Shown here piece by piece: positions 1 to 32,203 of a stretch of DNA of 32,203 bases. Source of the DNA: Candidatus Methanoperedens sp. GTDB lineage: Archaea; Halobacteriota; Methanosarcinia; Methanosarcinales; Methanoperedenaceae. Under the pieces are notes generated by a model, which was not told the origin of the DNA, did no database searches, and saw only the letters and a program-made list of their open reading frames with translations. The stretch lies in NCBI GenBank assembly GCA_028717345.1, contig JAQUNZ010000026.1:1-32203 (forward strand), written 5' to 3'. The stretch's first letter is position 1, and every line of letters begins with the position of its first letter. Position numbers and translations under genes: made by a program.

Positions 1-2
1 AG

Positions 3-770
3 GTGCTTGACTGGAGCTTTGATCTCGGCATAAAACAGCTTACTGTTTATGCTTTTTCAACAGAGAACTTTGAACGGGCTGACGATGAGAAAAACCAGCT
101 TTTTGACCTTATCGGGATAAAGTTCGACAAAATATGCAGTGATGAACGCACCCACAGGCGCAGGATGAGAGTTCGGGTGATAGGAAATATAGATATACTT
201 CCCCCCAATCTGCAGTCTGCGGCAAGACGGGCGCAGGAGATCACAAAGAATTACGACGGTGTGTATCTCAATGTGGCGCTGGCTTATGGAGGAAGACAGG
301 AACTCGTGGATGCGACGCGAGCCATGGCTCGAGAAATTAGAAACGGCAGGCTATCCCTCAAGGATATCTCTGAAGATACCATCTCTAAAAATATGTATCC
401 ATCAGGCGGTTCAGTCCCATGCGTAGATCTGATCATCAGGACAGGCGGAGATGAGCGAATATCCAATTTCCTTCCCTGGCAGGCGAACGGGAATGAATGC
501 GCGGCTTATTTTTGCGCTCCGTTCTGGCCTGAATTCAGGAGGATCGACCTGCTTCGTGCAATACGCACATACCAGACACGCGAACATGAGAGACAGAAAA
601 ATACTGTCATGAGGATAGTGAAACTTCTGAGCTATTACGGGAAGGTCGAGGTGGAGGATGTTTACAGGATATCACAGAGATCCATCAACGTCCCTAAAAA
701 AGAGTTAGTAAAAATAATGCATGAACTGACACACCACAACACTATAATGTACAACATGATCAGGTGGTAA
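3..770 (+). CDS. uppS: Polyprenyl (undecaprenyl-type) diphosphate synthase, 5'-truncated
   Basis: Cis-prenyltransferase that condenses isopentenyl diphosphate units to build the long lipid carrier used in glycan assembly; in archaea the allylic primer is usually geranylgeranyl diphosphate. The frame is open to the window edge, and the first codon (GTG) is almost certainly internal, because the family's N-terminal catalytic DGNRR region is missing. The visible part opens with LTVYAFSTENF (conserved region III). It contains LIIRTGGDERISNFLPWQ (region V, around residues 143-160) and FWPEFRRIDLLRAIRTYQ near the usual family end. About 55 further residues follow (VMRIVKLLSYYGKVEVEDVY onwards), longer than the bacterial enzyme, so this copy carries a C-terminal extension of unknown role. 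It ends 2 nt from the convergent nikR stop. Family assignment is firm; primer specificity is not visible. Confidence 0.93.
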   Translation: MLDWSFDLGIKQLTVYAFSTENFERADDEKNQLFDLIGIKFDKICSDERTHRRRMRVRVIGNIDILPPNLQSAARRAQEITKNYDGVYLNVALAYGGRQELVDATRAMAREIRNGRLSLKDISEDTISKNMYPSGGSVPCVDLIIRTGGDERISNFLPWQANGNECAAYFCAPFWPEFRRIDLLRAIRTYQTREHERQKNTVMRIVKLLSYYGKVEVEDVYRISQRSINVPKKELVKIMHELTHHNTIMYNMIRW

Positions 771-772
771 AG

Positions 773-1195
773 TTAAATCTCTTCTCCAGGGATGATGGTC
801 GTGAGTTTGACATGCTTTACCCCTCTTAAAGTCATTATCTTCTCAGCCACCTTTTTAACTTCCTTTCCTTCTCCCATTACAAGCAATACTTCCATACACA
901 TGTCATGACTTATGTGTATGTGAAGCGAGGAGCGTATTATTGAGGAGAACTCATGTTCAACATCAAGCAGTGAGTTCACAAGACCTCTCTGGCTGTGGTC
1001 GTACACCATAGAGATCGTTCCAGCTCTTTCGCCTTCCACTTCGCTCATCCATGCATAGTAGCGGATGTAGCTGCGTATCGCGTCCCGTATGCCTTCCGAG
1101 CGTGATGAGTAGCCCCTTTTTGTGATTATTTCATCGAATTTTTCAAGCAGGTTCTCCGGAAGAGATACACCAATGCGGGTCAGTTCCTGTTCCAT
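773..1195 (-). CDS. nikR: Nickel-responsive transcriptional regulator NikR
   Basis: Ribbon-helix-helix repressor of nickel uptake genes. Residues 1-45 form the RHH DNA-binding domain (TRIGVSLPENLLEKFDEI, then SSRSEGIRDAIRSYI). The rest is the ACT-like nickel domain. The high-affinity Ni ligands of the family are all present: H81 in DVEHEF, H92 and H94 in LHIHISHDMC, and C100. The length of 140 aa is normal. The gene is transcribed away from proS. A TATA-like element (TTTAAAAATATA on the minus strand, about 1219-1230) sits about 29 nt before the ATG, so the message is probably leaderless. No nickel transporter or hydrogenase gene is adjacent, so its targets lie elsewhere. Confidence 0.93.
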   Translation of the reverse strand: MEQELTRIGVSLPENLLEKFDEIITKRGYSSRSEGIRDAIRSYIRYYAWMSEVEGERAGTISMVYDHSQRGLVNSLLDVEHEFSSIIRSSLHIHISHDMCMEVLLVMGEGKEVKKVAEKIMTLRGVKHVKLTTIIPGEEI

Positions 1196-1300
1196 TCATT
1201 AATCGCCTGACATTTCAATATATTTTTAAACATGATATATCTTTTCATTTTTCAAAATACTTATAGCCCATAAGACAATATTAGCATCCAGGTGACCTTC
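1196..1300. promoter_or_regulatory. Divergent promoter region nikR / proS
   Basis: AT-rich spacer between two divergent genes. For nikR, a minus-strand TATA element lies at about 1219-1230. For proS, AAAATACTTATA at 1254-1265 precedes an AGGTGA Shine-Dalgarno at 1290-1295, which sits 5 nt before the ATG at 1301. That spacing decides the proS start in favour of ATG 1301 over the in-frame GTG at 1292. I did not find a convincing long NikR-type palindrome here. Confidence 0.5.
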
Positions 1301-2746
1301 ATGGCAGAAAAGCAAACAGAAGAAAAAAAATCAGCACTTCCATCAAAATCAAATTTTAGTGAATGGTATAATGAACTTCTCCTCACAGGAGAAATAATGG
1401 ACGTGCGCTACCCGGTAAAGGGACTGTATGTCTGGTTCCCCTTCGGCTTTGATGTGCGAAAGCGTACCTATGCCATTATTCGCGAACTGCTTGATAAAGA
1501 CCACCAGGAAGCGCTTTTTCCTTTGCTGATCCCTGAGACAGAGTTCATGAAGGAAGCTGAGCATATAAAAGGCTTCGAGAATGAAGTGTACTGGGTCACC
1601 CATGGCGGCAAGAATGAGCTTGATGTCAAGCTTGCGATGCGACCGACATCAGAAACAGCTATTTATCCAATGTATAAGGTATGGGTGCGCTCTCATGCCG
1701 ACCTGCCGATCAGGATATACCAGATAGTCAATACGTTCAGGTATGAAACAAAACACACACGCCCCCTTATCCGCCTTCGCGAGATCACATCGTTCAAAGA
1801 GGCGCATACTGTACATGCTACCTGGGATGAGGCGGCTGAGCAGGTGAAGGAAGCCACGCGCATTTACCAGGAGTTCTACAGGCGTCTTGCAATACCCACA
1901 ATTGTCTCAAAGCGCCCGGACTGGGATAAGTTCCCAGGCGCGGATTACACGATGGCTGTGGATACGCTGATGCCTGATGGCAAGACGCTGCAGATAGGAA
2001 CCGCGCATCATCTCGGGAGTAACTTTGCAAAGACATTTGATATTAAGTACGAAAACTTGAACGGCGAGCAGGTGTACGCCCACCAGACCTGTTACGGAAT
2101 ATCAGAGCGCAGTATCGCGGCTCTCATATCGATCCATGGCGACGATAAGGGTCTTGTTTTTCCTCCTGAAGTAGCGCCAGTCCAGGTGGCAGTAATCCCG
2201 ATAATATTCGGAAACAGCGAGGATATAATAAAAGCATGCAGCGATGTTGCTGAAGTGCTGAAAAAAGATGGTATTCGTGTTGCTCTTGACACAAGTGATG
2301 AGCGTCCCGGAGCCAAGTATTACAGGTGGGAGATGAAAGGAGTGCCTGTGCGCGTGGAGATAGGTCCGCGCGACCTGAAAAACAACGTAGCAACTATCGT
2401 AAGGAGGGACACCGGAGGCAAGGAAACAGCCCCGCTGGCTAATATCTTGGAAGAGGTAAGAAAGCGGTTTGAGGCTGTCCACAAAAGCCTGTTTGAAAAA
2501 GCTTCGAACTCTCTAAATGAACGAATAATCAACTGTGATACACTTGAAGAAGTAAAGGAAAGGATCACGAATGGCATCGCAAGGATACCCTGGTGCCTTG
2601 AACGCGAATGCGGACTTGCGATGGAAGAAGCAGTGGGTGCCGGGATATTAGGTGTCCCTGAGGGAGACCTCGGGTCAGGTACGGGAAAGTGCCCGGTATG
2701 CGGTAAAGGAACCCAAAATATGGCTATTATGGCAAAGACCTATTAG
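1301..2746 (+). CDS. proS: Prolyl-tRNA synthetase, archaeal/eukaryotic type
   Basis: Class II aminoacyl-tRNA synthetase that charges tRNA-Pro. The class II core is clear: the [19 protein letters not shown] segment, the motif 2 region [19 protein letters not shown], and the motif 3 region [20 protein letters not shown]. An anticodon-binding domain follows ([10 protein letters not shown] onwards). The C-terminus carries a zinc-type CPVCGKG segment and ends in Tyr, as is usual for the archaeal/eukaryotic form, which lacks the bacterial editing insertion. Starting at ATG 1301 gives 481 aa, normal for the family, and uses the AGGTGA ribosome binding site. The last 4 bases overlap the convergent substrate-binding protein gene. 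Confidence 0.97.
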
Positions 2747-3780
2747 CTCGTCTTTATTTCAAACCCCTCGAACATCTTCCTCATTATAGTATCCTGGCAG
2801 GTGCCAAAACCCGTGGTTGCTATCCTGCGCCCGTTAAGGTCACCGAGAGTGTTTATGCCGGAATCCGACCTGACAACAAGCGAAGACCCGCCTGTATTCA
2901 CTCCGCTTATTACAGCGATCCTTCCATTATCATCTATTTTAAACTTTAAGATCACGGTTGTACCAAGTTCCGCTGCATCTACTTCCCTGTGTTTGAAAGC
3001 ATCTAATATTGCCCTTCCGTTCCTGTATCCCGTGAACTGGATGTTTTTCCCCGGAATAAGACCTGTTTTTTCAAAATAGCCTTCCTTCTGGGCTACATAT
3101 ATCGCAAGATAGTGGATATTGCCATCAATATATCCGAACCTTATGCTTTCATTAACAGCAGGAGGTGTCCAATCAGGATTATCATCGAGCCTGTTCCTTA
3201 CCTCAGTATAATATTTATCTATGAAAAATTTTTCCAGGAAATCATCAACATCTTTATATCCGATTGAATCCATGCTATTTTTTAGCGCACCGGCTTCATA
3301 AAGTATCTTTAATCCTTCTTTTGTCTGGGCAATGTCAGGAAATTCGACATACTGCGTATTATTGAGAGCGGCAATGACCCTTTCCCTGTCAAGTCCTGAA
3401 AACTTTTCCCCGTATCCCAGTACTTTTTCACGGTTGGCAGGGTCGTTTATAAATCTCGTGCCTTTAACAAGAGCCCAGACAACCGCTATTCTTGTATTTT
3501 CATCTTTTATGTCTTCGGAAAAGGCAAGCGCGCAGGAAGGATGATTTTCCCAGGCGTCTTTTGAATTGACAAGAGACTTTCCATAGCCATCAAATACCGC
3601 TTTTGCCGGGAAGGGTTCCCAGGAAATAAAACCATCAATTGTGCCGTTCTTCAATGCTTCAGACATCTCATTTGGTGTCATGGACACAACATATATCGTT
3701 TTTTTTGGCGGGTTCATCTCATAGACCGCAAGTCCGGCGAACAGAAAAAGCACGAACAAAACAACATAATATTTATTCAT
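2743..3780 (-). CDS. Membrane-anchored NMT1/SsuA-type substrate-binding protein with swapped halves
   Basis: Extracytoplasmic solute-binding protein of the NMT1/TauA/SsuA type II fold, 345 aa. Residues 5-21 are a hydrophobic signal or anchor segment. Residues about 28-195 match the second half of the family: [46 protein letters not shown]. Residues about 212-345 match the first half: [68 protein letters not shown]. The protein stops right after the helix where a normal protein would run into the strand now placed at its N-terminus. The order is therefore a circular permutation, joined by a linker at about 196-211. Its ATG overlaps the kinase stop (ATGA), so it is translationally coupled to the kinase. 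No permease or ATPase gene is adjacent, which suggests ligand sensing rather than transport. The ligand is unknown. A remnant of a tandem-domain ancestor is an alternative. Confidence 0.8.
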
Positions 3781-5588
3781 GGTTCCGCCTTTTTCAACCT
3801 GAAACTGAAAGTGCTGCCGCCTCCTGGTTTACTCTCAACATGTATCTGGCTGCCGTGCGTCCGGATAATACCGCTCGCTATAGAAAGCCCGAGACCGCAC
3901 CCGCCTATTTTTCTCCTTGATGTGCTATCCACCTGGTAGAATTTGTCAAATATCTTCTCTAATTTTTCTTTATCTATCCCGATACCTGTATCTTTCATAC
4001 TGACCTCGATACTATCTCCCAGGTCTTTAACAGATATAAGTATGCTTCCGCCTTCGGGTGTGAATTTAAATGCATTCCCGGCAAGATTGTTAAGGACGAT
4101 TATAAGCTTTTCTTTATCGGCAATAATCTGCGGGAGAGAATCCGGGATATCAAGGGATATTGTAATTTTCTTTTTCAGGGCAAGCTGCCCGATATTTTCA
4201 ATGACTGCATTCACAATTTCACGCATGTCCACATTTTCAAACTGGAACTCCATCTTACCAGCTTCCATCTTTGAAAGGTCAAGGATGTCGTTTATCATCC
4301 TTGTCTGCCTGTCGATATTTTTTATAATGACCCTCAACATCTCTTTTCGCTCAACAGGATCGGCATTATCATCGGTTTCCAGATATTCGGCTGAGACTTT
4401 TATTGTCGAAAGCGGCGTCTTGAGTTCATGAGATATAAGAGAGATAAATTCAGATTTCATCACATCGAGCTTTTTTAATCCCTCGTTCGCATCAATGAGT
4501 TCCCGGTTCTTTTTTTCAAGGTCATGGTTTGCAAGTTGAATTCTATCCTCAAGTTTTTTCCGTATGAAGAGAAGTTCGGAGGCTGTCTGGTTGAATATCT
4601 CTGCCAGCCGTCCGATTTCATTGCTGGAAGTTACAGGTATCGGTCTGAAGTTTCCTTTTACAAGATCGATAGCCCCGTTTTCAAGGGATTTTATGGGTTC
4701 TGTGAGCCGCCTTGATATGACCACAGCCAGGAAGACCACTCCTATGATCGCAAAAAAAGATACGGTTACCATTAACCGTCCAAGGGTCACAACTCCGGTG
4801 TAAGCCTCATCTATATTCTCCTCCACGATGAGACCCCACCTGTAAAGAGGAAGCCAGTAATAGGAACCAAGTACTTTTTCGCCCTTATAGTTGATGTATT
4901 CGGCTATCCCGTTCTTTTCATATCTTACTTCCCTGACAGCATGATTGTCATCGATGCTGCGAAGCAGTATCATCGACCGGTTCTTGTGAAATATGATATT
5001 CCCATCCTTATTGACGATAAAAACCTCCCCTGATTTCCCGACATCTATGTTTTCGATGATCCTGTAGAGATTCTCAAGGCTGACCCTGGCTGCCATTATT
5101 CCCGTGATAGTGCCGTTGTTTTTAACCGGGTTTGCTATTATCATTTCTGAAGAGCCAGGAATTTCAGAAAGAGAGACATCGGACACATACAGTTTTCCAT
5201 TTGCAGCCTCGGTGAAATAACGTTCGTTGCCTGCATTTCCCTCTCGATCCAGGGTCGAGAAAATGATGCTTCCATTGAGGTCAAGTATGAAAAACTCCCT
5301 GTATACTCCCCTGTATCCTCTCACAAAAGTGTCAAGGTACTCATGGAGCTGTTTTTTATCCTTGGATACAACTATCCTGGACTGCGAGATAACTCGCATG
5401 TCATCTTTTCTTGCAGCCATCCAGTTATCTATGGCATTCCCGGTGTTTTCTGTCGCCCCGAGAAGTTTTTCCATCACGGATGCACGGATGGCTTCTTTGC
5501 CGTTATCATAGGAGATGTAAGCTACAATGGAAAGCGGGATTACGGATATCAACAGAAAAAAAAGGATAATTTCTGATCGTATTCTCAC
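3777..5588 (-). CDS. Cache-HAMP sensor histidine kinase
   Basis: Membrane sensor kinase of 603 aa. TM1 is at about 7-27. An extracellular Cache-type sensor fills about 30-265 (FILDLNGSIIFSTLDREGN, then FIVNKDGNIIFHKN). TM2 is at about 270-292, followed by HAMP at about 292-345 and a coiled coil to about 375. The HisKA domain has the phosphoacceptor H387 in FISLISHELKTPLSTIK. The HATPase_c domain shows N505 in NNLAGNAFKFTPEGG, DTGIGI at 533-538 and a GLGLSI loop near 565-570, so all catalytic boxes are intact. It lies 16 nt after the response regulator gene, its probable partner, and its stop overlaps the start of the substrate-binding protein. Ligand input could come through the Cache domain directly or through the neighbouring binding protein. 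Confidence 0.93.
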   Translation of the reverse strand: MRIRSEIILFFLLISVIPLSIVAYISYDNGKEAIRASVMEKLLGATENTGNAIDNWMAARKDDMRVISQSRIVVSKDKKQLHEYLDTFVRGYRGVYREFFILDLNGSIIFSTLDREGNAGNERYFTEAANGKLYVSDVSLSEIPGSSEMIIANPVKNNGTITGIMAARVSLENLYRIIENIDVGKSGEVFIVNKDGNIIFHKNRSMILLRSIDDNHAVREVRYEKNGIAEYINYKGEKVLGSYYWLPLYRWGLIVEENIDEAYTGVVTLGRLMVTVSFFAIIGVVFLAVVISRRLTEPIKSLENGAIDLVKGNFRPIPVTSSNEIGRLAEIFNQTASELLFIRKKLEDRIQLANHDLEKKNRELIDANEGLKKLDVMKSEFISLISHELKTPLSTIKVSAEYLETDDNADPVERKEMLRVIIKNIDRQTRMINDILDLSKMEAGKMEFQFENVDMREIVNAVIENIGQLALKKKITISLDIPDSLPQIIADKEKLIIVLNNLAGNAFKFTPEGGSILISVKDLGDSIEVSMKDTGIGIDKEKLEKIFDKFYQVDSTSRRKIGGCGLGLSIASGIIRTHGSQIHVESKPGGGSTFSFRLKKAEP

Positions 5589-5604
5589 ATATCCACCACA
5601 GGGA

Positions 5605-6129
5605 TCATAAGTTTCTTGTTCTTCGAAGGGCAGTTTTTATTCGGGCTTTTAATTCGCTTAGATTGAAAGGTTTTGTTACATAGTCATCGGCGCCGATATC
5701 CAGACCCCTGATTTTATCTCCGACATCATCCCTTGCTGTCAGCATGATGATCTGAGTGTTCTTCAGGTTCATCTCTTTTTTTAACCGGTTACATACCTCA
5801 TAACCATCCATTCCAGGCATCATAAGGTCAAGCAGTATTACATCAGGCGTCTCTGCGCTTGCTTTCTGGAGCGCTTCCTGACCGCTGTATGCTTCAACAA
5901 CTTTGTAATTCTCACGCTCAAGTGATCGCTTCAAAGGCAGGAGCGAATCCATGTCATCGTCAACTATCAGTATTATTGATCTCGTATCGGAAAAGTTTCG
6001 TATCCGCGCTGCAATTTCATTTTCCGGGATTCCAATGATCCCTGACATCTCATTGTTTGGGATATTACTGTCCTTTGTTATCAGTTGAAGGATCCTGTCA
6101 TCTATGTCATCTATGGCATCTCTGTTCAT
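5605..6129 (-). CDS. Response regulator with N-terminal AsnC-like HTH and C-terminal REC
   Basis: 174 aa. Residues about 5-46 resemble an AsnC/Lrp-type helix-turn-helix (DDIDDRILQLITKDSNIPNN, then IGIPENEIAARI). Residues about 51-170 are a complete receiver domain: acidic pocket D57-D59, phosphoacceptor D101 in LLDLMMPGMDGYEV, T131 in IIMLTARDD, and K153 in YVTKPFNLSELK. The domain order, DNA-binding before receiver, is the reverse of the usual OmpR-type layout. The start ATG shares its A with the stop of the upstream winged-helix gene (TAATG), indicating coupling. It probably receives phosphate from the kinase encoded just downstream. The receiver call is certain; the HTH call is moderately sure. 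Confidence 0.88.
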   Translation of the reverse strand: MNRDAIDDIDDRILQLITKDSNIPNNEMSGIIGIPENEIAARIRNFSDTRSIILIVDDDMDSLLPLKRSLERENYKVVEAYSGQEALQKASAETPDVILLDLMMPGMDGYEVCNRLKKEMNLKNTQIIMLTARDDVGDKIRGLDIGADDYVTKPFNLSELKARIKTALRRTRNL

Positions 6130-6431
6130 TATTTACCACTCCCATCAATAATATGCCTGAGACCATCCTTGAATTTTATCAGGTATTTTGTAAGTTCGTT
6201 GTCCTGATTCAACCTGAAAACCCGTATCTGTTTTCCGAGCGGTCTTTCGGTTACCAGATCTATTTCCAGAAGCGGTTCAATGACCCTTGATACCGTGGAA
6301 TGTGACAGACCGGTATCTGCCGCGATCCCGGAAAGGTAGGTGTCGTTGTCTTTATTGTTAAGCAAATATTCCAGAACAGTTAGCTGCGCTGTATTGCCAA
6401 ATATTTTTTCAAGGGAACCGGGGTTTTGCAT
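6129..6431 (-). CDS. Winged-helix transcriptional regulator
   Basis: Small DNA-binding protein of 100 aa and first gene of the leftward sensor operon. The sequence LTVLEYLLNNKDNDTYLSGI, then TGLSHSTVSRVIEPLLEI and a wing (LVTERPLGKQIRVFRL), is typical of archaeal winged-helix regulators of the MarR/ArsR class. It has no obvious ligand domain. It probably controls its own operon. AT-rich repeats directly upstream (TTATCTTAATATG, then ATAATCTTATC at about 6444-6470) and the palindrome at 6526-6540 are possible binding sites. Its coupling to a receiver protein with its own HTH suggests that the two may act together. Confidence 0.85.
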   Translation of the reverse strand: MQNPGSLEKIFGNTAQLTVLEYLLNNKDNDTYLSGIAADTGLSHSTVSRVIEPLLEIDLVTERPLGKQIRVFRLNQDNELTKYLIKFKDGLRHIIDGSGK

Positions 6432-6525
6432 ATCAATAATAATGTTATCTTAATATGATATAATCTTATCTTTTTTTCGAAGTGAAATATTTATTTTAGA
6501 CGCACATGAACAAAAATATTAAATA

Positions 6526-6560
6526 CTATTAAGTTAATAGGAAAGTTTGTCGATTAATAG
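6526..6560. promoter_or_regulatory. Palindrome CTATTAAGTTAATAG plus a third TTAATAG half-site
   Basis: CTATTAA-G-TTAATAG at 6526-6540 is a perfect 7-bp-arm dyad with a 1-bp centre. The half-site TTAATAG recurs at 6554-6560. The cluster lies between the divergent winged-helix gene and uvrC. Its form fits a dimeric winged-helix operator, but which protein binds it is not shown by the sequence. Confidence 0.4.
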
Positions 6561-6564
6561 TCAG

Positions 6565-6624
6565 GCGGGTTGGGGTGTGGTGGTATCTTAATCCGAAAGA
6601 TCAGTGGAAAAAGTCCACATCTGC
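6565..6624 (+). other. Foldable segment upstream of uvrC (possible structured RNA)
   Basis: Three helices can form in order. The outer stem GCGGGT/ATCTGC (6565-6570 with 6619-6624, two G-U pairs) encloses hairpin ATCTT-7 nt-AAGAT (6585-6601) and hairpin GTGGA-5 nt-TCCAC (6604-6618). The layout recalls a tRNA without a D stem. However, the 7-nt loop lacks T33, there is no TTCGA T-loop, and there is no canonical acceptor, so it is not a functional tRNA. It could be a uvrC leader, a decayed tRNA or chance. Confidence 0.25.
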
Positions 6625-6669
6625 GAAATGATTATGGGAACATAAAGCAGAATCTGAAATCGTAATTAA

Positions 6670-8478
6670 ATGACCACAGATATCAAAGACGCGAAAAAAC
6701 TCCCAAAATCTCCGGGCGTCTACCTTATGAAAGACATGGAGAATAAGGTCATCTATGTGGGAAAAGCATCATCCCTGAGGGACAGGGTTAGCCAGTATTT
6801 CAGGGAGTCAGACTCGCCTAAAACACGGATGCTAATGCGGAATATCGAAGGACTTGAGTATATCGTCACAGGAACAGAAGTCGAGGCGCTTGTTCTGGAA
6901 TCAAACCTGATAAAAGAGCATGCTCCGCGGTATAATGTGAAACTTCGGGATGATAAGGCGTATCCTTTCATCAAGATAACGAACGAGGAATATCCGCGCA
7001 TCTGCATTGCGCGGCGGCGGGAGCGGGACGGTGCGCAGTACTTCGGTCCTTACCCGGATTCAAGGGCTGTAAGGGAACTTATCAAAATGGCATCAAAGCT
7101 TGGAATAAGAAGATGCAGAAAGAAGCTGCCCTGCCCCGCATGTCTCAATTTTCATATAAAACAATGCGCTGCGCCGTGTGCTGGAAATGTGACAGAAGAG
7201 GCGTACCAGAGCATTATCAAGAACGTATCTGATCTCCTCAAGGGAAAACACAAAGAACTGAGCCAGTCCCTGTCAGAAGAGATGGAAAAGCTGTCGCAAA
7301 TGCAGGAATATGAGAAAGCTGCAGGCAAAAGGGACCTGTTGAATGCTCTTTCGACACTTTCTGAAAAACAGCGCGTGAACGTGCCGGGTCATAAAGATCA
7401 GGACATAATGGCATGCGCGATATCTGGAAACACAGCAAGCCTGCAATTATTCCATATTAGCGATGGAAGACTTCGAGGGCGGGATTCTTTTACACTTTCA
7501 GCAGCAAACAGCGATGAAAATGAGGTTATTTCAAGTTTCATAAAGCAGTACTACCTGGAAGCAGAGCCGCCCCAGGAAATCATTGTTCCCATCGAGCTTC
7601 CTGATGGTTCGATATCGATATGGCTAGCTGAAAAGGGCGTAAAGCTCAAGACACCAAAGAATCCTGTAGAAAAGGGTTTGATGAAACTTGCTATGGAGAA
7701 CACAAACCTGCTGCTTGATATGAATGCGCTCATTAGAAAAAAGGACGCAGCTCTAATGGAATTGCAGAATGCTCTTGACCTTCCTTCTTCACCGTCCGTT
7801 ATTGAGGCTTTTGACATCTCGAACATCAGCGGTACGGATGCCACAGGGTCACTTGTAGTTTTCGTGGATGGGAAACCAGACAAAAAGAACTACAGGCGGT
7901 TTAAGATAAAGACCGTGGGAGGTACGGATGATTTTGCCATGATGGGAGAAGTTGTAGGACGCGCTTATGCGAGGAGGAAAGACGAAGGAAAAAAGATGCC
8001 AGACCTTGTTTTAATTGATGGGGGAAAAGGACAGCTTAGCGCCGCACTTGCAGCAATTGGCAGCCTGGGGCTGTCTCTTGATATGGCGGCGCTTGCCAAG
8101 GAATTCGAGTATATTTTCCTGCCCGGAAGGGAGACGCCCGTCATTCTTCCAGAGGGCTCGCCAGCGCGGAAACTTGTGCAGAGGATACGGGATGAAGCGC
8201 ACAGGTTCGCAGTTGGATATCACAGGAAATTGAGGGGGAAAAGGATCATTGAGTCTGAACTGGATAAGATCGCAGGTATCGGGGTGAAGAAGAAACAGGC
8301 GTTGCTGCGGTATTTTGGGTCTGTGGAGAAGTTGAGGAAGGCTGATGTCGAGGAGATAGGAAAGGTGCCGGGGATCAGGAAAAAGGATGCTGAGGAAGTG
8401 TGGAGGCATTTCAGTAAGAAAGCGAACCAGCCTCATCCTAGCCTGAAAGCTTCAGAAGCCACTTCCACAGTGGCATGA
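6670..8478 (+). CDS. uvrC: Excinuclease ABC subunit C
   Basis: Nuclease of UvrABC nucleotide excision repair, making both incisions around bulky DNA lesions. The 602 aa protein has all domains. The GIY-YIG nuclease is at about 12-95 (PGVYLMKD, VIYVGKASSLRDRV, ALVLESNLIKEHAPRYNVKL). A cysteine cluster is at about 150-170 and a UVR helix hairpin near 200-235. The RNase H-like nuclease is at about 380-530 (IEAFDISNISGTDATGS, then PDLVLIDGGKGQL). A helix-hairpin-helix pair sits near the end (LDKIAGIGVKKKQALLRYF, then VEEIGKVPGIRKKDAEEV). The ATG has no clear Shine-Dalgarno. The last 41 nt overlap the convergent ATPase gene, so the final residues form a tail without obvious function. UvrABC in archaea is generally regarded as acquired from bacteria. 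Confidence 0.97.
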   Translation: MTTDIKDAKKLPKSPGVYLMKDMENKVIYVGKASSLRDRVSQYFRESDSPKTRMLMRNIEGLEYIVTGTEVEALVLESNLIKEHAPRYNVKLRDDKAYPFIKITNEEYPRICIARRRERDGAQYFGPYPDSRAVRELIKMASKLGIRRCRKKLPCPACLNFHIKQCAAPCAGNVTEEAYQSIIKNVSDLLKGKHKELSQSLSEEMEKLSQMQEYEKAAGKRDLLNALSTLSEKQRVNVPGHKDQDIMACAISGNTASLQLFHISDGRLRGRDSFTLSAANSDENEVISSFIKQYYLEAEPPQEIIVPIELPDGSISIWLAEKGVKLKTPKNPVEKGLMKLAMENTNLLLDMNALIRKKDAALMELQNALDLPSSPSVIEAFDISNISGTDATGSLVVFVDGKPDKKNYRRFKIKTVGGTDDFAMMGEVVGRAYARRKDEGKKMPDLVLIDGGKGQLSAALAAIGSLGLSLDMAALAKEFEYIFLPGRETPVILPEGSPARKLVQRIRDEAHRFAVGYHRKLRGKRIIESELDKIAGIGVKKKQALLRYFGSVEKLRKADVEEIGKVPGIRKKDAEEVWRHFSKKANQPHPSLKASEATSTVA

Positions 8479-9706
8479 AAATTATCTTTATCCCATCAAC
8501 GATTTCGACTTTCTCAAAATCCTTAGTAATTATCAGACCGTGATCTAATCCTGAATCCCTGGCACATGCCACAAGCCCGCGAACTTCACGGTCTTTTGTC
8601 TTTTCACTGTTCAATTCATATGCGACCTGGATTATTTCTTTGATCGCAAGCCCCTCACGTATTACGAAATCCGCCTCAAATCCTTCCCTGCTTTTCCAGT
8701 AATGGATATCGTGCTGCTGCGGCATATTTCGTTTCAGTTCCAGGAAGACCGCATTCTCAAACAACCTGCCAGAGTCTATCCTGCCGCTCATGGAGTACAT
8801 GAACCCCGTATCTCCGAGATATGCCTTCCTGGGGTATTGCGTGCGGTCTTTTATTGTATGGGAGAATATACTGGCAAAAAAGAAAAGATACCCTTCCTGC
8901 GAGTATTTTTCAAGGTCAAGCAGACTTTCCTTACCGATCTTGTGACCCAGCCCCTTAAAGAAGTTCAGGCATTTTGACGCTGAAAAATAGGGTGTTTCGA
9001 TTATGTATTTTCCAAATAGTTCTACAGTTGTTATACTGTTGTCCGACATTTCTGCTACGTCAAGTCCTATTATGTCCTTAAAGTATGAGTTCAGGATCCG
9101 TATCTTATCGGTTTTATCTCCTGTCAGCACAACTTCGGGAAATCCGCCATATATGAGATACTCCTCAAGCGCCCGTTCTATCCTGCCTGTTCCAGCAACT
9201 GTGAGTTCGGCTTTGAGCCCTTTGAAACTCAGGAATTCCCTGAAAGATAGCGGATACATTTCATAATGAATCATCCGCCCCCGCAATGGTCTGGACGGGA
9301 TCACAAGCTTCCCGCGGGACGAGCTGACTATCAGGTGCAGCTTTCCTTTTAATAATTCGTGGTTCCTTGCAAGCCATCCCTCCCAATCGTGCACGCCGGT
9401 GATCTCATCAAGCATCAGGAATCCCCTGTCTCCGAACCATTTGACCACATCATCGAGCACGGTTCTATTATCCTTGACCCTGCTGTCCTCAAGGTTGATA
9501 TACGCTGCATTTTCGCCTTCTCTGGCAAGCTCCTGCTGGAGCATTATCAGGATGCTGGATTTTCCCGACCTGCGTATTCCTGTAATGCCGATGATCTTGA
9601 GGCGGGAATTCGATATCAAGCTCCCCAGATCAAGCGCCCGCTTCTTCAGCGACTTTTTCCCGGCGTATGTTTTCCATTCCTCAAATATCATTTCTGATGC
9701 ATTCAT
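8438..9706 (-). CDS. AAA_14/DUF4143-type P-loop ATPase
   Basis: 422 aa member of the widespread archaeal and bacterial family of ATPases with a C-terminal DUF4143 (PD-(D/E)XK-like) domain. Its physiological role is unknown. Walker A is at 43-50 (GIRRSGKS) and Walker B at 96-101 (FLMLDE). A sensor-like LIVSSSRGKL follows, then MYPLSFREFLSFKGL and YLIYGGFPEVVL, both hallmarks of the family. The C-terminal part shows YLGDTGFMYSM, LFENAVFLELKR, and HYWKSREGFEADFVI with IIQVAYEL, the nuclease-like core. Members are patchily distributed and often found at variable loci. That fits its 41-nt overlap into the uvrC 3' end and its position beside decayed sequence. The ATG lies 36 nt from a TATA element overlapped by an inverted repeat. 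Confidence 0.88.
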   Translation of the reverse strand: MNASEMIFEEWKTYAGKKSLKKRALDLGSLISNSRLKIIGITGIRRSGKSSILIMLQQELAREGENAAYINLEDSRVKDNRTVLDDVVKWFGDRGFLMLDEITGVHDWEGWLARNHELLKGKLHLIVSSSRGKLVIPSRPLRGRMIHYEMYPLSFREFLSFKGLKAELTVAGTGRIERALEEYLIYGGFPEVVLTGDKTDKIRILNSYFKDIIGLDVAEMSDNSITTVELFGKYIIETPYFSASKCLNFFKGLGHKIGKESLLDLEKYSQEGYLFFFASIFSHTIKDRTQYPRKAYLGDTGFMYSMSGRIDSGRLFENAVFLELKRNMPQQHDIHYWKSREGFEADFVIREGLAIKEIIQVAYELNSEKTKDREVRGLVACARDSGLDHGLIITKDFEKVEIVDGIKIIFMPLWKWLLKLSG

Positions 9707-9716
9707 TGAAATTCCA

Positions 9717-9748
9717 ATATTGTTTTTGTACAGAACAATATATATAGA
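9717..9748 (-). promoter_or_regulatory. ATPase promoter with overlapping inverted repeat
   Basis: ATATTGTT (9717-9724) and AACAATAT (9734-9741) form a perfect 8-bp-arm inverted repeat with a 9-nt spacer. The right arm runs into a minus-strand TATA-like CTATATATATTG centred near 9742, and the left arm covers the expected transcription start near 9717. The arrangement fits an operator that occludes the promoter. Confidence 0.45.
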
Positions 9749-9894
9749 TTTCTGTTTTTATAAAGAACGATTCACTTCCCTTCTCTTCATGCGGGAGCAG
9801 ACCTGTACGGTGGGATTTTAACCGGGTGGATATAGCGCCATTACATTCATTTATTTTTGATATTTTTTTGTTGTTCTTTCTTTGCTGTGCTTCA

Positions 9895-9940
9895 AGGCAC
9901 GCCGTCACCGACGGTATACCCCGTACGATGTACGAGGCCT
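9895..9940. repeat. Cluster of nested dyads
   Basis: The hairpin CCGTC-ACC-GACGG (9902-9914) is followed by CGTAC-GAT-GTACG (9922-9934). The pair is enclosed by AGGC (9895-9898) and GCCT (9937-9940). The 8-bp palindrome GGTATACC at 9913-9920 joins the two hairpins. The segment is GC-richer than its flanks and can form a three-way junction. No known element is recognised. Confidence 0.45.
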
Positions 9941-10011
9941 GTATATAGTGTTTTTTAAGAATAATAAATTATTTCCTAATATTTGTATGCTTTATGAGAT
10001 GAAATATTTTT

Positions 10012-10049
10012 ATTAAAACCTATTATCTCTTCTTCTAATAGGTTTTAAT
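10012..10049. repeat. 14-bp perfect inverted repeat at the end of the gltX fragment
   Basis: ATTAAAACCTATTA (10012-10025) and TAATAGGTTTTAAT (10036-10049) pair perfectly around a 10-nt pyrimidine loop. The right arm ends on the first base of the gltX-fragment stop codon. It could be a transcript terminator or 3' stabilising hairpin for minus-strand transcription, although no T-run follows on that strand. It could also be a mobile-element end. The intact gltX has no such hairpin. Confidence 0.5.
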
Positions 10050-10336
10050 TACTTATGCGTAAAATAAGCCACTACCTCATCATCTTTAACACTATCAATC
10101 CTCACGAACCCGAACCTCTCGAACTGCACCACCTTATCCACCTCTCTCTCCATCCCGTGCTCTCCTATGCCTGAATATTCGCCATCCGGGGATAACACCC
10201 CGACATTAAGCCCATCCAAAGGGACCCGGTGGATGATCCGCGCCTTCTCTTTCTTCACAAGGTCCTTATCAGTACCGATGAACTTCACCCTACTGAGGCT
10301 GATATCAGTCTCGCCCAGGCGCGGATCGTCCCAGCC
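10049..10336 (-). pseudogene. Decayed gltX 3' fragment with two internal deletions
   Basis: Translating the minus strand gives GWDDPRL, then GETDISLS, then (R)VKFIGTDKDLVKKEKARII and on through VVQFERFGFVRIDSVK to YFTHK and a stop. These are three separated pieces of the intact GluRS encoded at 14920-16620, in the same order and frame, with about 24 and about 90 residues removed between them. The last 79 residues are nearly complete but diverged (for example IIHRVPLDGLNVGV against IIHWAPLDGLKVRV). The frame is open upstream but has no proper start and lacks all catalytic motifs, so it cannot be a synthetase. A GTG at 10288 could allow a 79-residue anticodon-domain-like peptide. Confidence 0.85.
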
Positions 10337-10360
10337 AGTTAATGAAGGAAATAGATGGAA

Positions 10361-10370
10361 AACTAAATAA
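10361..10370 (+). promoter_or_regulatory. TATA-like element for the RHH multidomain gene
   Basis: AACTAAATAA is centred about 31 nt before the ATG at 10398. There is no Shine-Dalgarno, so a leaderless transcript is likely. The element begins about 25 bp beyond the last base homologous to gltX. Confidence 0.4.
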
Positions 10371-10397
10371 GTAATAAATGAGCATTATTATCATAAC

Positions 10398-11870
10398 ATG
10401 ATTCTCAGGAAAAATATCTCATTAAATGAGGATTATTTAAAAAAACTTGACCCCCTGATGCAAAAGCACAATGGCAATCTCAGTGCGGTTATTCGTGAGG
10501 TGATCGACCTTGCAGATGTAGCATTCCAGGATCCGGATTCTGTAAAAAAACTAATTTCAGGATTAAAAAAGGAGCAGAATCTGACGTCATCAACTCTCGT
10601 CTGGGCATTGAAAAATCTGGGGGGCAGGCTTCCTGATGAAGAGACGGTTCATAACATAATTGGCAATGACATTTCATCTCTTTCTGATGTGGAAAGACGC
10701 TTAAATGAACTTGGAAATGAAGTCTATTGGGGAATGTCAATTAAGATCAATCCTGATAATAATATCCAGCCAAAAAGCGCTACATTTTCAATAGATGGAA
10801 AAAACCCTGATGCGAACAGGTATCTGGCTGCTGTTATTGCTTTATTTGTAGCAAAAAAGTTTGGTCTTGGTATTTCAGAGATCCGTTGTATCAATGGATC
10901 TTTAGAAATGAACCTGATAAAAGGTGAAAATAGCTGGATACATAACAAAATCCTGGAGAATTTTGGGCGTATGGATGCGGTTTTTTCTGAATTGCACAAA
11001 AAACCTGATTTCTGGAACGTCCTGATACATCTTTATGCAAAGATGAACTACGATATGTCAGTGATACCAAGACAGCTTTTTGAAGAAATCCAGGGGGCAG
11101 GAATGACATATAAAATCACTAACTGCATTGAGAGGTTTTGTGGTTGTCCCATAAACCAGATTCCTCCTGAAGATTTTCTGGAAAATTTGAAGGTTCTTTA
11201 TAAAACTATGGGCTTCATAGAAGATATCGATATCAATAATGAGTCTATAATAATACATCACAGGTTCTCCAATCCTGATGCTATTGGAAAGCTTGCCAAT
11301 AATTTTATAGAATTATTGCATCTGAATGGACGTACCTACAGCTCCACAGCTGGAGAAAATCTCATAGTCCTTAAGCAACTTCCTGAAATTGGCAAGATCC
11401 TTATTCGAATGGTGGAGGATATTAAAACAAGAGAAGAACCTGTTGCGGATTATTATACAGATCTATTTAACATTTTAAAAATGCTAAAAAATGTACCTTC
11501 AAATGACGAGTTCATAAGATCGCTTGGCACCAGGTTCGGTACTAAAATAATTGAAACTTATAAATATAAAAAAAATATATCTGAATGGGATGCAGGGACA
11601 TTTATAAAGTATTTACAGGATATGAATGATATCCTCAAACAGGAGTCAAAATGGTCAAATGTTAGCGAAAATATCATTTGTGGCAAAATTATGAACTGTC
11701 CTTTAGTAAAAATGGATGCCCAGATCAACAGTAATAATTGTATGTTTATTAAAAGCTTGTACGATATATGGATTTCGAATGCTTTCGGCGAACACATTGA
11801 AAGAGTCCATAATATGTCACAACCATCAGGAAACGAATCTTGTGAAATCTATATTGCATTAAAATCATGA
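10398..11870 (+). CDS. Multidomain protein with N-terminal ribbon-helix-helix, function unknown
   Basis: 490 aa and not confidently recognised. Residues 1-45 look like an RHH DNA-binding domain (LRKNISLNEDYLKKLDPLM, then GNLSAVIREVIDLADVAF). Residues about 60-105 are helical (SSTLVWALKNLGGRLPDEET). The middle includes a cysteine cluster at C243, C248 and C250 (CIERFCGCPI). The C-terminal about 120 residues carry C428, C434, C448 and C482 and end with GNESCEIYIAL. That ending faintly recalls V4R-type small-ligand domains, but this is a guess. There are no membrane segments. The gene sits alone before a membrane histidine kinase and a response regulator, in a cassette bracketed by gltX sequence. 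It may be a transcription regulator that senses a ligand or metal. Base composition is AT-richer than the flanking housekeeping genes. Confidence 0.75.
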   Translation: MILRKNISLNEDYLKKLDPLMQKHNGNLSAVIREVIDLADVAFQDPDSVKKLISGLKKEQNLTSSTLVWALKNLGGRLPDEETVHNIIGNDISSLSDVERRLNELGNEVYWGMSIKINPDNNIQPKSATFSIDGKNPDANRYLAAVIALFVAKKFGLGISEIRCINGSLEMNLIKGENSWIHNKILENFGRMDAVFSELHKKPDFWNVLIHLYAKMNYDMSVIPRQLFEEIQGAGMTYKITNCIERFCGCPINQIPPEDFLENLKVLYKTMGFIEDIDINNESIIIHHRFSNPDAIGKLANNFIELLHLNGRTYSSTAGENLIVLKQLPEIGKILIRMVEDIKTREEPVADYYTDLFNILKMLKNVPSNDEFIRSLGTRFGTKIIETYKYKKNISEWDAGTFIKYLQDMNDILKQESKWSNVSENIICGKIMNCPLVKMDAQINSNNCMFIKSLYDIWISNAFGEHIERVHNMSQPSGNESCEIYIALKS

Positions 11871-11877
11871 TAAGTAA

Positions 11878-11932
11878 AGGTTGGCGAAAAAGAAATCGAA
11901 GTGTTATGGAAGGTAGGAGATGGTGCCAACCT
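11878..11932. repeat. Inverted repeat AGGTTGGC/GCCAACCT in a spacer
   Basis: Perfect 8-bp arms at 11878-11885 and 11925-11932 are separated by 39 nt, just after the RHH gene stop. They could form a terminator-like stem or an operator pair for the following kinase gene. There is no T-run, so the role is open. The remainder of the 157-bp spacer shows nothing recognisable. Confidence 0.3.
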
Positions 11933-12027
11933 CAATACATACTATTGCTGCACAAGAACATAATTACTGTTGAGAAAAACAGTGCTACTGAAATCTATGA
12001 TCGGAATCAACATTGCAGGATAATTGA

Positions 12028-14208
12028 ATGACCAAGATAAAACATGCTCTTCGACTTCTGATAATAATTGTTTCGATCATTATTATCGGGATATTCCTTG
12101 AGCCGTTCAGGAACGTATCACCTTTATTGAAAGATTATTTCGAGGTCACAACAGAACTATTGCCTCTTGTCATGTCTTTTTCGATCTTTGTGACGACATG
12201 GTTCGCATATGATAAGAGCCGGGATGACAATTCATTCTTTCTTGGCGCATCTTTCTTTGTAATGGGGCTTATCCAGTTATTTCAGATGCTTTCCCATCCA
12301 TATATGCCTGATTTTATCACGCCGAATTCTATTGAAAAAGCCACAGCTTTCAGGTTCCTGCTATGGCCAATATCTGTTCTCTTATTTTTTGTGAGTGCAT
12401 ATATTTATCGTGATTCACTTCCCGGGATAATCAGCAAATATGTCATGTTCGCATCTGCAATTATTTTATCTTTAATATCCCTGACACTGGTATTATTTTA
12501 TCCGCAAATATTGCCTGAAGTTCATCCTATTAAAGGCGATATTTCCAATGCATGGATATTAATGGCGTTCATCACGTCGATTTTCATATTATATGCAAGC
12601 TATCTGTACACAAAAAGACTTGAGACGACCAAAGATAAGAATATAATTTGTTTGATATATGGTTTTATAATAATATATTGTAGTTTTTTTGTAGATTTCT
12701 TTTACATATATTCAGGAAATTTGCTTCAAGCCGCTGGTTTCTATTTTGTCTATCTTGCAATGTTCAAATCATCTGTCGAGAAACCCTATGAAAAGCTTGC
12801 TATTGCAGAACACAGGATGCGTTATCTGGCAGAGGAGAAATACAGGAACCTGTTCGATAATGCCAATGATGCCATTGTAATAACCGATACGCAGGACAGG
12901 ATACTTTCATGGAACAAAAGCGCTGAGAGTATTTTTGGATGGACTGCAGAAGAACTGGCAGAAAAAAAGCTCTTTGATGTGGTGGTGCCGCCGCGACTGC
13001 ATACCGAGATCAACAACATTATGAACGATGTTATTTCCGGCAGCAGAACCAGGGGTTTTGATTTTATAAATCTCCATAAGACTGGAAAGGAGATAGATGT
13101 CAGCATGAACATGTCTCCTTTGCTTGATTCTGATAACAAGATTATCGGAATGTCAAGTATCATCAGGGATATAACCCAGAGAAAGCTTGCTGAAGAAGCA
13201 TTACGCAAAAGTGAAGAGCAATTCCGATCCCTCATTGAGAACTCATCAGATATTATCACGATTCTTGGAGAGGCAGGGGTCATTTACTATCTCAGCCCTT
13301 CTATCGAGAGGTCTTTTGGATATAAACCGCAGGAACTGATTGGAAAGAATATTTCGGTATTCATCCATCCGGATGATTTGCCGCAATTTACTGATGTTTT
13401 TATTGAAAAGATCAAGAATCCGAATATAACCTCATCCATCGAGGTACGAGCCAGGCATAAAGATAACTCCTGGCGTATTCTTGAATCCATTGGCAAAATG
13501 CTTCCTCCGGATCTGGCTGTCAAGGGTATTGTTCTTAATTCCCGTGACATAACTGAACGAAAGCAGGCTGAAGAACAGATCCGATCGTCACTCCACGAAA
13601 AAGAAGTGCTATTAAGAGAGGTTCACCACAGGGTCAAGAACAATATGCAGATCATCTCAAGTCTGTTAAGACTTCAGTTGGATTTCAGTAAAGATAAATA
13701 TATTATCGAGATGTTGAATGAGAGCCGTAATAGAATTATTTCGATGTCTCTTATTCATGAAAAACTATATCGATCCAAAGACTTTACAAAGATCGATCTT
13801 AAAGGATATATTGTTGACCTGGTCAATGGTCTGTTCCAATCGTATGGGATCAACATGAATAAGATCGCATTGAAAATAAATGTTGAAGACATTCCGCTGG
13901 GTATTGATTCTGCAATTCCATGCGGATTGATCATTAACGAGCTTGTAACTAACTCGTTAAAACATGCATTTCCAGGGGACAGGAATGGTGAAATCAGGAT
14001 AATTCTTCATTTGAGCCGGAATAACATGATCGAACTTATGGTTGGTGATAACGGGATTGGCATCCCGGAAAATCTTGAAATAAAGAACGTTAAATCACTT
14101 GGTTTGCATCTTGTTACCATGCTGGCAGAAGATCAACTGAATGGGAGTCTGGATATTAATAAAAATAATGGAACTGAATTTACAATTAAATTTAGAGGTG
14201 TGAAATAA
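12028..14208 (+). CDS. MASE3-PAS-PAS histidine kinase (HisKA_2 type)
   Basis: Membrane sensor kinase of 726 aa. Residues about 8-248 contain about seven hydrophobic segments and match the MASE3 sensory domain (SFSIFVTTWFAYDKS, DDNSFFLGASFFVMG, HPYMPDF). Two PAS domains follow, at about 267-385 (YRNLFDNANDAIVITD, ending IIRDITQRK) and about 395-512 (FRSLIENSSDIITILG, ending SRDITERK). The HisKA_2 dimerisation domain has REVHHRVKNNMQIISSLLRL with the phosphoacceptor at H533/H534. HATPase_c is at about 620-726 (INELVTNSLKHAFPG, then VGDNGIGIPE and a C-terminal G-box), so the catalytic motifs look complete. The stop shares its A with the ATG of the response regulator (TAATG), marking them as a cognate pair. 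The signal is unknown. Confidence 0.93.
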   Translation: MTKIKHALRLLIIIVSIIIIGIFLEPFRNVSPLLKDYFEVTTELLPLVMSFSIFVTTWFAYDKSRDDNSFFLGASFFVMGLIQLFQMLSHPYMPDFITPNSIEKATAFRFLLWPISVLLFFVSAYIYRDSLPGIISKYVMFASAIILSLISLTLVLFYPQILPEVHPIKGDISNAWILMAFITSIFILYASYLYTKRLETTKDKNIICLIYGFIIIYCSFFVDFFYIYSGNLLQAAGFYFVYLAMFKSSVEKPYEKLAIAEHRMRYLAEEKYRNLFDNANDAIVITDTQDRILSWNKSAESIFGWTAEELAEKKLFDVVVPPRLHTEINNIMNDVISGSRTRGFDFINLHKTGKEIDVSMNMSPLLDSDNKIIGMSSIIRDITQRKLAEEALRKSEEQFRSLIENSSDIITILGEAGVIYYLSPSIERSFGYKPQELIGKNISVFIHPDDLPQFTDVFIEKIKNPNITSSIEVRARHKDNSWRILESIGKMLPPDLAVKGIVLNSRDITERKQAEEQIRSSLHEKEVLLREVHHRVKNNMQIISSLLRLQLDFSKDKYIIEMLNESRNRIISMSLIHEKLYRSKDFTKIDLKGYIVDLVNGLFQSYGINMNKIALKINVEDIPLGIDSAIPCGLIINELVTNSLKHAFPGDRNGEIRIILHLSRNNMIELMVGDNGIGIPENLEIKNVKSLGLHLVTMLAEDQLNGSLDINKNNGTEFTIKFRGVK

Positions 14209-14909
14209 TGGCGCAAACTCGGATATTGGTCGTTGAAGATGAAGTCATTGTAGCTGACGACATCAGAAGAAGCTTGAAGAATCTGGGGTATGATGTCCCT
14301 TCAATAGCATCTTCTGGTGAGGCGGCGATTAAAAAGGCGGAAGAGACCAGACCGGATCTGGTGTTGATGGATATAATGCTTCAGGGTAAAATGGATGGGA
14401 TTGAGGCTGCGGGCAACATAATTTCCAGATTTGATATTCCAGTGGTATATCTTACAGCATATTCTGATGAAAAGATCCTTGAAAGGGCAAAAATTACAGA
14501 ACCATTTGGATACCTGATCAAACCATATAAGGACAGGGAATTGGAAATAAATATTGAGATAGCACTTTACAAACACAGGACTATGAAGGAATTAAAAGAG
14601 AGCAGGAAGTGGTTCCACGGAACGCTCAACAGCATAAGCGATGCTGTTATAGCTACTGATCCACAGGGTTGTGTGATATTCATGAACCCTCCTGCCCAGT
14701 CCCTGACCGGATGGACTTTAGAAGAAGCACAGGATAAACCCCTGAAAGACGTATTTAATATCGCGAGCGAAACGACTGATGCTAAGGGGATGCAAACCAT
14801 ACTTATGGATAAGAGCAAAAAGAAGATACAGATTCAGAGCAGCAATAATATAATTAAGGATGACAGAGGGAATATTATCGGGATAGTTCTTGTTTTTCGT
14901 AATTGCTGA
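14208..14909 (+). CDS. Response regulator REC-PAS, C-terminally truncated
   Basis: 233 aa. The receiver domain at 1-125 is complete: ED pair E10/D11, phosphoacceptor D55 in DLVLMDIMLQGKMDG, and the VVYLTAYSDE and FGYLIKPY motifs of regulators that pair with HisKA_2 kinases. A PAS domain starts at about 131 (WFHGTLNSISDAVIATDPQG) and runs to GIVLVFRNC. Family members normally continue VFRDITE plus a linker and often further domains, so the reading stops just where the PAS should finish. The stop lies 10 nt from the gltX stop, that is, at the junction of the cassette with gltX. This suggests truncation by recombination. A ribosome binding site (GAGGTG at 14195-14200) lies inside the kinase gene. 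Phosphotransfer could still work. Confidence 0.88.
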   Translation: MAQTRILVVEDEVIVADDIRRSLKNLGYDVPSIASSGEAAIKKAEETRPDLVLMDIMLQGKMDGIEAAGNIISRFDIPVVYLTAYSDEKILERAKITEPFGYLIKPYKDRELEINIEIALYKHRTMKELKESRKWFHGTLNSISDAVIATDPQGCVIFMNPPAQSLTGWTLEEAQDKPLKDVFNIASETTDAKGMQTILMDKSKKKIQIQSSNNIIKDDRGNIIGIVLVFRNC

Positions 14910-14919
14910 CTTTTCAAAA

Positions 14920-16620
14920 TCACTTGTGCGTAAAATACGCCACTATCTCATCCCCGTTCACGCTATCAATCCTCACAAAGCCGAACCTCTCGAACTGCAC
15001 GACCTTATCAACCTCTTTCTCCATCCCGTGCTCACCCATACCGATAAATTCCCTGTCAGGCGATAAGACCCTGACCTTCAATCCATCAAGGGGAGCCCAG
15101 TGAATGATGCGTGCTTTCTCCTTTTTTACAAGATCCATATCAGTGCCTATGAATTTTACCTGCAGTGGTGAGATGCTGATCACCTCTATATTGTAAAGAT
15201 CCTTAAGGCGCAGCCTCTCGCCTTCTTTGAGACTATCTGCATCATTCTTTGTGATCAATACCGTTGTTCCCGCAGGTATCTCCCTGATGCCCCCGCGGGT
15301 GGGATGTAGCGGAGCCTTCGCTATTTTCGGTTCTGCGCCCTCTACTTCAAGTTCGACAGGGTCCCATACAAAGAAATACCTGTTCGCGACAGGATCGATG
15401 ATCTTGCGGTTCTCTGCATACAGCGTGTCCAGGCTGAGGCTGATATCAGTCTCGCCAAGCCCAAGATCAAGCATGAACTTGCGAAGAGCCTCCGGGAGTA
15501 TGCCCCTTCGTTTTATCGCCCTGATAGTAGGCAACCGGGGGTCATCCCATCCGGAATACTGACCTTCTGCTATCGCTTTCTTGATACCGCTCGTGCTGAG
15601 TTTCCCGAACTCATGTATCTGGACCCGCCCCCAGTGCATGGTCTCAGGGTACGTCCAGCCCATGTATTTATAAACATACCTCTGTCGTGTTTCGCTGTCT
15701 GTTAAGTCCTTGCCCCGTATGATCAATGTAGTCCCAAGAAGATGGTCTTCCACCGCGCCTTCAAAATCCAGAAGCGGCCAGACGCAGTATTTACCGCCTA
15801 CTTCAGGTCTGGGATGCGGTGTCTTTATTATTCGAAATGCCACCCAGTCGCGGATAGCCGGGTCTTTGTGAGCGATGTCTGTCTTGATGCGAAGCACCGC
15901 CTCCTGCTCTTTGTATTCACCTGCAAGCATCTTCTTCCAGAATTCAAGGTTCTTTTGCGGTTTTTCATTCCTGTGCTGGCATGCTTTCTTTTCATCCTTC
16001 AAAGCCTTGAAAGTCTCCTGCTCGCAGAAACAGACATAAGCCCCTCCTTTTTTTATCAATTGTTCAGCGACTTCATAATATTTATCTATCCTGTCAGATG
16101 CAATAACCACTTCATCCGGCTTTGCTCCCAGCCATTCACAGTCCTCAAGATACCATGTATAAGCCTCAAGCATCGGGCGCTTGGTCGCAGGATCAGTATC
16201 GTCAAAACGTATAATGAGTTTGCCTTTATACTTTTTAGTGTACTCGGAGTTCACAACTATCCCGCGCGCGCTTCCAAGCGTTGGAGGACCATTGGGATTT
16301 GGCGCGAACCTCATGACAAGAGCACCCCCGACTTCAAGCGGAGGCAAACCTTTCTCAGGCTCTTTCTTTTCTTTCAGTTCTGCGATAAGTTCAGGCGCAA
16401 TCTTATTCAATTCCTCTCCCCGCGCTTCAGGCGACATCTGGTCTATCTCAACGAGGACTTCGTTAACAAGGACAGTGATCTCTTTAGCCATGGAACGAAG
16501 GTCAGGCTGCGCCATGACTTTACCCATAACCGCTCCTGCCTGCGGTGTCTTGTTATACTTGACCGCATTCTGCAAGGCGTATTTCTTAATAATAATTTTA
16601 ATCTCTTCTGTGGTTGGCAT
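14920..16620 (-). CDS. gltX: Glutamyl-tRNA synthetase, archaeal type
   Basis: Class I aminoacyl-tRNA synthetase, 566 aa. Residues 1-95 are the archaeal N-terminal extension. The HIGH-equivalent signature is RFAPNPNGPPTLGSARG at 104-120, with LIIRFDDTDP following. The KMSKS equivalent is GKLSTSGIKKAI near residue 350. A beta-barrel anticodon-binding domain fills the C-terminus, up to VVQFERFGFVRIDSVN and YFTHK, so the gene is intact. In archaea this enzyme may be discriminating or may make Glu-tRNA-Gln for amidation; the sequence alone does not decide. It starts with ATG preceded by GGTGA about 12 nt upstream. A diverged partial copy of its 3' end lies at 10049-10336 in the same orientation. 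Confidence 0.97.
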   Translation of the reverse strand: MPTTEEIKIIIKKYALQNAVKYNKTPQAGAVMGKVMAQPDLRSMAKEITVLVNEVLVEIDQMSPEARGEELNKIAPELIAELKEKKEPEKGLPPLEVGGALVMRFAPNPNGPPTLGSARGIVVNSEYTKKYKGKLIIRFDDTDPATKRPMLEAYTWYLEDCEWLGAKPDEVVIASDRIDKYYEVAEQLIKKGGAYVCFCEQETFKALKDEKKACQHRNEKPQKNLEFWKKMLAGEYKEQEAVLRIKTDIAHKDPAIRDWVAFRIIKTPHPRPEVGGKYCVWPLLDFEGAVEDHLLGTTLIIRGKDLTDSETRQRYVYKYMGWTYPETMHWGRVQIHEFGKLSTSGIKKAIAEGQYSGWDDPRLPTIRAIKRRGILPEALRKFMLDLGLGETDISLSLDTLYAENRKIIDPVANRYFFVWDPVELEVEGAEPKIAKAPLHPTRGGIREIPAGTTVLITKNDADSLKEGERLRLKDLYNIEVISISPLQVKFIGTDMDLVKKEKARIIHWAPLDGLKVRVLSPDREFIGMGEHGMEKEVDKVVQFERFGFVRIDSVNGDEIVAYFTHK

Positions 16621-16716
16621 CGTGAGCCTTATTCACCTGAATATAATATTAAACTTCTGCATTCTCACGCCATATATTTAATACCAGATATCACCTTTAA
16701 TAAATGGATATAATTT
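16621..16716. promoter_or_regulatory. Divergent promoter region gltX / molybdoenzyme
   Basis: The spacer holds CATATATTTAATA at about 16671-16682, a TATA candidate for the rightward gene 35-40 nt before its ATG. ATATAATATTAAA at about 16641-16653 could serve gltX. A minus-strand AGGTGA near 16635-16640 is the likely gltX ribosome binding site, though its spacing is long. Confidence 0.4.
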
Positions 16717-17274
16717 ATGCAAAGACTTCCGCCAAACCAGCGCCTGACACCAGATTTTCCTATACTGCATTTCGGAAATGTACCTGAATTCGACAGGGGA
16801 ACATGGGATATTCGCGTTGAGGGGTTTGTTAAAAATCCCATCAAAATGACATATGATGAACTTCTTTCGCTTAAAAAGACAGAGAGCATCAGCGATTTTC
16901 ATTGCGTGACCGGATGGAGCAGGTTCGATAATAAGTGGGAGGGGGTCAGATTCAGCGCTATTGCAGAGCTTGCCATGCCAAAAGAGAATACCCGGTTTGT
17001 CACAATAGAATGTGACGGTGGATATACAACCAGCCTTCCAGTTTCTGAACTTATGGAGCCAGATGTGCTGCTTGCCTATGCTTTCAACGGGGAGCCGCTT
17101 GAATCTGCACATGGGGGACCTCTCAGGCTTGTTGTGCCAAAAAAATATGCATACAAGTGCGCCAAATGGGTGAGGCGCGTTGTGTTCACAGAGGAGCAGG
17201 AACTTGGTTTCTGGGAACAGCGTGGATACAGCAACACCGCAGATCCGTGGAAAGAGGAAAGATATTCGTATTAG
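16717..17274 (+). CDS. Sulfite-oxidase-fold molybdopterin oxidoreductase, short cytoplasmic form
   Basis: 185 aa single-domain member of the oxidoreductase molybdopterin-binding family (PF00174 type). The fold markers are present: WDIRVEGFVKNPIKMTYDEL, the Moco cysteine C63 in DFHCVTGWSRFDNKWEGV, IECDGGYTTSLPVSELM, and HGGPLRLVVPKKYAYKCAKW. There is no Tat or Sec signal and no dimerisation domain, so it is shorter than sulfite oxidase and lacks the export signal of MsrP/YedY. It should be a soluble cytoplasmic enzyme. The substrate is unknown, with sulfoxide or other small oxo-acceptors as possibilities. It stands upstream of the PRC-barrel gene, which has its own promoter. Confidence 0.9.
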   Translation: MQRLPPNQRLTPDFPILHFGNVPEFDRGTWDIRVEGFVKNPIKMTYDELLSLKKTESISDFHCVTGWSRFDNKWEGVRFSAIAELAMPKENTRFVTIECDGGYTTSLPVSELMEPDVLLAYAFNGEPLESAHGGPLRLVVPKKYAYKCAKWVRRVVFTEEQELGFWEQRGYSNTADPWKEERYSY

Positions 17275-17313
17275 TGTGAAGCTCTATTTCGCCCTGGCAC
17301 GCTGCCAATCAAT

Positions 17314-17353
17314 AAACTATATATTGCTATCATTCATATTCAAGTCAAGGTGA
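17314..17353 (+). promoter_or_regulatory. Promoter and ribosome binding site of the PRC-barrel gene
   Basis: The TATA-like AAACTATATATTG at 17314-17326 is followed at the expected distance by AAGGTGA (17347-17353), which lies 4 nt before ATG 17358. This favours ATG 17358 over the in-frame TTG at 17355. Confidence 0.55.
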
Positions 17354-17357
17354 TTTG

Positions 17358-17654
17358 ATGCAGGCAGAAGTTTCAACGATGTTCGGTTTGAACGTCTATA
17401 CAGATCGAGGGATATATATCGGTAAGGTCAATGATGTTGTACTTGAAGTTAATGAAAGAAAAGTTTCAGGACTTGCAGTTTCGCGATTGAACCCGGAAAT
17501 GTTCGATGCAGCAAAAAGTGGTGTTGTAATTCCATACAGATGGGTCACTGCTGTGGGCGACGTTGTTCTTATCAGGCATGTAAAAGACCAGTTCAAAAAA
17601 GAAGAACCAGCTGCAGAAGACTATGATATTTCCAATGAAGAAGAAGAACAATAG
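17358..17654 (+). CDS. PRC-barrel domain protein
   Basis: 98 aa small protein with a PRC-barrel fold: MFGLNVYTDRGIYIGKVNDV, VLEVNERKVSGLAV, and VIPYRWVTAVGDVVLI. An acidic tail follows (EEPAAEDYDISNEEEEQ). In archaea these stand-alone PRC-barrel proteins are abundant and are often linked to RNA or cell-division contexts (CdpB-type proteins in haloarchaea), but no function is proven for this one. The stop is 3 nt before the GTG start of the Thg1 gene, so the two are co-transcribed. Confidence 0.9.
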   Translation: MQAEVSTMFGLNVYTDRGIYIGKVNDVVLEVNERKVSGLAVSRLNPEMFDAAKSGVVIPYRWVTAVGDVVLIRHVKDQFKKEEPAAEDYDISNEEEEQ

Positions 17655-17657
17655 ATC

Positions 17658-18413
17658 GTGAGCGATGCTTTTTCAGACAGGGAGATGAAGGAAAGAGAGA
17701 TATACTCAGACATTCGGGTTTTTCCTCCCTTCGCTGTAAGGATCGATGGCAGGGGGTTCCACCGCGCCCTTTCAGACTTTAAAAAACCATACGATGAAAT
17801 ATTTGCAAAAGCAATGGCAGATTGTGTGGAATGTTTCTTCAGGGATAGCGGGTTAAATCCTCTTTTAGCTTTCATATTCTCGGATGAGATCAGTCTTTTT
17901 TTTTATGAAATGCCGTACAATTACAGGATAGAGAAGATAGATTCTATTATTCCGAGCTTTTTCTCCTCAGCGCTTACTATTGAACTTGACATGAAAAAAC
18001 CGGTCTCATTTGATTCACGCATAATACCGCTTGGAAAAGAGGATATCTACAGGTACCTGGTATGGAGACAGGCTGAGACATGGAGAAACCATGTAAGCTC
18101 ATATGGATATTATACTCTTCGAAAGACCGGTCTGTCTGAGAACGAAGCTGCCATTAAACTCAGGAACATGAAAGCAAGCGCGATACATGAGCTTGTATTC
18201 CAGAACGGTGTCAATCTTGCAGAAACACCAGCATGGCAAAGATGCGGTGTGCTGGTATTTAGGGAAATATATGAAAAAAAGGGATATGACCCTGTAAAAA
18301 AGGCAGATGTAACGACACAACGGACAAAGATAGTTCAGGAGTGGGACACGCCGATATTTGATACCGATGAAGGTAAGGATCTTATATACCGCTTGTTATC
18401 CGACATGATATGA
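17658..18413 (+). CDS. thg1: tRNA(His) guanylyltransferase / Thg1-like 3'-5' polymerase
   Basis: Reverse-direction (3'-5') nucleotide polymerase. Eukaryotic Thg1 adds G-1 to tRNA-His; archaeal members are template-dependent and may repair or edit tRNA 5' ends. The 251 aa protein shows VRIDGRGFHRALSDFKKPYD with metal ligand D30, the second carboxylate D76 in IFSDEISLFFY, then VSFDSRIIPLG and DIYRYLVWRQAETWRN, all Thg1 hallmarks. The start is GTG at 17658, three bases after the PRC-barrel stop. I see no in-frame TAG; the Methanosarcina acetivorans homologue is known for a pyrrolysine codon. No tRNA-His gene is in the window. Confidence 0.95.
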   Translation: MSDAFSDREMKEREIYSDIRVFPPFAVRIDGRGFHRALSDFKKPYDEIFAKAMADCVECFFRDSGLNPLLAFIFSDEISLFFYEMPYNYRIEKIDSIIPSFFSSALTIELDMKKPVSFDSRIIPLGKEDIYRYLVWRQAETWRNHVSSYGYYTLRKTGLSENEAAIKLRNMKASAIHELVFQNGVNLAETPAWQRCGVLVFREIYEKKGYDPVKKADVTTQRTKIVQEWDTPIFDTDEGKDLIYRLLSDMI

Positions 18414-18477
18414 TTAAGTCAATTTTTGCCTGTATCATTACATTTTAAATAATATCATATGATTTGAGGAAGCCATA

Positions 18478-19452
18478 ATGATCATTCAGTTAGTTGCTTA
18501 TTTAGTCGCTGTTTTCATGGGACTGAACATCGGAGGAAATAATGCAGCGGCAGCAATGGGCGCTGCTTACGGTGCAAAGGTTCGAACCAAATACCAGGCA
18601 GTGTTATTGATAGGTGTCTTTTCCCTTATCGGGGCTGTGCTGGGCGGCGGGGAAGTGATAAAAACGCTCGGAAACGGCATCCTTGCTCCAGGCACCATAC
18701 TGCTGACAGGTGCCATTGTAGCCGTGGGAGCATCAGGCATAACTGTATTTCTTGCAAATCTTCTGCGGATCCCCATTTCCACAAGCCAGGCTGCTGTCGG
18801 TTCAGTGGTCGGGATAGGCGTTTTCTATGGCTCATCAACAATAAATTTGCCTCTTCTGGGATATATCGTAAGCTGGTGGGTGGTGACACCGATACTTGCA
18901 TGGCTCCTTGCATACATTCTTGGAAAATATTTCTACACAGATATCCTCCTCTGGCTGGCTGACCACAGCAAATCCGAAGTATCAATAAAGAAACTGCTCA
19001 ATCTGATGCTCACTATATCAGGATGCTATGTTGCATATTCTGCAGGAGCGAACAATGCAGCAAATGCAGTTGGACCATTTGTGGGAGCAGGTCTCATTGA
19101 TCCACTGTGGGGTTCTGTCCTTGGTGGTATAACTATCGGTTTTGGAGCGCTGATCATGGGCGGCAGGGTCCTTGATACAGTAGGAAAAGAGATAACAGAA
19201 CTCTGCATCATCCGCGCCACATTTGTTGAGTTCACAGCCGCCATCATCGTCCATGTAGCTTCAATACTTGGGGTACCGGTCTCGCTGGGTGAGATAGTTG
19301 CTGCGGGCGTCATCGGTATCGGGTGTGCGAACAGCGGGATGCATATCGTCAGAGGTGAAGTTGTAAAGAAGATCCTGATAGCATGGATAATATCTCCACT
19401 TCTTGCAGGCGCAGTGGCATTATCTTTAATGAACCTGATCCAGGTATTCTGA
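18478..19452 (+). CDS. PiT-family inorganic anion permease (phosphate, possibly sulfate)
   Basis: Integral membrane transporter of 324 aa with about ten hydrophobic segments. The PiT signature repeat occurs twice: GLNIGGNNAAAAMGAAYG near residue 15 and SAGANNAANAVGPFVGAG near 187, reflecting the inverted duplication of the family. ISTSQAAVGSVVGIG follows the first repeat. The length is close to archaeal PiT and to CysP-type sulfate permeases, and motif alone does not separate them. A GAGGAAG ribosome binding site precedes the ATG by 7 nt. The last 27 nt overlap the convergent PAS kinase gene. There is no PhoU gene beside it. Confidence 0.92.
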   Translation: MIIQLVAYLVAVFMGLNIGGNNAAAAMGAAYGAKVRTKYQAVLLIGVFSLIGAVLGGGEVIKTLGNGILAPGTILLTGAIVAVGASGITVFLANLLRIPISTSQAAVGSVVGIGVFYGSSTINLPLLGYIVSWWVVTPILAWLLAYILGKYFYTDILLWLADHSKSEVSIKKLLNLMLTISGCYVAYSAGANNAANAVGPFVGAGLIDPLWGSVLGGITIGFGALIMGGRVLDTVGKEITELCIIRATFVEFTAAIIVHVASILGVPVSLGEIVAAGVIGIGCANSGMHIVRGEVVKKILIAWIISPLLAGAVALSLMNLIQVF

Positions 19453-21465
19453 TTTAGGGATCTCCACAATAAAAACAGCCCCACCCTGCGGATTATCTTC
19501 AACTCCAATACCTCCTTTGTGGAGTTCAACTATCTTTTTTGCAATAGCCAGCCCCAATCCAGAACCCTTTACCCCTTTCTTATCCAGCCTGCAGAACCTG
19601 TCAAAAATTACGGTCTTGTCGATTTGTCTTAAACCTTCCCCGAAATCAATTATCATTACATTCCAGAATGGGTCTTTGTCTTCTGCTTTGACTATAATCC
19701 TTTTTCCATTCTGTGCATATTTTATCGCATTCGATATAAGGTTGGAAAAGACCTCTTCGATTATTCTATTTGCTTTGACCGGCATTCTTACTGTAATCGT
19801 GTTCTCAATTTCCATCCCTGCTCTTTCTGCCGAAGGACGCAGATTTTCTATGACTTCATTGATCACCCCACTCAAATCAAGGTCTGTAAGTTCAATGCGC
19901 TCAATACTGTCGATCCTTGAAAATCTTGTTGCGCATTCGATAAGATCCATGGCTTTTAGAAGGTTTTTCTCAATGGTCTCAACGTACATCATGTTGCATT
20001 CTTTATAATCTTTTAGAAGTTCAGTAAAACCGCTGGCAGTCGCAAGTGGATTCATAAGGTCATGATGCATTATGTCAATGAACAGTTCTTTCATGCGGTT
20101 TGATTCCTCAAGCTTTCTGGTGTATTTTTTGATCGATTCTTCTATTCGCTTGCGCTCTGTGATATCAATAATAGAGACGATCCTCCTGGAATATGTTTTT
20201 TCATATCCTGGTGCCACTGACCATTTAAGGAATATATTCAACACGTTCCCTGTCATAGTTCTGACAAAATCCTCTCCTTCAAACCAGGTTCTGCCATCAG
20301 CAATGGCGACAAGCTCTTCCCTGAATACATCAAAAGAATGCTCGGTGAAGATTTTGTGCAGACCATTCAGAAGTTCTTCTTTGTTCTGCGCTCTGAATAA
20401 TGAAAGTGTGGCTTTGTTCACATTAACTACTTTCACCATTTTTGCGCAGCGTTCAACTTCCTCCGGGTGTGACTCAAAATATATTCTTAAATCCTCAACT
20501 CCTTTATTCCGTAAATTATCAACATATTTTTTGACCTGTGAGATGTCTTCCTCCCAGAGCGAGACCGGAGAATCCTCAAAAAGACTTCGATACTGTTCCT
20601 CGCTTTCTTTCAGAGCTTTTTCAAATCGCCTGCGCTCTGTCATGTCCCTGATAATCCCGACCATGGCTATTGGGTTGCCTTCGCTGTCCTTAACTATCGA
20701 AGTATTCAACCAGATAGGAAATTCATACCCTCCCTTATGCTTTACCATTAATTCTCCGACCCAGCGCCCGGTCTCTATTATTGATGGTAATATAACTTTT
20801 CCGGCAAACTCCGGGTCCACGTTCATTTCATTTACATGCTTTCCTAATAACTCTTCATTAGGGATCCCGAATATCTCTTCAACAGCCCTGTTGGAGTAGG
20901 TTATATGTCCATTAAGGTCAACGATCTGTACGCCATCTGGCGCTTCTTCAACAGCTTCTGAAAACAGCTTATACCTCTCTTCTGTTTTCTTTCTTTCTGT
21001 GATGTCGTGCACATGTTCTATTACTCCTTTCATCTCCCCTGTGGACGTATCTATCCATGGGAAACTATTGATTTCTATCCATCCTACTTTCTCGCCTTCC
21101 TTCCCGTGTTTGGGGACAATATCGAAAGTGGATTTCCCTGTCTTGAGTGTTCTTAAGGAAGGACATATCTCACATGGCTCGCTCCTTCCGTGAAATGCTT
21201 TGAAACATTTTTTTCCAATAAATGATGAAGTTTCAGGATACCACTTATGAGCGATCGGATTAACAAGGATAATATTCATATCTTTGTCAATAACACCGAT
21301 ACCATCCTGTATGCTTGCAAAGATGCTTTCCATATCTGAAAGCTTTGGCTCTCCCTGAACCAACTTTTTTTTATATTTTATATCCGATTTCCCGTTTTTA
21401 TTACCCATAATGACACGTCTGTGATTAAGACAGCGTGATATTATCCTATTTTTTCCTATCAACAC
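19426..21465 (-). CDS. Soluble triple-PAS histidine kinase
   Basis: 679 aa without membrane segments. PAS1 is at about 46-158 (SIFASIQDGIGVIDKDMNII) and holds the CEIC pair (C98/C101) seen in many archaeal PAS domains and possibly redox- or metal-related. PAS2 is at about 164-280 (FSEAVEEAPDGVQIVD) and PAS3 at about 290-440 (QYRSLFEDSPVSLWEED). The HisKA-like helix has FIDIMHHDLMNPLATASGF with H467/H468. The HATPase_c domain shows EVFSNLISNAIKYAQNG, IIDFGEGL and KGSGLGLAIAKKIVELHKGG, so it looks active. The GTG start at 21465 overlaps the end of the aksF/leuB operon region (1 nt after its stop); an ATG at 21408 is an alternative. There is no partner regulator nearby. Its coupling to a biosynthetic operon is unusual. 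Confidence 0.92.
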   Translation of the reverse strand: MLIGKNRIISRCLNHRRVIMGNKNGKSDIKYKKKLVQGEPKLSDMESIFASIQDGIGVIDKDMNIILVNPIAHKWYPETSSFIGKKCFKAFHGRSEPCEICPSLRTLKTGKSTFDIVPKHGKEGEKVGWIEINSFPWIDTSTGEMKGVIEHVHDITERKKTEERYKLFSEAVEEAPDGVQIVDLNGHITYSNRAVEEIFGIPNEELLGKHVNEMNVDPEFAGKVILPSIIETGRWVGELMVKHKGGYEFPIWLNTSIVKDSEGNPIAMVGIIRDMTERRRFEKALKESEEQYRSLFEDSPVSLWEEDISQVKKYVDNLRNKGVEDLRIYFESHPEEVERCAKMVKVVNVNKATLSLFRAQNKEELLNGLHKIFTEHSFDVFREELVAIADGRTWFEGEDFVRTMTGNVLNIFLKWSVAPGYEKTYSRRIVSIIDITERKRIEESIKKYTRKLEESNRMKELFIDIMHHDLMNPLATASGFTELLKDYKECNMMYVETIEKNLLKAMDLIECATRFSRIDSIERIELTDLDLSGVINEVIENLRPSAERAGMEIENTITVRMPVKANRIIEEVFSNLISNAIKYAQNGKRIIVKAEDKDPFWNVMIIDFGEGLRQIDKTVIFDRFCRLDKKGVKGSGLGLAIAKKIVELHKGGIGVEDNPQGGAVFIVEIPKSEYLDQVH

Positions 21466-21466
21466 C

Positions 21467-22468
21467 CTAATAAGATTTTAGAACACTTATATTTTTTGAT
21501 ATCGCTTCTGATACATCAATTGTTGAATAAGACCCGCCAAGGTCAGGGGTAACTATTCCTCTGGCAATGACCGAATCAACAGCCTTCTTGAGAATTTCAG
21601 CTTCGGTCTCATGACCCAGCCATTGAAGCATCATCCTGACACTAAGAATAGAAGCAATAGGATTTGCGATCCCCTTTCCTGCGATATCAGGAGCGCTGCC
21701 ATGTATTGGCTCAAAGAGCGCATATCTGTCCCCGATGTTGGCGCTCGGACAAATGCCAAGCCCTCCTGATACGGCTGCAGCCACGTCGCTCAGGATATCC
21801 CCGAAAAGATTTGTGGTCACTATCACATCATACTTCTCTGGTCGAAGGACAAGATCGTATGCCATTGCATCAACAAGCATTTCATTGTATGATATCTTAT
21901 TCCTGGTTGCAACACCTTTACAGACATTACGGAAAAATGAATCTGATTTCAGCACATTGGCTTTATGAACTATAGTTATCTGGTTTTTTCTCTTTTTTGC
22001 TATTGTGCAGGCGCTTTGCGCTATCCTCTCGCTGCCTTTGCGGGTAATGACCCTTGTAGTATAAGCCGCATCATCAAGCAGTTCTTCAACACCAGAATAC
22101 ATGCCTTCAGTATTTTCCCTGACAATAACAAGATCAAACATTTTTTTATTGCATGGTAATTTGACATTCGCAAGCGGCGAAAAAGGACGGATATTCGCAT
22201 AAAGATCAAGTTCCTTGCGAAGCCGCAACAGCACGCTTTTGTAATTCGGGTCAGGGGGTGTTGTGATGGCTCCGAAAAGCACGCAATCGCAGTCTTTTAT
22301 AATGCTCACATCCTCGTCTGCCAGCGCGCATCCTGTGCGCTCCCATTTTCCATAGCCTATCTCAAGGGGTATCTTTTCTATGTTAAGATCGAAGGCATCA
22401 AGCACTGCCAGTGCCGCAGGTATGACTTCTCTGCCTATACCATCACCGGGGACAACTGCTATTTTCAT
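21467..22468 (-). CDS. Isopropylmalate/homoisocitrate dehydrogenase family protein (AksF-like)
   Basis: NAD(P)-dependent beta-decarboxylating dehydrogenase, 333 aa. The family motifs are complete: GDGIGREVIPAAL, LLRLRKELDLYANIRP (substrate arginines R82/R84/R94), VRENTEGMYSGVE, the IVHKANVLK lysine, TTNLFGDILSDVAAAV, and LFEPIHGSAPDIAGKGIANP. The REN-T-EG sequence is of the isocitrate/homoisocitrate-like archaeal type rather than the bacterial LeuB RELTGG. Because the operon also encodes a small subunit with the homoaconitase YLRT loop, AksF of 2-oxosuberate (coenzyme B) synthesis is favoured; LeuB remains possible. Its ATG overlaps the stop of the unknown gene upstream (ATGA). Confidence 0.9.
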   Translation of the reverse strand: MKIAVVPGDGIGREVIPAALAVLDAFDLNIEKIPLEIGYGKWERTGCALADEDVSIIKDCDCVLFGAITTPPDPNYKSVLLRLRKELDLYANIRPFSPLANVKLPCNKKMFDLVIVRENTEGMYSGVEELLDDAAYTTRVITRKGSERIAQSACTIAKKRKNQITIVHKANVLKSDSFFRNVCKGVATRNKISYNEMLVDAMAYDLVLRPEKYDVIVTTNLFGDILSDVAAAVSGGLGICPSANIGDRYALFEPIHGSAPDIAGKGIANPIASILSVRMMLQWLGHETEAEILKKAVDSVIARGIVTPDLGGSYSTIDVSEAISKNISVLKSY

Positions 22469-23331
22469 TTAACACCCGTTTTATTATTCTCCATATTGCC
22501 TTTAAGAACCCTCACCAGCATCCTTATCGCATCCACGATATCATACTCTGACGCGCCCCAGTGCACAACAGCCCCATCTATGCCGTTTATGTTCACCATA
22601 CCTGATTTTTTGCTCTGGCAGCACCTTGTGATAAACGGCTTTGTGGGCATGTACAGCTCAGCCTTGAGAGGGCACATGTTGATATGTTTATACGTGAGCC
22701 CGGGGAATCGCAGTTCGAATATCTGCTTTGAGATATCGCATCCCACAAGCTCTGAGTTATCCTCGATATCAATATCCGTGTCAAGGTATTTTCCTTTAAG
22801 CTCTGAAGCATAGCATGGGAAGACGGTCTTTTCTCCTTCGAACTGCCTCAGGTCGATGAGTTTCTTTGTGAACCTTATGTTCAGTTCGCCCAGTATGCCG
22901 CTCAGGACGAGCCTGTCTATCGCAGAAGCAAGCCACGGAGGCTCAGGGGGCATGATATCAATTATTTCAATCTCCATGACTTCGTGAAGACTTGGTTCAT
23001 GCACGAATGTGATATGCCTGTCCATTCCCTCAAAAACAACTGTGTTCACGGTTCCTTTACATAACGGAATTGCAGATTCTATGAGCCTTGTCCTGTCGTG
23101 TGCATCGAGTTTTTCTTTGAATTTGATTATCCTGTTCCCTTTCACCAATAATTCAAGTGAAACAAGCTTTCTCAACAAACCTTCTCCTTCGTTTTTCACT
23201 CTGTATATCGCATATCCGGCAGGCAGGTCAGCGATAAGATATTCTGTTGTAAAATAAATTGGACATCCGATACGTCCTGATGGGTCTGCCCTTGTCAAAC
23301 CCACGCTTTTGTAATCCGCAGGGAATATCAC
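22465..23331 (-). CDS. Conserved protein of unknown function between aksE- and aksF-like genes
   Basis: 288 aa with no recognised catalytic motif. It appears soluble, with no signal or membrane segment. Visible features are [20 protein letters not shown] near the start, a proline run MPPEPPW at 127-133, seven cysteines (23, 91, 173, 198, 220, 237, 238) including the CC pair in [12 protein letters not shown], and a C-terminal [20 protein letters not shown]. The cysteines of the C-terminal half could bind a metal or iron-sulfur cluster. Its start overlaps the small-subunit stop and its stop overlaps the dehydrogenase start, both as ATGA. It is therefore made in step with both enzymes, which suggests a role in the same pathway, perhaps as a cluster or assembly factor. 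That role is inference. Confidence 0.85.
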
Positions 23332-23822
23332 GGCTGCACCTTCTTTTTGCGATGTTCCACAAGACCGCCGTCAGCCAGTATTTCTCGCAGGAAATCAGGA
23401 AGCTTCGTTCCCGTGTATGATGCATTTTTGGTTTTCACAATCCCGTTCTCAAGGTCAATATCAATTATGTCGCCCTCTTCGCAATCTATTTTTGCCTCTA
23501 TTATGGGCAGTCCTACGTTGATGGCGTTCCTGAAAAATATCCTTGCGAAGGATTCAGCCACGATACATGCCACCCCTGCATGTTTTAGAGCAAGAGGCGC
23601 CTGTTCCCTGGATGAGCCACAGCCGAAGTTCTTGCCAGCAACGATGATATCGCCTTTTTTCACTTTCTTTGGGAATCCGGGATCAATTCCTTCCAGGACA
23701 TGTGATGCAAATACGCTCATGTCTGTGGTGCGCAGGTATTTTCCCGGAATAATTACATCAGTATCTATGTTATCCTTGAATTTCCAGACTCGTCCTGATA
23801 TTATGCTATGGTTCGTATTCAT
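23328..23822 (-). CDS. Homoaconitase/isopropylmalate isomerase small subunit (AksE-like)
   Basis: Swivel-domain small subunit of an aconitase-family hydro-lyase, 164 aa. The motifs are [37 protein letters not shown] and [16 protein letters not shown]. The loop reads YLRT. In Methanocaldococcus this Arg-Thr pair marks the homoaconitase small subunit (MJ1271), whereas the isopropylmalate isomerase (MJ1277) has YLVY. A role in chain elongation toward 2-oxosuberate for coenzyme B is therefore favoured over leucine synthesis. The iron-sulfur large subunit is not in the window. ATG 23822 gives the normal N-terminus; an in-frame GTG at 23831 would add three residues. It is the first gene of the leftward operon. 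Confidence 0.9.
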
Positions 23823-23901
23823 TGCCTGCACGGGTATTGTTCACGGCAAGCATAATCATTTTGGTGTCACAGACCAATAAAATACCCAGAGAGGCATTTC
23901 C
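23823..23901. promoter_or_regulatory. Divergent promoter region aksE-like / COG2403 gene
   Basis: This spacer holds AATAAAATACC near 23874-23884, which reads as a TATA element (GGTATTTTATT) on the minus strand for the aks-type operon. GAGAGG at about 23888-23893 is the likely ribosome binding site for the TTG start at 23902. Confidence 0.4.
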
Positions 23902-25233
23902 TTGAGAACTAAAGTAATAATAATGGGCGCTGCAGGGCGTGATTTTCATAATTTCAATGTATTCTTCAGGAACAACAAGGATTATGAGGTCGTGGCTTTC
24001 ACTGCCGCACAGATACCGGGTATTGCAGGACGTGGTTACCCGACGGAACTGGCAGGGGGGCTATATAAAAAAGGTATTCCGATATATGCTGAAGAAGAAC
24101 TCGTCAGCTTGATAAAAGAAAAACATATTGAGCAGGTAATCCTTGCTTATTCTGACCTGTCCCATGAAACAGTGATGCAAAAAGCCTCGCTCGTCTTAGC
24201 TTCCGGAGCGGATTTCAGGTTGATGGGGACTGAAAGTACCATGCTGCTGTCAAAAAAACCTGTAATCTCTGTTTGTGCTGTGAGAACTGGCGCAGGCAAA
24301 AGCCCCACGTCGCGAAAACTGCTTGACATATTGAAAGAAAAAGGTTTCAGGATCGTGGTGGTGCGGCATCCCATGCCTTATGGAGATCTAAGAAAACAGG
24401 AATGCCAGCGTTTTGCCACGATGGAAGACTGCATAAAGCAGGAATGCACCATTGAAGAGAGAGAAGAATATGAACAGTATATCTGTTGCGGCAGTGTGGT
24501 TTACAGCGGGGTTGACTATAAGAAGATCCTTGATAGCGCTGAGAAGGAAGCCGATATTATCATCTGGGACGGGGGGAATAACGATATCCCTTTCTACAAG
24601 CCTGACCTGCATATCGTTATTGCAGACCCTCACAGGGCGGGACATGAACTGACATATTATCCCGGAAACGTGAACGTGCGGCTTGCGGATGTGATTATAG
24701 TTAACAAGGTGGATTCTGCCAGGAAGGAGGATGTGGAACTTGTCATTAAGAACGTCAGATCAGTAAATGAGAAGGCAAAGATACTTAAAGCCAATTCCGT
24801 GATAACTGTGGACATGCCGGAAATGATTAAAGGAAAGCGCGTTCTTGCTGTAGAGGACGGACCCACGCTCACACATGGTGGCATGGCTTTCGGCGCAGGG
24901 GTCATCGCAGCGAAAAAATTCGGGGCTAAAGAAGTGGTTGACCCGCACCCCCATGCGGTCGGCTCGATATTGAAATTGTATGAGGATTTCCCCCACCTTG
25001 GCGCTGTGCTTCCAGCCATGGGATACAGCCCTGTCCAGATGAAAGAACTTGAGGAGACCATAAATGCTGTGGATTGCGATACTGTCATCGCTGGTACGCC
25101 AATTGATCTTGGCAGCCTGCTTACTCTTAACAAACCTGTGGTCAGGATAAGGTACAGGATCGAGGAAGTGGATGTCAGGCTGGATGACATTGTCGAAAAA
25201 TGGCTTCTTAAGAATAAAGTCAAAAAATGTTGA
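23902..25233 (+). CDS. COG2403 P-loop protein, cyclic 2,3-diphosphoglycerate synthetase homologue
   Basis: 443 aa. The N-terminal Rossmann-like part begins TKVIIMGAAGRDFHNFNVFF, typical of the family. A P-loop follows at 128-136 (RTGAGKSPTS), then VVRHPMPYGDLRKQECQRF, IIWDGGNNDIPFYKPDLHIV, a GTPase-like VIIVNKVDSA, and near the end AGTPIDLGSLLTLNKPVVRI. The founding member is cyclic 2,3-diphosphoglycerate synthetase of Methanothermus fervidus. Many archaea that lack that solute have homologues, so the reaction here is uncertain. The start is TTG at 23902, because the conserved N-terminus is needed and no upstream ATG exists; a GAGAGG ribosome binding site supports it. It is monocistronic or runs into hisI 59 nt downstream. 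Confidence 0.85.
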   Translation: MRTKVIIMGAAGRDFHNFNVFFRNNKDYEVVAFTAAQIPGIAGRGYPTELAGGLYKKGIPIYAEEELVSLIKEKHIEQVILAYSDLSHETVMQKASLVLASGADFRLMGTESTMLLSKKPVISVCAVRTGAGKSPTSRKLLDILKEKGFRIVVVRHPMPYGDLRKQECQRFATMEDCIKQECTIEEREEYEQYICCGSVVYSGVDYKKILDSAEKEADIIIWDGGNNDIPFYKPDLHIVIADPHRAGHELTYYPGNVNVRLADVIIVNKVDSARKEDVELVIKNVRSVNEKAKILKANSVITVDMPEMIKGKRVLAVEDGPTLTHGGMAFGAGVIAAKKFGAKEVVDPHPHAVGSILKLYEDFPHLGAVLPAMGYSPVQMKELEETINAVDCDTVIAGTPIDLGSLLTLNKPVVRIRYRIEEVDVRLDDIVEKWLLKNKVKKC

Positions 25234-25253
25234 CAAATCGATGTATCGTCCGG

Positions 25254-25287
25254 ATAAATTATTAAACAATGAGACTATTTTGAGGGA
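25254..25287 (+). promoter_or_regulatory. hisI promoter and ribosome binding site
   Basis: The AT-rich ATAAATTATTAAAC at about 25254-25267 is followed by GAGGGA at 25282-25287, 5 nt before the hisI ATG. It may give hisI a start site separate from the gene upstream. Confidence 0.4.
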
Positions 25288-25292
25288 TTACT

Positions 25293-25658
25293 ATGAACCT
25301 AAACGACCTGAAATTTGAGAACGGACTTGTTACAGCCATTGCCCAGGACTATAAAACTGGCGAGGTTCTCATGGTGGCTTTCATGGATAAGGAAGCCCTG
25401 AAACAGACCATAGAGACAAAAAGAGGATACTACTGGAGCCGGAGCAGGCGCAAGCTCTGGAAAAAGGGGGAGAGTTCAGGTCATGAGCAGATAATACACG
25501 ATATATTGATCGACTGCGATGCAGATGCCGTGCTGCTCAAGGTGGAACAGATCGGAGGAGCATGCCATACTGGCTACAGGTCGTGTTTCTACAGGACGAT
25601 AGAAGGCAAAATCGTAGGCGAAAAGTTATTTGAGCCAGAAGATGTATATAAAACATAG
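25293..25658 (+). CDS. hisI: Phosphoribosyl-AMP cyclohydrolase
   Basis: Third step of histidine synthesis: opening of the adenine ring of phosphoribosyl-AMP. The 121 aa stand-alone enzyme has [39 protein letters not shown], the Mg-binding DCDADAV (D74, D76, D78, with C75), and the zinc cysteines C91 and C98 in [14 protein letters not shown]. It is not fused to HisE, as is usual in archaea. No other his gene is adjacent. The stop is 17 nt from the convergent asnB stop. Confidence 0.97.
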
Positions 25659-25675
25659 TGAAAATATTAAAGTGA

Positions 25676-27028
25676 TTATTTAATCCATTCAAGGTATTTA
25701 CTGGCGACATGTTCTCCATTGAACCCGTTCTTCCTTGCGAGCTTCTCGATCGCAGAGTAAATACCGCTGCTGTATTGCGCCGCCTTCTTTTCCTTCAATG
25801 CAAGTTCTTCAGGAAGCAGTCTGCTGGCTGCAAGGCGCAAAATATGTTTTCGGATGCCGTTTTTTATCTTAAGTTCTGGTGCTATCCTCAATGCAAGTTC
25901 AACCACTTCCCTGTCAAGATAAGGGACGCGAAGCTCAACCGAATTTGCCATGCTTGCAGCATCGTCACGCTCAAGATTGTTCTTGGCGATGTTATCAAGG
26001 TCGCAAAGGAGTGCATTCTCAAGCTCATCAGGTACAAGTGATTCATATCTCTTGTATCCGGCGAACAGCTCATCTGCACCCTGTCCTGAGAGCATGACGC
26101 GAAGCCCATCATTATGCGCGTTTTTTGATGCAAAGAAAAGAGGCATGGCAATGCTCACCTTCTGCGGCTCAGTAGATTCGATCGCTCTTATAACATCAGG
26201 GAGCGCTGTCACAACATCATCAACAGTAAGTTCCTGTAGATGCAGTTTGTTCTCCATACCAAGGAGCACAGCAGCTTTTTTCGTCTGTATAATATCGTGA
26301 GAGCCTGCCATTCCCACAGAATACAGCTCTGCTTCGGGGCACAGAGCCGCAATAAGCGAGCTGTCAAGACCGCCTGAGAATGCAATGGCGCAGGGTGAGT
26401 AAATGCGCTTTTTAACTGCCTGTTCTATTGCATTGAACAGCGCATCAGAAGCGAGATTTTCATCTGTGATCCTCTCCCCCCGGACAAATCCTGTTACTTT
26501 TTTCTCGATGAGCCTGCCATCACAGTACGTGAGCATGTGTCCTGGTCTAAGAGAACTTATTTCTGTAATCCCAATTGCAGAAAGGGCTTTTTTTTCAGAC
26601 GCAAAAGCGAAAAGTTCCTCTGATTTACCATAATATAGCGGTTTTACGCCAGCCGGGTCACGGGCTAACTGGATAGTCCCATCAGATGCAAATGCGAACG
26701 AGTAGTCACCGTCCAGTTCTCCAAGCGCTGCCTCGACCCCATTTGATTCGATCATGCCAAAAAGCACTTCACTATCTGAATCAGTTCTAAGATCGCGCTT
26801 TCTGGCAATATCCCTGAAGTTGTAAATTTCGCCGTTGTACGTGAGAGCGCCTTTGTTGTGGATAGGCTGGCTCTTGTCGCCGGTTATTTTGAGAAGGACA
26901 TTGCCCAGGGTGACCTCACCCAGAGAGAACATGCCCATGCCATCAGGTCCCCTGTGTTTTATCACTTCAAGCATCATTTGAATTGATGCTTCCGGGTTCT
27001 TTCCTGCTGCGCCTGCTATGCCGCACAT
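25676..27028 (-). CDS. asnB: Asparagine synthase (glutamine-hydrolysing), class-II amidotransferase
   Basis: Makes asparagine, or an amide on a related acid, from ATP and glutamine. The start is set at ATG 27028 because the family needs Cys2 as the exposed nucleophile (MCGIAGAAGK). The longer in-frame reading adds 13 residues before it and would block processing. The glutaminase domain shows HRGPDGMGMF, YNGEIYNF and LDGDYSFAF. The synthetase domain has the pyrophosphate loop SGGLDSS at 218-224, followed by SGQGADELFAGYKRY and SVELRVPYLDREVVELAL. At 450 aa it is shorter than E. coli AsnB (554) but normal for archaeal AsnB-like proteins. A TATA element 31 nt upstream gives a leaderless message. 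Asn versus another acceptor cannot be proven. Confidence 0.92.
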   Translation of the reverse strand: MCGIAGAAGKNPEASIQMMLEVIKHRGPDGMGMFSLGEVTLGNVLLKITGDKSQPIHNKGALTYNGEIYNFRDIARKRDLRTDSDSEVLFGMIESNGVEAALGELDGDYSFAFASDGTIQLARDPAGVKPLYYGKSEELFAFASEKKALSAIGITEISSLRPGHMLTYCDGRLIEKKVTGFVRGERITDENLASDALFNAIEQAVKKRIYSPCAIAFSGGLDSSLIAALCPEAELYSVGMAGSHDIIQTKKAAVLLGMENKLHLQELTVDDVVTALPDVIRAIESTEPQKVSIAMPLFFASKNAHNDGLRVMLSGQGADELFAGYKRYESLVPDELENALLCDLDNIAKNNLERDDAASMANSVELRVPYLDREVVELALRIAPELKIKNGIRKHILRLAASRLLPEELALKEKKAAQYSSGIYSAIEKLARKNGFNGEHVASKYLEWIK

Positions 27029-27053
27029 AGAGGGATAGATTGTCATTCCAGGG

Positions 27054-27064
27054 TTTAAAAATAT
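27054..27064 (-). promoter_or_regulatory. TATA element of asnB
   Basis: Minus-strand ATATTTTTAAA lies about 31 nt before the asnB ATG at 27028 and directly abuts the end of the methyltransferase gene. It supports both an independent asnB promoter and the internal start codon. Confidence 0.55.
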
Positions 27065-27067
27065 CAC

Positions 27068-27862
27068 TCATTTCCTCCCCGACATCACAAAGAACCCATT
27101 CCCTTTGACCATCCATTTCAACTGTGTAAGAAAAGCCCTCGTGCCCGCATCAGTCTTCGGATGCGCGCCGATGTAAGTAAATCCATTCTTCTCAAACCAC
27201 CCCATTACCTCTTCCACCGTATGATAGCTCTCATGCGGGTGCACATACTTATCAGCAACATACGCCACCTCATGAACGCTTCTCATCTTCCTCCCATAGA
27301 TCTTATTCTCCACATACTCCATCCTTTTCCCAAAATCCTCACCGGCCCTTAATCCTATCCATGTCCTCACAGCCCTGTGACCCAGCCTGCCGTAGCGGTT
27401 ATAAAGCCCCACGGTTATCGTTCCTCCAGGCTTGCACAGCTTCTCAAGAGCCAGGAAATTATCATATGGTTTTTCAGTATGGTGCAGGGCTCCGAGACAG
27501 AATACGTGGTCAAATCGCTTTTCAGTCCGAAACTCTGCCATATCACAGAGGCTGAAATCTACATGCAATTTGAATTTCTCTGCAAGCTCTTTTGCTTTCA
27601 CAAGCGATGCGCTGCACAGGTCAAATGCAGTAACATGCGCGCCGTGATACGAGAAATAAGATGCTTTTTCCCCTGTGCCACAGCCAGCATCAAGAATATC
27701 TTTTCCTGAAAGCTCTGCTGTTGTCAGTCCTGCCGTTGCAAGGATCTTTCCCATGACATTGGCATGGAGCTTGCTTATCAGGTCTCGTTCGGTCTTAATA
27801 GGCAGCGACGGGTAAGGATATCTTTCGTAGAATTTGTTTACTTTGAGGGCGATCCTGTCCAT
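27068..27862 (-). CDS. Class I SAM-dependent methyltransferase
   Basis: 264 aa. Residues 8-20 (VNKFYERYPYPSL) are a motif common to a group of archaeal and bacterial methyltransferases. The SAM-binding motif I is DILDAGCGTGEKASYF at 55-70, followed by VTAFDLCSASLVKAKELAEK, CDMAEFRTEKRFDHVFCLGA and a post-motif LCKPGGTITVGLYN. The C-terminal about 100 residues (YHTVEEVMGWFEKNGF) resemble those of small-molecule methyltransferases. The substrate is unknown. It follows the surface protein gene by 5 nt, so it is part of the pepQ-map operon. Confidence 0.88.
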   Translation of the reverse strand: MDRIALKVNKFYERYPYPSLPIKTERDLISKLHANVMGKILATAGLTTAELSGKDILDAGCGTGEKASYFSYHGAHVTAFDLCSASLVKAKELAEKFKLHVDFSLCDMAEFRTEKRFDHVFCLGALHHTEKPYDNFLALEKLCKPGGTITVGLYNRYGRLGHRAVRTWIGLRAGEDFGKRMEYVENKIYGRKMRSVHEVAYVADKYVHPHESYHTVEEVMGWFEKNGFTYIGAHPKTDAGTRAFLTQLKWMVKGNGFFVMSGRK

Positions 27863-27867
27863 TTGAA

Positions 27868-28665
27868 CTACTTTTTCCTTATTTTAAAAATATATATCAG
27901 TAAAATGATTACAAGTCCGACTGCAACGATACTTGCATCTCTTATCCATGATAATGTCTCAAACATGGACTTTTTCCCTTCATCCTGAGACGAGAGATTA
28001 ACATTAGTGGCATTAGTATCATTTGTGGCGTTTACTTCTTTCTTTATGAATGAAGCATTCCGCGATATATCCAGAGTGATCTCACCCCTGTCCTTTGTGA
28101 TCTCTTTAAAATAACCTGAGACTTCCGTATGGTCTGTGATATTTATCGTAACATTGTCAATTCCGCTGATATTTGTCACGTCCACGCCCTGGGGCATCAC
28201 AATAGTTACAGGTGTGTTTGATTGTCCCATGAACCAGATGCTTCCAGCATCGAGTATGCTTTTATCAAACCTGTAGGTTGTAATGTATTTGTTCACGATC
28301 AGATCAAATATATGCGTTTTCCCGATTATTTCCGGTGATAGAACAGCATCAACCTCAACAAGATATATTCCCTGCGTTTCATTATTGATCCTTACGTCCA
28401 GTTCTTTTTCTATTGATGTCCGAAACTCTTTGCGCAGTTCTTTTTCAGCAAGCGTGACTTCCCACACATTCACGAAACTGTTATTATCGCCAAAACCTTT
28501 ATCAATGTTCGTCCGAAAAATTATTGAGTCAGGTCCTGAAAATGTTTCGTTATAGTTCCACGACATACCATATTCATTCACCGTGATATTGTTTACCCAG
28601 CCGGCGCTCCCATCAACCCCCCCAATAGTCATCATTAACAAAAAAATGGCAGCTAAGAACCTCAT
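27868..28665 (-). CDS. Surface-exposed, membrane-anchored protein of unknown function
   Basis: 265 aa. An N-terminal signal peptide (FLAAIFLLMMTIGGVDGSAG) leads to a beta-rich ectodomain of about 210 residues. A C-terminal membrane helix (ASIVAVGLVIILLIYIFKI) is followed by a short basic tail. About ten N-glycosylation sequons (for example NIT, NET, NIS, NVT, NAS, NAT, NLS) concentrate in the second half, consistent with an archaeal glycosylated envelope protein. No enzyme motif is seen. Its ATG overlaps the map stop (ATGA), tying its expression to two metallopeptidases of the M24 family and a methyltransferase. It is possibly lineage-specific to Methanosarcinales. Confidence 0.8.
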   Translation of the reverse strand: MRFLAAIFLLMMTIGGVDGSAGWVNNITVNEYGMSWNYNETFSGPDSIIFRTNIDKGFGDNNSFVNVWEVTLAEKELRKEFRTSIEKELDVRINNETQGIYLVEVDAVLSPEIIGKTHIFDLIVNKYITTYRFDKSILDAGSIWFMGQSNTPVTIVMPQGVDVTNISGIDNVTINITDHTEVSGYFKEITKDRGEITLDISRNASFIKKEVNATNDTNATNVNLSSQDEGKKSMFETLSWIRDASIVAVGLVIILLIYIFKIRKK

Positions 28666-29537
28666 TTTGTTATGACCTCACAACCATCAGCAGTAACGAT
28701 CACTGTATGCTCAGCCTGTGAAATCAGCCCCCCACCTTCTTCTTTCAATATGGGGTAAGGCTGGATGATGTTTGCCTTGACAAGCGCAAGCATCGCGAAA
28801 TCCACATTTGCGCCAAGCCATCTTTTCGCAAACGGCAGGGTCTTGTATTCTATTATTTTCTCAAGGAGTTTTCTTGCTGAAGGAAGGCGCACAGGTCTTT
28901 CTGAGACAAGATGATATATCTCGGCGTTGCCTGCATCGTATATCTTTCCAACACCGTCTGTGGCAAAAGGCTCGATGGCTATTATATCGCCTTCTTCCAG
29001 CACAACGCCGTGCGGCATTTTCTTATTTGGGATAGCTGGAGGGGCATGCTGAATATACTGCGCAAGTCCGTGCCCTGTGAGGTTAATAACAGGTTTGTAT
29101 CCGAACGAGGTTATGGCAGCCTCTATCACCCCCCCGATATCAGCCGTGTTCACACCTGCATGTATGAACTTGATAGCATCATCAAGGGCTTTTTCTGAAG
29201 CCTTCACAAGCTCCGGATGACCGGATAGGTCAACCGTGACCGCCGTGTCAGCAATGTATCCGTCTATGTGAACGCCTATGTCGAGCTTTACAATATCCTT
29301 TCCAAAAACAGATTTATCATCAAACGTGGGAGTTGAATGAGCAGCTTCATCATTACGTGAAATGTTGACCGGGAACGCAGGTTGGCCGCCCTTCTCTCGT
29401 ATCAGGTTTTCTGCGAATTCAGCGACAGAAAGTAGGGTTGCACCTTTTGTTACCTTATTTACAGTCTCAGCGCGTACTTCTGAGAGGATCTTACCAGCTC
29501 TCAGGTATTTTTCAATTATCTCTTCATCTTCGTTCAT
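28662..29537 (-). CDS. map: Methionine aminopeptidase, type II
   Basis: Removes the initiator methionine from new proteins. The pita-bread fold ligands are present: the two aspartates in VKLDIGVHIDGYIADTAVTV, the histidine in LTGHGLAQY, the first glutamate in IAIEPFATDG and the last in SQAEHTVIV. The long insertion before the C-terminus marks the archaeal/eukaryotic type II. The start is placed at ATG 29537, which overlaps the pepQ stop as ATGA and gives 291 aa starting NEDEEIIEKYLRAG. A start 14 codons upstream would lie within pepQ and add residues not typical of the family. Confidence 0.94.
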   Translation of the reverse strand: MNEDEEIIEKYLRAGKILSEVRAETVNKVTKGATLLSVAEFAENLIREKGGQPAFPVNISRNDEAAHSTPTFDDKSVFGKDIVKLDIGVHIDGYIADTAVTVDLSGHPELVKASEKALDDAIKFIHAGVNTADIGGVIEAAITSFGYKPVINLTGHGLAQYIQHAPPAIPNKKMPHGVVLEEGDIIAIEPFATDGVGKIYDAGNAEIYHLVSERPVRLPSARKLLEKIIEYKTLPFAKRWLGANVDFAMLALVKANIIQPYPILKEEGGGLISQAEHTVIVTADGCEVITK

Positions 29538-30685
29538 TCCAGCACCAGATTCTTCTCGAACATAGTTAAATTCTTGCATCCGCTCGCAGTAACAACGACA
29601 ACATCTTCAAGCCGCACACCACCTATTTTCTTGTAATAGAGTCCAGGCTCAACAGTGACAACGCTTCCTTCTTTCAGTTCCTTACCGCTCTCGCTGAGGT
29701 TTGGACCTTCATGTATATCAAGCCCAACTCCGTGCCCTGTGGAGTGGATGAAACCTTCTGTGAACACACCTGTTTTGCCGCGCGCGGTCTCGTAGCCCCG
29801 TGCTTCCAGCACATCACACACGATATTGTGAACTTCATTGCCAGAGATACCTGCTTTTATCCTGCTGATCGCTGCCTCCTGAGCCTCCCTGACAGCAGAG
29901 TACATATCTTTTATTTCATCAGATGGCGTACCCCGGACTACAGTGCGAGTCATATCTGAATAATATCGTTCTTTTTTTGAGCGCGGCACAAAGTCGATAA
30001 CTATCTGTTCCCCCGCATGCAGTTCACCCTCGCCCTGCCAGTGAGGGTCGGCGCTTCCCCGTCCGCATGCCACTATAGTATCCGGCGCTTCGAAACCCCC
30101 GGAAAGAAGCGATGTTTCTATAATAGACTTGATTTCTTCTGATGTAAGCGGTGCATTGTTGTGCCAGAGAACACCATTTCCGATCGTGGCATTTCTTATG
30201 GCACTTATCGCTTCTGCAAGCGCTTTCTCCCCTGCTCTTTGTGCTTTCTCGATTGCTTTTATTTCATTCTCATTTTTTACTTCCCGCATTGAGCGAAAAG
30301 GGCTCTTTACCGGAATAACATCAATGCCTTCCCTGCGCATGATGTCCGCAAGGTAAACTGGAAAATTATACGGCACTGCGATGCGCTTTATATTTTCCAG
30401 GCGCAGGAATTCGACCATCATCCCGTTGTAAGCGGCATCGATATCCTTTAGTGCCCTGAGCTTTTCCATTATCCCGAATCCTGAGGTGGGCAGCACGTCC
30501 TTGACACGTGATTCTTTCTTTGCTCTCCCAAGTTCCATGTCTGAAATAAGGAGCTTTTCATTTTTTGAGTTCAGGTAGATGAAAGAATCGTGCGCTAAAA
30601 ATCCAGTAGCGTAGTACATATCAGCGCTATGCGCACTTTCGCTTACCATAAGGTATGCATCTGCATCGGGGAGAGTGAGTTTCAT
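29534..30685 (-). CDS. Xaa-Pro dipeptidase/aminopeptidase (M24B)
   Basis: Cleaves peptides at X-Pro bonds, probably in intracellular peptide turnover. The 383 aa protein has an N-terminal creatinase-like domain (1-130) and a catalytic domain with all five metal ligands: D231 (IDFVPR), D244 (YSDMTR), H318 (STGHGVGLDIHEGP), E346 (TVEPGLY) and E360 (VRLEDVVVV). It is the first gene of a leftward operon coupled by ATGA to map. A TATA-like element lies at 30707-30719, about 28 nt from the ATG. PepQ versus aminopeptidase P activity cannot be told apart from sequence. Confidence 0.92.
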   Translation of the reverse strand: MKLTLPDADAYLMVSESAHSADMYYATGFLAHDSFIYLNSKNEKLLISDMELGRAKKESRVKDVLPTSGFGIMEKLRALKDIDAAYNGMMVEFLRLENIKRIAVPYNFPVYLADIMRREGIDVIPVKSPFRSMREVKNENEIKAIEKAQRAGEKALAEAISAIRNATIGNGVLWHNNAPLTSEEIKSIIETSLLSGGFEAPDTIVACGRGSADPHWQGEGELHAGEQIVIDFVPRSKKERYYSDMTRTVVRGTPSDEIKDMYSAVREAQEAAISRIKAGISGNEVHNIVCDVLEARGYETARGKTGVFTEGFIHSTGHGVGLDIHEGPNLSESGKELKEGSVVTVEPGLYYKKIGGVRLEDVVVVTASGCKNLTMFEKNLVLE

Positions 30686-30706
30686 AACTAACTACTAAAT
30701 AAAAAT

Positions 30707-30719
30707 AATTATACATATT
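30707..30719 (-). promoter_or_regulatory. TATA-like element of the pepQ-map operon
   Basis: The minus-strand reading AATATGTATAATT is centred about 28 nt before the ATG at 30685, consistent with a leaderless transcript. There is no Shine-Dalgarno upstream of the ATG. Confidence 0.4.
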
Positions 30720-30728
30720 ACCTTCGCA

Positions 30729-30899
30729 TCAGACCAGGGTTGCGATCCATTGAGCCAGAACCATCGCAATAAGCGCAGCATACGGGACAGCTATATTGTC
30801 ATGCTTGCTGACCGCCCCTGCCAGCATCCCGAATAGATTCTCGCCTGCTAAAAAAGGTACCAGAACGCCTGAAATATGAATTACTTTTCGAAATTGCAT
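30729..30899 (-). pseudogene. Remnant resembling a polyprenol/dolichol kinase (COG0170) with its middle deleted
   Basis: A 56-residue open frame from ATG 30899. The first part (FRKVIHISGVLVPFLAG) looks like the N-terminus of SEC59/dolichol-kinase-like membrane proteins. The second part (LFGMLAGAVSKHDNIAVPYA, then ALIAMVLAQWIATLV) looks like their C-terminus, including the DN-x-x-VP motif. The roughly 130-150 residues expected between are absent, so the frame is an in-frame deletion product or a tiny membrane protein derived from one. Such kinases act on lipid carriers of the kind made by the uppS product. The assignment is by eye and moderate. A GAGGGG lies 13 nt upstream of the ATG. Confidence 0.5.
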
Positions 30900-30930
30900 G
30901 TGTTTTCGTTCCCCTCTGCCAAATCAACAT

Positions 30931-31371
30931 CTATACGATCAACATCTCTTCTGGCGTCTTTACAGGAATATCTGTTCGTCCTTCAAAGTGTTTTACATTC
31001 CATGTCACAAATTTCGAGCAAGAATGCTCTTCTGCAACACTCAGGATCAGAGCATCAGAAAAACTCATTTTCAGGATTATTTTTTCAAATACATTATCGA
31101 ATAACTGCTCTACAAAGGCATCCTGCGACTCATATGATGTCATGGGAAACAGTATCTTTATATCATACACTTCAGAAAATCCTTTTAGCAATTTTTTTAA
31201 TTCAGGTGTTTTAAGATTAAAAGATGCAATGCCAAGAAGTTCAAACAAATTGAAAATTGAAGTGCATTTATCCTCATGATCGCTTTTTAGAAACTCATTT
31301 GTGGCGATATATCTGTCATCGTTTTTAAACAGCTTTTCAATCACGAAAACATCCGTGTCTATGAATATCAT
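30931..31371 (-). CDS. PIN-domain ribonuclease toxin (VapC-type)
   Basis: 146 aa. PIN-domain acidic residues are visible: D5 in MIFIDTDVFVIEKLF, E44 in NLFELLG, and D105 in KMSFSDALILSVAEEHSC. The fourth position reads N124 in VTWNVKHFEGR, where many PIN domains have Asp, followed by H127. Members usually cleave tRNA or rRNA when released from their antitoxin. Its ATG overlaps the antitoxin stop (ATGA), the classic toxin-antitoxin arrangement. It lies beside a gene remnant, consistent with a mobile, variable locus. Confidence 0.88.
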   Translation of the reverse strand: MIFIDTDVFVIEKLFKNDDRYIATNEFLKSDHEDKCTSIFNLFELLGIASFNLKTPELKKLLKGFSEVYDIKILFPMTSYESQDAFVEQLFDNVFEKIILKMSFSDALILSVAEEHSCSKFVTWNVKHFEGRTDIPVKTPEEMLIV

Positions 31372-31685
31372 CGTCTTCTCCTGAGTTCTTTCATCACACT
31401 ATCGGCATCCGTTCCGAAGCGCTCTTTCCAGTCATGCCCATGGCATATTTTTTCCCATATGGCATCGAATTCTTTTCTTGAATAACCACGTCTTATTTTT
31501 CGTCCATGCAGTTCTTCCCTTATGAATATCGCAACATCGCTTTTTGCCTGCCCAAAACCCACAAAATGACGCACAGCATCGATAATTGCCTCACTTTTGT
31601 TTTTATAAAATCCCTGCTTGACCAGGTCTTCTATGTTCTTAAGTAATACAGATGGCATTCTTATTTGTACTGCATCAGTTGTCAT
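31368..31685 (-). CDS. Ribbon-helix-helix antitoxin (VapB-type)
   Basis: 105 aa. The N-terminus TDAVQIRMPSVLLKNIEDLV plus YKNKSEAIIDAVRHFVGF is a ribbon-helix-helix DNA-binding domain. The charged C-terminus (GYSRKEFDAIWEKICHGHDW to KELRRRR) would wrap the toxin. The 5' end overlaps a promoter region holding the palindrome AGATATATCT flanked by ATACATAAT repeats, a likely autoregulatory operator. It is coupled to the PIN toxin by ATGA. Confidence 0.85.
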   Translation of the reverse strand: MTTDAVQIRMPSVLLKNIEDLVKQGFYKNKSEAIIDAVRHFVGFGQAKSDVAIFIREELHGRKIRRGYSRKEFDAIWEKICHGHDWKERFGTDADSVMKELRRRR

Positions 31686-31717
31686 ACATAATTAAGATAT
31701 ATCTGTATATACATAAT
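31684..31717. promoter_or_regulatory. Candidate toxin-antitoxin operator
   Basis: The direct repeats ATACATAAT at 31684-31692 and 31709-31717 flank the perfect 10-bp palindrome AGATATATCT at 31695-31704. The set overlaps the antitoxin start codon and its AT-rich promoter, as expected for RHH autorepression. Confidence 0.45.
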
Positions 31718-31817
31718 ATTTACTAATCTGCTAATTTCCCCAAAGATTAACCAGCAATATACTTTCTACATTCCAAACCAGAACTTTTTTATTCCCGCAA
31801 ACATTGTGGAGTAAATA

Positions 31818-32203
31818 ATGAGAGTCCTATTAGTCGGAGGCGGCGGACGGGAGCACGCCATTGCAGAAGCCATATCCCGAAGCAGAAGAGACCCGCAGCT
31901 TTATGCAGCGATGAGCAGGAAAAACCCGGGGATTGCGCGCCTGTGTAAAGAATTCATACTTACAAAAGAAACAGACCCCGCAATTGTTGATTTTGCAATC
32001 AGGAACAAAATAGAGCTTGCGGTCATTGGTCCGGAGACGCCGCTTGCAGCAGGCATCCCCGACATGCTATGGGGCGCAGGTATCCAGGTCGTAGGTCCGC
32101 GAAAACTTGCCGCGCAGATAGAGTTTGACAAAGCCTGGACTCGCAATTTCATGAAGAAATATAATATCGCAGGTCTTCCCGGATTCAGGGTGTTCAGGAA
32201 AGG
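31818..32203 (+). CDS. purD: Phosphoribosylamine-glycine ligase, 3'-truncated
   Basis: Second step of purine synthesis: ATP-dependent joining of glycine to phosphoribosylamine. The frame opens with [20 protein letters not shown], the characteristic PurD N-terminus. It continues through [14 protein letters not shown] and [20 protein letters not shown] to [16 protein letters not shown] at the window edge, about 128 codons. The rest of the ATP-grasp enzyme lies outside. GGAG at 31808-31811 lies 6 nt upstream of the ATG. It diverges from the toxin-antitoxin pair across a 132-bp spacer. Confidence 0.95.

Follow-up and report, generated by a model that had tools for sequence, protein, structure and literature searches.

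A second gltX 3' end in 'Candidatus Methanoperedens', a probable scar of gene insertion behind gltX

When analyzing a 32,203-nt stretch (the window, contig 26) of a 'Ca. Methanoperedens' genome (G000, a 2.54-Mb assembly), we noticed, some 4.6 kb behind an intact gltX, a second and much reduced piece of the same gene. How did a remnant of a housekeeping synthetase gene come to lie there? The remnant, below called the tail, occupies positions 10049 to 10336 of the minus strand and reads GWDDPRL-GETDISLS-R-(V)KFIGTD...THK* in a frame that is open all through, which confirms the preliminary description of three ordered, in-frame gltX pieces. The main part (10049 to 10288, minus strand) consists of the last 79 gltX codons and the stop codon. 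It matches the gltX models PRK04156.1 (positions 487 to 567) and TIGR00463 (481 to 560) and is 80% identical to the intact gltX over 244 nt (E 1e-58), in line with the earlier view of a diverged remnant and not a fresh duplication. The GETDISLS piece (10292 to 10315, minus strand; gltX codons 389 to 396) agrees with the intact copy at 25 of 26 nt and is also matched at the DNA level in relatives (26 to 27 nt, up to 96%). The GWDDPRL piece (10316 to 10336, minus strand; codons 357 to 363), assigned by its in-frame reading and by DNA matches in relatives, was recovered independently by DNA matches of 21 to 24 nt (83 to 92%) at the orthologous gltX place of 10 relatives. As the DNA of the short pieces recurs at the orthologous place, they are no chance reading. 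Codons 364 to 388 and 397 to 487 are absent, the latter replaced by one Arg codon; the cuts are 25 and 91 codons long, against the about 24 and about 90 described earlier. The first ATG, GTG, or TTG in the fragment's frame is the GTG at 10288; a usual start codon is therefore available to the 79-amino-acid part at most. A search of the whole assembly found these two gltX copies only. Directly behind the stop codon of the tail there is an AT-rich, terminator-like perfect inverted repeat with 14-bp arms (10012 to 10049), which occurs once in the assembly.

The intact gltX (14920 to 16620, minus strand) encodes an archaeal glutamate--tRNA ligase of 566 amino acids (PRK04156.1, E 2e-238; TIGR00463, E 9e-200) with Pfam domains PF00749, PF03950, and PF20974. 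Between its stop codon and the tail lies a 4.6-kb block (10348 to 14914), delimited by its homology to the sister genome G023. All three genes of the block are on the plus strand. They encode a response regulator with a PAS domain (14208 to 14909, 233 amino acids; PF00072, E 1.9e-20; PF00989, E 4.5e-11), a MASE3-PAS-PAS-HisKA_2 histidine kinase (12028 to 14208, 726 amino acids; PF17159, PF00989, PF07568, and PF02518), and a 490-amino-acid protein (10398 to 11870), with amino acid identities to G023 of 92.7%, 90.1%, and 84.1%, respectively. No match to the family of the 490-amino-acid protein was found in Pfam, NCBIfam, or PADLOC; distant relatives of 342 to 490 amino acids occur in G018 and G017, and one of those in G017 (L042 6109-7173) lies about 1.1 kb from a gltX tail. 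At the distal junction (10337 to 10347), the G023 homology of the block stops at 10348 and gltX homology begins at about 10336 to 10340, that is, within about 10 nt. No microhomology is readable at this junction, which is resolved to about 0 to 10 nt only. Beyond the tail follows uvrC (6670 to 8478, plus strand; TIGR00194, E 4.5e-173), which is the gene after gltX in the sister genome G021. The gene adjoining the tail encodes an AAA_14/DUF4143 ATPase of 422 amino acids (8438 to 9706) that matches the PADLOC candidate models PDC-S01 (E 6e-73); the other six proteins submitted to PADLOC gave no match. This ATPase gene was not found between gltX and uvrC in G021 or G023. A dispersed repeat family is represented at 9770 to 10010, between the tail and the ATPase gene, with 5 matches in G000 (itself included), 11 in G021, 12 in G008, and 6 in G023. 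Its stretch 9770 to 9945 folds no better than shuffled sequences (z -1.1), and Rfam gave no match in the window.

Comparison with the sister genomes shows what the locus looks like without the extra DNA. In G021, gltX is followed by a 134-amino-acid open reading frame (ORF) and by uvrC at +1612, and block and tail are both absent. The order in G000 is gltX, response regulator, histidine kinase, 490-amino-acid protein gene, tail, ATPase gene, and uvrC; by synteny, therefore, gltX, block, gltX end, (ATPase gene), and uvrC stand where G021 has gltX and uvrC. G023 has a counterpart of the block (89.7% identity over 4532 nt) at +6462 to +11081 relative to its gltX end, and G021 has none. The order in G023 is gltX, two histidine kinase genes, a gene for a 142-amino-acid protein, response regulator, histidine kinase, 490-amino-acid protein gene, and uvrC, with no tail; relative to G000, another 6.45 kb separates the gltX stop codon from the block. 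Since no tail accompanies the block in G023, either the tail may have disappeared from that genome or the block may have arrived by another route. A 94-nt match between the DNA behind the tail and the gltX flank of G021 was considered as an orthologous flank and rejected, as the sequence is the dispersed repeat; since it recurs elsewhere, the evidence here is positional only.

The same layout recurs in relatives. An extra gltX 3' end was found in 9 of 31 'Ca. Methanoperedens' genomes, G000 included (the others are G002, G010, G011, G016, G017, G022, G027, and G029), the profile searches for weak tails covering the 31 fetched loci. In 5 of the 27 oriented gltX loci (G000, G002, G027, G016, and G029), an intact gltX, an insert, and a tail lie on the same strand with the tail downstream. 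The inserts hold DUF4258-like and DUF2283 genes in G002 and G027 (the DUF4258 match is under the Pfam cutoff), an acylphosphatase-domain gene in G016, and a UPF0175 gene with a 110-amino-acid ORF without Pfam match in G029; inserts often carry gene pairs which, by the general nature of these families, we call toxin-antitoxin-like. The tails of G010, G011, G017, and G022 do not share a contig with the intact gltX, which was not found in G011. In G010, G011, and G022, two tails enclose antitoxin-like and ParE-type toxin genes, the toxin ORF of G022 being short and labeled by its similarity to G010. Some tails in relatives are frameshifted, some have stop codons, and some are truncated. The tail of G027 (L035 6053-6192) is split by an insertion of about 140 bp with inverted ends. 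In a tree of the 3' ends, which is short and mostly weakly supported, the ectopic tails of G010, G011, G017, and G022 group with the G029 tail (90/88), away from the gltX of their hosts, and the G002 and G016 tails group with their own gltX (84/76 and 97/88). Matches of 28 to 30 nt in G029:C128, G024:C66, and G004:C28 were discarded as chance, as were self-repeat matches of 15 to 23 nt in 5 of 80 loci (L139, L141, L167, L183, and L184). A search for tails near toxin-antitoxin relatives of the G010/G022 unit in 30 loci returned only the G010 and G022 loci themselves; one match in L200 (E 0.07 to 0.13) was taken as chance. When viral contigs were searched for a carrier with the 79-amino-acid query, 10 stretches fit a pattern and none was a relative. 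Searches of open-access papers listed no description of gltX tails for these archaea.

Pairs of relatives with and without an insert locate the event at the gltX stop codon. Behind the tail, G002 (84% nucleotide identity) and G027 (83%) have the same DNA and gene that directly follow the intact gltX in G012, so the tail in these genomes stands at the native gltX 3' end. G001 differs from G003 by a 752-bp acylphosphatase-like cassette at +4 to +755, with flanks that are 94% identical; its gene belongs to the same family as that of G016, and a possible ATAGAT repeat is the most that remains of a tail in G001. These two sets of relatives are clean filled and empty sites at the stop codon, and in G000/G021 the absence of the insert from the corresponding site follows from synteny. 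Inspection by eye of the sequences after the stop codon in all 27 gltX loci, set side by side, shows likeness for a few pairs only, among them G004/G024 and G002/G027. Among 26 loci, all of them gltX loci, the first gene downstream of gltX belongs to 22 families, whereas one family accounts for the upstream gene in 17. As a control, 3'-end direct repeats outside ORFs were counted for 451 ORFs of at least 80 amino acids in 452 kb, taken from loci that had been fetched for gltX or its tails; the entries are gltX (4 loci), one other ORF, which is short, and a gltX neighbor in G000.

What is observed is a block between gltX and tail, a block-free sister, relatives with the same arrangement, insertions that fall cleanly at the stop codon, and a mosaic gltX. 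We propose, with a probability of about 70%, that the fragment is the displaced 3' end of gltX, the scar of a homology-anchored insertion of genes behind gltX. Incoming DNA, made up of a gltX end and the block of response regulator, histidine kinase, and 490-amino-acid protein genes, would have paired with the resident gltX. The hybrid gltX would keep one complete 3' end, with the block now behind its stop codon, and the superseded 3' end would stay on the far side and then lose codons 364 to 388 and 397 to 487. The anchor would be homology in gltX, and the distal end may have been joined illegitimately, as in homology-facilitated illegitimate recombination. Recombination had already been considered in the preliminary description, and here we agree with it.

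Which 3' end, that of the intact gene or the tail, was resident first? In the proposed course of events it would be the tail, presumably now without function. The window's intact gltX is mosaic, with some tracts closer to G021 and others to G023: at nt 1261 to 1500 it sides with G021 over G023 by 36 to 4 positions and at nt 1501 to 1740 with G023 over G021 by 25 to 12. Such tracts run throughout gltX, so a breakpoint near the 3' end (about nt 1500) is not special in itself. The tail is 82.9% identical to G002, 82.1% to G012, and 78 to 80% to G021, G023, G008, and its own gltX, and in the tree it stands next to G012 with weak placement (86/37). Because it falls outside the sister clade, the tail may instead be foreign and the intact 3' end the resident one.

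Some integrative elements attach at the 3' end of a gene and restore it. A tyrosine recombinase may likewise have used the gltX 3' end as its attachment site, the displaced end being the attR side, and we regard this as unlikely. The window insert resembles such elements in its entry at the stop codon, in the gene left intact, and in the duplicated end on the far side, and insertions that begin at the gltX stop codon are what site-specific integration would give. A phage-integrase-family gene does lie 60 nt behind the intact gltX of G025 (L085 67-903; PF00589, E 3.4e-12), and several short tails begin at about the same codons (QFERFG), namely, those of G017, G022b, G029, and Methanosarcina. 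However, this integrase is the only one behind gltX among the inserts examined with Pfam; the window block and the small cassettes of G002 and G016 have none. The duplicated ends are not of constant length, and tail starts are widely spread in 'Ca. Methanoperedens', from position 4 to position 164 of the 243-nt 3'-end profile. The Methanosarcina tails share upstream sequence and so may be copies of a single event. Relatives of the G025 integrase (43 to 58%) occur in G003, G006, G014, G023, G024, and G030. As the agent they were rejected because none of 19 other loci searched has a gltX end alongside, one match with E 3.6 being taken as chance. The variable tail starts and the lack of integrases favor homology-anchored recombination over an att site, without settling the matter.

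An old tandem or ectopic duplication of gltX, with one copy decayed and the genes between inserted later, is still less probable. The kept order and frame of gltX in the tail and the in-frame deletions, which resemble gradual decay, would fit it. However, two full gltX genes were found in no relative examined, the tail of G002 and G027 holds the native 3' site before the native downstream gene, and several loci have the same layout with different inserts. The plain old duplicate of the preliminary description is thus unsupported: the second copy is cut off from gltX by a block that is missing in the sister genome, and relatives repeat the arrangement with other inserts.

We also tested whether the open frame speaks for function. 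The dN/dS check proposed earlier for the 79-residue part gave a low omega, 0.087 for the tail against 27 intact copies, yet this does not discriminate, as intact copies against each other give 0.059 (351 pairs). The tail has changes at 2 of 108 sites that are invariant in intact copies (1 of 49 first and 1 of 54 second positions); nearly all of these substitution statistics have a weak basis of about 240 nt. Most of the divergence dates from the time when the sequence still worked as gltX, and dN/dS is therefore uninformative: the omega and the 2 of 108 sites are what a recently displaced gene end would be expected to show and do not imply present selection, and even a dead tail should not give a value near 1. 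Two deletions would both keep the frame by chance in about 1 of 9 cases, and under simulated neutral substitutions the 79 codons stay free of stop codons with P 0.61 after 20 and 0.38 after 45, so the open frame alone is weak evidence of function. Survival as a 79-amino-acid protein kept by selection and resembling the C-terminal anticodon-binding part of GluRS is very improbable: the open frame, the few changes at invariant first and second positions, the low omega, and a weak PF20974 match (E 5.9e-6) would favor it, but the omega is inherited from life as gltX and slightly above that of intact copies, the match is partial (profile positions 31 to 69 only), other tails have stops, frameshifts, or truncations, and the front pieces have no start of their own.

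Displaced gltX ends are also found in Methanosarcina. In UBA5 and UBA289, the last 76 to 80 nt of gltX recur 3 to 4 kb downstream. Among 185 genomes of the order, second short gltX matches were found in at least 6 genomes of the genus of UBA5 (G150, G151, G152, G168, G173, and G175); since at most 4 candidates were scored per genome and the tail of UBA5 itself was missed, these counts are lower bounds. The Methanosarcina tails have in common both the sequence that precedes their gltX part and a terminator-like flank after it, which suggests that they are probably copies of few events, perhaps one. Their starts are more uniform than those in 'Ca. Methanoperedens', and surface-protein-like (beta-helix) genes are linked to them in the two loci read.

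Of most interest is that the gltX 3' end is used repeatedly. Tentatively, the gltX 3' end of Methanosarcinales may be a recurrent capture site, where small cassettes (toxin-antitoxin-like pairs, acylphosphatase genes, and two-component systems) would enter at the stop codon and bring a new gltX end along; tail-cassette-tail units would then move elsewhere as integrase-free, integron-like arrays, as in G010, G011, and G022. Module insertion that displaces 3' ends has been described for Rhs/type VI secretion effector loci, where homology-facilitated illegitimate recombination has been proposed (PMC5361080). As there described, a conserved gene part serves as the anchor, a new module comes in, the old 3' end is moved downstream, and repeated insertions lead to arrays (PMC5361080). 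In those loci a polymorphic toxin gene is displaced and has its end swapped for a different one (PMC5361080), whereas at gltX the anchor is a housekeeping synthetase that receives an equivalent end, so that the gene is unchanged and only its neighbors change. Phage S1249 also inserts beside gltX, in Aggregatibacter; its attB is 49 bp long and lies between csp and gltX (PMC10087258), and it is thus an intergenic site of an integrase-bearing phage in a bacterium and not the gltX 3' end. If the proposal is true, displaced gene ends are a readable record of insertions behind a housekeeping gene in uncultured archaea, and they point to homology at the ends of core genes as an entry route for toxin-antitoxin and regulatory genes without an integrase. 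For such a remnant, dN/dS cannot separate function from inheritance.

Two gltX genes of relatives are themselves unusual. The only copy found in G017 (L043) lacks about 85 codons (288 to 372) and has a broken frame, an assembly error or a real change. The gltX of G010 (L038) has an in-frame insertion of about 100 amino acids right before the KLSTSG motif, which we take to be its KMSKS-like motif.
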